Source of the DNA: Oceanispirochaeta sp.
GTDB taxonomy: Bacteria; Spirochaetota; Spirochaetia; DSM-2461
DNA: 46,347 bases
Direction of reading: 5' to 3'
Assembly: GCF_027859075.1 (NCBI RefSeq)
Contig: NZ_JAQIBL010000077.1
Coordinates: 1-46,347 of the forward strand
The notes under the pieces: generated by a model
Seen by the model: only the letters and a program-made list of their open reading frames with translations
The model's database searches: none
Told to the model about the DNA's origin: nothing
Shown here: positions 1 through 46,347 of the stretch, piece by piece
Layout of the letters: every line of letters starts with the position of its first letter
Position numbering within the stretch: position 1 is the stretch's first letter
Program-made: the position numbers and the translations under genes

Positions 1-10
1 GGGTTATAAA

Positions 11-388
11 TTGTCATCTCTACAGAAAAACTGGTGGTATCTGCTGATCCGGGGAATTATTATGCTGATTTGCGGGCTTGTTGTTCTCACCTTTCCTATT
101 AGTTTTGCCAAAATTGGAACGGGTGTTCCTCTGGTACTGACCGGATTGTTTCTGATCTTCTATGGTGTACAGGATCTGCTGTCAAAACATTTTCCAGGAA
201 GTGGTTTTCAACACTCATTGGAAAGTATCTTAATGATCATAATGGGTGGTTTGCTTTGTTTTGCACCGGTAGCTTCTGCCATGATCATTTTCAGACTCCT
301 GGGTTTTACAACTTTTGCCGGAGGAGTTCTCATTATACTGAGAGCTCTATACAACAAAAAACACTCCGTCCAAAGTAAAGAAATCTGA
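11..388 (+). CDS. HdeD-like (DUF308) small membrane protein, 5' end uncertain
   Basis: A 125-residue, very hydrophobic protein. The N-terminus reads WWYLLIRGIIMLICGLVVL, which matches the repeated W-x-x-x-x-x-R-G-x-x-x-x-x-x-G signature of the HdeD/DUF308 family of inner-membrane proteins. Members usually have six membrane helices in about 190 residues; this one has about four, so either the gene is short or its start lies before the window. The frame stays open to the window edge. The first possible start seen is TTG at 11, with GGG at 1-3 as a possible part of a ribosome binding site. HdeD is linked to acid resistance in E. coli, but most family members have no known role. It ends 3 bases before the convergent phosphatase gene. 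Confidence 0.6.
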   Translation: MSSLQKNWWYLLIRGIIMLICGLVVLTFPISFAKIGTGVPLVLTGLFLIFYGVQDLLSKHFPGSGFQHSLESILMIIMGGLLCFAPVASAMIIFRLLGFTTFAGGVLIILRALYNKKHSVQSKEI

Positions 389-391
389 CAA

Positions 392-2515
392 TCAGTCCTG
401 AATCTGAAGAGCCAGGAAGGTTTGATCATCATGCTGCCTGGCATCTTTTGCAAAATCGGCAATGTAAAGCTCCACAGCCGTGATCAAATTCCCGGGGGAT
501 TTATCCAGATTTTCGGCTAAAAATCGGAGCAGCTGTTCCACAGACAATTCCTCACCGCTCAGACTCCTCGCTTCGGGGAGTCCATCAGTAAAGAGAAACA
601 GATAATCCTGATCATGCAGGCGGATCAATTTATGCCCGAATTCGGCATTTTTATCCACGCCAATGGGCAATCCCTCCGTATCAAAGCTCCTGAACTGTTT
701 CTCCTTTTTTCTAAATAGATAGAGTGGGTGATGAGCCGCATTGGAATAGGAGAGTTCCTTCTTCTTTTCATCGAGAACAAAAACAGCCATGGTGGCATAC
801 TGATCCACACCGATTCTTCCTGAAATATGGTAGTTCAATTCTTTTAAGAGTGTATTTGCTGAACGGTGTCTACTGCATATGGAATGAAGGATTGTCCGGA
901 TCATGATCATCAGCATGGAAGCCGGAACTCCTTTCCCTGCCACATCACAGACTGTATAGAGAATTTTGTCTTCATCCAGACGTATGGCATCAAAGTAATC
1001 TCCACTGATTCCCCGGGCCGGGCGGGAATGAATCATGGCTCTGCCTATACTGAATTCAGGCATCTGTGAAGGCAGGAGTCTCTTCTGTATGGCTGCAGCA
1101 ATGTCTATTTCTTTCTGAATTTCCCTGTTTTCAAGAAGAGTCTTATACTTGTTGACATTATCAATAGATTGAGCCGTATAATCGCTATAAGCTTTGATGA
1201 ATGTAAAGTCCAGATCAGAAAAGAATTTGTCTTTCTGTGTTTTGTAAAAGACTAGCATGCCCATCAACTGTTTTCCCACAATGAGTGGCAAGCTGATCAA
1301 GGATGAAATAAAGAGCCATTCATCACTCACAGCATTGTAGGGTAGTCCTTCAGAGTCTACATTGTCCTTGATAAACAGGGGAGTTCCCGTAGTCATTGTG
1401 ATTCCAAAAACAGGTGTCTCCGCGCTGAGTGGATGAGATTCAAAATACTCTTCCACATTACTCCGGACCATGGAGATTCTTTTATCAAGAGAAAAGGGGG
1501 GCGGACAGAAACCTGTTCTGCGGACAAGATTTAATTCACTCCTCTCACTGTCTACGAGGAACAGCATAGCTGCATCAGCATTGATGGAATCCATACCCAG
1601 TTCTACAATAGTCTCCTGAAAGGACTCAATATCCGTATCTGTACCGATGGCATTACCGATATCCTGAAGAAGAAACTTCAGTAAATTCAGCCGTTCAGAC
1701 AAACCTTGTGAAAAGGAATGATATTCCTGAACAAGGACATCAAATTCATCAACATTTTTATGATCCTTTGAAAACTCCAGTGTCCCTTCAGTCATCCTTT
1801 CTACCTGACGGTTTGTCTCTTCGACTCTTCTGACAATGCTTCTCGAAAATTGGGAAGAAATAATAAGTGAAATCAAAAGTATGAAAGTGACAGCAGAAAT
1901 GACGAGAGTAATGCTGTTCCTGATATATTGAGTAACCTCAACCTCCAGTTTTTCCGTTAATGACTCAATACGGAAGTGATAAATATCAAGAGAATGATTC
2001 AGAGAAATCTGAAAGTCTCTAATCAATTCAATCTGTTTCATGGCAGATTTATCATTTATTTTTGATTTGGAAAGATACAGGTCATATAAACCTGCATCAG
2101 TTCCATCAATAGCCAGATCAGATCCAGTAAATTTATTCAGTTCCAAAATGTAGGGATTGATTGTCAAGCTATAAATATCACTCCATTGGGTCCACCTGGA
2201 TTCCATCATCTTTTGAAATACTGGACTCAACCGCCTGATAAGTTTTGATTTAAAAACATTATCAATACCCTTATGGACAGCAATTAAATCGTTCATCCAG
2301 TAGTCAATCGCAATTTTGGGATATTTTTTGTCTGTATATAGGAGGAGATTTCTATCTGTAAAACGGGATAGGGATATATTGAGTTCTTCGCAGCTCTGCT
2401 GAAAGTTTTTGATTTTGTATACAGTCGTAAATCTTGAAAAAAGAAAGATAGAAGACAGTAAAAATCCTATGATAAGGATAAAACTTGTCAATCCGAGTCT
2501 CGTCTGGATTTTCAT
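392..2515 (-). CDS. Membrane sensor with HAMP, GAF and SpoIIE/RsbU-type phosphatase domain
   Basis: A 707-residue signalling protein. A first membrane helix (about 10-27) and a second (about 201-221) enclose an extracytoplasmic sensor. They are followed by HAMP (about 222-275), GAF (about 280-455), a helical linker (IAAAIQKRLLP, about 472-482) and a PP2C-type SpoIIE domain (485-707). The metal-binding acidic residues look intact: GDYFD (D506), CDVAGKG (D524), FTDG (D644) and DD (696-697). Family members dephosphorylate Ser/Thr on STAS-domain anti-anti-sigma factors, so a partner-switching role is likely; the substrate is not known. Its ATG overlaps the stop of the upstream paralogue by 4 bases, so the two are translationally coupled in one minus-strand operon. 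Confidence 0.88.
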   Translation of the reverse strand: MKIQTRLGLTSFILIIGFLLSSIFLFSRFTTVYKIKNFQQSCEELNISLSRFTDRNLLLYTDKKYPKIAIDYWMNDLIAVHKGIDNVFKSKLIRRLSPVFQKMMESRWTQWSDIYSLTINPYILELNKFTGSDLAIDGTDAGLYDLYLSKSKINDKSAMKQIELIRDFQISLNHSLDIYHFRIESLTEKLEVEVTQYIRNSITLVISAVTFILLISLIISSQFSRSIVRRVEETNRQVERMTEGTLEFSKDHKNVDEFDVLVQEYHSFSQGLSERLNLLKFLLQDIGNAIGTDTDIESFQETIVELGMDSINADAAMLFLVDSERSELNLVRRTGFCPPPFSLDKRISMVRSNVEEYFESHPLSAETPVFGITMTTGTPLFIKDNVDSEGLPYNAVSDEWLFISSLISLPLIVGKQLMGMLVFYKTQKDKFFSDLDFTFIKAYSDYTAQSIDNVNKYKTLLENREIQKEIDIAAAIQKRLLPSQMPEFSIGRAMIHSRPARGISGDYFDAIRLDEDKILYTVCDVAGKGVPASMLMIMIRTILHSICSRHRSANTLLKELNYHISGRIGVDQYATMAVFVLDEKKKELSYSNAAHHPLYLFRKKEKQFRSFDTEGLPIGVDKNAEFGHKLIRLHDQDYLFLFTDGLPEARSLSGEELSVEQLLRFLAENLDKSPGNLITAVELYIADFAKDARQHDDQTFLALQIQD

Positions 2516-4569
2516 TTGGCAGCTCCCTTATACCTGGCGATGAACAGGGTGCGGTCATCCCTTTGACCGACATTTCGTTCAAAGAAACTAAGGTCCTTAT
2601 TAATGGCATCCTGCAGCCAGTCTACAGAGCGGTCAGAATATTTTTTTAGAATATTCTGGGGATGATTCCATCCATAAAGCTGATTCATTTCATTCCTTGT
2701 ATTGTGGAACCCATCGGTCATGAGCAAAAGAAACATATCTTGCCTGAGTGATCCTTTAACAGATATGAATTTGCCGGCACTCTTCTGTTGTGCTGTGATC
2801 AGTTTCAGTGTGTCAGATTTTTTATCGAAAAGGATCATTTTCTGTCCTGAGGTTCCACAGTAGTGAAATAACTTATTATTAGGTTCCACTAGACAGAGGC
2901 TAATCTTCAATTTGGTATCCATCCCTGTTGTTTCATGAAAATTATCAAGAATAGTATTCAGCATTTCAGCCGGTTCCTGATCTGCCTTGACCAGGATACG
3001 AACCAAGGTTCTTAAAATGACCAGAAGCATGGATGAAGCAATCCCTTTTTCTTCAACTTCCGCCAGGCAGAAGAGCCATCTCTCCTTACCAAGAGGGAAA
3101 AAGTCATAGATTTCCCCACTGATTCCCTTCTGTGTATAAGTCTTAACTGTCAAATCAAAACCATTGACCCGGGGCAGATTGGGAGGCAGAAGGCTCTTCT
3201 GGATATCTGAAGCAATTTCCATTTCACGGTTCAATCCCGAAGATTTGAGCAGCTCCGTATATTGCGCCAGGTTATTCAAAGTTACAGCACTGAATTCGAC
3301 AAAGGATTGAATGTTACTGTAATCCATATCAGAAAAGTGTGTTTTTTCAGTGTTTTTTTGGAGACACAGGAGAGCAATAACGTTTTTTTCAGAAATGAGT
3401 GGGAGAATAAGACAGGAGGATATGTAGTCTCGATCAAATATGCCTCTTACAGGGATCAGATTCTGCCCCTCCAGACTGCGTAGAAACAGGGGTTCTCCCG
3501 AAAGTACAAATATTCCGATGATCGTTTTTCCAAAGGGAATCGATTCATTGTACTCCTCCTCATAAGGAATGGCAAAGGAACTGCTTTTCAATCTGCAAAT
3601 GACCTGCCGCCTCTCATAATCAGGAATATAGAGAGCCCCCGAATCAGCATGTGTATTTTCAATGGCCAAATCCAGGATTGACTGCTCAAGGGTCAGAGCA
3701 TCGGCTTCGGAGGAAAGGGATTGTCCCATATTGTGAATAATACTTCCAATATTATTTAACTTCTGCCAAATTGTTTCGGTCAAGAGATTAAAGTTTTGCC
3801 CGATAGTAGCCAATTCATCCTTTGATTCAATATGGATTCTGGTGAGCAGGTCTCCTGATGATATTTTTAGAATACCCATACTGACATGATTTAGTGTATT
3901 GATCAGGTTTCTATAAATACTGACAATAATAATGATGGAAAGAAGCAGTCCAAGAAAAACAGTAATTCCGGTGAGGAGAATGATAGATTTAATTTGTCCC
4001 TGAACTTCTGTGATGATATCTAGGGTGATTGATACAAAAGAGTCTGTAAGCGGTCTATGCCAGAGTATAAATGTTCTTATCTCTTCCTCAATTTTGACCA
4101 TTGAGGCATAAAGAAGTTTATCCTGGTTTCCCTGCTCCAACATATCCTGAACTTCCAGCACAAGGGTCGTCTCATACAAATGAGGACGGACTTTTGAAAG
4201 CTCATCTGAAATATTCTGAAAGTAGGACTCAAAATTTCGTTCCTTATACATATCCCGAATCTTAATGATTCGATTGATTGTTTCTTGATTTAAATACTGC
4301 AGGTTTTCATTTGCTGAAAAATCGTCCAAGCCTTTCTGAACATCTTTACCGGCCCATCCCAGGGTGTGAGTGGGGGCCTCAGTGGAATTCAATACAACCC
4401 TATTGGCATACTCCAGATTCAGAAGAAGGTTCCTTACAGAACTGGCTTCCCTTTGCAGGTCTTTTAAATCCAGGAGTCTAAAGGAGGTTATGATAAAAAT
4501 CGAAAAAATAAGAATAAAGAGTAGAAAGACCGAGACATTGATTAAAAATAGTTTATTTCGAATTCTCAT
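2512..4569 (-). CDS. Membrane sensor with HAMP, GAF and divergent SpoIIE-like phosphatase domain
   Basis: A 685-residue paralogue of the next gene in the operon, with the same order: membrane helix (about 8-28), extracytoplasmic helical sensor, second helix (about 195-217), HAMP (about 218-270), GAF (about 280-440), linker with IASDIQKSLLP (452-462) and a PP2C-like domain (465-685). The domain is clearly SpoIIE-like, but two metal-ligand motifs are changed: the usual GD reads GE (E486), and the usual GDVxGKG reads AEVEEKG (E504). The late motifs MTDG (D619) and DD (671-672) remain. It may have altered metal use, low activity, or a binding and regulatory role. It is the first gene of the pair. 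No strong ribosome binding site is seen before the ATG at 4569. Confidence 0.83.
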   Translation of the reverse strand: MRIRNKLFLINVSVFLLFILIFSIFIITSFRLLDLKDLQREASSVRNLLLNLEYANRVVLNSTEAPTHTLGWAGKDVQKGLDDFSANENLQYLNQETINRIIKIRDMYKERNFESYFQNISDELSKVRPHLYETTLVLEVQDMLEQGNQDKLLYASMVKIEEEIRTFILWHRPLTDSFVSITLDIITEVQGQIKSIILLTGITVFLGLLLSIIIIVSIYRNLINTLNHVSMGILKISSGDLLTRIHIESKDELATIGQNFNLLTETIWQKLNNIGSIIHNMGQSLSSEADALTLEQSILDLAIENTHADSGALYIPDYERRQVICRLKSSSFAIPYEEEYNESIPFGKTIIGIFVLSGEPLFLRSLEGQNLIPVRGIFDRDYISSCLILPLISEKNVIALLCLQKNTEKTHFSDMDYSNIQSFVEFSAVTLNNLAQYTELLKSSGLNREMEIASDIQKSLLPPNLPRVNGFDLTVKTYTQKGISGEIYDFFPLGKERWLFCLAEVEEKGIASSMLLVILRTLVRILVKADQEPAEMLNTILDNFHETTGMDTKLKISLCLVEPNNKLFHYCGTSGQKMILFDKKSDTLKLITAQQKSAGKFISVKGSLRQDMFLLLMTDGFHNTRNEMNQLYGWNHPQNILKKYSDRSVDWLQDAINKDLSFFERNVGQRDDRTLFIARYKGAAK

Positions 4570-4696
4570 GATAGTGGCATCTCTTTGTGAATGAAGTGTA
4601 AATCACATTACCATACCTGACCTTGATTTTGCCAGTTCTTTTTATGATTTGTCAGCGTCTTCCCTGCATCTGAATACAGTTTTCCGGGCAATAAGC

Positions 4697-4725
4697 TTTA
4701 CTTTGTTAAAAGGGATTGCCATAAT
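4697..4725 (+). promoter_or_regulatory. Candidate sigma-70 promoter of apbE, possibly leaderless
   Basis: TTTACT (4697-4702), a 17-base spacer and CATAAT (4720-4725). The apbE ATG at 4732 follows the -10 box after 6 bases, where transcription would be expected to begin. No Shine-Dalgarno sequence lies near the ATG; the closest purine run (AGGG at 4711) is 17 bases away. Confidence 0.4.
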
Positions 4726-4731
4726 TATCCA

Positions 4732-5766
4732 ATGACATTTAGATACACTCAACACAAAACCCTGATCATCCTGTTTTTCCTGGTCAGTTTGAATTCCTGC
4801 GGAATAAAAACGATGGATTCTGTCTCTGATTCACAGCTCCTGCTGGGAACTTCCTGTTTCATAACTATTTTCAGTATGGATGGAGAAAACAGCCCCGAAT
4901 ATGCCATTGAAAGAGGTTTTGCAACAATATTGGAGATGGAAAACCGCCTGAGCACCAATATAAAGAGCAGTGAGATATCCACTCTTAACAAGCTTAAAAC
5001 AGGCTCACTCACTCCGGATACTCTTTTTATTATGAAAGAGGCACTGAAAATAGCCTCTCTTTCTTCGGGCCGCTTTGATCCATCTATTGGTTCTCTTGTG
5101 TCCCTTTGGGGAATAGGAACAGATTCTCAGAGAGTGCCTTCCACCCAGGAAATCAAGAAGGCCCTTCAGTCTGTAGACTACAAGACCATTCAGGTGAAAG
5201 GAAATACGATCAGCCTCCAGAAAGAGGGGATGATGATTGATCTGGGAGGAATTGCCAAAGGACATGCCGCAGATCTGGTTAAAAAGGAATTAATTAAGGC
5301 AGGAGTCACATCGGCTATCATCAACCTGGGCGGGAATGTTCAACTCCTTGGAAAAAAAACAGACGGGTCATCCTGGAAAATAGGCATACAGAATCCCGAG
5401 GATCTACGGGGGCAGTACATCGGAATTCTGGAAACAAAAGACAGCGCTGTAGTCACCTCGGGTATTTACGAACGATTTTTCATTGAAGATGGAGTACATT
5501 ACCACCATATATTAGATTCTGAGACTGGATATCCTGTTAATAATGGAATTCAAAGCCTGACGGTCATCACCGGCAACAGCCTCTGGGCTGATGGATTATC
5601 AACAGCCCTTTTTTCATTAGGAATGAAAGACGCCATGATCTATGCCGAAAACCATCCTGATATTGAAATCATTATCATTGACAGTGAAAATCAGATTCAC
5701 CTCAGTTCTCACATCAAAGAGAACTTCAAACTGACAAATAGGGCAGATTTTACCTACTCTCCCTGA
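4732..5766 (+). CDS. apbE: FAD:protein FMN transferase, lipoprotein (ApbE family)
   Basis: A 344-residue enzyme that transfers FMN from FAD onto a Thr of target proteins such as Rnf/Nqr subunits or other exported flavoproteins, outside the cytoplasmic membrane. A signal peptide ends in a lipobox (SLNSC, Cys23), so it should be a lipoprotein. ApbE hallmarks are in order: early LGTSC, FDPSIG (115-120), DLGGIAKG (170-177), the NLGGN turn (198-202), TSGIYERFF (242-250), HHILD (258-262) and the late ADG-STA segment with Asp287. No target flavoprotein gene is visible nearby. The last 13 bases overlap the convergent methyltransferase gene. Confidence 0.93.
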   Translation: MTFRYTQHKTLIILFFLVSLNSCGIKTMDSVSDSQLLLGTSCFITIFSMDGENSPEYAIERGFATILEMENRLSTNIKSSEISTLNKLKTGSLTPDTLFIMKEALKIASLSSGRFDPSIGSLVSLWGIGTDSQRVPSTQEIKKALQSVDYKTIQVKGNTISLQKEGMMIDLGGIAKGHAADLVKKELIKAGVTSAIINLGGNVQLLGKKTDGSSWKIGIQNPEDLRGQYIGILETKDSAVVTSGIYERFFIEDGVHYHHILDSETGYPVNNGIQSLTVITGNSLWADGLSTALFSLGMKDAMIYAENHPDIEIIIIDSENQIHLSSHIKENFKLTNRADFTYSP

Positions 5767-6524
5767 TCCTTATCTTTCCGGGTGATGAGGATTAGATTCT
5801 TCGCCTTATGGTCATAAGGATCTTTTTCGAAACTGCCATATATTTCTATTGTTGAAAATCCTGCTTTCCACAGCATTGCGGCCATTTCAGAGGCAGAAAA
5901 AATTCTGTGAGAAAAACTGTATTCTGTCATTTTATCATCTTTATAAAATAGCCACCGATTGCATAGTTCCGTCCAGTTCAAATCGACAGAATATTCAAGC
6001 ATTATTTTTATACCCTCCCGTTCAAACCATGTCCGCTCCTCAAAGTCCCTGGCCAGAATCTCTTTCCCAGTCATTTCCATGAAAAGAGTCCCTCCCGGTT
6101 TTAAGGCACTATTAAGTTTTCTCAACAGTTCAAGATCATCATCAGGGTCTTCAAAGTAACCGAAGGAGGTAAACATATTGATGATGGCATCAAATTTATT
6201 TTCATAATCGATGGTTCTGGCATCCTTATGAATGAAATCCACCTCCAGTGATCTGCGGCTGGCTTCTTCTCTTGCTAGATCAAGATAGCCCTGTGACAAA
6301 TCCAAACCGCTGACCTTGCAGCCTCTCTCGGCCAACTCCAGGGAATGACGTCCTAAACCACAGCAGCAGTCAAAAACCAGGTCATTCTGTTTCAGACTGC
6401 AGAGGTTGATAATCTGTTCAACCTCATAGGCAGAGTTCTTCATCCTCTGGGCATCAAACATAATGGGACCATATGTTTTCCAGAACCATTCATCTGAAAA
6501 CCAGGAATTCTTTTTTTTCTCCAT
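5754..6524 (-). CDS. Class I SAM-dependent methyltransferase
   Basis: A 256-residue cytoplasmic protein with a Rossmann methyltransferase core: motif I VFDCCCGLGRHS (50-61), the acidic end of strand 2 (GLDLS, Asp75) and a later FDAIINMFTSFGYF segment that fits motif IV of small-molecule methyltransferases (Methyltransf_25/11). The substrate cannot be told. The three consecutive Cys residues in motif I are unusual. The ATG is preceded on the minus strand by GGAG at a normal distance. The gene diverges from the large OmpA-fusion gene and converges with apbE, overlapping its 3' end by 13 bases, so there is no room for a separate terminator. Confidence 0.8.
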   Translation of the reverse strand: MEKKKNSWFSDEWFWKTYGPIMFDAQRMKNSAYEVEQIINLCSLKQNDLVFDCCCGLGRHSLELAERGCKVSGLDLSQGYLDLAREEASRRSLEVDFIHKDARTIDYENKFDAIINMFTSFGYFEDPDDDLELLRKLNSALKPGGTLFMEMTGKEILARDFEERTWFEREGIKIMLEYSVDLNWTELCNRWLFYKDDKMTEYSFSHRIFSASEMAAMLWKAGFSTIEIYGSFEKDPYDHKAKNLILITRKDKDQGE

Positions 6525-6570
6525 TAAAACTCCAAATTGGATTATTTTTTGTTACAATTAAGTTATTGTG

Positions 6571-6601
6571 TTGATATTAAGATAAGTTAAACATAGATAA
6601 T
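6571..6601 (+). promoter_or_regulatory. Possible promoter of the OmpA-fusion gene
   Basis: The AT-rich 120-base divergent region contains TTGATA (6571-6576) and GATAAT (6596-6601). The 19-base spacer is long, and other AT-rich pairings are possible, so this is only a candidate. Confidence 0.22.
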
Positions 6602-6650
6602 TTTACCATAATTGAGTTTGCTTATGATAGATGTATATAGAAGGCAGGAG

Positions 6651-9600
6651 ATGACTGTGAACAATCGGATTAAAAAAACTACGATACTCTTATGGATGGC
6701 AATGTTTCTTACATTTTCCATTGCGGCGGATTCCTCGGGAGAATTGGCATACCCCCTCTATTCACCTCTGTTTCTAGGAAGCGGAGCCTCGGTCACCAGA
6801 ATGGATTCGCCTCAGGCGGCCAGTATAAATCCTGCGGCATCCGCTAATGTTCAAAGGGTAATTCTGGATTTAAACTACATTAATTTGTCCGGATGGGAAG
6901 AATCAGGCATGGGTCATGCCGTCAACACAGCCTTGGCCTATCCTTCAAAATATGGAGTATTTACAGGCGCTCTTCATTTCCTGACAACTGAGGCTCTGAA
7001 TGCACCCTCAATGGATTTCGGGACATTTGGTTCTGTGAATGCCGCTTTTTCAAAAGAAATCTACAAAGACTTTTACACTGGATTCAGTCTTAGTTCTGCC
7101 CTGGGAACAGACATGGACTGGGGTGCGGGTTTAAATATAGGATTTATTCATAAACCGGGAACCATCGGTAAAATGAAAAACTTCCGATGGGCCGGATCAT
7201 TCAATCAGATTGGTAAAGGATACGGCAGTGTAAAAAGTGGAACATACCTGAATGCTGTTCCTAATAATTTGACCCTCCAATTGGGAGCTGGTTTTGATAT
7301 CATCGATAAAAAAGATTTTACCTGGGCTATCAATGGTGACATTGCCCTGCCTACTTTTTCTGATGTAAAAGTGGAACTGGGACAGACTATTACAATCCAG
7401 AAAAATTTGAGTATTGCCACATCTTCTTCCGTGATACTCTCAGATTCGATTGAGGGGAACTACCAGACCCTCATACCCTCAATAGGCATCAGTTATAACT
7501 ACTCATTCAAGCCGAAGGGAGAAGAAAAGACTCGGAAGCAAACCAGTGAGATTGAATTTCAAGCCTCCGGAGCACCACTGTACAATGGAGTTGTCGCCAT
7601 TGGAGCTGGTGCCACCATACCTTTTGGTGTGAGAGATACCAATCCGCCGGAGATAAGCTATGATTATAAAGATCCGATTTATATATCACCCAATTTAAAT
7701 GGTGTTCAGGATGAACTGGATTTCCCCTACAGCGTGAAGGATGAGCGCTATATCATGGGCTATACATTCTCTGTTTATAATGAGGATGGAACTCTGGTTA
7801 AAGAATTCAAAAATAAGGACGAACGTCCTGAAAATGAGAGTTTTAAAAATATTTTTGACAGGTTGTTTGCTGCTAAAAATGGAACAGGACTCCCCGAGAC
7901 TTTCCGTTGGGATGGTGTCATGGAGAGTGGAGAAATTGCTCCCGATGGAACTTACAGCGTTCAAATGTCTTTCAGGGATGATAATGACAACCAATCAGAA
8001 TCAGAAAAAATGACCGTTGTATTAGATACGGTTCCTCCTGTAATCAGCCTGGAAAAACCCCAGGGTACGGGACTGATATTCTCTCCCGACGGTGATGGGA
8101 ATAAAGAAAAACTGTTCATCAAACAGAATGGATCCTCTGAAAATCTCTGGACAGCTGCTATCAGGAACCTCGATGGAAGTGTCGTTAAAAGCATAAAGAT
8201 TGAAAGCAACTCACCCGAATCTTTTTATTGGGATGGAACGGATGACCAGGGAATCATTGTTCCTGATGGTGTTTACAGCTATGAAATTGAGTCTACCGAC
8301 CCTTCAGGAAATCATGTATCAGAAAAACTTGAGAATATTCTTGTCAACACAGAACAGCCCCCTGTCAATCTGACCATCGACAACGCCTGGCTCAGTCCTG
8401 GAAATACTGATGGAATTGACACAATCAATTTCGGTCCTGTCATTCCTGTGACTTCCGGCATCATAGAGTGGGAACTCCAGGTGCAGGACATGCAGGGTAA
8501 AAGCTTCTGGAGCTACAACAATAGAAGATTAGGCATCCTGGAAGTACCAAAAATTATTAATTATACGGGAGATGCCGGGGTAAACGGCCGACTGGCAGAA
8601 GGAAGATACAGAGGATATCTAACCATTCAGTACCAGAATGGTTATACTCCAGAGGCCTATTCTCCCGGATTTACTGTGGATACAAGTGCGCCGATCGGCC
8701 GGGTCAGCGGAGATCAGATACTCTCTCCTGATGGAGACGGATTTAAAGACACCCTGACTCTTTCACTGGATACATCTGAAGAGGATTATTGGGAAGGTTT
8801 TATACGTAGCAGTAAGAATGAAACCGTAAAATCCTATTTCTGGAGAGGAAAAGCAGACCCTCAGATAGTCTGGGACGGCAGAGATCAGGAAGGACGGTCT
8901 GTTCCTGATGGGAAATACAACTTTTATCTCGAAGCCTTTGATAAGGCCGGGAACAGAGGGATTTCTCCTGCTCATAGTTTCTCACTGGATACAAGAGAGA
9001 TGTCTGCGAAGATTTCAGTCAGTGAAGATGCTTTTTCTCCTGATAATAATGGAGTCAAGGATGAAGTCACATTCTTTACTGTCATTGATAATCCGGAAAC
9101 TGTAGAATCATGGACATTGAAGGTCCTTTCGGAACGAGACAAGTCCACAGTAAAAACCTGGAAAGGATCTGGAAAAGCAGCCCTGACATATACCTGGAAG
9201 GGAGAAGGGGACAGTGGAGGAAAAGTCGTAGATGGGACCTATAAGGCAGAGTTGACACTGGTCTATCAAAAGGGTGACCGTCCTGTTGTCCAAACGACAC
9301 TATTTGAAAAAGACACTGTGCCACCCGTTCTGAATGTTCAGTCAGATAAGACCCTCTTTTCTCCTGATAATGATGGATTGGGGGATTCTATTCTGATCAG
9401 GCAGAGTTCTTCTCAAGAAGCTGAAATTACAGCCCGGATGATGGATGATGCAGGGAATACAATAAGATCCTGGTTCTGGAAAAACAGGCCGGAGGATCTG
9501 AACTGGGACGGCAAGGATGAAAACGGCAATATTGTTCCCGATGGGCTCTATCAGTATAAGTTGAGCTCCTCTGATGCCGCCGGGAACAGCAGTGAAATCA

Positions 9601-10673
9601 GTTTGAATAATATTGAAATTGTTACGGCGGGCACAGCTGTTTACCTGACCGCTAAAAGTTCCTTATTTTCTCCTCTGTCAGAACAATTCAGCTCTCAGGA
9701 TTTTACGGTCTATGTAACCAACAAGAAGGGGATTGAGAAATGGACTCTGAAAATAAAGGATTCTGAAAACACTGTCGTTAAGACTATCAGTGGTAGGGCT
9801 GTGACTCCCCCTCTGTTGACCTGGGATGGGCGCAGTGATAGCGGAAGTCTTCTTGAAGGAAGCTTCACAGCTGAGCTTCAGCTTGTTTACAGTAAAGGAA
9901 ACAAGCCAGTGGCTCTCAGCCGTGAGTTTTTACTGGACAATAGTGCTCCCCTGGTAGGCATTGAACTTTCACCTGTCCCATTTTCACCGGATGATGATAA
10001 TGTGGATGACGAGCTGAAGATTGGATTGAGTGTTCGGGACCTGTCTCCCATAAGGGACTGGGAGATGACGATACGGGACCCTAAGGGAAAAGAATTCATA
10101 ACATTCGGCGGCAGGGGACGTCCCTCTGAAAGAATCATCTGGGATGGACGATCCCGTCAGGGGGAGCTGGTTCAGTCGGCAGAAGATTATCCCTATGAAA
10201 TCAGGGTTACAGATTTCCTGGGTCATTCCACAGCAGAAAAAGGGTTAATTCCCGTAGATATTCTGGTGATCCGTGAGGGAAATCAACTGAAAGTCAGAAT
10301 TTCCAACATCACCTTTCAACCCTATAAAGCGGCTCTTGTTTCAGAAGGAGATCATGGTAATAAGAATAGGGAAGTACTGAAACGCCTGTCGGAAGTCCTT
10401 AAAAAATACGGATCCTATGGTATTGTTATTGAAGGTCACGCTGTGAGTGAGTATTATAACAACCCTGTCCGGGCTGCCAGAGAAGAAAAAGAAGAACTCC
10501 AGCCCCTTTCACTGTCACGCGCAGTCACTGTGAAAGAATACCTGAATACACAGGGCATACAGGAATCAAGAATGAATGTCATCGGTAAGGGAGGGACTGA
10601 ACCTGTCGTACCCCACAGTGACTTGGAGAACAGATGGAAAAACAGGAGAGTCGAATTCATCCTGATAAAATGA
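6651..10673 (+). CDS. Giant cell-envelope protein: UPF0164/FadL-like N-terminus, eight FlgD-type Ig repeats, C-terminal OmpA domain
   Basis: About 1340 residues. A Sec signal (RIKK followed by a hydrophobic stretch ending SIAA) leads into about 300 residues resembling the spirochaetal UPF0164/FadL-like group (AYPLYSPLFLGSGA, then PQAASINPAA), which suggests an outer-membrane barrel. Next come eight Ig-like FlgD/CHU_C-type repeats, each opening with an SP[DNG] calcium-site-like motif and closing with W-D-G and P-D-G-x-Y. The C-terminus is OmpA-like, with the helix LSLSRAVTVKEYL and final NRRVEF, and should bind peptidoglycan. The start is uncertain: ATG 6651 directly follows AGGAG, while GTG 6657 lies 6 bases after it and may be the true start; the frame is open up to TTG 6612. 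A role in tying the outer membrane to the wall is inferred. Confidence 0.82.
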   Translation: MTVNNRIKKTTILLWMAMFLTFSIAADSSGELAYPLYSPLFLGSGASVTRMDSPQAASINPAASANVQRVILDLNYINLSGWEESGMGHAVNTALAYPSKYGVFTGALHFLTTEALNAPSMDFGTFGSVNAAFSKEIYKDFYTGFSLSSALGTDMDWGAGLNIGFIHKPGTIGKMKNFRWAGSFNQIGKGYGSVKSGTYLNAVPNNLTLQLGAGFDIIDKKDFTWAINGDIALPTFSDVKVELGQTITIQKNLSIATSSSVILSDSIEGNYQTLIPSIGISYNYSFKPKGEEKTRKQTSEIEFQASGAPLYNGVVAIGAGATIPFGVRDTNPPEISYDYKDPIYISPNLNGVQDELDFPYSVKDERYIMGYTFSVYNEDGTLVKEFKNKDERPENESFKNIFDRLFAAKNGTGLPETFRWDGVMESGEIAPDGTYSVQMSFRDDNDNQSESEKMTVVLDTVPPVISLEKPQGTGLIFSPDGDGNKEKLFIKQNGSSENLWTAAIRNLDGSVVKSIKIESNSPESFYWDGTDDQGIIVPDGVYSYEIESTDPSGNHVSEKLENILVNTEQPPVNLTIDNAWLSPGNTDGIDTINFGPVIPVTSGIIEWELQVQDMQGKSFWSYNNRRLGILEVPKIINYTGDAGVNGRLAEGRYRGYLTIQYQNGYTPEAYSPGFTVDTSAPIGRVSGDQILSPDGDGFKDTLTLSLDTSEEDYWEGFIRSSKNETVKSYFWRGKADPQIVWDGRDQEGRSVPDGKYNFYLEAFDKAGNRGISPAHSFSLDTREMSAKISVSEDAFSPDNNGVKDEVTFFTVIDNPETVESWTLKVLSERDKSTVKTWKGSGKAALTYTWKGEGDSGGKVVDGTYKAELTLVYQKGDRPVVQTTLFEKDTVPPVLNVQSDKTLFSPDNDGLGDSILIRQSSSQEAEITARMMDDAGNTIRSWFWKNRPEDLNWDGKDENGNIVPDGLYQYKLSSSDAAGNSSEISLNNIEIVTAGTAVYLTAKSSLFSPLSEQFSSQDFTVYVTNKKGIEKWTLKIKDSENTVVKTISGRAVTPPLLTWDGRSDSGSLLEGSFTAELQLVYSKGNKPVALSREFLLDNSAPLVGIELSPVPFSPDDDNVDDELKIGLSVRDLSPIRDWEMTIRDPKGKEFITFGGRGRPSERIIWDGRSRQGELVQSAEDYPYEIRVTDFLGHSTAEKGLIPVDILVIREGNQLKVRISNITFQPYKAALVSEGDHGNKNREVLKRLSEVLKKYGSYGIVIEGHAVSEYYNNPVRAAREEKEELQPLSLSRAVTVKEYLNTQGIQESRMNVIGKGGTEPVVPHSDLENRWKNRRVEFILIK
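7686..10260 (+). repeat. Eight tandem Ig-like (FlgD_ig/CHU_C type) coding repeats arranged as a two-domain super-repeat
   Basis: The Ser codons of the repeat-opening motif are at 7686, 8082, 8394, 8724, 9036, 9360, 9669 and 9984. Repeats 2, 4 and 6 share one subtype (ending with D-x-x-G-N), and repeats 3, 5 and 7 another (E-x-W-x-L near the start and a Y-x-x-G-x-x-P segment near the end). The distance between same-type copies is 642, 636, 642 and 633 bases, so the unit of duplication is a domain pair of about 212 residues. Confidence 0.8.
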
Positions 10674-12841
10674 CCCAATACAATCTATTTGCAGCCTGCC
10701 CCTTATACTTAGAAGACCTTCTGGAAGAGGAAGTGATTCAATGGGGCGGCTGTATAGAAAAAAGGACGACCGGAGGTCTGTCTTTTACAGCCACATTGGA
10801 GTCTATCTATAAATTTTGTCTTCATACCCGTGTTGCTGGACACCTTCTCCTGCTCCTTCATGAGTTTAATCTGACAGAGCAGCTGGATTCCATAAGCAAG
10901 GAAGCCATGAGCTTCCCCTGGGATACCATAATGGCTCCGGATGCCACCTTTTCCTGTAGAGCCTCTGCCAAAGGGCGGGGGAACATTAACCAGCAACTGG
11001 CTACTCTGAAACTGAAAGACGGTGTCGCAGACTACTGGAGGGAAAAAACAGGGAGCCGTCCTGATGTTGACCGGCAGAATCCGGATATCAAGGTACAGGT
11101 TCATGTTCAAGACTCTATCAAGGGGCAGATCTATCTAGATCTTTCAGGAGAAAGCCTTTCAAACAGAGGATACAGATTGGATTCATCCATGGCAGCCTTA
11201 AGAGAAAATACGGCGGCAGGACTGCTTCTCCGTTCAGGTTGGAAGACTTTCAGCCGGGAAAAAGCCATCCTCATCGATCCCATGTGCGGCAGCGGTACCC
11301 TTCTTGTTGAAGCAGCCATGATCGCAGCAGATCTGCCGGCAAATCTCTATAGAAACCATTATGGTTTTATGAACTGGAAATCCCATGATCAGGATCTTTG
11401 GGAAGAGATCACCGATCAGGCGGAAGAAGAGTGGAATAAAGGGTTGGAAAACCTTCCGAGAATAACGGGCTATGATATCGATAAAAAGGCGATTGCTTCG
11501 GCCACTGAGAATGTAAAAAGAGCTGGTCTTGAAAAATATATTCATGTAGAAAAGAGGTCACTGGAAGAGTTTTCTCTGACAGAAGCACAAATATCCGCTC
11601 CTAAAGGTTTAATTGTTACCAATCCGCCCTACGGTGTGAGACTCGGTGAAAAAAATGAAATCTACTCCCTTTACCGGAATATAGGAGATATGGCCAGAGA
11701 TCCTCAATTAAAAGGGTGGAATCTTACGGTCATTTCAAATGATAATTCTCTCCTCAAGGCGATTGGTCTGCGCCATAGCCGGGAAAACAAAATCATGAAT
11801 GGAGCTCTCTCCTGTTTTATCTATCATTATGAATTATTCGGAAGTGAGAAAAAAAAGAAAGACCTGGATACGAATCATCAACCGGAAGAACAGAAACTGA
11901 GCAATGAAGGAATTCAGTTCCAGAACAGGCTTATAAAAAGAAAAAAACACCTCGGGAAGTGGTTAAAAAGAGAAGAAATCAGTTGTTATAGACTCTATGA
12001 TGTGGATTTGCCCAATTTTAATTTTGCCATTGATGTCTATGAAAACAAATGGATTCATATACAGGAGTATAAGCCTCCTGTCACCGTTGATATGGTAAGA
12101 TCTGAAGAGCGGACAAAAGAAGCCCTTACCATATTGAAGGATCTTTTTTCACTGCAGAGTAACCTAATCTTCCTGAAGCAGAGACGCAGACAAAAAGGCC
12201 AGGACCAGTATCGTCCCCTAGGATCACAGGGAGAACGTTTTCTGATTCGGGAATGGGGCCAAAGAATCTGGGTAAATTTTACGGATTACCTGGATACTGG
12301 AATATTCCTTGACCATAGGAATATTCGCCGGTACCTGCTGGAAAACAGCTCCGGAAAATCAATGCTAAACCTTTTTGCCTATACCTGTACAGCCAGTTTG
12401 ATGGCTGCAGCTGGAGGAGCCTCCAAGGTTGTCTCTGTTGACAGCTCCAAAACATATCTTGCCTGGGGCCGTGATAACTTCAGCCTGAACAGCTTGAGAA
12501 GCCCATCATTTATTTTTGATCAATCTGACAGCTTTAAATGGTTAAGGTCAAATACTGGTTTTTTCGATATAATCTTTCTGGACCCTCCCACATTTTCAAA
12601 CTCGAAATCCAGAACTTCTGTTTTTGATATCCAGAATGATCATTGTGCTCTGATTCATCTATGCATGAAGAAACTGAATAAAGATGGTTTATTGATTTTC
12701 TCGAACAACTACAGACAATTTGAAATGGATAAGGAAATCCTTGATGAATATAACATTTCCGAAGAGACAAAGTGGACGGATTCAGAAGATTTTCAAAAGA
12801 AAAAGTCTGGCCACCGCTGTTGGTTTATCCGCATTAAATAA
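10634..12841 (+). CDS. rlmL: Bifunctional 23S rRNA methyltransferase RlmKL
   Basis: A 735-residue fusion like E. coli RlmKL (YcbY, 702 residues), which makes m2G2445 and m7G2069 in 23S rRNA. An N-terminal THUMP region precedes the RlmL-type domain with IDPMCGSGTLL (214-224) and TNPPYG (329-334). The RlmK-type C-terminal domain has MLNLFAYT (577-584) and LDPPTF (649-654). Two starts compete. ATG 10634 has TTGGAG 5 bases upstream and overlaps the previous gene by 40 bases. ATG 10670 overlaps the previous stop as ATGA and gives an N-terminus (MTQYNLFAACP) closer to known family members. The gene is probably cotranscribed with the OmpA fusion. Confidence 0.93.
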   Translation: MEKQESRIHPDKMTQYNLFAACPLYLEDLLEEEVIQWGGCIEKRTTGGLSFTATLESIYKFCLHTRVAGHLLLLLHEFNLTEQLDSISKEAMSFPWDTIMAPDATFSCRASAKGRGNINQQLATLKLKDGVADYWREKTGSRPDVDRQNPDIKVQVHVQDSIKGQIYLDLSGESLSNRGYRLDSSMAALRENTAAGLLLRSGWKTFSREKAILIDPMCGSGTLLVEAAMIAADLPANLYRNHYGFMNWKSHDQDLWEEITDQAEEEWNKGLENLPRITGYDIDKKAIASATENVKRAGLEKYIHVEKRSLEEFSLTEAQISAPKGLIVTNPPYGVRLGEKNEIYSLYRNIGDMARDPQLKGWNLTVISNDNSLLKAIGLRHSRENKIMNGALSCFIYHYELFGSEKKKKDLDTNHQPEEQKLSNEGIQFQNRLIKRKKHLGKWLKREEISCYRLYDVDLPNFNFAIDVYENKWIHIQEYKPPVTVDMVRSEERTKEALTILKDLFSLQSNLIFLKQRRRQKGQDQYRPLGSQGERFLIREWGQRIWVNFTDYLDTGIFLDHRNIRRYLLENSSGKSMLNLFAYTCTASLMAAAGGASKVVSVDSSKTYLAWGRDNFSLNSLRSPSFIFDQSDSFKWLRSNTGFFDIIFLDPPTFSNSKSRTSVFDIQNDHCALIHLCMKKLNKDGLLIFSNNYRQFEMDKEILDEYNISEETKWTDSEDFQKKKSGHRCWFIRIK

Positions 12842-12852
12842 ACAGAATGGAA

Positions 12853-12881
12853 TTGTATAACTGAAAATCTGCGTATATTAT
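12853..12881 (+). promoter_or_regulatory. Candidate promoter before the small membrane protein gene
   Basis: TTGTAT (12853-12858), 17 bases, then TATTAT (12876-12881). The ATG at 12888 lies 6 bases further on with no Shine-Dalgarno sequence between, so a leaderless message is possible. The -35 match is weak (three of six). Confidence 0.3.
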
Positions 12882-12887
12882 GTATGT

Positions 12888-13016
12888 ATGTTTTGGAGAA
12901 GAATTATTACATCTGTTATGTTCGCTCTGGGGATCGCCCTCATTTTACGCAGTCTTCTTAATATAATACCGATATTAAGAAACAGAAAAAAAAATGAGGA
13001 TACAGAGGATGAATGA
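12888..13016 (+). CDS. Small single-span membrane protein (42 residues)
   Basis: This short frame encodes a basic start (MFWRR), a hydrophobic span of about 20 residues (IITSVMFALGIALILRSLL), a basic stretch (RNRKK) and an acidic tail (NEDTEDE). This is the composition of a real single-pass membrane peptide rather than a random frame. The stop codon falls just inside the next gene, giving an 8-base overlap with its preferred start at 13009, as is usual for coupled genes in this window. There is no ribosome binding site before ATG 12888. No family was recognised. It may act with the unknown protein encoded next. Confidence 0.5.
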   Translation: MFWRRIITSVMFALGIALILRSLLNIIPILRNRKKNEDTEDE

Positions 13017-14775
13017 AGATTCTGTAAACGAGGAAACCTCAAAGCTTCCTTCGGTGTTCCAGATGGATTTGCAGAAAAGAGAAGAATTTCTCTCTCAGGT
13101 CGGTAGTTTCACCCAGGAGCAACGAAGGATCTTTCACAGGATCTGCGATTTTTATGATCCTGTTCTTGATTACAATCGATTTGTTCTTCATGCAGGAAAA
13201 GACATTCTTTTTGCAAACAACCAGATCGAAATAATGATGAGGAAAATCAAGAATGCCCACTATGGTCTGCTAAAGTTCCGCTTGATTGATGGAGAACTCA
13301 AAGCAGATAAAATTATCGTGACCAACAGAGATTCCCGAGAATTTTACATCAACCTGATTGAAGACGAAATTCAAAGAAATCTAATGGATGATTCACGGTC
13401 ATTTCTGAAACTCCCGGACCTGGAAGAACAAAACCAGAGAGTACCCTTTGATTTTGTGGATACAATGCATCCTGAATCACTAAGCCCATCTTTTATCAAA
13501 CTCAATAAGAATGAAGCCCGAATTTATACCATGCCTCTCAAGACGGGAGCCCCCTTGCTGGCAACATCAGGATCTTTGGGAGACTTGATTGAGCTCAGTC
13601 AGATCCGCATCAAATCTTATCTGAACAATACTTCCTTCATATCGATTATCTCCCGATATATGAATATAAAAATCAGTGATATTCAGAGGCAGCTGAGTGG
13701 CAAGGATCGATCCTTTTGGCTCAATCTGGCGACTAATATATTTCAAAATAAAGAGGACCTTCAATTACGCCTCAAGCACCTGGAAGACACTCTGTTTCAA
13801 GGGAGTGAAATTATTTTTCACTATTATACAAATTGTTTAAAGGAAGAAAAGCAGGAAAGAGAGGACAATGCTGCCAAGTATGCGGCCCTGGATGAAGTGT
13901 GCATGGAGATTCTTCAAAAAGAAAACTTTCTTATCACAGATGAAGATCTGATCAAGATATTGGAACCCTATGCAAAAAAATGGGAGGGATTTAAAGAGTA
14001 TTTTTTTGAATCGGCAGTCAAGATGAATAATAAAATCGGCCTTCCTCTCATATTGAATATGGATGCACATTATATTCACAGGGACCATGTTTATCCTTTT
14101 TTCCGCTCTGAACTCTCCATTCAATCCAAGGAATTGAAGTTATATTATATTCAGCTTATGGAAAGGATGCTCCGAACCGGGAACAAAGATAGAATAACCG
14201 TTTTTTATACAAGAGAGACATTCAAAGAAGACGTCATGGATATGATCAGAAAAGAGGCCCCGATTCTTGCTGAATTTCTGATCAAACCAAAAATTGTATC
14301 CGAAGGGATTGTTCATTACTTCAAGAATCTAAAAAAAGTCCGGGATGTAAATAAAATCAAGGATTTCATGAATAATTTTTTTGATCAGGGCATCATCCGT
14401 TTTAAAGATACAGATTTTCTACTCAATCTTTACCTTCTTGAAATTTTTGATGAAGCCTATAAATTTCTTTCCTGGTGGAAAAAAATGGTTCTTCGTCTTT
14501 CCGGCAGGAAAGATAGTTTTATTAATCAATTTTCCGGACTTTCAAGTAAAGAAGATTTGCCTCCTCTCAATATGATGAACCCAAAGAAGTCAATTTCTAA
14601 AAGATCACTCGATTCCTACCAAAGGATAGGCAAAACCCGCAAAAATGATAAATCAAAAAACGATGGACAGACCAGACGAAAAAACCAGGACCTCTCCCAG
14701 AAAATGTATAGTGTAAAACAAAGGGAAAAGGCCTGGCTTGAGTTTGAAGATGCTTTTCATAGGAAGAATCAATAA
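13009..14775 (+). CDS. Large cytoplasmic protein of unknown function with a basic C-terminal tail
   Basis: I do not recognise this protein. It has 588 residues from ATG 13009, which has GAGGA at 12996-13000 8 bases upstream; ATG 12994 is an alternative giving 593 residues. There is no signal peptide or membrane helix. The N-terminal 200 residues look mixed alpha/beta, the middle is mostly helical, and about 70 residues before the C-terminus are very rich in Lys, Arg, Ser and Asn and likely disordered. A short aromatic and charged segment (REKAWLEFEDAFHRK) closes the chain. It sits between a small membrane peptide and the chemotaxis block, and could be an adaptor at the membrane, but this is only a guess from position. 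Confidence 0.8.
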   Translation: MNEDSVNEETSKLPSVFQMDLQKREEFLSQVGSFTQEQRRIFHRICDFYDPVLDYNRFVLHAGKDILFANNQIEIMMRKIKNAHYGLLKFRLIDGELKADKIIVTNRDSREFYINLIEDEIQRNLMDDSRSFLKLPDLEEQNQRVPFDFVDTMHPESLSPSFIKLNKNEARIYTMPLKTGAPLLATSGSLGDLIELSQIRIKSYLNNTSFISIISRYMNIKISDIQRQLSGKDRSFWLNLATNIFQNKEDLQLRLKHLEDTLFQGSEIIFHYYTNCLKEEKQEREDNAAKYAALDEVCMEILQKENFLITDEDLIKILEPYAKKWEGFKEYFFESAVKMNNKIGLPLILNMDAHYIHRDHVYPFFRSELSIQSKELKLYYIQLMERMLRTGNKDRITVFYTRETFKEDVMDMIRKEAPILAEFLIKPKIVSEGIVHYFKNLKKVRDVNKIKDFMNNFFDQGIIRFKDTDFLLNLYLLEIFDEAYKFLSWWKKMVLRLSGRKDSFINQFSGLSSKEDLPPLNMMNPKKSISKRSLDSYQRIGKTRKNDKSKNDGQTRRKNQDLSQKMYSVKQREKAWLEFEDAFHRKNQ

Positions 14776-14803
14776 TATACGCATTTTTCAATCTGATCTG
14801 TTC

Positions 14804-14809
14804 TATAAT
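14804..14809 (+). promoter_or_regulatory. Consensus -10 box before the HPt gene
   Basis: A perfect TATAAT lies in the 41-base gap after the unknown gene. The HPt start codon is 7 bases downstream and has no Shine-Dalgarno sequence. No convincing -35 box was found at the usual distance. Confidence 0.35.
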
Positions 14810-14816
14810 TTGATGT

Positions 14817-15176
14817 ATGAAGAATCTTGAAATCTTTAAAATAGAAAATCTTTTTCATTATACCGAATATGACAAGGAGCTGGCATCTCAAATGATGCAA
14901 ATGGCCATTGTTGATATTCCGGTCTTCTTTAAGAGTGCAGAAGAGAGTTTGATTCAAAAAAAAAATGAAGCAGCCCGGCGATTACTTCATAAAATTAAAG
15001 GCATCGCCGGTGTGATCGGAGCAGAAAGAATACACTCTTTGAGTCAGGACTGCGAAGCATCACTTCAAGCACAATCAGACGATGACAATATCACAATATT
15101 GATAAATATCCTTAAAACTGAAATAGAACTATTCTGCCACACTGATGAAGTGAATGATGTTGCAGGATTAGCATGA
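14817..15176 (+). CDS. Stand-alone histidine phosphotransfer (HPt) protein
   Basis: A 119-residue, all-helical protein with the HPt signature LLHKIKGIAGVIGA, where His58 is the expected phosphoacceptor and K-G-x-A-G follows. Free HPt proteins shuttle phosphoryl groups between hybrid kinases and response regulators. The gene directly precedes cheD (ATGA overlap at 15173-15176) and the chemotaxis operon, so it may feed phosphate into or out of the CheA/CheY system. Other partners could be the hybrid kinase at the window end or the receiver encoded at 23863. Confidence 0.85.
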   Translation: MKNLEIFKIENLFHYTEYDKELASQMMQMAIVDIPVFFKSAEESLIQKKNEAARRLLHKIKGIAGVIGAERIHSLSQDCEASLQAQSDDDNITILINILKTEIELFCHTDEVNDVAGLA

Positions 15177-15766
15177 TCGAACACAAAAATCATAAATTGA
15201 ACCGGAATGAAATTATTCTTCACCCGGGTGACTATTTCTCTTCCCATGAAAGGATCATCATATCGACAATTCTGGGATCCTGTATTTCAGTGGCTCTCAT
15301 CGACAGTGAGAATAAATGGGGAGGTATGAACCATTTCCTTCTTCCCCGGATGTCCGTGAATAACCCCGATAACATCCTAAAAGATAAAAATGCACGCTAT
15401 GGTGTTCATGCAATGGAGTTACTCATTAATGACCTTTTGAAAATGGGATCCAGGAAGAATCATTTGGTTGCCAAAGTGTTTGGAGGCGGATCTGTCCTGA
15501 ATTTCGACTCCCCTGATAAAAAAAACATAGGTTTTTTCAACATACAGTTTATATTTCAATTTTTGACAAATGAGAGGATTCCTGTGACTGCATCGGATAC
15601 AGGGGAATATTGCGGCAGAAAAGTTCTCTTCTTTCCTGACACAGGTAAGGTTCTGGTAAAGAAACTGCAGTCCAGTAAAGTGATATCTGATATTAAGAAA
15701 GAGGAGATGAAAGCAGCAATTTATTTGAATAAGAAAAAAGAGGAGCAGAAAATCATTCTTTTTTGA
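15173..15766 (+). CDS. cheD: Chemotaxis receptor glutamine deamidase CheD
   Basis: A 197-residue protein. CheD converts specific receptor Gln residues to Glu and can bind CheC. Catalytic Cys37 lies in STILGSC and His54 in GGMNHFLLP; Ser31/Thr32 occupy the place of the third catalytic residue, and the later SDTGE-GRKV segment fits the family. The start overlaps the HPt stop by 4 bases, with AGGA a few bases upstream. No CheC and no ordinary receptor is encoded in the window, so the substrate must be elsewhere or atypical. A Lys-rich C-terminal tail extends beyond the usual length of about 160 residues. Confidence 0.93.
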   Translation: MIEHKNHKLNRNEIILHPGDYFSSHERIIISTILGSCISVALIDSENKWGGMNHFLLPRMSVNNPDNILKDKNARYGVHAMELLINDLLKMGSRKNHLVAKVFGGGSVLNFDSPDKKNIGFFNIQFIFQFLTNERIPVTASDTGEYCGRKVLFFPDTGKVLVKKLQSSKVISDIKKEEMKAAIYLNKKKEEQKIILF

Positions 15767-15882
15767 AGAATTTCAAGTATCATTTATATAGGTATTATAA
15801 AATTTTCTAGAATTGAAGATAAGAAAAGAAAATGATAGACTTTATTTGGTAGATGCACTGAATGTCTAGATTATCTGGGAAG

Positions 15883-15918
15883 TTCAGGACACTGACTAAA
15901 GTACCTCAGTTTCCTGAA
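15883..15918. other. Stem-loop in the cheD-cheY gap
   Basis: The 227-base gap between cheD and cheY holds TTCAGGACACTG (15883-15894) facing CAGTTTCCTGAA (15907-15918). Eleven of twelve pairs match, around a 12-base loop. No T-run follows on either strand, so it is not a standard intrinsic terminator. It could be a leader RNA structure, a protein site or a weak terminator. The rest of the gap is AT-rich with no convincing gene; TTGACC at 15932 lacks a good -10 partner. Confidence 0.5.
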
Positions 15919-15993
15919 TATAAGTAAAATTTTGACCATCAGTGAAATAAGTAATGTTACAGCATAGAAATAAAGCAGAATAAGGGTACAGGT

Positions 15994-16359
15994 ATGAAAA
16001 AAATTCTAATTGTTGATGATTCACGTACTGTTCGAGAAAGTCTAAAGTTCTTCCTTACAGAGGGAGGATATGAGGTCATTGAAGGAACTGATGGTCAGGA
16101 TGCACTTAATGTAGTAACGGGTCAGAACTGTGACCTGGTCATTACAGATGTAAATATGCCGAATATGGATGGCCTGACTCTCATATCCAAATTACGGCAG
16201 ATGAAGGAATTCAAATTTACTCCTATTCTGGTTCTTACCACGGAATCTCAACAGAGCATCATGGAAAAAGGCAAAGAATTGGGCGCAACCGGATGGATTG
16301 TAAAACCCTTTGATAACGAAAAGGTCATGGGAGTCATCAGGAAGGTCCTGGGAGATTGA
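15994..16359 (+). CDS. cheY: CheY-type single-domain response regulator
   Basis: A 121-residue receiver domain only. The acidic pocket is Asp8-Asp9, the phosphoacceptor Asp52 (VITDVNMPNMDG), the switch Thr82/83 and the Lys104 of VKPF. It is the likely target of CheA in this operon and may act on the flagellar motor or another output. AAGGG lies 7 bases before the ATG. It heads the six-gene chemotaxis operon and is separated from cheD by a gap with a stem-loop. Confidence 0.9.
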   Translation: MKKILIVDDSRTVRESLKFFLTEGGYEVIEGTDGQDALNVVTGQNCDLVITDVNMPNMDGLTLISKLRQMKEFKFTPILVLTTESQQSIMEKGKELGATGWIVKPFDNEKVMGVIRKVLGD

Positions 16360-16361
16360 AT

Positions 16362-16646
16362 ATGGCTGAGGAAAAAAACAAAACTGTTCAATTCAAAGGT
16401 AATCTTGATATACGGCAAGCCGAATCGATGCATGATATTCTAAAAAAATACCGCTCTGGAAGCATAGAGCTGATTCTGGATTTAAGCGGAGCCGAAGATA
16501 TTGATTTTGCAATTATTCAGCTGCTTTACAGTTTTAAAGTATCTCTGAAAGAAGACAAAAGAAAAGTGTTACTCAAAGGTATGAACCAGAAAATTGCAGA
16601 CAAAATCAAACTATGCGATTTTCATGATCTTCTGTTGAGGAGCTGA
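16362..16646 (+). CDS. STAS-domain protein lacking the usual phospho-serine
   Basis: A 94-residue protein with a STAS fold pattern (LILDLSGAEDID, then a helix and VLLKGMNQKIADKIKLC), like anti-sigma factor antagonists. In partner-switching STAS proteins the motif after the strand is D-S-S-G; here it reads D-F-A-I, so the phosphorylatable Ser is absent. This points to a constitutive binding or scaffold role rather than a kinase/phosphatase switch. ATG 16362 is chosen because GGAG lies 7 bases upstream; an in-frame TTG at 16356 is less likely. It sits between cheY and cheA, an arrangement seen in some accessory chemotaxis clusters. Confidence 0.8.
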   Translation: MAEEKNKTVQFKGNLDIRQAESMHDILKKYRSGSIELILDLSGAEDIDFAIIQLLYSFKVSLKEDKRKVLLKGMNQKIADKIKLCDFHDLLLRS

Positions 16647-16651
16647 AAAAA

Positions 16652-18748
16652 ATGAGTTCAATGAATCAATTTAAAGAAACCTTCAAGGAAGAAGCCTATG
16701 AGCTCCTAGGCAGTCTTGAAGATCTTTTAATGGATCTGGAAGACGATCCCAAAAATCCAGATGCCATATCCGCAGTATTCCGGGCTATTCATACGATCAA
16801 AGGCTCTGCCTCCATGTTTGACTTTAACGGTATTGCGTCCTTCTCTCATGTGGTCGAAACTGTTCTTGATGGTGTTCGGGAAGGCGAGGTGAATGTTACT
16901 AAGAAGCTTATTGATCTGACTCTTTTAAGCCGGGACCATATCCTATCCATGCTGAATGCAGAAGATGATTCAACTCCGGAATTTGAAGCCGTTTCTCAGG
17001 ATATTGTACTAAAGATGAAAAAACTTACCGTGGATACGATTGATGCAGAAACAGTTAAAATCCAGGAAAAAAATACAGCGGATGATGAAACCAAAAAGAC
17101 AGTATCAATCTACAGGATTCAGTTTGCTCCTGATGAAAATATATTTCTATCTGGTACTAATCTGCTCTCATTGCTCAATGAACTACGGCAGATGGGTGAG
17201 TTTGCCTGCATCTGTTACAACGATGACATCCCCGAGTTTGATTTTTTTAATCCAGAGCTCTGCTATGTAAAATGGGACATTTATCTAACGACGAAACACA
17301 GTATTAACGATGTCAAAGATGTGTTTATATTCCTGGACTCCAGATCAAAAATTAATGTGGCTCTGATCTCTGACTGGCAGAATATGCTGGCTGATGACAG
17401 TAACCCCAAACTGGGAGAGATTCTGGTAGAGAAGGGGCTTATCAAATCTTCGGATCTGGACACGATTCTGGATTCACGTAAGAAAATAGGTGAACTCCTT
17501 ATTGAAAAAGGAATGGTTTCTACTTCTGATGTTAAATCAGCTCTGGAAGAACAAAAAGTATCCAATTCAATAAAACAGAACCTCAATTCAGGAAGTACTT
17601 CCAGCATACGTGTAAAGAGTGAAAAACTGGATAGCCTTGTTGATTCTGTTGGGGAACTTGTGACGGCCCAGGCAAGACTTTCTCAGCTGGCAGCGCAGGA
17701 AAAATCGGCAACGCTCATATCTCTGGCAGAACAGATAGAGAGGCTCACTTCAGATCTTCGGGACAACACAATGAGTCTCCGTATGATACCCATCGGCACA
17801 ACCTTTTCTCGTTTTAAAAGACTCGTTCGGGACTTGTCTTCCAGCCTGAATAAGAATATTCAACTGGTAACCAGAGGAGGTGATACGGAGCTGGATAAAA
17901 ATGTAATTGAGAAACTGAATGACCCGCTTATTCATTTGATAAGAAATTCCATTGATCATGGCATAGAATCTCCAGATGAGAGAGAAAAATCCGGGAAAGA
18001 AGGGACTGGAACCATCACCCTGGATGCTCATTATACCGGTGCAAACGTACAGCTTCAGATCAGAGATGATGGTCATGGACTGAATAAAGAAGCCATACTT
18101 AAAAAAGCTATTAAAAAGAATCTGATTCCGCAGGATGCTCTTCTCAGTGATGAAGAAATCTACAACCTAATTTTTTTGCCCGGTTTTTCAACCGCTCAGA
18201 GTGTGACAAGTGTCAGTGGACGGGGTGTGGGTATGGATGTCGTCAGAAAACAGATTGATGCCTTAAACGGCTCTATTTATATTAAGAGTGAATCCGGGAA
18301 AGGAACAGAATTTTCATTGCATCTTCCCTTCACACTGGCCATCATCGAAGGACTCCTGGTGAGCATTGGTGATGAAAAATACATTTTTCCCCTCTCCATG
18401 GTACAGGCCTGTATGGAATTAAGTTCTGAAGAGAGAAACTCTCATGGAAAAAAAAGGCTCACAGAATTCAGGGATTCTGTAATCCCTTATATTAGACTCA
18501 GGGAACTTTTTGTATATGACGGTGAATTACCCGACCGGGAGCATCTGGTTGTCATTCAGACTGAAAATAATCTGACCGGGTTTGTTGTTGATGAAGTCAT
18601 CGGAGATCATCAGACAGTCATTAAAAACATGGGAAAACTGTATAAAAGTATCAATTACATTACAGGAGCAACCATTCTGGGTGACGGAAATATTGCCCTG
18701 ATCCTGGATGTAAACCGCCTGGCTATTCTCGCCAGAAAAGAGAATTAA
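16652..18748 (+). CDS. cheA: Chemotaxis histidine kinase CheA
   Basis: A 698-residue kinase. P1 HPt domain with His47 (AIHTIKGSA); a P2-like domain (about 150-245) of the type beginning YRIQFAP that is found in many accessory CheAs; two short repeats (KLGEILVEKGLI at 253-264 and KIGELLIEKGMV at 278-289); P3 dimerisation helices (about 318-390); P4 ATPase with N box HLIRNSIDHG (428-437), RDDGHG (471-476) and GRGVGMD (523-529); and a CheW-like P5 (about 563-695). It should phosphorylate CheY and CheB. Because no CheW gene is near, P5 or the terminal protein of the operon may carry the coupling role, or CheW is supplied from elsewhere. Confidence 0.95.
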   Translation: MSSMNQFKETFKEEAYELLGSLEDLLMDLEDDPKNPDAISAVFRAIHTIKGSASMFDFNGIASFSHVVETVLDGVREGEVNVTKKLIDLTLLSRDHILSMLNAEDDSTPEFEAVSQDIVLKMKKLTVDTIDAETVKIQEKNTADDETKKTVSIYRIQFAPDENIFLSGTNLLSLLNELRQMGEFACICYNDDIPEFDFFNPELCYVKWDIYLTTKHSINDVKDVFIFLDSRSKINVALISDWQNMLADDSNPKLGEILVEKGLIKSSDLDTILDSRKKIGELLIEKGMVSTSDVKSALEEQKVSNSIKQNLNSGSTSSIRVKSEKLDSLVDSVGELVTAQARLSQLAAQEKSATLISLAEQIERLTSDLRDNTMSLRMIPIGTTFSRFKRLVRDLSSSLNKNIQLVTRGGDTELDKNVIEKLNDPLIHLIRNSIDHGIESPDEREKSGKEGTGTITLDAHYTGANVQLQIRDDGHGLNKEAILKKAIKKNLIPQDALLSDEEIYNLIFLPGFSTAQSVTSVSGRGVGMDVVRKQIDALNGSIYIKSESGKGTEFSLHLPFTLAIIEGLLVSIGDEKYIFPLSMVQACMELSSEERNSHGKKRLTEFRDSVIPYIRLRELFVYDGELPDREHLVVIQTENNLTGFVVDEVIGDHQTVIKNMGKLYKSINYITGATILGDGNIALILDVNRLAILARKEN

Positions 18749-18753
18749 TCTGA

Positions 18754-19596
18754 ATGACAACTCTGGAAAGACCCAACCTAAACGACCGGGAATTTAAAAA
18801 ACTGAGTCAATTTATTGAAAAAGAACTTGGCATTAGAATGCCTGAAATAAAACGGGTGATGCTTGAATCCAGACTTCACAAACGGTTGAGGGCTCTTTCA
18901 TTGAATAATTTTGAGGAGTATTGTGACTATTTATTCAATGATAAGAGCATGCGGATTGAGTTTCCCTTGATGATTGATGTTGTCACTACGAATAAAACAG
19001 ATTTTTTTAGAGAACCAGATCATTTTGTCTATCTGGAAAATAGTATCATCATACCCCGTCTTAAGGAAACTGGAGGATGTGACCAATTTGATATCTGGTC
19101 ATCCGCCAGCTCAACGGGAGAAGAAATATACACCCTGGCTATGGTGATGGAAGGAATTCGAGAAGAATATACCCGATTAAAGTATACCATTGCTGGTTCG
19201 GATATTTCGCAGGAAGTCCTCAGTAAAGCAAGAAAAGGCGTGTATCATATTTCCAGGATAGAGACTCTTCCGATGCATTTAAAGAAAAAATATTTTTTAA
19301 AAAGCAAGAAACCCGAGAATGAACTTGTTAAAGTGAAAAAGATTCTTCAAAAGAATGTCAATTTTTTTCATCAGAATCTTATGGATGATCAATATGATAT
19401 TAAACAGCAGTTTGATGTCATTTTTTGCAGGAATGTACTTATTTATTTTTCCCAGGAAAAGCAAAAGAAAATTCTTTTAAGCCTCCATAAGCATCTTAAG
19501 AGTGATGGCTACCTTTTTCTGGGTCATTCTGAAACTATTACGGGATTAAACCTTCCCTATATTTCCATTGCTCCGACTATTTATAAAAAAACTTGA
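18754..19596 (+). CDS. cheR: Chemotaxis protein methyltransferase CheR
   Basis: A 280-residue SAM-dependent enzyme that methylates receptor Glu residues. The N-terminal helical domain (about 8-75) is followed by the CheR signature [14 protein letters not shown] (78-91), the SAM-binding [10 protein letters not shown] (115-124), AGSDIS and the CRNVLIYF segment (about 225). There is no C-terminal TPR or pentapeptide-binding extension. It follows cheA by 5 bases and precedes cheB by 16 bases in the same operon. Confidence 0.94.
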
Positions 19597-19612
19597 TCCT
19601 GAGGAAAAAATC

Positions 19613-20695
19613 ATGGCAATAGATAAAATAAAAGTATTAATTATTGATGACTCTGCTGTGGTCAGACAAACTTTATCCATGATCATCGAAGACGAAAAAG
19701 ATATTGAAGTGATCAACACTGCCCCCAATCCAATCATCGGAGAGAAAAAAATAGCCCTCCAGAAACCGGATGTTATCATTCTTGATATTGAAATGCCTCA
19801 AATGGACGGTCTGACTTTTTTAAAAAAATTGATGTCCGAGAATCCTATCCCTACTATTATCTGTTCCAGTAAAACAGAAAAGGGCGGTCAGAATGCAATC
19901 ACTGCCATCGAACTGGGAGCCGTGGATATTGTCCAGAAACCTAAAGTCGGTACAAAGGAATTCCTTCAGGAATCAAAAATCAGAATCTGCGATGTTATCA
20001 GAGCAGCCGCCCGGTCCAATAGCCGGGTCAAAAATCATCATTTCAAGGCTCCAGTGTCTGTGGCTCCCAAACTGACAGCAGATGCCATACTTGCTAAATC
20101 AAACAGACCTCTCTCTATTGATACAACAGAAATGATTGCCGTTGTTGGAGCCTCTACCGGGGGAACAGAGGCTCTGAGAATCTTTCTTGAGATGATGCCC
20201 ATCAATTCTCCCGGGATTGTTATTGTTCAGCATATGCCCGAGCATTTTACTAAATCTTTTGCTCAGCGTCTGAACAGTTTATGCAAGATTGAAGTGAAGG
20301 AAGCAGAAAATAATGATGTCGTTTACCCGGGAAGAGCATTAATTGCCCCCGGAAATATGCACATACTTCTCAAACGACAGGGAGCCCGTTATTATGTTGA
20401 AACAAAAGATGGACCCCTTGTCTGCAGGCATAAACCCTCGGTAGATGTGCTGTTCCGTTCAGCAGCCCGGTATTCAGGTCCGAATACAGTGGGAATCATC
20501 ATGACCGGAATGGGTGATGATGGAGCCAGAGGGATGAGTGAAATGAAAGAAGCCGGGGCCTACAACATAGCCCAGGATGAAGCAAGCTGTGTTGTTTTCG
20601 GAATGCCCAAGGAAGCCATTAAAAGAGATGCGGTAGACTGTATACTTCCTCTCAATAAAATTGCAGCAGAATTGATCAGGAGAACGAATGAATAA
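19613..20695 (+). CDS. cheB: Chemotaxis methylesterase/deamidase CheB
   Basis: 360 residues from ATG 19613, chosen because GAGGA lies 7 bases upstream; the frame is open further upstream into cheR, but that would add a poor N-terminus. A receiver domain with Asp58 ([10 protein letters not shown]) is joined by a linker to the methylesterase domain with the catalytic triad Ser181 (GASTGG), His207 (VQHMPEHFT) and Asp303 (GMGDDGA). It removes methyl groups added by CheR and is activated by phosphotransfer from CheA. The stop lies 8 bases inside the next gene. Confidence 0.95.
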
Positions 20696-22424
20696 GGGTC
20701 TTAAAATCAATGATGAGCTTAAAAGAATAGTCGATTCTCTGGGTGACGTTTATCTCAATATGGCTGAAAATTATCCGAAATTAATGCGGAAACTGGAAGG
20801 AAAAATTGAAGCATTAGGTTCCAACCAGGGAAATGACAGGTCTTCTATGATCAATATGGACCATCTGGTACAGGAAATTGAGCAAACCGTATCCAATGAA
20901 GGAGCAGTTCTCAATGATATTTCGAATCGTGACAGCCGCTTCCTTGACCGGATCTCTGAAGAATTAAACACAATCAAGGATCTTGATAATAACATTGATC
21001 AGATTGAAGATGACTCTGCTGAGTTGGAGCTTATTTCACTGAATGCTATGGTGACAGCCCTGAAAGCTGGAAAGAACGGTGGAGCATTTCCTTATATAAC
21101 CGAAGAGCTGCAAAAAGTTTCTAAAAGTTCAGCCAAGCTGAGCAATGGGTTGAAAACAAAAGGTAAGGATTTAAGTAACTATTTTGCAATGTTTCTAGGA
21201 AATATCAATATGGAAAAGGATACTCTGGCGAGTCTGGTGTCTTCTATTGGTAAGGATTTTTCGAATTTGACTGAAAGGACAGCAACCTACCAAAAAAGAT
21301 CCTTCGACCTTATTGATACTGTAAAAAAGCAAGTCAAAGAGTACAAAAAGCCTCTCTATGAGATTCTGGCAGAAGTGCAAAAACATGATATTGTCAGGCA
21401 GTCTATAGATCATGTCATTCTGGCTATTGAGCATATAAGACCGGCTCCTGACTCAAACGTCGAAGAGCAGCTTGAATCACTGACTTACGGAAGTAGAGTC
21501 TATGGTTTCTGTAATGATATTTTAAATGAAATTCATACAGAGTTGAACAAGACATACCTTACTTTTAAGGAAAAGTCAGAAGATTTGAATTCCCTGATCG
21601 GTTATTTGCAGAACTCAGGAAAAAAAATGCGGGAATATGATAATGCTATGACTTCCAGGGATGAAATAGTTTCAATACAAAGAAACATAGAGAACCAACT
21701 GGAAAAACTTAAAAAAGACAGTGTTCAGATCCATATTCAAAAAACTCTAGAAGGTATTTATAAAGAGATTGCCAATCTTGAGGATGCCTATAAAGGTTTT
21801 TCAAAGATCATCAGTTGGGTTAAAACAATAAATATTTCAAGCCGGGTAGAAGCAGCTAAACTGCCTCATCTGGAAAACATGGGTTATATTATTGAGAACA
21901 TCAGCAACAGAGCCAATTCCATTGAAAAATCAGTGGATACGATCATTCATAGCATCAGTGATTTCAAGAAACATTCGGATACTCTTTTTCATGATTATTT
22001 TTCAGTCTCTTCAAAAGATAATGATCATATTGAGTTCATTGCCAGCGAACTGAAATCCAATCTCACTCTTGTTAATGACTACAGCAGCAATCTGGACTTC
22101 CGAATGTCCGAATTGTTATCCACAGTAGATGATTTTCTTCAATTGTACAGAATCACAAATCAGGATCTGAAGAGAATGGAAATCCTGGTCAAGGAAATCC
22201 TGGGAATAATAAAAGAGGTGCAGGGAGAGAAAACTCTCGTTGATCAGGATATGAACCGTCTTTTGACTCAGGAAGGGCTAAACAGTTGGGAACTTAAAGG
22301 GAATGAGATAAAACAGCTTATAGATAAATTCACCATATACATCCACAAAAAAAAGGTTGAATCAGGAGACTCTTTAGAAATTGATAAAGAGGGCGCCATA
22401 AGCGGCGAAGTGACTTTGTTTTAA
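20688..22424 (+). CDS. Soluble coiled-coil protein with two degenerate MCP-like hairpins and a CheZ-like DxxxQ motif
   Basis: A 578-residue, almost wholly helical protein without membrane spans or signal peptide. Residues 112-150 ([19 protein letters not shown], then F-x-x-I-x-E-E-L-x-K-x-S) read like a degenerate chemoreceptor signalling tip, normally L-x-A-L-N-A-A-I-E-A-A-R-A-G. Residues 378-415 ([19 protein letters not shown], then I-x-x-I-x-x-R) look like a second copy. Between them is [20 protein letters not shown] (231-250), whose Asp234-x-x-x-Gln238 matches the D-x-x-x-Q spacing of CheZ phosphatases. It is the last gene of a chemotaxis operon that has no receptor, CheW or phosphatase, and overlaps cheB by 8 bases. 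It may be the cytoplasmic receptor or a scaffold; function is inferred. Confidence 0.75.
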
Positions 22425-22431
22425 TAATCTA

Positions 22432-22460
22432 TTGACAGTGGACTCAGAGCCACATAAAGT
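22432..22460 (+). promoter_or_regulatory. Promoter of the Cas2-like/prfB/ftsY/lol gene run
   Basis: A perfect TTGACA (22432-22437), a 17-base spacer and TAAAGT (22455-22460, four of six). The ATG at 22467 follows after 6 bases with no Shine-Dalgarno sequence, which suggests a leaderless transcript. A second AT-rich hexamer, TATATT at 22460-22465, is badly spaced from this -35. Confidence 0.5.
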
Positions 22461-22466
22461 ATATTT

Positions 22467-22763
22467 ATGTTTGTTTCTATCGTAATTGATTTGGGTAATG
22501 AAGACAGTGAAAAAATAGTTCAGAATTTGTTATTCCGTTATGGTTTTAAACAAATTCAGAATAATACTTTTGAATCACTGTCAATCAATGAAAATAATCT
22601 GTCTCGTCTTAAACTGGATCTGGATCGATCAACCGATTTTTATGATTCTATCAGATTATACCAATATCCGATTAATGGTACACTGGTCATCACATCTCTG
22701 ACTGAAAAACGATGGAGAAGAAACGTTCTGAAAGAAAAAAATCTTGGAGGCTCAAATGCTTAG
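22467..22763 (+). CDS. Cas2-like small ferredoxin-fold protein, not associated with CRISPR
   Basis: A 98-residue protein. The pattern resembles Cas2/VapD-type proteins: an opening strand ending in Asp (FVSIVIDLGNE), a helix with L-x-R-Y-G-F, a strand N-x-x-F-E, a helix S-R-L-K-L-D-L and a strand D-S-I-R-L-Y-Q-Y-P. Cas2 needs the first-strand Asp for metal binding, and Asp8 is in that place. No cas1, CRISPR repeat or toxin partner is found in the window. Its stop overlaps the prfB start by 8 bases, so it is coupled to release factor 2. The assignment rests on pattern only; another ferredoxin-like family is possible. Confidence 0.5.
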   Translation: MFVSIVIDLGNEDSEKIVQNLLFRYGFKQIQNNTFESLSINENNLSRLKLDLDRSTDFYDSIRLYQYPINGTLVITSLTEKRWRRNVLKEKNLGGSNA

Positions 22764-23866
22764 TGATCTCTCGACTAATTTAAAATCCCTTGACGGGGAA
22801 ATCCTGGAAACCTGGAGGCGACTTTGACACAGCCGAATTAAAAAATGAGGCTTCAATACTCGAAAAAGAGTCAGGGAATCCTGATTTTTGGAACGACAGA
22901 GAAAACGCTGAGAAAAAACTGACTCAGTTGAAGAGACTCAAAAATAAATTTGAACCCTGGGAAAAACTGGTTCAGGATTTGGAAGACGTCAAGGCACTTT
23001 TTGAACTTGCCATAGAAGAAAAAGATGAATCCTTCGAAGAAGAGATTCAGGAACAAATCAATAAAATTGGAAATTCCTACAGCAGATTGAATTCTCTGGA
23101 ACTTCTTAGTGAAGATACAGATGTTCTCTCGGCTTTTGTTACCATACATTCTGGTGCAGGTGGTACTGAAGCCTGTGACTGGACCAGTATGCTCTACAGA
23201 ATGTACAGCCGCTGGATTGAAAGAAAGGATTATAAAATAACGATAATGGATACTGTCGATGCCGAGGGGGGTATTAAGTCGATATCATTTCAGGTCGATG
23301 GAGAATATTCTTACGGTTATCTTAAAGGGGAAGGTGGAATTCACCGTCTGGTCAGGATATCCCCTTTTGACTCCAATTCAAGAAGGCATACCTCTTTTGC
23401 CTCGGTCTATGTATCGCCTGTCATCGATGATGATATCGTAATAGACATCAAACCCGATGATATCCGAATTGATACATACAGGGCATCAGGTGCTGGAGGA
23501 CAGCACGTCAATAAGACAAGCAGCGCCGTTCGTATGACTCATTTGGAATCTGGAATTGTTGTTCAGTGTCAAAATCAGCGGAGCCAGTTAAAGAACCGTG
23601 ATTCTGCCATGAAAATGCTGAAGTCTCGATTATATGAATATTACAAACAGGCGCAGGATGAGGAAAAAGAACAGAACTCTGCTGAAAAAAAAGATATCGG
23701 CTGGGGATCACAGATACGATCCTATGTTTTTCATCCTTACACAATGGTGAAAGATTTAAGAACCAGAGAGGAAACTGGTAATATTCAGAATGTGATGGAT
23801 GGTGATATCGACCCGTTCATCAATGCCTATTTGAAATATTTATGGTCAGGGAAACAAATCGAATGA
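22756..23866 (+). CDS. prfB: Peptide chain release factor 2 (programmed +1 frameshift)
   Basis: Assembled from 22756-22824 and 22826-23866, giving 369 residues (E. coli RF2 has 365). It ends translation at UGA and UAA. ATG 22756 has GGAGG 7 bases upstream. After 23 codons the frame meets TGA at 22825; a +1 slip on CTT-T continues as Asp-Thr-Ala. The downstream part carries the stop-reading SPF motif (202-204) and the GGQ peptidyl-hydrolysis motif (247-249) with the usual spacing. Low RF2 favours the slip and so raises RF2 production. The upstream Cas2-like gene overlaps the start, and the response regulator start overlaps the stop as ATGA. Confidence 0.97.
22814..22828 (+). promoter_or_regulatory. 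RF2 autoregulatory +1 frameshift site
   Basis: An internal Shine-Dalgarno GGAGG (22814-22818) lies 3 bases before CTT (22822-22824), followed by TGA and C (22825-22828). This is the conserved CTT-TGA-C slip site that lets RF2 sense its own level. Confidence 0.95.
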
Positions 23867-24228
23867 GAATACTCGTCGTAGATGATCTGCCTTTTATGCG
23901 ATCCATCATCTCGGATATCGTAACTGAAAGCGGTCATCTGGTGGTGGGAGAAGCCGGGGATGGTATTGAATGCTTATCCCGGTATAAATCCCTCCTGCCG
24001 GATTTGGTCCTGATGGATATTGTTATGCCTCGTATGAACGGTGTGGAAGCATTAAAAAGTCTTAAAAAAGCGTATCCCCATAGTCGTGTTATTATGTGTT
24101 CCTCACTTAGCGATCAGGAAAAAATAATCAAAGCGATACGTTTTGGTGCTTCTGATTATATCGTCAAACCCTTTCAAAGAAAAAGGCTGGTGTCAGCCAT
24201 AAACAGGGCTTGCAGTGTAAATGATTAG
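23863..24228 (+). CDS. Single-domain response regulator
   Basis: 121 residues from ATG 23863, which overlaps the prfB stop as ATGA; an in-frame ATG at 23842 would add seven residues ahead of the conserved RILVVDD start and is less likely. Acidic pocket Asp7-Asp8, phosphoacceptor Asp52 (VLMDIVMPRMNG), switch Ser80/81 and Lys102 (VKPF) are present. The sequence is close to CheY and to the receiver of CheB, with no output domain. No kinase is adjacent; CheA, the HPt protein or the hybrid kinase at the window end could supply phosphate. Confidence 0.88.
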   Translation: MRILVVDDLPFMRSIISDIVTESGHLVVGEAGDGIECLSRYKSLLPDLVLMDIVMPRMNGVEALKSLKKAYPHSRVIMCSSLSDQEKIIKAIRFGASDYIVKPFQRKRLVSAINRACSVND

Positions 24229-25687
24229 AAAACTCATACCATTTTTTCTTTTTCTGATAAGCTTTCCCGCCTTTTCACAGGTTCTTGATTCCTCCATGCT
24301 CAGTATCGAAAAAGAAACCTGGAATGTCGGTATGAGCCGCTTTACAGGTTTCAATCTGGATAAAAAACATGAATATTTGTTAACATCTCTCCCTCTCTTA
24401 CTCATCGAAAATATTTCAGATATTGAAAATCATCAATTCAGTGAAGAAGAGAAAGAGTACTACATCCATCAGCATATTGACGAACAGATTATCAGTATTG
24501 AAAAATCAAAAAGCGAGCTGCATAGGCAGAGAGATATACTTCTCTTTTCAGAGAAAGAAAAAAAAGACCGCCAGAAACTCTATGATGATTTATCCCTTCA
24601 GATGACCGGGAAAGAGGAACTCCTCTCTCTCTGGGAAAATTTAAGTCCCGAAGAAATCTTTATGCAGGAGAGCCTTCCTGTCTTGATTGAGAGCTATGCC
24701 GATGAAGGAAATCAACTGATTGAACTCAGATCCGGAACACAGAAATACATGGACAAGGAAGGATTGGATCTTTTACTTTCAGGAAGTATTGAAAGAGTGG
24801 ATGATCTCTTTTTTTTAAGTTTTTCCTGTTTCAATATCAATAATAAGATGTCTCTTCTGGATATCAGCCGGACAGCCCGGGAAGAGGAGATTGACTCGGT
24901 GTTATTGGAAATCTCAGACCAGGTCCGCACAATTATTCTGGGAAGGACCTGGGCGGGGTTGAACGTTTCTGTTACTCCCGAGAATGCTCTCATCAGTATC
25001 GACGGTAAAACCCTGGGTGTCGGGAGTCTATTGACGAAGACCCTTCTTCCCGGATTTGCCACAGTGCAGATTAAAACAACTGGTTTTCAGACTCAGAGTC
25101 AGCAAATCTATCTTGCTCCTGAGAGAATTCAGTCACTGGAAGTCAACCTGACAGCAGGTGAATCAGAGTCCCTCTTTATATTTTCAGACCCGCCTGGAGC
25201 AGATGTCTATATGGGAGCTCTCTGGATAGGGCAGACCCCTCTGTTTACAGAAAGGCCTGCCCAGTTGGAGCAGCTGAAAATCAGTAAAGAAAACTACATG
25301 TCCTTTTTTATGTCCACCCGGGAACTCCTGGGAGACAGCATCACTGTAGAATTGGGATTAACCCTCTATGATAAAGAAAAAAAGCTAAAAGATTCAAAGA
25401 GTGCCTTTTATAGAGCCCTGGGTTGGTTCAGCCTGTCTGTGGGGGTCCCTTTGATACTCTCCGGCATTTACCAAAACCTGGACAATCGTTATTATAACTA
25501 TGCGATTGACTATAATAGTACAGGGAATCCTGAAAGTTATGACAAAGCTCTGGAGTATAAAAACCATGCTGATATAGCCTATTATAGCTACTGGGGGGGA
25601 GTTGCTGTAAGCGGAACCCTTCTGGTTAATACCATTTTTAAGCTGCGCAGCTATATAAGGGCAGCAGAAGAATCAACTGAGGATTAA
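24221..25687 (+). CDS. Exported PEGA-domain membrane protein
   Basis: A 488-residue protein with a Sec signal (to about residue 19, ending FPAFS), about 220 residues of mixed helical sequence, two PEGA-type beta domains (about 246-312 and 316-378; the second has SDPPGADVYMGALWIGQTP), and two probable membrane spans near the C-terminus (about 398-417 and 456-474). PEGA domains occur in surface-layer and envelope proteins of many bacteria and bind other proteins or carbohydrate; the exact role is unknown. The start overlaps the response regulator by 8 bases, and the stop lies 1 base before ftsY, so it belongs to the same run of envelope genes. Confidence 0.78.
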   Translation: MIRKLIPFFLFLISFPAFSQVLDSSMLSIEKETWNVGMSRFTGFNLDKKHEYLLTSLPLLLIENISDIENHQFSEEEKEYYIHQHIDEQIISIEKSKSELHRQRDILLFSEKEKKDRQKLYDDLSLQMTGKEELLSLWENLSPEEIFMQESLPVLIESYADEGNQLIELRSGTQKYMDKEGLDLLLSGSIERVDDLFFLSFSCFNINNKMSLLDISRTAREEEIDSVLLEISDQVRTIILGRTWAGLNVSVTPENALISIDGKTLGVGSLLTKTLLPGFATVQIKTTGFQTQSQQIYLAPERIQSLEVNLTAGESESLFIFSDPPGADVYMGALWIGQTPLFTERPAQLEQLKISKENYMSFFMSTRELLGDSITVELGLTLYDKEKKLKDSKSAFYRALGWFSLSVGVPLILSGIYQNLDNRYYNYAIDYNSTGNPESYDKALEYKNHADIAYYSYWGGVAVSGTLLVNTIFKLRSYIRAAEESTED

Positions 25688-25688
25688 T

Positions 25689-26600
25689 ATGTTCTGGAAT
25701 AAAAAGAAAAAAGATAAAGGAAAAGGCCCGAAAGCAAACCTGGGGCTTATGATTGCAGAGTTGTTCGGCAAAACTCCCAGCCTTGATACATTTTATAATG
25801 AACTGGAAGAAATGCTTATCACCGGTGACATGGGCGGATCTGTGGCCATGGGAATTGTTGATGAACTCCGGGAAAGGATAATGAAAGACAAGATCAAGGA
25901 CAAGGAAACCATTCTGAAAGAACTCAGAGCTATCATTTCCGGTAACCTGAAGACCATAAGAATCCTGCCGGATCATGATAAACTCAATGTATTCTTAGTC
26001 CTTGGGGTGAACGGGGTTGGTAAAACAACCACCATAGCCAAACTGGCACAGTATTACAAGAAACAGGAGGGCGTTAAAATCCTCTTCAGTGCCGGAGACA
26101 CATTCAGGGCGGCCGCTATAGATCAATTAAAGATACAGGGAGAAAGAACCGGAAACAGAGTGATTGCTCAAAAACATGGATCCGATCCCGGGGCTGTTAT
26201 CTATGACAGTATTGCCTCTGCTAAGAGTCATGGTGAAGAATTGATCCTGGCCGATACGGCAGGACGGATGCACAATAAATCCAATTTGGTGAATGAACTC
26301 AAAAAAATAGATAAGATCGTCAATTCAAACCTGAATGGAGGACAGTACAGAAAAATACTGATTCTGGATGCCACAACAGGGCAGAATGGACTTCAACAGG
26401 CAGAAGTTTTTAATGAGGCGGTCCATGTGGATTGTATCATCCTCACAAAATACGATGCGACAGCCAGAGGCGGTCTGATAGTTGCCATCAACAGAAAACT
26501 AAATATTCCTGTTGCCTTTGTCGGTCATGGTGAGGGACTGGATGATCTTTCTGAGTTTAGTCCTGAGAACTATCTGGATGATCTGCTGGCCTTGGAATGA
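25689..26600 (+). CDS. ftsY: Signal recognition particle receptor FtsY
   Basis: A 303-residue SRP GTPase that docks ribosome-nascent chains at the membrane. It has a short basic N-terminus (KKKKDKGKG) instead of the long acidic A domain of E. coli, a helical N domain, and the G motifs GVNGVGKTTT (106-115), DTFRAAA (137-143), DTAGR (189-193) and TKYD (253-256, where most FtsY have TKLD), then GHGEGLDDLSEF. A GAGG ribosome binding site lies 6 bases before the ATG. The stop overlaps the next start by 4 bases. It sits with Lol genes, which suits a protein-export operon. Confidence 0.96.
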   Translation: MFWNKKKKDKGKGPKANLGLMIAELFGKTPSLDTFYNELEEMLITGDMGGSVAMGIVDELRERIMKDKIKDKETILKELRAIISGNLKTIRILPDHDKLNVFLVLGVNGVGKTTTIAKLAQYYKKQEGVKILFSAGDTFRAAAIDQLKIQGERTGNRVIAQKHGSDPGAVIYDSIASAKSHGEELILADTAGRMHNKSNLVNELKKIDKIVNSNLNGGQYRKILILDATTGQNGLQQAEVFNEAVHVDCIILTKYDATARGGLIVAINRKLNIPVAFVGHGEGLDDLSEFSPENYLDDLLALE

Positions 26601-27610
26601 GAATTATACTGCTGCTTTTTCTGTTCCTGTCTCCCCTGGGAGCACAGGAACTTTATAAATCAGATGGGCTGGGGTTTCAAGGCTCTCCTGTTGAATCTTT
26701 AGAGGATTCACAGTGGGTTCTGGCCCTCCAGAATGAAGAGAGAACAAGCAGCAGAACCCTCTATAAAGAGCAGAAAGAATATAAGCGCTGGGAGAATACC
26801 GGAATAAATTCGAATGGACAAATTCTTGACAGTGAAAAATATTATTACAAAGGCTCCCTGCGTACAGAAACCATCTCAAATCTTAACGACCGGATACAAG
26901 AAGAGATTTTATATGACTCTACCGGAACTTTTCTAATCCATAAGTACTTTTTTTATGACAATTCGGGGCAATTAATCCGAATTGAGAACAGGAATGAAGA
27001 AGGTGATATTCTCATGGGGAATACCATTGAGTACAGACTGAACGGTTCTCTCCGGAACCTTGAGAGTGATACCGGAGACAGCATCGAATGGCGGTCAGGA
27101 GACTTCAACCGTCAATATATTGATACTCTCTACCTAAAAGAAAACAATATGACAACCTTGTATAAATATGAATCAGGCTTGCTTATACGGCAGCTGATTA
27201 AAACGGATGAATCCGATATTGAAGAGAGTGTATATACATATTCTGATGCAGGCGTACTCATCGAAAATGTTATATACAATATACCCAATAAGACAAGGAC
27301 AGTTCTGAGATACAATGATGATGGCAGAATTCTGATTAATAATATTTACAAAAATGAGCTTCTCGAGTTTTCAGAACAGAATACATACAGCAATGGAAAT
27401 CTGACCAAAACCCAGCAAAGGAGCAATGGACTGATTCTTGTCCGGGAATACGAATACAAGTCAGGCCAGAGTGAGCCCTATTTAACCAATCACTATAGGA
27501 ATGGAGTTCTGTTTAAAATTGTAGAAATGACAGATGATACCACCTGGGAAACCCTTTACAGGAATAATGAAGAAATTATCAAAAGACTTGTACAGGATGA
27601 GGATTTATGA
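26597..27610 (+). CDS. Exported protein with YD/MORN-like short repeats, unknown function
   Basis: A 337-residue protein with a Sec signal peptide (hydrophobic residues 3-13, probable cleavage after PLGA). The mature part is made of about ten short beta-hairpin-like units of 20-25 residues with Y-x-x-x-G-x-L/I patterns (for example YDNSGQLIRIEN and YNDDGRILINNIY), similar to YD or MORN/YwqK-type repeats. No catalytic motif is seen and I do not know its job. It overlaps ftsY by 4 bases and lolC by 4 bases, so a role in envelope protein handling next to the Lol exporter is a reasonable inference. Confidence 0.72.
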   Translation: MRIILLLFLFLSPLGAQELYKSDGLGFQGSPVESLEDSQWVLALQNEERTSSRTLYKEQKEYKRWENTGINSNGQILDSEKYYYKGSLRTETISNLNDRIQEEILYDSTGTFLIHKYFFYDNSGQLIRIENRNEEGDILMGNTIEYRLNGSLRNLESDTGDSIEWRSGDFNRQYIDTLYLKENNMTTLYKYESGLLIRQLIKTDESDIEESVYTYSDAGVLIENVIYNIPNKTRTVLRYNDDGRILINNIYKNELLEFSEQNTYSNGNLTKTQQRSNGLILVREYEYKSGQSEPYLTNHYRNGVLFKIVEMTDDTTWETLYRNNEEIIKRLVQDEDL

Positions 27611-28821
27611 TGTGGACTCACTTTCTTTCAATCCGGTATTTATTCACACATAATGGACGAAAAGGGCATCTTGGAAATACACTTGCCATATTAGGCTTGA
27701 GTATCGGAATCATGACCCTGATTACAGTCCTCACGGTTATGAACGGATTTCAACAGGGATTCATTACAAGCATCAATGAAATATATTCTTATCATATTCG
27801 AGTTCCCATATCCCGGGGAGATTCACCCCATTTTACCTTGGATGGGATTCGTAGTGCTGTTCCTTTCCGGGACCAGACGGGGATACTCACGACATCCCAG
27901 GCACTGAGTTCGGGCAGCCAACTTCGATTCATCGATTTCGAAGCCGTAAAAAATGACATTTCATTTCTGGAAGAACTAAGAATTGTGGATGGTGTTCTCC
28001 CTGTGAATGACAATGAAGTCCTTCTGGGAACAGATCTGGCCAGGTACCTGTCGGTCGAAACCGGTGATACACTTCAATTTTCATTTCTAGGTATCAAAAC
28101 GACTTCCTTTGAAAACAGAAATTTAAAGGTGTCAGGGATTTTCAGGACGGGATACTATGAATATGACAGAAATATGGCATTTTCCTCTCTGAGTGACTTC
28201 TCTTCAGCCCCTTATGTTGTCGGCATTAAACTGGATAATCATTTCCGGGACAAACCAGTCATGAAGAAACTGAATCAGCTGTATCCCGATTTGAATCCTG
28301 TTTCCTGGCGCCAATACAACAGTGCCTTCTTCAACGCTTTGAAAATAGAAAAGATTTTCATGTTTCTCATTGTTGCTCTTATCTTTATCGTAGTTTCAGT
28401 CAATATTTATCATTCCATGAAGAGGAATGTAAAAGAACGGATTGCAGAACTGGCTTTGCTTAAAGCCCTGGGAGGTACTCCACAGGATATTCTCAGGATC
28501 TATACAGATCAGGGAATCATCATTTCCCTCATCAGTAGTTTAACAGGCACTGCTTTGGGGATCATCCTCTCTGAAAATATAAATGAAATCATATCTTTCT
28601 TTCTGAACATCCAGATGAAGTTTTATGAATGGTTCAGTTTTTTTCCCTGGTTTATTAATCCTCCGACTCAGTTTTATTTTATGGAAATACCTGTTAAGTT
28701 TTTATGGCAGGACATAATTACAATTAATGTTACGGCTTTTCTTACCGTACTCATAGCCTCTTATTCCTCTGTTATAAGGGCTTCAAAAGTTTTCCCTGCA
28801 GAGATTTTCAGGAATGAATAA
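27607..28821 (+). CDS. lolC: Lipoprotein-releasing ABC transporter permease (LolC/LolE family)
   Basis: A 404-residue inner-membrane protein: N-terminal helix (about 22-45, LAILGLSIGIMTLITVLTVMN), a large periplasmic domain and three C-terminal helices of the FtsX/MacB type. The opening FLSIRYLF and the MNGFQQG turn after helix 1 match LolC/LolE, as does the late FYFMEIPVKF segment. Together with LolD and the second permease it should extract lipoproteins from the inner membrane. Assignment as C rather than E is arbitrary. It is coupled to the upstream gene by ATGA, with GAGG 5 bases before the start. Confidence 0.88.
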   Translation: MMWTHFLSIRYLFTHNGRKGHLGNTLAILGLSIGIMTLITVLTVMNGFQQGFITSINEIYSYHIRVPISRGDSPHFTLDGIRSAVPFRDQTGILTTSQALSSGSQLRFIDFEAVKNDISFLEELRIVDGVLPVNDNEVLLGTDLARYLSVETGDTLQFSFLGIKTTSFENRNLKVSGIFRTGYYEYDRNMAFSSLSDFSSAPYVVGIKLDNHFRDKPVMKKLNQLYPDLNPVSWRQYNSAFFNALKIEKIFMFLIVALIFIVVSVNIYHSMKRNVKERIAELALLKALGGTPQDILRIYTDQGIIISLISSLTGTALGIILSENINEIISFFLNIQMKFYEWFSFFPWFINPPTQFYFMEIPVKFLWQDIITINVTAFLTVLIASYSSVIRASKVFPAEIFRNE

Positions 28822-29493
28822 ATGATAGTTGAATTAAAAAATCTGACCAAGACTTATACCTCGGGTGATGATATTCTACTCATCCTGGATGATATTAATT
28901 TCACCTTTCCCCGTGGGGCTCTTATGTCTTTGACAGGTGAAAGCGGCAGCGGGAAAAGTACATTTCTAAATATTGTCGGTGCTTTAGATAAGGCAGATTC
29001 GGGTGAAATAAAGAGCTGCGGCGTTTCTCTTCATAGGGCTGATGAGAATACAATGGCTGAGTACAGAAACAAAAATACGGGATTTATATTTCAATTTCAC
29101 TATCTTCTTAAAGATTTTAACGCTCTTGAAAATATTATGCTTCCCGGAAGAATTCAGGGGCAAAATCTTTCAGAACTCAGAATGAAAGCCCAGGATCTAT
29201 TAAAATCTGTCAATATGGAAAACAGAAGTCATCATTACCCGGGTCAGCTCTCAGGGGGGGAACGACAGCGTATTGCCCTGGCTAGAGCCTTGATCAATTC
29301 ACCTCAACTGATCCTGGCAGATGAACCGACAGGGAGTCTGGATGAAAAGAATTCAAGACTCGTCGAGGACATGCTTTTTTCACTCACCAGCGAAAAAGGT
29401 GTCTCCCTGATACTGGCAACACATGACCGGCAATTGGCTTCCCGAACAACCCTGAAGTATCATCTTCAAGGCGGACAGTTAAACGCCCTATGA
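28822..29493 (+). CDS. lolD: Lipoprotein-releasing ABC transporter ATPase LolD
   Basis: A 223-residue ABC ATPase with Walker A GESGSGKST (39-47), Q-loop Gln91, signature LSGGERQR (143-150), Walker B with catalytic Glu (LILADEPTGSLD, 163-174) and H-loop ATHD. The length and the GSLD ending of Walker B fit the LolD/MacB/FtsE subgroup. It powers the two flanking LolC/E-type permeases. The start directly follows the upstream stop, and the stop overlaps the next start by 4 bases. Confidence 0.93.
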   Translation: MIVELKNLTKTYTSGDDILLILDDINFTFPRGALMSLTGESGSGKSTFLNIVGALDKADSGEIKSCGVSLHRADENTMAEYRNKNTGFIFQFHYLLKDFNALENIMLPGRIQGQNLSELRMKAQDLLKSVNMENRSHHYPGQLSGGERQRIALARALINSPQLILADEPTGSLDEKNSRLVEDMLFSLTSEKGVSLILATHDRQLASRTTLKYHLQGGQLNAL

Positions 29494-30785
29494 AATCATT
29501 GCTCCTGGATATGACAATCCGCCTTTTTATCGGCCCCCGAAAAAGAGAGTCGAAACCAATATTCGGTTCGATCCTCGGGATAGCTCTCAGTATGATTCCC
29601 CTGGTTGTAGTCATATTCCTTTCTGAAGGTATGATCAAAGGAATCACAGACAGATACATTGAGACTGGAACATTTCATCTGCAACTGCGCCCCTACGAAG
29701 AATTGACCCCGGATGACTGGAACAGTACAGCTGGGGCTCTTACAGAGACAGACGGTATCCTTCAGGTTCAAAGAGAACATAGCGGCATGGGTATTGCAAC
29801 AGCAGGAAATCAACAGACTGCTGTTTCAATCCGTTCCATCAGCCCTGACCTTTACAGATCGGATTCCTCTTTTCAGAAATACATGGCAATTCTCCAGGGA
29901 GATTTTGATCTTTCATCGAATGAAAATATTATCCTTGGAAGAGAAACTGCATCTCAACTGAATCTCGGAATAGGAGATACTGTAAAAATACTGACAGGAA
30001 AAACCCTTTCCTCTGGAAAATACATCCCCAAAATATCAAGATTTATCGTTACGGGAATATTTTCTACTGGCTACCAGGACCTGGACAAGCTCTGGGTCTT
30101 TATTAACATAGAAAAGGGATTGAAAATACTTCAGGATAGTGAGTCAGCCAGTCGGTTTCTTCTCAAGGTAAATGATCCATATGCTGACTTATCACCCCTG
30201 GTACAGTCTGTCAGAAAATCCCTGGAGAGCCGCCGTTGGGGACTCTATACCTGGCAGTCTCTCAATCGTTCACAACAAAATAACTATCAAACCACCAAAC
30301 TTCTTCTGATCCTGATAATGACTCTTATCGTGGTAGTGGCAATTATGAATATATCCTCTTCCATGATCATGCTTGTCATGGAGAATGAACAGGATATCGG
30401 CATTCTGAAGAGTATGGGAATGAGTAATAGTTTTTTATCTTTTCAATACATTTTAACCGCTGGATTGGCAGGTGCAGGGGGTAGTATCATAGGAATAGGA
30501 ACGGGAACATTGATTGCTATGAGATTCAATTTAATCATTAATCTGGCCGAGGGAATGATTAACGCTTTTCTTAATCTGTTTTACCGTATATTCAATATTG
30601 TATCCCCTGGGGATATCTCACTGTTGAACAGTGAATATTATCTGGATAGTTTCAATATTAACATTGACACGGGAGTTCTTTTGATTATCTTTGTATTGAC
30701 CACACTTTTATCTATGGTGGCAGCCCTGATTCCTATCCGAAATATTAGTAAAATTATCCCTCTTGATATTCTGAGAAAACATTGA
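29490..30785 (+). CDS. lolE: Second lipoprotein-releasing ABC permease (LolC/LolE family)
   Basis: A 431-residue permease with an FtsX-type layout: helix 1 (about 25-46), a periplasmic domain (about 47-265) and three further helices (about 270-296, 319-341 and 395-417). The segment YYLDSFNINID before the last helix matches the conserved LolC/E region before its final span. It completes a heterodimeric LolC-D-E set and ends the nine-gene run that starts at 22467. The 132 bases after it hold no clear intrinsic terminator, only the probable clpC promoter. Confidence 0.86.
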   Translation: MKSLLLDMTIRLFIGPRKRESKPIFGSILGIALSMIPLVVVIFLSEGMIKGITDRYIETGTFHLQLRPYEELTPDDWNSTAGALTETDGILQVQREHSGMGIATAGNQQTAVSIRSISPDLYRSDSSFQKYMAILQGDFDLSSNENIILGRETASQLNLGIGDTVKILTGKTLSSGKYIPKISRFIVTGIFSTGYQDLDKLWVFINIEKGLKILQDSESASRFLLKVNDPYADLSPLVQSVRKSLESRRWGLYTWQSLNRSQQNNYQTTKLLLILIMTLIVVVAIMNISSSMIMLVMENEQDIGILKSMGMSNSFLSFQYILTAGLAGAGGSIIGIGTGTLIAMRFNLIINLAEGMINAFLNLFYRIFNIVSPGDISLLNSEYYLDSFNINIDTGVLLIIFVLTTLLSMVAALIPIRNISKIIPLDILRKH

Positions 30786-30853
30786 TCAGAAGACATATTC
30801 CTGTATTTCAAAAAGAAAAACCAAATGAGCCAACATTTTTATGCTTTAAAAAA

Positions 30854-30883
30854 TTGGTTCAGTAGATGATAATTAGTTAAGAT
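30854..30883 (+). promoter_or_regulatory. Candidate promoter of clpC
   Basis: TTGGTT (30854-30859), 18 bases, then TAAGAT (30878-30883), about 35 bases before the clpC start. The matches are partial. No CIRCE element or other repressor repeat was recognised in this gap. Confidence 0.3.
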
Positions 30884-30917
30884 AAAAACAACAATTGTAT
30901 CAGTTAACGAGGTTATA

Positions 30918-33404
30918 ATGTTAAAAGGTTTAAGCCGTGAGGCTCAGAGAATACTCTCCATACTTGCCCAGGATGAAGCGAGAAGGCTACGATCCGAAAA
31001 ACTACTCCCTGAACACGTGGTTATGGCCGTCCTGAAGGACAAGGAAGGAAGCGGTTTTAATCTCCTTAAAAAATTGGGTGTGAATACACAGGAGATGGCC
31101 CTGGAAATTGAAAAATCAATTCCAAAAGAAGATTTGGCGAACCTGACAACAGGTGAAGTGCCCCCTTCCGGGCGTCTGCGTTTTCTTCTTGAAAGTGCGG
31201 CCAATGAGGCAACGGCCCTGCACCATGAATTTATTGGAACAGAACATTTTGTGATTGCTGCCGCGGGAGAACCAGGCAGTACGGCAGCCCTTTATTTATC
31301 AGCATACAACGTCACCACTGAAATTCTAAGGAGTATTCTCTTTGACATCAATAGAAAAAGGCAGAGAAATATAACCCCCCCCCTCAATCCTCTGGGAGCC
31401 AACGGTACAAGACCTCGGCTCAATATGGCTAAGGAAGTCACTGGTTTGCTGAAAGAATATTCCAGGGATCTTACCGCGATGGCGGAGAAGAACCTGCTGG
31501 ACCCGGTCATAGGACGGGAACGGGAAATAAACAGGGTTCTCCGGATTCTGGCCAGACGGACTAAGAACAATCCGGTGTTAATCGGAGAACCCGGGGTCGG
31601 AAAAACGGCTGTTGTCGAGGGGCTGGCCATCCGGATTCAGGATGGAACAGCACCGGATTTCTTCTCAGGAAAAAGAGTCATCAGCCTGGATCTGGCGTCG
31701 ATTGTGGCAGGAACAAAGTACAGAGGAGAATTTGAAGAACGCCTCAAAAAAATTCTCAAAGAAATAGAACACAGCGGTAATATTATACTTTTCATAGACG
31801 AACTTCATACGATTATCGGTGCCGGAGGGGCCGAAGGAGCCATTGACGCATCGAACATGATGAAGCCGGCTCTATCCCGAGGAGAGTTACAGTGTGTTGG
31901 TGCAACCACTCTCAAAGAGTATAAGAAACATATTGAAAAGGATCCTGCCCTGGAAAGAAGATTCCAGAGCATCATTGTAAACGAACCCAGCCTGGATGAA
32001 ACGATAACCATTTTGAAGGGCATACAGCAAAGATATGAGGATCATCACAATGTCTCATATACTGATCAAGCCATCCATGCGGCGGTAGAACTATCGGCCC
32101 GTTATATTTCGGATCGCAGCCTCCCGGATAAAGCCATTGACCTTCTGGATGAAGCAGGTGCGGGCATGAGGATGAGTAATGCCCTTCAACCCGGAGAGAT
32201 TTCTGATCTGGAAGTCAGAATTGCAGAACTCACTGCAGAAAAAATTTCTTTTGTAAATGCCCAGAATTATGAAAAAGCCGCTTCTGTCAGAGATAGTGTC
32301 CGGAATCTGAGAAATGAGATTGAAAAACTGAAGGAAGAGTGGAAAAAAACTCTGAAGGAAGAGCAGAATCAGATCACCGAAGAGGATATTCAGAATGTTG
32401 TTTCAGAGAATACAGGAATTCCCATCTATAGGCTGATTAAAAGTGAATCCGATAAACTTCTGGATATTGAAAAAGAACTTCATAAAACCGTCATCGGCCA
32501 GAGCGAAGCCATACAAATCGTAGCCAGTGCTATCAGAAGATCCAGAACAGGAATGACTTCTCCCGCTAGACCAATCGGTTCATTCATCTTCATGGGCCCT
32601 ACAGGAGTAGGCAAGACACATCTGGCCAAGTCTCTGGCAACCTTTCTGTTCGGTGATGAAGAATCTCTTATCCGATTGGATATGTCTGATTTTATGGAAA
32701 AACATAATGTATCCCGCCTGGTCGGTTCACCTCCCGGTTATGTTGGATATGAAGAAGGTGGTGTTCTCACGGAGAAAATAAGACGCCAGCCTTATAGTGT
32801 TATCCTTTTAGATGAGATAGAAAAAGCCCATATGGATGTTTATAATCTACTGCTGCAGGTTCTGGAAGAAGGAGAGCTGCAGGATAACCTGGGACATAGA
32901 GTTTCATTCCGAAATACTGTTGTCATCATGACCTCCAATGTAGGAGCCCGGGATATGATCAAAACATCTCCCGGGTTTCAGATATCCGGCAAAGCTCATT
33001 CTCCGGATGATCACTCATCGATAGCCATGAATGAACTGAAAAGATTGTTCAGGCCGGAGTTTCTAAACAGAGTCGATGAAATATGTATGTTCCACTCCCT
33101 GGATAATAAAGATATTATGAGTATTTTAACCTTAACGGCCAGGGAAATTCTTGACAGGCTGGAGCGGCAGAAGATCCACCTTGAAATATCATCAAAAGTT
33201 AAAGAATATTTAATTAGCAAATGGTATGATGTGAACTATGGAGCCAGACCTTTGAGACGGGCTGTACAGAAAGAAATTGAAGATCCCCTTTCCCTGGGCA
33301 TACTCAGTGGCAAATTCGGTCCTGGGAGCACTGTTTCAGCGGAAATGCGGAACGGACAGATACGATTCAGAAAAAGGCAAGATAAAAAAGCAATAAAAGC
33401 CTGA
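30918..33404 (+). CDS. clpC: ATP-dependent protease ATPase subunit ClpC
   Basis: An 828-residue AAA+ unfoldase that feeds ClpP. Domains: two Clp_N repeats (about 1-145), AAA1 with Walker A GEPGVGKT (223-230) and FIDELH, a middle region with a UVR-type motif (about 428-465, [20 protein letters not shown]), AAA2 with GPTGVGKT (560-567) and LLDEIEKAH, and a C-terminal D2 small domain. The UVR motif and short middle region place it with ClpC rather than ClpB or ClpA. GAGG lies 5 bases before the ATG. It is followed after 13 bases by a periplasmic TPR gene. No mcsA/mcsB/ctsR genes are adjacent. Confidence 0.93.
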
Positions 33405-33417
33405 ATGGAGTAAACCC

Positions 33418-36363
33418 TTGAAGAAGTTAGCCCTGATCCTACTCTTATTCCTTCTCATTTCGATGGACATTATCGCCCAATCAGGGTCGCAACTGTTTCA
33501 GGAGGGCAGAGATGCCTTTTCAGAGAAGCTTTTTTCCAGATCTATAGAAAGCTTCCAGGATTTTATTAATCAGTATCCCTCGGATCCAAGGGTGGATCAG
33601 GCTGATTATATGATAGGGGTCTCCCTGTTCTACCTGAGGAAATTTGATCGGGTTATCAGCCATTTTGAACGGTATGAACGCAATTATCCCAGCTCTGCCT
33701 ATATCAGACGAATCCATTACTGGAAAGGTCTCTGCTATTATGGCCAGGATAATTTCAGATCGGCAATTATCGAACTGAAAAAACAATCTGAAATAACCGA
33801 AGAGTTATACTTCAGACAAAAAAGTCTGCAGCTTCTGGGCTATTCCTATGAAAAAACAGAACAATATGAGCTAGCCGGTCTATCCTATAGTCAACTTTTC
33901 GAATCAAATCCAGGGAGAGATCTTTCGGCTCTATCCCTGGAACGTCAAGGTTATATTCAGCTGAAACTTCAGAATTATAGAGCTGCTCTGGACTTTTTCG
34001 AAAGGGTCACTGTTGACTATAGTGGGATACCTCAAGTCATGAAAGAAATTCCCTTCTATCAGGCAGAATGCTATTATCAGCTGAAAGACTATGATGCCAG
34101 TCTAAAAAAATATGAAACATTTCTGACCCTTTACAGCTCTTCAGAAAACAGAGAAAAAGCTGTATTCAGATTGGGTTCTCTCTATTCAATGATGAATAAA
34201 CAGGATGATGCAAAAGAGTACATGAATCTTCTGGCAACCGAATTCCCCAAGAGCAAGTACATTATGGAAGCACATATTATTCTGGCAGAGAGCTATATGG
34301 CCGATGGAAATATGACTGCCGCCAGAACCTCCCTTACCAAGCTCCTGGAAAATGAAAAGAATCCTATGGAGATTCAGAAACTTCAGTTCAACATGGCTCG
34401 AACCTGGGAGGAGAAGCCTGAGGAAGCTCTAAAATGGTACATGAATGCCTCAAAGGGACTGGATCCCGATATATCAGGAGAAAGCCTCTACAGAAGCGGT
34501 ATCATCTATGAAAACAAGGATGAGTCTGCCAGAACGGTTCTACTCTTTGAAAAACTCTTCAATCAATTCAGGAGCAATGAGCACAGAGAAGAAGTCGGGG
34601 ATTGGATTGTTCTATATTATGAAAAAAATGCTCAGGATCTGGCACTCAAAAATCATCTTGACAGGATGCTTACAGAATACCCGGATACTGGAAAAAAGAT
34701 ACTCTATCTCTATATGCGTGGAAACATATCTTACAAGGAAGGCAAACATAACGAAGCCCTCCGTTATTATCAGAATATCCTGAATGTCGAAACCGATGAC
34801 AGGCTTGTGTTAAATGAGACACGCTACAGGATTGGATATATTTATACGCTCAGAAAAGAGTTTTACAGGGCCTCCGAATACTTCAGTGAAGTACTGAAAA
34901 CACAACCGAAAGATGAACTTTATTACCGATCACTCCTGTCGCTTGGTATCTGTTTTCTCAACAGTAAAGATATTGACCGGGCGGAAAAAGAATTCACGGA
35001 ACTAGCTGAAACCAAAAAGCCAACCCTCTGGACAGGAGACGCCAATTTCTATTTAGGAAAGATTCAGATGGACAAGGGTTCTTATAAGGATGCTATTGGT
35101 TATTTTAAAACAGCAGTTGCCACCTCGGCAAACTCTGAAAGAAAAATTCAGACTCTATATCAGCTGGGTTGGTGCTATATGAGAATGATATCGTTTCAGG
35201 AAGCTTCTGATGCCTTTGATGCATTGTGGAACCTGGATCAGAATCATCCCCTATCAGGAGATAGTTTGTACCGTTCTGGAACGGCTCTCAGTTATCTGGA
35301 ATTATGGGACGAGTCACTTATCCGTTTTAAAAAAGCTCTGGAACTTGTGGAGTATTTCAGCTTGAGAGAAGAGCTCCTCTACCAGACAGCCTGGTCATAC
35401 TTTATGCTTATGAATTTTGATTCGGCAATGGATTACCTCAAACAACTTGAAATTGAATTCCCTGATAGTCCTCTTCCGGCGGATGGTCTTTTCAGAGCCG
35501 CAGAGACATTATATGAAAAGGGTGAAAAGACGGCGGCTGTGACTGCTTATATTGCACTATACAACGAATTTGTTACCAGTCCACTTTCAGAAACAGCCCT
35601 ATACCGAGCACTCACACTGACTGAAAACCGTGAAGAAAAACTTGATCTCATCAAAATTTTCTTAAACCAGTATTCCGGAAATGACAGATCTCTCCAATCG
35701 GTTCTGCAGCTGGAGGATATGCTGAATAGGGGGATGATAAAACCAAATCAGCAGCAGATTCAAAATATACTTGATCTGAAATTAACCAATAGGGAAAGAA
35801 CAATCATTCAATTGGGCCTTCTTTATACACAGTTAGAGATGGAAGAAAGCCTGCAAACCCTGAATGATTTATCCGGGTTATTAGACATCAGTCCCAGAGA
35901 ACAGGAACAGATAAAGCTTTATAAGGGAATAGCACAATATCATGCCGGTAATATTCTCCAGGCGGGAACACTCTTTTCAGAAGTTCTGAAAGGTGATACC
36001 TCCAAGTTCAGTGCAGAAGCTCAGTTCTATAAGGCCAAAATACTGCAGGATCAGGGCGAATGGAAAAAGGCAGCCGATGCCTATTTGAGTATCCGTTATC
36101 GCTATCCCGACCAGGAAGACTGGGTCCTCAAGTCCCTCTTCCAGGCAGCTCTCTCCTACAACAATGCCGGTGATACCGAGAGTTATCAACGAACAGCCCA
36201 GATGCTCTCTGAAACATCCGGAGGTTCTGACCTTATGGATCGCCTTATAGAAGAGATGGATAGCCCTGAGACTTCAACAACTGGAACTGAAGTGCCTGAA
36301 GAAAGGACAGACCTTGAAAGCCTGTCCCCCTCTGCAGAGATACTTCCGATTCTTGATGAATAG
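33418..36363 (+). CDS. Exported tetratricopeptide-repeat protein
   Basis: A 981-residue protein beginning at TTG, supported by TGGAG 7 bases upstream. A Sec signal (KKLALILLLFLLISMDIIAQ) is followed by a solenoid of about 25 TPR-like helical pairs with typical A-x-x-x-F-x-x-x-x-x-x-x-Y-P spacing; the first resemble BamD/CpoB units (SRSIESFQDFINQYPSDP). The last 50 residues are acidic and Ser/Thr-rich. It probably scaffolds envelope proteins in the periplasm. Probably cotranscribed with clpC. It ends 3 bases before the convergent kinase gene. The exact function is unknown. Confidence 0.86.
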   Translation: MKKLALILLLFLLISMDIIAQSGSQLFQEGRDAFSEKLFSRSIESFQDFINQYPSDPRVDQADYMIGVSLFYLRKFDRVISHFERYERNYPSSAYIRRIHYWKGLCYYGQDNFRSAIIELKKQSEITEELYFRQKSLQLLGYSYEKTEQYELAGLSYSQLFESNPGRDLSALSLERQGYIQLKLQNYRAALDFFERVTVDYSGIPQVMKEIPFYQAECYYQLKDYDASLKKYETFLTLYSSSENREKAVFRLGSLYSMMNKQDDAKEYMNLLATEFPKSKYIMEAHIILAESYMADGNMTAARTSLTKLLENEKNPMEIQKLQFNMARTWEEKPEEALKWYMNASKGLDPDISGESLYRSGIIYENKDESARTVLLFEKLFNQFRSNEHREEVGDWIVLYYEKNAQDLALKNHLDRMLTEYPDTGKKILYLYMRGNISYKEGKHNEALRYYQNILNVETDDRLVLNETRYRIGYIYTLRKEFYRASEYFSEVLKTQPKDELYYRSLLSLGICFLNSKDIDRAEKEFTELAETKKPTLWTGDANFYLGKIQMDKGSYKDAIGYFKTAVATSANSERKIQTLYQLGWCYMRMISFQEASDAFDALWNLDQNHPLSGDSLYRSGTALSYLELWDESLIRFKKALELVEYFSLREELLYQTAWSYFMLMNFDSAMDYLKQLEIEFPDSPLPADGLFRAAETLYEKGEKTAAVTAYIALYNEFVTSPLSETALYRALTLTENREEKLDLIKIFLNQYSGNDRSLQSVLQLEDMLNRGMIKPNQQQIQNILDLKLTNRERTIIQLGLLYTQLEMEESLQTLNDLSGLLDISPREQEQIKLYKGIAQYHAGNILQAGTLFSEVLKGDTSKFSAEAQFYKAKILQDQGEWKKAADAYLSIRYRYPDQEDWVLKSLFQAALSYNNAGDTESYQRTAQMLSETSGGSDLMDRLIEEMDSPETSTTGTEVPEERTDLESLSPSAEILPILDE

Positions 36364-36366
36364 AGC

Positions 36367-38022
36367 TTAGTATTTAAATCTGCTGTCACCGATAAATTCT
36401 CTCAATATAGAATCGACGGGAATCATATTTGAAGGAATCGGTGAAAAATTATTAATAAAGTGAAGCAGCCTTTGAGCTTCTCCGTATTCTTCCTTTTCTG
36501 GACTGATTCCTCTTAACAAAGGTTCGGCATACAAGCGCAGTACAGCCAGTTCATAATCCAGAGCCGAATTAAACGCGGCATCCGCCTGATCCTGATTCGG
36601 AAAAATATTTTTTTCTTCCCCCCGTCTTACCGATGGCCAGATCTTTAGAGTTTTTTCGGCATTATAATTTCGAAACTGATGATCTCTGACAATTCTTCTG
36701 ATCAATCTGTTATCAGTGGTGGCAATCCTGTTATGATCATCCAGATTCAATTGAGTCAAAGCCGAAATATAAACCTTAAATTTCTGCGAAACCGGAATAT
36801 CCGGAGTCAGATCCTTATTCAATCCATGAATACCTTCCATAACAAGAATACTTCTGTCCTGCATACTCAGTATCCGACCTCTTTTCTGACGTCCCCCTTT
36901 TTTAAAATCAAAAATTGGAAACTCCGTTTCTTTACCACTGAAAAGCTGGACAAGGTTTTTATTCAGCAGATCTACATCCAGAGCGTCCAGAGCCTCCAGG
37001 TCAGGCTTTCCGTCTTCATCCACAGGAACATGTTCAGGAGAGTGATAGTAATCATCCAGAGAGACCATGAGAGGATTAAAACCAACAACTTGAAGCTGTA
37101 TACAGAGTTTCTTTGTAAAGGTCGTTTTACCCGATGAAGAGGGACCTGCAATCAGAACAATTTTTACCTTTCCCTTTCGTTCCAGGATATTGTCTGCAAT
37201 CTGAGCTATTTTTTTGTTGTGCAGGGACTCTGATACAAGTATAAAGTGCTCGGTCTGCCTTTTATCAGAAACCATGGAATTCAATTTCCCTACTGTGTCT
37301 GCATTCAGTATTTTACCCCAGGACTTGTACTCTCGATAGATAGAGGAGAGAAGAGGTTGATCCTTGAAATCCTCCAGAGTCAGCGGTGTTTTGGAAGGAG
37401 GGTATCTCAGAAGAAAACCATCAGAATAATTCATAACATCAAAACTTTTTAGAAACCCTATAGAAGGGAGAAGAATCTCATGTCTTAAAGCCAGATAATC
37501 TTCTGTACGGTTGATTCGAACCCGTGACTGATTGGCCGATTCAAGAAGAAGGACCGTGTCATTCTGATTCATATCTGAAAAATATTGGCGGGCTTCCCGC
37601 CAGCTGTTGGTTTCAGGGATGATTTTATGATCTTTTTTGATAAATTCTTTCATCTTATTCTGAATGCTAATCAGGTCTTCGTCAGAAAAAGCGGGGGCCC
37701 CATCCAGATGATAGTAGTAACTGTGCCCCAGTGAATGACTCAGTATAAGATGATGCCCGGGAAACAGTTCCCGGGCAGCCATTTCAAGAACATAACAGAG
37801 TGTTCGTCTATAGAGCCTGACACCGGCAGTGCTGTTCAGATACAGGGGCTTTAGCTCACCGTTTATATCAACGCAGGAATTCAGTGAAATGAGCTCATTA
37901 TTGAAATAGGCAGCCACGAGAGGAAACCCATCACAGTCGTCATTGTTCATAATACTGCTGATACATGAATTGCTTTTGATTCTCATGTTCATGTCATTAT
38001 AATTAATTATGTATTCTTTCAT
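36367..38022 (-). CDS. Nucleoside (uridine-type) kinase with ThrRS-like N-terminal domains
   Basis: 551 residues from ATG 38022, with GAGGG 5 bases upstream on the minus strand; GTG 38028 is a weaker alternative. The first 230 residues resemble the TGS and editing-like regions of threonyl-tRNA synthetase (GHHLILSHSLGHSYYYH), and the C-terminal half is a uridine-kinase-like P-loop domain with GPSSSGKTT (about 293-301), a DDYY motif and a VMEGIHGLN segment. This fusion matches nucleoside kinases known from Thermotoga and many anaerobes, which phosphorylate nucleosides for salvage. The ThrRS-like part is not a full synthetase. The substrate is not certain. Confidence 0.87.
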   Translation of the reverse strand: MKEYIINYNDMNMRIKSNSCISSIMNNDDCDGFPLVAAYFNNELISLNSCVDINGELKPLYLNSTAGVRLYRRTLCYVLEMAARELFPGHHLILSHSLGHSYYYHLDGAPAFSDEDLISIQNKMKEFIKKDHKIIPETNSWREARQYFSDMNQNDTVLLLESANQSRVRINRTEDYLALRHEILLPSIGFLKSFDVMNYSDGFLLRYPPSKTPLTLEDFKDQPLLSSIYREYKSWGKILNADTVGKLNSMVSDKRQTEHFILVSESLHNKKIAQIADNILERKGKVKIVLIAGPSSSGKTTFTKKLCIQLQVVGFNPLMVSLDDYYHSPEHVPVDEDGKPDLEALDALDVDLLNKNLVQLFSGKETEFPIFDFKKGGRQKRGRILSMQDRSILVMEGIHGLNKDLTPDIPVSQKFKVYISALTQLNLDDHNRIATTDNRLIRRIVRDHQFRNYNAEKTLKIWPSVRRGEEKNIFPNQDQADAAFNSALDYELAVLRLYAEPLLRGISPEKEEYGEAQRLLHFINNFSPIPSNMIPVDSILREFIGDSRFKY

Positions 38023-38084
38023 GCTCACCCTCAGATTGTCATTCTAATGTAACTATTCTAATGCATAGGATGAGCTGTGGATAG

Positions 38085-38116
38085 AAAAAAAGAGACAGGA
38101 ATATTCCTGTCTCTTT
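38085..38116 (-). terminator. Intrinsic terminator after tRNA-Asn
   Basis: A perfect 12-base inverted repeat, AAAGAGACAGGA (38089-38100) and TCCTGTCTCTTT (38105-38116), with a 4-base loop. On the minus strand the stem is followed by a T-run, as expected for transcription leaving the tRNA gene. Confidence 0.88.
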
Positions 38117-38122
38117 AATTTG

Positions 38123-38195
38123 CTCCCCCGAACAGACTCGAACTGCTGACATGATGGTTAACAGCCATCCGCTCTACCAACTGAGCTACAGGGGA
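38123..38195 (-). tRNA. tRNA-Asn (anticodon GTT)
   Basis: 73 bases fold into a full cloverleaf: acceptor TCCCCTG with CGGGGGA (one G-T pair), D arm GCTC/GAGC with loop AGTTGGTA, anticodon stem GATGG/CCATC with loop CTGTTAA (anticodon GTT, Asn), five-base variable loop and T arm AGCAG/CTGTT with loop TTCGAGT. The discriminator base is G. The 3' CCA is not encoded. It has its own promoter and terminator. Confidence 0.97.
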
Positions 38196-38206
38196 ATATT
38201 TGAATG

Positions 38207-38235
38207 AATATACAGGACTGATAAAAAACTGTCAA
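38207..38235 (-). promoter_or_regulatory. Sigma-70 promoter of tRNA-Asn
   Basis: On the minus strand, TTGACA (38235-38230), a 17-base spacer and TATATT (38212-38207), placed 11 bases before the mature tRNA 5' end. This is the best consensus promoter in the window. Confidence 0.8.
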
Positions 38236-38261
38236 CAGAGTCTTTGAAGAAGTGGGAAGAC

Positions 38262-39230
38262 CTAAAACCGTCCATACAGGGGAGTGTGACATTCCGGACA
38301 TAATCCCTCAGGTTTCAGATAAATGAACCCGCTATTGCGGTCAATGAGCAGGATCCCGCAAGTTCCGCAATAGGTAGAATCCTGCTGCCCGGTGTTGCCC
38401 GTATAGACATGATCAAGAGACTCAGATGCAATAAGTTTCAGTCTGTTGAGCAAAACAGGGGAGGTGGGGGGGGTAGAATATTGGTCCTGGGGATAATAAG
38501 CCGTTAAATGAAAGGGAATGCTCCGGTTAAGACAAGCCAGAAATTCTGAAGACTCACGAATTTCTGATTCACTATCATTTTTTCCGGGTATGATCAGAGT
38601 GACGACTTCCAGATGAACCATAGAGGAAGCCATTGAAATAAACTCTTTCACACTATCCAGATCCCCCTGTAACTCATTTTTATACCATTGAGAATTAAAA
38701 CTCTTCAAATCCACTTTGATTGCATCCATGTGGGAGATCAGCCATCGTCCCGGCTCCGGATTGATGCAGCCGTTTGTGACAAGAAGAGGGGCAATATTGT
38801 TTTCTTTCAGGAGGATGGCCGTTTCAATGAGAAATTCTATATGCACTAAAGGTTCTGAATAGGTAAATGAAACTGAAGGGAAACCTGATTCAAGAACCTT
38901 CTCAAGGATGAACCTGGCTGTTATGTCCTGGTTGGTAAAACTTGTGCTGACGAGTTCATGATTCTGACAGAAAGGACATTTAAGATTACATCCTGAAAAA
39001 CCAATGGAGAGAGAAGAACTTCCAGGCAGGAAATGATAAAAAGGCTTCTTTTCGACTGGATCCACAGCCATGGTCGTTACAGGTGCCGACTGTGGTTCAA
39101 TTCTATCCTCTGATGCCGTCCTTACCCCGCAAAGGCCTTGTTTTCCCGGTTTAAGGATGCAGGAATGAGGACAGAGAAGACACTGGAATCCCCGGTCTCC
39201 CAGGGATCGATAGAGGGGAGGGGCACTCAT
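38262..39230 (-). CDS. amrS: AmmeMemoRadiSam-type radical SAM enzyme (AmrS)
   Basis: 322 residues from ATG 39230, with AGGGG 9 bases upstream; a longer frame runs back into metK but lacks family similarity. A Cys-rich start (Cys17, 20, 24, 34) leads to the radical SAM cluster motif C-N-L-K-C-P-F-C (Cys81, 85, 88) in a pyruvate-formate-lyase-activase-like barrel. A C-terminal zinc-ribbon-like piece (CGTCG and later CPECH) is also present. This layout matches AmrS, which usually goes with Memo and AMMECR1 proteins; neither is encoded here. The reaction is not established. The gene follows metK after 28 bases, so enzyme and SAM supply share a transcript. Confidence 0.85.
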   Translation of the reverse strand: MSAPPLYRSLGDRGFQCLLCPHSCILKPGKQGLCGVRTASEDRIEPQSAPVTTMAVDPVEKKPFYHFLPGSSSLSIGFSGCNLKCPFCQNHELVSTSFTNQDITARFILEKVLESGFPSVSFTYSEPLVHIEFLIETAILLKENNIAPLLVTNGCINPEPGRWLISHMDAIKVDLKSFNSQWYKNELQGDLDSVKEFISMASSMVHLEVVTLIIPGKNDSESEIRESSEFLACLNRSIPFHLTAYYPQDQYSTPPTSPVLLNRLKLIASESLDHVYTGNTGQQDSTYCGTCGILLIDRNSGFIYLKPEGLCPECHTPLYGRF

Positions 39231-39258
39231 AGATTCAATCCCCTTTGTTCGAAATCGA

Positions 39259-40416
39259 TTATAAATACTTTTGCAGATCAACAACACGATCCAGGGCTTC
39301 CCAGGGAAACTCAGACCGTCCGAAATGACCATAAGCTGCAGTCGGATAATAAATGGGACGTTTCAGATCAAATTGTGAAATGATTCCAAAAGGTGTCATA
39401 TCAAATTCTTTTCTGATAATTTCCTCCATTTTGGATTCGTCCATGCTTCCTGTACCGAAAGTATCAACATAGAGTGAGACTGGTTCGGCGATACCAATGG
39501 CATAGGCCAACTGGACCTGGCATCTTTCACCATAGCCGGCAGCGACAAGATTCTTTGCAATATATCGGGCTAGATAGGCAGCAGACCGGTCCACTTTGGA
39601 TGGATCTTTGCCCGAGAAGGCTCCCCCACCATGAGCAGCAGCACCACCATAAGTATCAACAATAATTTTGCGGCCGGTCAGACCGGCATCACCTTCAGGA
39701 CCGCCAATGACGAAATTCCCTGTTGGATTAATATGAAAAACCGTATCTTTTGTGAGCAACTCCAGAGGAAGGGCTTTCTTGATGACCTCTTCAATCAGGC
39801 CGGCCTCAATGACAGAATGAGCTATTACATCATGCTGATGAGAGAGAACAATGGTGCTGATATGACTTGGTTTTCCCTCTACATAATCCACTGTGACCTG
39901 ACATTTACCATCGGGTCTCAGAAAATCAAGAACCTTATTTTTCCTGACTTCCGCAGCCTTCTTCATGATTTGATGTGAAAACTGTATGGGTGCCGGCATT
40001 AATTCTTCTGTATCCCGGCAGGCATACCCGAACATAAGTCCCTGGTCTCCGGCACCCTGTTCTATATGGAGTCCCTGTCCAGCAGTAACTCCCTGACTGA
40101 TATCAAAAGATTGCGGTTTTATTGCAGATAGAACAGAAAAAGAGTGATAATCGATTCCATAGTTGGGATCGTCATAACCTATATCTTTAAGAGTATCTCT
40201 GGCAACCTGTATAAAATCGATATAACCGCTGGTTGTTATTTCACCACCGACGAGAATCATACCTGTGGATGCAAAGCATTCACAGGCGACTCTTGATTCT
40301 TTATCCTGTTCCAGAGCTTTGTCCAAAACGGCATCGGAAATAAGGTCACAAACCTTGTCAGGATGTCCCTCACCGACGCTTTCGGATGTAAACTGGTAAG
40401 TCTTGCGAGAATTCAT
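39259..40416 (-). CDS. metK: S-adenosylmethionine synthetase
   Basis: A 385-residue enzyme that makes SAM from methionine and ATP. It shows [14 protein letters not shown] at the N-terminus, the [12 protein letters not shown] hexapeptide region and the glycine-rich [19 protein letters not shown] loop. The ATG has a strong GGAGGT 6 bases upstream and a good promoter of its own. No SAM riboswitch is present: the predicted untranslated leader is only about 18 bases. Confidence 0.97.
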
Positions 40417-40440
40417 ATAATTACCTCCAAATGAGGGCTA

Positions 40441-40469
40441 ATCATACCTGTTTCAAAATGTTTTGTTAA
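40441..40469 (-). promoter_or_regulatory. Sigma-70 promoter of metK
   Basis: On the minus strand, TTAACA (40469-40464), 17 bases and TATGAT (40446-40441), each five of six to consensus, about 25 bases before the metK start. Confidence 0.6.
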
Positions 40470-40477
40470 GACAGAAT

Positions 40478-41170
40478 TTAAAGTAAAGCTTCTATTGATT
40501 CCTGAACATCGGTCTGCCAGTTTTCTGAACCGTCCAGGAAGGATATCTCATAGATGACACCGGTGTGTTCAATCCTGACATTTAAATTAACAATGCCCTC
40601 ATGAGTCTTCAGGGAACAATTCTTCAATATTGTTCCTGCTTCAAGACCGGTAGTTTTGTATAGTTCCTCGATTTTAAGAACGGCACCGGTAATGGAAAGT
40701 TCCAGGACATGAGAATTGATGAGCTGCAGATTAGCAGGATTCATAAACATAAAATCAAGACGATGTTCTCCCACAGGCACGAGCTGATGAGATTTTCTGA
40801 CTTCCGGAGCAACTTTGTAACGAAGGATCATGGCTTCCAGGTTTTCCATGGATTCATCAACAGGCATCAGGCCATTAACACCCAAAAAATGGGCCTTGTG
40901 TGCATCCTCATTATTAAAAAGAGGATCAACCAGAAGGATAAAGAGGGATGAATCCCGTGAAAACTGTTCCCTTAAAAATTTAACTGCCAGCTTCCAATGC
41001 CTTGGATACTCACTTTCATGGAATAGGACCACATCCGGTCTTATCTCGTTGAAGTTATCCATAGCCTTGAGAGGGTTGGTATAATGTATAAAACCGTATC
41101 CGGCGGGTGTGAAATAACGGTGGACCCTTGAAGCTGTCATCTGCTCGGCAGAAACTAATAATATCTTCAT
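40478..41170 (-). CDS. Degenerate receiver domain fused to a PilZ-like domain
   Basis: A 230-residue protein. Residues 1-115 follow the receiver fold (KILLVSAEQ, then RPDVVLFHE), but the acidic pocket is lost (Ser-Ala-Glu), the phosphoacceptor position holds His51, and the conserved Lys is missing (GLMPVDE). Residues about 125-220 look PilZ-like, with an ELSITG segment at the position of the D/N-x-S-x-x-G motif and a poor R-x-x-x-R match (RKSHQLVPVGEHR). It may bind c-di-GMP weakly or act by protein contacts only. It starts at the base after the stop of the upstream exported-protein gene, so the two form a pair. Confidence 0.68.
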   Translation of the reverse strand: MKILLVSAEQMTASRVHRYFTPAGYGFIHYTNPLKAMDNFNEIRPDVVLFHESEYPRHWKLAVKFLREQFSRDSSLFILLVDPLFNNEDAHKAHFLGVNGLMPVDESMENLEAMILRYKVAPEVRKSHQLVPVGEHRLDFMFMNPANLQLINSHVLELSITGAVLKIEELYKTTGLEAGTILKNCSLKTHEGIVNLNVRIEHTGVIYEISFLDGSENWQTDVQESIEALL

Positions 41171-42121
41171 CTATTCTGTTCCTATGTTCGTAACTTCATA
41201 ACGGTATATTCTCCAAATATTATCTGAGCGGTGTAAATAATAAATATAGCGCTTAATTTCTTTAAATCCGTTGTTTTGAAAAACTTCCCTGACGATCACA
41301 GAGGCTTCATTGCTGGTATAGCTGGTCTGGAGAACTTCAAAATCAACGGGAATGTCGACGATCCCCTGATTTTCAGGAACCTTGTTCATCTCAAGATCCA
41401 TTCGATACACCTCTACAGCAGCTTCCTGCTCAAGTTCTGACATTTTTTCAAACTGTCTTCTTGTCATATTACTTTGAAGAAGGATTTCTTTCAGATCCAG
41501 ATAAAGGAAAAATTTATTCCATTGGTTCTTCTGCCTGGCTTGAAGAGTGTAATGAACAATATCATCGGGAGCCATACCGGCAGAAGCCAGAATCTCACCA
41601 GTCTCCAGATCAATCATATCTTTATATTCATTCTCATACATTCCAGGTCGTATCGTCAGAGAGAGCTTATTCGACTGTATGCCCATACCTGTCTCCCTGT
41701 TTTTGAGCTCAGGAAAAAAATCTCCCTCAAGAACGTAAATACCGGGGTCCTGGATTTCAACATAGCTGTCCAGATCCAGGATGAACCCGAACTCCTCTCC
41801 CGGCTGCAGGGTTATCATTCGATAATAGGCAGGTTCATTCCTTTCATAATTCACCAGATATTCTCTTGATGGAGGAATGGTTTCATTCTTCATAGTTTTG
41901 AGGGTAAACAGAAAATTATATGTTCTATTATCGGCAATCCTGAAGGATAGAGATTCAGGACCAGGATTGGATAAAAGCACTTTCACCTGAATAGGACTCT
42001 CAGGGTAATAGATTTTCTTATTGTAATACCTTATGCTGAATACCGGATCCGCAGCCCATGCTGAGGAAAGGGTGATAATAAAAGTGATCAGAAACAAAAG
42101 GCAGAAACGCGGTCTGGTCAT
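41171..42121 (-). CDS. Exported protein of unknown function
   Basis: A 316-residue protein with a clear Sec signal peptide (FCLLFLITFIITLSSAWA, cleavage after AWA). The first 130 mature residues look like an Ig-like beta domain (IYYPESPIQVKVLLSNPGPE, then LQPGEEFGFILDLDSY), and the rest is mixed with a helical stretch. I do not recognise the family. GGGAG lies 6 bases before the ATG. It is directly adjacent to the receiver-PilZ gene and divergent from mfd, only 45 bases apart. Confidence 0.75.
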   Translation of the reverse strand: MTRPRFCLLFLITFIITLSSAWAADPVFSIRYYNKKIYYPESPIQVKVLLSNPGPESLSFRIADNRTYNFLFTLKTMKNETIPPSREYLVNYERNEPAYYRMITLQPGEEFGFILDLDSYVEIQDPGIYVLEGDFFPELKNRETGMGIQSNKLSLTIRPGMYENEYKDMIDLETGEILASAGMAPDDIVHYTLQARQKNQWNKFFLYLDLKEILLQSNMTRRQFEKMSELEQEAAVEVYRMDLEMNKVPENQGIVDIPVDFEVLQTSYTSNEASVIVREVFQNNGFKEIKRYIYYLHRSDNIWRIYRYEVTNIGTE

Positions 42122-42145
42122 TGGATCTCCCGATTTAATCTTTAA

Positions 42146-42154
42146 TATTATATT
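42146..42154. promoter_or_regulatory. Overlapping -10 boxes between the exported-protein gene and mfd
   Basis: On the minus strand a perfect TATAAT (42152-42147) serves the exported-protein gene, with TTATCA 15 bases upstream as a weak -35. On the plus strand TATATT (42149-42154), 12 bases before mfd, overlaps it. The -35 partner for mfd is poor. Confidence 0.35.
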
Positions 42155-42166
42155 CGGTTTATTTAA

Positions 42167-45100
42167 ATGATAACATTATACCAAAATACGATCAGAGAAC
42201 ATTTTACTAAAAACAACTCCTACCAGACAGTCCTGGATAAAATGAATAGCGGTGATTATCCAGTCAATATCAGTGGCATCCGTGGAAACTACCTGGCAGG
42301 GCTGATCAGAAAGATTCAGGAACTCGGTGCCCGGAATGGACTTGTCGTTACAGGCAACGAAACAGAAGCTGCCGAAATGGTCGGAGACCTCTCTATTTTT
42401 CACGACAAGGTCAGGCTCTTTCCCTGGTGGGGAACCATGGTCTATAAAGGCGTTTCACCACAGGCTTCAGTCTTCGGAAACAGGGTCAACACCCTTTTCT
42501 CCATAATGGAAGACCAGAATACCCTTTATGTAGCCTCCCTCCGCTCGATTCTATCCTATCTGCCCCCCAGGAAATTCCTTGAATCTCTCAAGATTCATCT
42601 TCATATTGGAGATTCTCTGGATCCTGTATATTTGGAAAAGCGTCTTCAGGAATTTGGATATTACAGAGTTCCTCGCGTGACAGTTCCCGGGGAATTTGCC
42701 CTCAGAGGTGAAGTTCTTGATATTTTTATGCCCGGGGATAATGATGCTGTAAGAATTGTTTTTGAATTTGATGATATAGAGTATATAAAATACTTTGACC
42801 CCATTTCACAGAGTTCTCAAGAAAAACTAAAATCCGTCACTCTATATCCCACAAAAGAAATGATCTGGGATGAAGAGCGACTGACCTTTCTGGAAAAGAA
42901 CTTTGAACACTCCGAGGAAGTCATTGATGCCTTGAGAAACAGAGGGGGCTTCAGGGGAGAGGAGTTGTTTTATCCTCTGGCATTTGAGACACCCTCATCC
43001 CTGATTGACTACTTTTCAAAGGATGATCTTCTTTTCCTTGTAGACCAGGAAAGCCTGAGATCAGGAGAAAAGCATCTTTCAAATGAATATGAAGAACTGT
43101 ATTTGCAGGCTCTGGACCAGCAGCTTCTTGTGCCCGAACCCGACAGGATTCACAACAGCCTTGACGAAACAATTCAAGGCCACCGAAAAACTATAAAAAT
43201 CCATAATCTCAGCCAGGATAAAGATTCGGATATCATTTCATTCTCCTGCGACCCGGGGCATTCCTACTTTGGTAATATTAATTATTTAAAGGAGGAAATG
43301 GAGGAATACAGGAAACAGGGACGTAAAATATTTATTTTTGCAGAATCAGAATCGCAATCAGACCGGATTTCCTATCTGCTCAAGGAATTTGAGCCTGTAA
43401 TGGTCCCTCAGAGTATATCTTCCGGATTTTATCTCCCTGAAGAAAACCTCATCGTGATTCAGGAAAATGAGATTTTCGGACGAAAGAAAAATGTTCCCTC
43501 CTCGGTCAGAAAAGCCAAAAGCGAGGTCATTGATTCATTTATTGAACTGAATCCCGGGGACTTTGTTGTTCATGTTAATTACGGGATAGGACTTTTTAAA
43601 GGGATAGAGCGCATCTGTGCTGCCGGGAATGAAAGAGATTATATTTCTCTGGGTTATGCAGGAGAAGAAACCATATTCATTCCGATTGAACAGGTAAATT
43701 TGATTCAAAGGTACATTGGTCAGGAAAGCCGGAATCCCCGGCTTGATAAAATCGGTGGAAAAACCTGGGATAATAAAAAGAAAAAAGTTAGAAAATCTGT
43801 TGAAGATTTGGCAGATAAACTCATCAAACTGTATGCCGGACGGCAGACAGCCCAGGGGTATACTTTTCCTAAAGATGATGATTTCCAACTTGAGTTTGAA
43901 GCGTCCTTTCCCTATCAGGAAACAGTCGATCAGCTTCAGGCCGTAGTAGAAATCAAGGAGGACATGGAATCACATCGTCCCATGGACCGCCTTGTCTGTG
44001 GGGATGTAGGTTATGGTAAAACTGAAATTGCCATGAGAGCCGCTTTTAAAGGGGTTATGGGGGGACGACAAGTTGCCTTTCTCTGTCCTACAACCATCCT
44101 GGCAGAACAGCATTTTGAGAATTTCCAGGAAAGGTTTCAACGATTTCCTGTCCGAATTGCCATGCTCTCCCGTTTTGTAAAAAAAGCGGATCAAAAAGAA
44201 GTATTGAAAAGGGTGAATGCCGGAGAAGTTGATATTCTCATAGGAACACACCGCATCCTCTCCAAGGATATCAGTTTCAAAAACCTGGGCCTTATGATAA
44301 TCGATGAAGAACAACGTTTTGGTGTCAAAGCCAAGGAACAGTTGAAAGAAGTTAAAACCAATATTGACTGCCTGACACTTTCGGCTACACCCATCCCCAG
44401 AACTCTACACATGTCCCTTGTAAAAATCAGAGATATGTCTGTGCTGAAAACAGCACCTAAAAACAGACAACCCATCGAAACTTTTATTCAGGAATTTGAC
44501 GGTGCGACTGTCTCCAGAGCCATTAGGCGGGAAATAGAAAGAGGGGGACAGGTGTTTTTCCTGCACAACCGTGTAGAAAGCCTTGAAAGTATTCAACTCT
44601 ATCTACAGGAACTGGTTCCCGAGGTTTTTGTCGAAATAGCTCATGGAAAAATGAGCTCAAACCAACTGGAAGAAATTATGCACCGCTTTGTCAGTGGTGC
44701 TTTTCAGGTTCTCCTTTCCACAACAATCATTGAAAACGGCATTGATATTCCCAATGTAAATACCATTATCATCGATAGGGCCGATATGTATGGGATCTCT
44801 CAACTGTATCAGCTGCGGGGAAGGGTAGGCCGGAGTGAACGTCTAGCCTATGCCTATCTCCTGTATCCCGAAAGTAAGGCCTTGACTGATCTGGCCATGA
44901 AGAGGCTACAGATCATTTCTGATTTTACTGATCTGGGATCCGGTTTTAAAATTGCCATGAAAGATATGGAAGTCCGAGGTGCGGGAAATCTTCTGGGAGG
45001 GGAGCAGTCGGGTGAAATCATGGCTGTAGGTTTTGATATGTATCTGAGACTCCTGGAAGAAGCTATCGAAAAACGGAGCAGCACTGACAAGGAAGAAGAC

Positions 45101-45544
45101 CCCCCTGAAGTCTACCTGGAACTGGATTATACGGGTTTTATTCCTGATAACTATATCGATGATCCCACCGAAAAAATGGAAGTATATAAAAAAATAGCCT
45201 CCATCACGGAAAAAGCGGAACAGGTGAAAATCTACTCCGAGCTTTTTGACCGATTCGGTCCCCTTCCAGCAGAAATGCAGAGTCTCATGGCATTATCTGA
45301 AATCCGTATTATCTGCAAGCAGCTCTGGATAAATAATTTGAAGGAACGCAGAGGCATGGTCTATATCGATTTTGGAAAAGTAGCTCTTATTTCAGTCGAT
45401 AAAGTAATGAAATTACTGGGCCAGTCGGGAGGACTCGTCAAACTCGATCCGACACATCCTGAAAGGCTGATGATAGAAACTGGTAAAATAGGATTGGATG
45501 AAAAATCCGAATTTCTAAGAGAAAAGTTAAGCCTTCTCCTCTAA
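42167..45544 (+). CDS. mfd: Transcription-repair coupling factor Mfd
   Basis: A 1125-residue translocase (E. coli 1148) that removes stalled RNA polymerase and recruits UvrA. UvrB-like N-terminal part (GNRVNTLF region), RNA polymerase interaction domain (LNPGDFVVHVNYGIGLFKGIE, about 460-480), translocation motors with Walker A GDVGYGKTE (about 612), DEEQ (about 713) and TTIIENGIDIPN, the TRG region and the C-terminal UvrA-blocking domain. No Shine-Dalgarno sequence precedes the ATG, and the predicted leader is very short. It overlaps the convergent histidine kinase gene by 18 bases. Confidence 0.96.
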   Translation: MITLYQNTIREHFTKNNSYQTVLDKMNSGDYPVNISGIRGNYLAGLIRKIQELGARNGLVVTGNETEAAEMVGDLSIFHDKVRLFPWWGTMVYKGVSPQASVFGNRVNTLFSIMEDQNTLYVASLRSILSYLPPRKFLESLKIHLHIGDSLDPVYLEKRLQEFGYYRVPRVTVPGEFALRGEVLDIFMPGDNDAVRIVFEFDDIEYIKYFDPISQSSQEKLKSVTLYPTKEMIWDEERLTFLEKNFEHSEEVIDALRNRGGFRGEELFYPLAFETPSSLIDYFSKDDLLFLVDQESLRSGEKHLSNEYEELYLQALDQQLLVPEPDRIHNSLDETIQGHRKTIKIHNLSQDKDSDIISFSCDPGHSYFGNINYLKEEMEEYRKQGRKIFIFAESESQSDRISYLLKEFEPVMVPQSISSGFYLPEENLIVIQENEIFGRKKNVPSSVRKAKSEVIDSFIELNPGDFVVHVNYGIGLFKGIERICAAGNERDYISLGYAGEETIFIPIEQVNLIQRYIGQESRNPRLDKIGGKTWDNKKKKVRKSVEDLADKLIKLYAGRQTAQGYTFPKDDDFQLEFEASFPYQETVDQLQAVVEIKEDMESHRPMDRLVCGDVGYGKTEIAMRAAFKGVMGGRQVAFLCPTTILAEQHFENFQERFQRFPVRIAMLSRFVKKADQKEVLKRVNAGEVDILIGTHRILSKDISFKNLGLMIIDEEQRFGVKAKEQLKEVKTNIDCLTLSATPIPRTLHMSLVKIRDMSVLKTAPKNRQPIETFIQEFDGATVSRAIRREIERGGQVFFLHNRVESLESIQLYLQELVPEVFVEIAHGKMSSNQLEEIMHRFVSGAFQVLLSTTIIENGIDIPNVNTIIIDRADMYGISQLYQLRGRVGRSERLAYAYLLYPESKALTDLAMKRLQIISDFTDLGSGFKIAMKDMEVRGAGNLLGGEQSGEIMAVGFDMYLRLLEEAIEKRSSTDKEEDPPEVYLELDYTGFIPDNYIDDPTEKMEVYKKIASITEKAEQVKIYSELFDRFGPLPAEMQSLMALSEIRIICKQLWINNLKERRGMVYIDFGKVALISVDKVMKLLGQSGGLVKLDPTHPERLMIETGKIGLDEKSEFLREKLSLLL

Positions 45545-46347
45545 TGACTGGGCCAGAAGAAAGCTGAGGATAATCCTGGTTCCCCCAGGGTGATCTTCAG
45601 CCTTTTTTTCTCCGGATATAACATTGATTTCACCGCCGTAAGCCTGCATGAATTTCCAGGCAAGGGGGAGTCCGAAGCCACTGCCTTTTTCACCGCTGGT
45701 TCCCGGTCTGCTTATACCCTTGCGGACATTAAAAAGATGGAGGATTTGTGATTCAGAAATTCCGATACCCGAATCCTCAATCCCCAGAGTGACCAGGAAG
45801 TTTTTGGTCCTGATGGAGATTGAAACTTCCCCGCCCTTAAACGAGAACTTCAGGGCATTTGTCAGAATATTCATCAGGACTGAATTAATCAGAGATGTCT
45901 TCTCTGCCAGTACTATTGTATTTTCCTCTAGATCCAACTTCAAAGCTATATTTTTTTCTTTGAATCGTGGTTTCATGAGCTCGATTGTATGTTCAAGGCA
46001 CTCATTCAGATTCACAGAACCGAGAGTCAGAGGTTTTCCTTCCAGTTCAAGCATGGTACTGACAAGATCCAGGATATTCAGACCATTTAAATTGAGATCT
46101 TTTAGACGGTCTTTGTAAACTTCAATAGATTTTCCTTCAAGTTCTGCCAGATCCATTATCATGGAGATTCCCGAAAAGCTGTTCCTTAAATCATGAGACA
46201 GAATATGTAGAAGTTCTTTCAGCTGCAGCTGATTCTTTTCCAGCTGATCTCTCTGGTTTTTCAATTCGAGCTGTGTCTTGACCCGCTCCAGCAGCTCCTG
46301 CCCGTAAAAAGGTTTTGTAATATAATCGGAGCCCCCCGCCTCAAATC
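45527..46347 (-). CDS. Hybrid receiver-histidine kinase, 5' end outside window
   Basis: The frame is open to the window edge, so the gene starts beyond it. The first visible part is the end of a receiver domain (GGSDYITKPFYGQELLERVK, with the conserved Lys). Then comes a short coiled linker, a HisKA domain (ILSHDLRNSFSG, phosphoacceptor His in SHD) and a HATPase with N box NILTNALKFSFKGG, G1 IEDSGIGIS and G2 GEKGSGFGLPLA. The receiver-then-kinase order suggests a cytoplasmic relay protein driven by another kinase or an HPt. There is no membrane span in the visible part. Confidence 0.88.
   Translation of the reverse strand, partial: FEAGGSDYITKPFYGQELLERVKTQLELKNQRDQLEKNQLQLKELLHILSHDLRNSFSGISMIMDLAELEGKSIEVYKDRLKDLNLNGLNILDLVSTMLELEGKPLTLGSVNLNECLEHTIELMKPRFKEKNIALKLDLEENTIVLAEKTSLINSVLMNILTNALKFSFKGGEVSISIRTKNFLVTLGIEDSGIGISESQILHLFNVRKGISRPGTSGEKGSGFGLPLAWKFMQAYGGEINVISGEKKAEDHPGGTRIILSFLLAQSLEEKA

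Follow-up and report, generated by a model that had tools for sequence, protein, structure and literature searches.

A predicted FadL-fold barrel, eight Ig domains and an OmpA-like end in one Oceanispirochaeta chain: a probable outer membrane-to-wall tether

The window (46,347 nt; the whole stretch of DNA analysed, positions 1–46,347 of the forward strand of Oceanispirochaeta sp. contig NZ_JAQIBL010000077.1) carries a CDS in which a signal peptide, a predicted barrel, eight Ig domains and an OmpA-like domain follow one another. Ig1 was delimited from profiles and relatives, and Ig2 to Ig8 with profiles built in this analysis:

6651–10673, + strand: tether candidate CDS, 1340 aa plus stop; ATG start, within an open frame (6612–10673) beginning TTG
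6651–6725, + strand: signal peptide, type I-like, without a cysteine; read by eye rather than with a predictor, cleavage site approximate
6735–6842, + strand: N-terminal hatch (helices) with a FadL-type NPA motif; relatives' alignment, AF2 model and VIA-align
6858–7625, + strand: 14 beta strands of a FadL-fold barrel; AF2 model and VIA-align
7650–7661, + strand: short strand EISY (model strand 311–314) ahead of Ig1, read as Ig1 strand A
7680–8039, + strand: Ig1; contains an insert and the near-invariant NKDERPENESFKN stretch
8073–8375, + strand: Ig2 (A type)
8373–8717, + strand: Ig3 (B type)
8718–9020, + strand: Ig4 (A type)
9018–9347, + strand: Ig5 (B type)
9351–9620, + strand: Ig6 (A type)
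9618–9905, + strand: Ig7 (B type)
9903–10262, + strand: Ig8
10263–10670, + strand: OmpA-like domain; Pfam PF00691 and PDB matches
10434–10523, + strand: peptide-pocket stretch, GHAV to LSLSRA; Val (residue 1265) in place of the canonical Asp, Arg 1290 retained

A sequence-only reading of this DNA had likened the N-terminus to UPF0164/FadL-like outer-membrane proteins; structure prediction of the region returned a barrel, and the FadL half of that comparison stands, while the UPF0164 half holds for the fold class only. The AF2 model (residues 24–580, pLDDT 85) has a helical hatch followed by 14 strands, the organisation of FadL-fold outer-membrane barrels and not that of an 8-stranded OmpA-type barrel. 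The best VIA-align rows were FadL (Z 30.1, 258 residues, 2.8 Å), together with TodX/TbuX/CymD, chains of T9SS entries taken for PorV (Z 28.0 and 27.5) and chains of Bacteroidota BAM entries taken for BamG (Z 25.0 to 23.5), both identities being inferred from entry titles and papers; on these identities the model also has the PorV/BamG fold. OmpG (Z 18.5) is the next barrel after the FadL-fold group. Since the model contains both domain kinds, Ig proteins are interspersed in its Foldseek E-value list; the VIA-align list settled the barrel.

The likeness to FadL/TodX, PorV and BamG (14 strands plus N-terminal hatch, Z 23 to 30, NPA motif) does not extend to sequence-family matches over cut-off, and the chain has an additional C-terminal Ig-OmpA extension. 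No Pfam family exceeded its cut-off for the barrel, one relative gave a sub-threshold PorV match (E 0.03), and a sequence search of the barrel profile against solved structures gave no match at E up to 1. UPF0164 (PF03687) membership was rejected by sequence: none of 23 relatives matches it in Pfam at E 0.1, and hhalign of the barrel against the same genome's own, separate UPF0164 protein gave a probability of 30. The UPF0164 proteins of T. pallidum (TP0548, TP0856, TP0858, TP0859 and TP0865) are also spirochaete FadL-like barrels, but of a different sequence family. The fold is nearest to FadL and to the channels for aromatic compounds TodX, TbuX and CymD, and the hatch NPA motif has its N and P invariant across 18 relatives. 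On this basis the chain might work chiefly as a FadL-type channel through which hydrophobic nutrients pass, its Ig-OmpA tail merely holding the channel on the wall. We consider this unlikely, as the fold is common to the chains taken for PorV and BamG, reported to be a proposed substrate-binding shuttle and a BAM complex subunit, respectively, in the available text of PMC12578637 and PMC12611786, and as the number of Ig domains, conserved across 23 families (see below), exceeds what a simple leash would need.

The middle of the chain, as had been read from the sequence, consists of eight FlgD-type Ig domains, all eight being found with our own profiles and six stretches in Pfam (FlgD Ig-like domain PF13860, 143.3 bits against a cut-off of 27). 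Foldseek with the Ig-OmpA model returned mostly complement and macroglobulin chains, i.e. only generic Ig arrays. Barrel, Ig chain and OmpA end lie in a single frame in 129 of 163 distinct units examined, a non-random sample in which long and short frames were chosen deliberately, and this order is no chance architecture. L063 (Holophagae) was rejected as an orthologue. Seven Ig counts were set by hand (L027, L099, L130, L132, L159, L185 and L187; insert-split double match or stray short match), and chains without an Ig8 match (contig-end cuts or broken, e.g. L029, L030, L033, L083, L088, L090 and L093) were excluded from the count. In the window's class, the barrel-linked chains (85 units, 23 families) have 8 Ig domains in 77 cases, 12 in five, 4 in two and 16 in one. 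From Ig1 to the end, the 76 uncut 8-Ig chains of this class have a median length of 1006 aa (IQR 995–1012, range 977–1047), and the NKDERPENESFKN stretch in Ig1, adjoining the barrel, ranks with the best-conserved segments of the chain. In genome G204 an 8-Ig chain is encoded at about 2.053–2.057 Mb.

A strict multiple-of-four rule for Ig number initially fitted 162 of the 163 units and was tested on 20 further regions, selected for odd lengths and paralogues. Three paralogues lacking the barrel (G000, G032, G047) and L270 each have 6 Ig domains, L274 has 7 and L277 has 5. There are 4 in L266–L269, L271, L272 and L273 (the last after joining one split match); 8 in L263, L264 and L265 (L262 is cut); and one in L259, eight in L275 and three in L276, with OmpA absent from both L275 and L276. 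Counts of 5, 6 and 7, from other classes and barrel-less paralogues, break the strict rule for all chains, which therefore holds only for the barrel-linked chains of the window's class (85/85).

Of about 75 short-frame genomes, 13 split ones were examined, and in all 13 a barrel gene is followed on the same strand by an adjacent Ig8-OmpA gene, which has its own signal peptide and in which no lipobox was seen by eye. The C-terminal tail of the split barrels retains D...P.I/L in 13/13, followed by LW or MW in 11, and the stretch matching the EISY strand stays with the barrel gene (tails of 13/13). Some genera carry the chain as two adjacent genes, with the barrel's tail probably still completing Ig1, so that the strut would be rebuilt without a peptide bond.

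The C-terminal end is OmpA-like, in agreement with the sequence-only reading (PF00691 at residues 1237–1332, 42.6 bits against a cut-off of 27.2, E 8e-11). Six OmpA-domain proteins altogether are present in the source genome, which counts against the tether reading. The peptide-binding motif TD(x)7NxxLSxxRA is altered in the chain, which reads GHAV with the Arg kept. The DAP-gripping Asp is absent in 85/85 units of the window's class and in 14 of 15 barrel-less 4-Ig relatives from other classes; among the 24 barrel-fused units from other classes, 19 have TD or SD in the pocket. The MurE motif is EDPR (not the DAP type) in 10/10 genomes of the window's class; of the 18 other genomes, 13 have DNPR. 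Eight DNPR genomes (G063, G073, G090, G095, G103, G107, G115 and G137) have the Asp in all 10 of their barrel-fused chains in the unit set, and it is absent in 10/10 non-DNPR genomes in which both MurE and the chain were read; G105 and G153 are exceptions, with DNPR in MurE, yet TG and TN in the chain. A simple rule that the Asp follows wall chemistry is broken by MotB-like proteins, which keep GHTD in 5/5 genomes of the window's class; the wall therefore does not force loss of the Asp, and the loss in the chain could instead mean that peptidoglycan binding has been lost. Tp0624 of T. pallidum, which also lacks the DAP-binding Asp and keeps the Arg, failed to bind DAP according to the available text of PMC5104382. 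It differs from the chain in its other partner domains and in having no barrel and no Ig chain, and its presumed relatives read GHTA at the pocket, compared with GHA[NV] in the chain.

Ig domains followed by OmpA are also found in Lsa66 (LIC10258, Leptospira interrogans; NCBIfam NF053608), which is related to the chain over about 490 residues. The 15 Lsa66-like relatives read, in contrast, have 4 Ig domains and no in-frame barrel. Loci of Lsa66-like genes from other classes gave no barrel-profile match, and no barrel-like gene was recognised by eye beside 15 such genes, although a diverged barrel could escape both. The C-terminal part of the chain scores 322 bits with the NF053608 model, and Lsa66 has been reported as surface-located by immunofluorescence and as binding laminin and fibronectin (available text of PMC3130794), which would fit a surface adhesin of the same kind with extracellular Ig domains. 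This is very improbable given that the score lies below the equivalog cut-off of 700 bits (reached in none of 197 phylum genomes), that the terminal OmpA domain argues for the wall and that the Lsa66-like relatives differ as described. The topology also counts against it, as the C-terminus of a FadL-fold barrel lies on the periplasmic side. In open-access literature, the architecture is named in no title or abstract start among the matches listed, which is not proof of unpublished status.

Among 37 loci there is no universal gene neighbour; a methyltransferase lies upstream in 13 and an RlmL-like gene downstream in 8, and genes named by sequence reading include downstream mltG in 7, dnaG in 10 and rpoD in 7. 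The barrel profile matches 189 of 390 Spirochaetota genomes and is absent from 201, including G106 and family f20, so the job is either dispensable or done otherwise. Fold similarity to the PorV and BamG chains (Z 28.0 to 23.5), with the conserved NKDERPENESFKN stretch beside the barrel as a possible docking site, might indicate a barrel-assembly or secretion scaffold whose Ig chain is a docking arm for partners. Such a role seems improbable: no BAM or secretion gene was recognised by eye in the largest neighbour clusters of the 37 loci (weak evidence), and BamG is reported, in the portion of the literature available, as essential in Bacteroidota, compared with 201/390 genomes without the profile here.

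The sequence-only reading had further linked the chain to the wide, flagella-holding periplasm of spirochaetes. The one basis for this is co-occurrence: FliF is present in 184 of 189 barrel-positive genomes and FlhA in three of the remaining five, and family f9, which has no FliF match, includes no barrel-positive genome. A part in periplasmic flagella, making or guarding room for their turning, is nevertheless doubtful. G366 and G374, apparently aflagellate (without FliF and FlhA), carry longer versions of the chain (at least 12 and 16 Ig domains), which weakens flagella as the reason for it; 149 FliF-positive genomes lack the profile; and in these raw counts, which ignore kinship, few families dominate the co-occurrence, so that shared ancestry explains much of it.

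A barrel, an Ig solenoid and an OmpA end in one chain therefore point to an outer membrane-to-wall tether, as had been proposed from the sequence, and we consider a combined tether and spacer the probable function; the model, the conserved order and length, the split-gene neighbours and a pocket that tracks wall chemistry all support it. The FadL-fold barrel would lie in the outer membrane, its C-terminal end facing the periplasm; the eight Ig domains, each about 4 nm long, would form a strut roughly 30 nm long across the periplasm, and the OmpA domain would grip the wall's stem peptide. The altered pocket of the window's class is probably an adaptation to a wall lacking diaminopimelate, as suggested by the linked difference in MurE. 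OmpA of Gram-negative bacteria likewise joins an outer-membrane barrel to a C-terminal OmpA-like domain and has an envelope-tether-like working, but its barrel has 8 strands, compared with the predicted 14-strand FadL fold here, and the chain inserts eight Ig domains and lacks the canonical Asp of the pocket. More tentatively, the tether may act as a ruler setting the outer membrane-wall distance, the main barrel-linked form changing its Ig chain by fours (4, 8, 12, 16) as if four made one in-phase superhelix turn, with the wall grip re-tooled when ornithine took the place of diaminopimelate in the wall and, in one branch, reassembly from two proteins in which the barrel tail donates a strand to Ig1.

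Spirochaetes have to fasten the outer membrane to a wall set apart from it, with flagella between. The authors of the Tp0624 study raise the possibility that outer membrane-wall linkage follows divergent strategies in treponemes (available text of PMC5104382), and the two T. pallidum OmpA-like proteins are described, in the available part of PMC8407342, as having no barrel. A barrel-to-wall chain of fixed length is a direct candidate for this fastening, and it suggests re-examining related Ig-OmpA proteins that have been read as adhesins, such as Lsa66.

The coding sequence considered here occupies one open frame:

6612-10673, + strand, open frame with ATG at 6651, encoding 1340 residues

In its product, Pfam identifies FlgD_ig (143 bits, six stretches) and an OmpA domain (42.6 bits), bearing out the OmpA-like end proposed in the sequence-only reading; residues 1-333 have no Pfam match. 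The NCBIfam Lsa66 model scores 322 bits (best stretch residues 848-1338), below its cut-off of 700.

Residues 24-580, aligned with 29 loci of relatives, were used for structure prediction of the N-terminal region. The model (pLDDT 85) has helices at model positions 6-41 followed by 14 strands spanning 47-302, and FadL tops its barrel likenesses (VIA-align; Z 30.1, 2.8 A over 258 residues), with TodX/TbuX/CymD grouped beside it. Chains of type 9 secretion entries, which we take to be PorV (Z 28.0 and 27.5), and of Bacteroidota BAM entries, presumably BamG (Z 25.0 to 23.5), also align, with OmpG (Z 18.5) far below all of these. The hatch carries a FadL-type NPA motif whose N and P do not vary across an 18-row alignment. 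No PDB sequence matches the barrel profile, and UPF0164 identity was ruled out by sequence comparison. On the predicted model the N-terminal domain is thus a FadL-fold barrel, retaining the fold but not the UPF0164 assignment of the original UPF0164/FadL-like proposal.

Profiles built for this analysis to set Ig domain borders delimit eight domains, the number of FlgD-type Ig domains read from sequence alone, and an AF2 model of residues 440-1340 (pLDDT 83) shows successive beta-rich domains with an alpha/beta domain at the end. Across 116 chains the inner domains are of two alternating types, with mutual mean identities of 36-40% (Ig2, Ig4, Ig6) and 32-33% (Ig3, Ig5, Ig7). Ig1 (7680-8039), directly after the barrel, carries an insert and a near-invariant NKDERPENESFKN, possibly a docking site, that to our knowledge resembles no known motif. 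The length from Ig1 to the end has an interquartile range of 995-1012 residues (76 chains) despite identity to the window protein over residues 440-1340 dropping to 36% among relatives, a constancy in these sequences which suggests that strut length matters.

In ~75 genomes, counted among barrel-profile matches, the barrel lies in a short frame (343-448 aa), and in 13/13 split genomes examined the barrel gene is directly followed, on the same strand, by an Ig1-Ig8-OmpA gene. This second gene has its own signal peptide, followed immediately or within ~30 residues by Ig1 (YISPN); no lipobox was seen by eye in the 13 genomes. The split barrel ends in D...P.I/L in 13/13, with LW or MW next in 11, and the matching residues of the fused chain, EISY (model 311-314), form the strand before Ig1 in the predicted model. 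We infer that in split species the barrel tail probably donates such a strand to Ig1.

Among 163 distinct units reaching an Ig8, 120 have eight Ig domains, 35 have four, six have 12, and one each has 16 and five; in the window's class (n=85) the counts are eight in 77, 12 in five, four in two and 16 in one. A quick tree built from the Ig1, Ig8 and OmpA segments requires at least 10 changes of count; within the window's class plus its named relatives, the 4s, 12s and 16 fall into seven separate groups, several placements being weakly supported. By sequence identity, the 12-domain chain L079 plainly contains a four-domain block copied in tandem (domains four apart in its middle 58-67% identical, versus an average of 33% two apart); no such copy is visible in the five other 12-domain chains or the 16-domain chain. 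Later sampling, aimed on purpose at odd cases, turned up three barrel-less paralogues with six Ig domains, among them one from the window's own genome, and counts of 5, 6 and 7 outside the window's class. Steps of four are therefore ruled out as a law for the whole family and are a habit of barrel-linked chains in the window's class only; a superhelical turn made of four domains is a guess at their cause.

The window's genome (G000) encodes further relatives beyond the window: a barrel-less paralogue with six Ig domains and OmpA (L258; G000:C261:1862-4363, 834-aa frame), and L259 (G000:C170:1494-2831, 446-aa frame), which is shorter and shows one recognisable Ig domain plus OmpA. Two members, with four and eight Ig domains, occur in genomes G059, G073, G115 and G090 (the four-Ig member of G090 without a barrel), and with 12 and eight in G340, so different lengths can coexist within one cell.

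Downstream of the chain, part of the relatives (e.g. loci L038 and L039) have mltG, dnaG and rpoD, by our own reading. In the window, 392-4569 (-) encodes two adjoining SpoIIE-type phosphatases with GAF domains, one also with HAMP, and 33418-36363 (+) a 981-aa protein with many TPR repeats. A 593-aa protein (12994-14775, +) has no Pfam match; in 8/37 loci a relative of it is found two genes downstream.

According to PMC5104382, canonical OmpA domains bind the wall via TD(x)7NxxLSxxRA, whose Asp holds the diaminopimelate head group, and ornithine replaces diaminopimelate in most spirochaetes, Leptospira being an exception. The OmpA-like domain of the spirochaetal Tp0624 lacks this Asp (PMC5104382), as do the chains of the window's class. 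There, N, V, A or H stands in place of the pocket Asp in 85/85 units; among named-MAG units 33/38 lack it. Of the units from other classes, 19/24 barrel-fused and 1/15 barrel-less four-Ig ones have TD or SD. MurE adds the residue at the diaminopimelate/ornithine position, DNPR being the motif of the DAP type. In the window's class the motif is EDPR in 10/10 genomes; of 18 genomes outside it, 13 have DNPR, and the remaining five have DDLY and DNPL (family f50), EDPR (family f37) or, in two, no readable MurE. The Asp is likewise missing from the f37 and f50 chains, which are outside the window's class. It is present in all 10 barrel-fused chains that the unit set includes from eight DNPR genomes, yet in G105 and G153 MurE is DNPR and the chain Asp is absent. 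Proteins that we take to be Tp0624 relatives have GHTA in 4/4. From these sequence patterns, we read the Asp change as an adaptation of two envelope anchors to an ornithine wall, although the pocket change may instead be a loss of wall binding. Adaptation of these two anchors does not extend to a general rule of Asp loss with an ornithine wall, against which MotB-like proteins count, retaining the Asp in 5/5 genomes of the window's class.

In a survey of 390 Spirochaetota genomes (completeness >=85%), barrel profile A4 matches 189 (144 in the window's class, 45 outside) and FliF was found in 333; 184 have both, five the barrel only, 149 FliF only and 52 neither. The proposal of a tether for a flagella-holding periplasm draws on this co-occurrence (184 of the 189 barrel-positive genomes), but many FliF-positive genomes have no barrel profile. 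Of the five barrel-positive, FliF-negative genomes, G112, G322 and G092 have FlhA, which was not found in G366 or G374. These two carry the chain without FliF or FlhA, suggesting that flagella are not required for it. The G374 chain (L074) has 16 Ig domains and that of G366 (L088) at least 12, ending at a contig end.

In the proposed arrangement the barrel would lie within the outer membrane with both ends facing inward, the Ig strut would cross the periplasm and the OmpA domain would be seated on the wall. Such a spacer would be of most value if the space under the outer membrane has to accommodate something, flagella being the obvious cargo.
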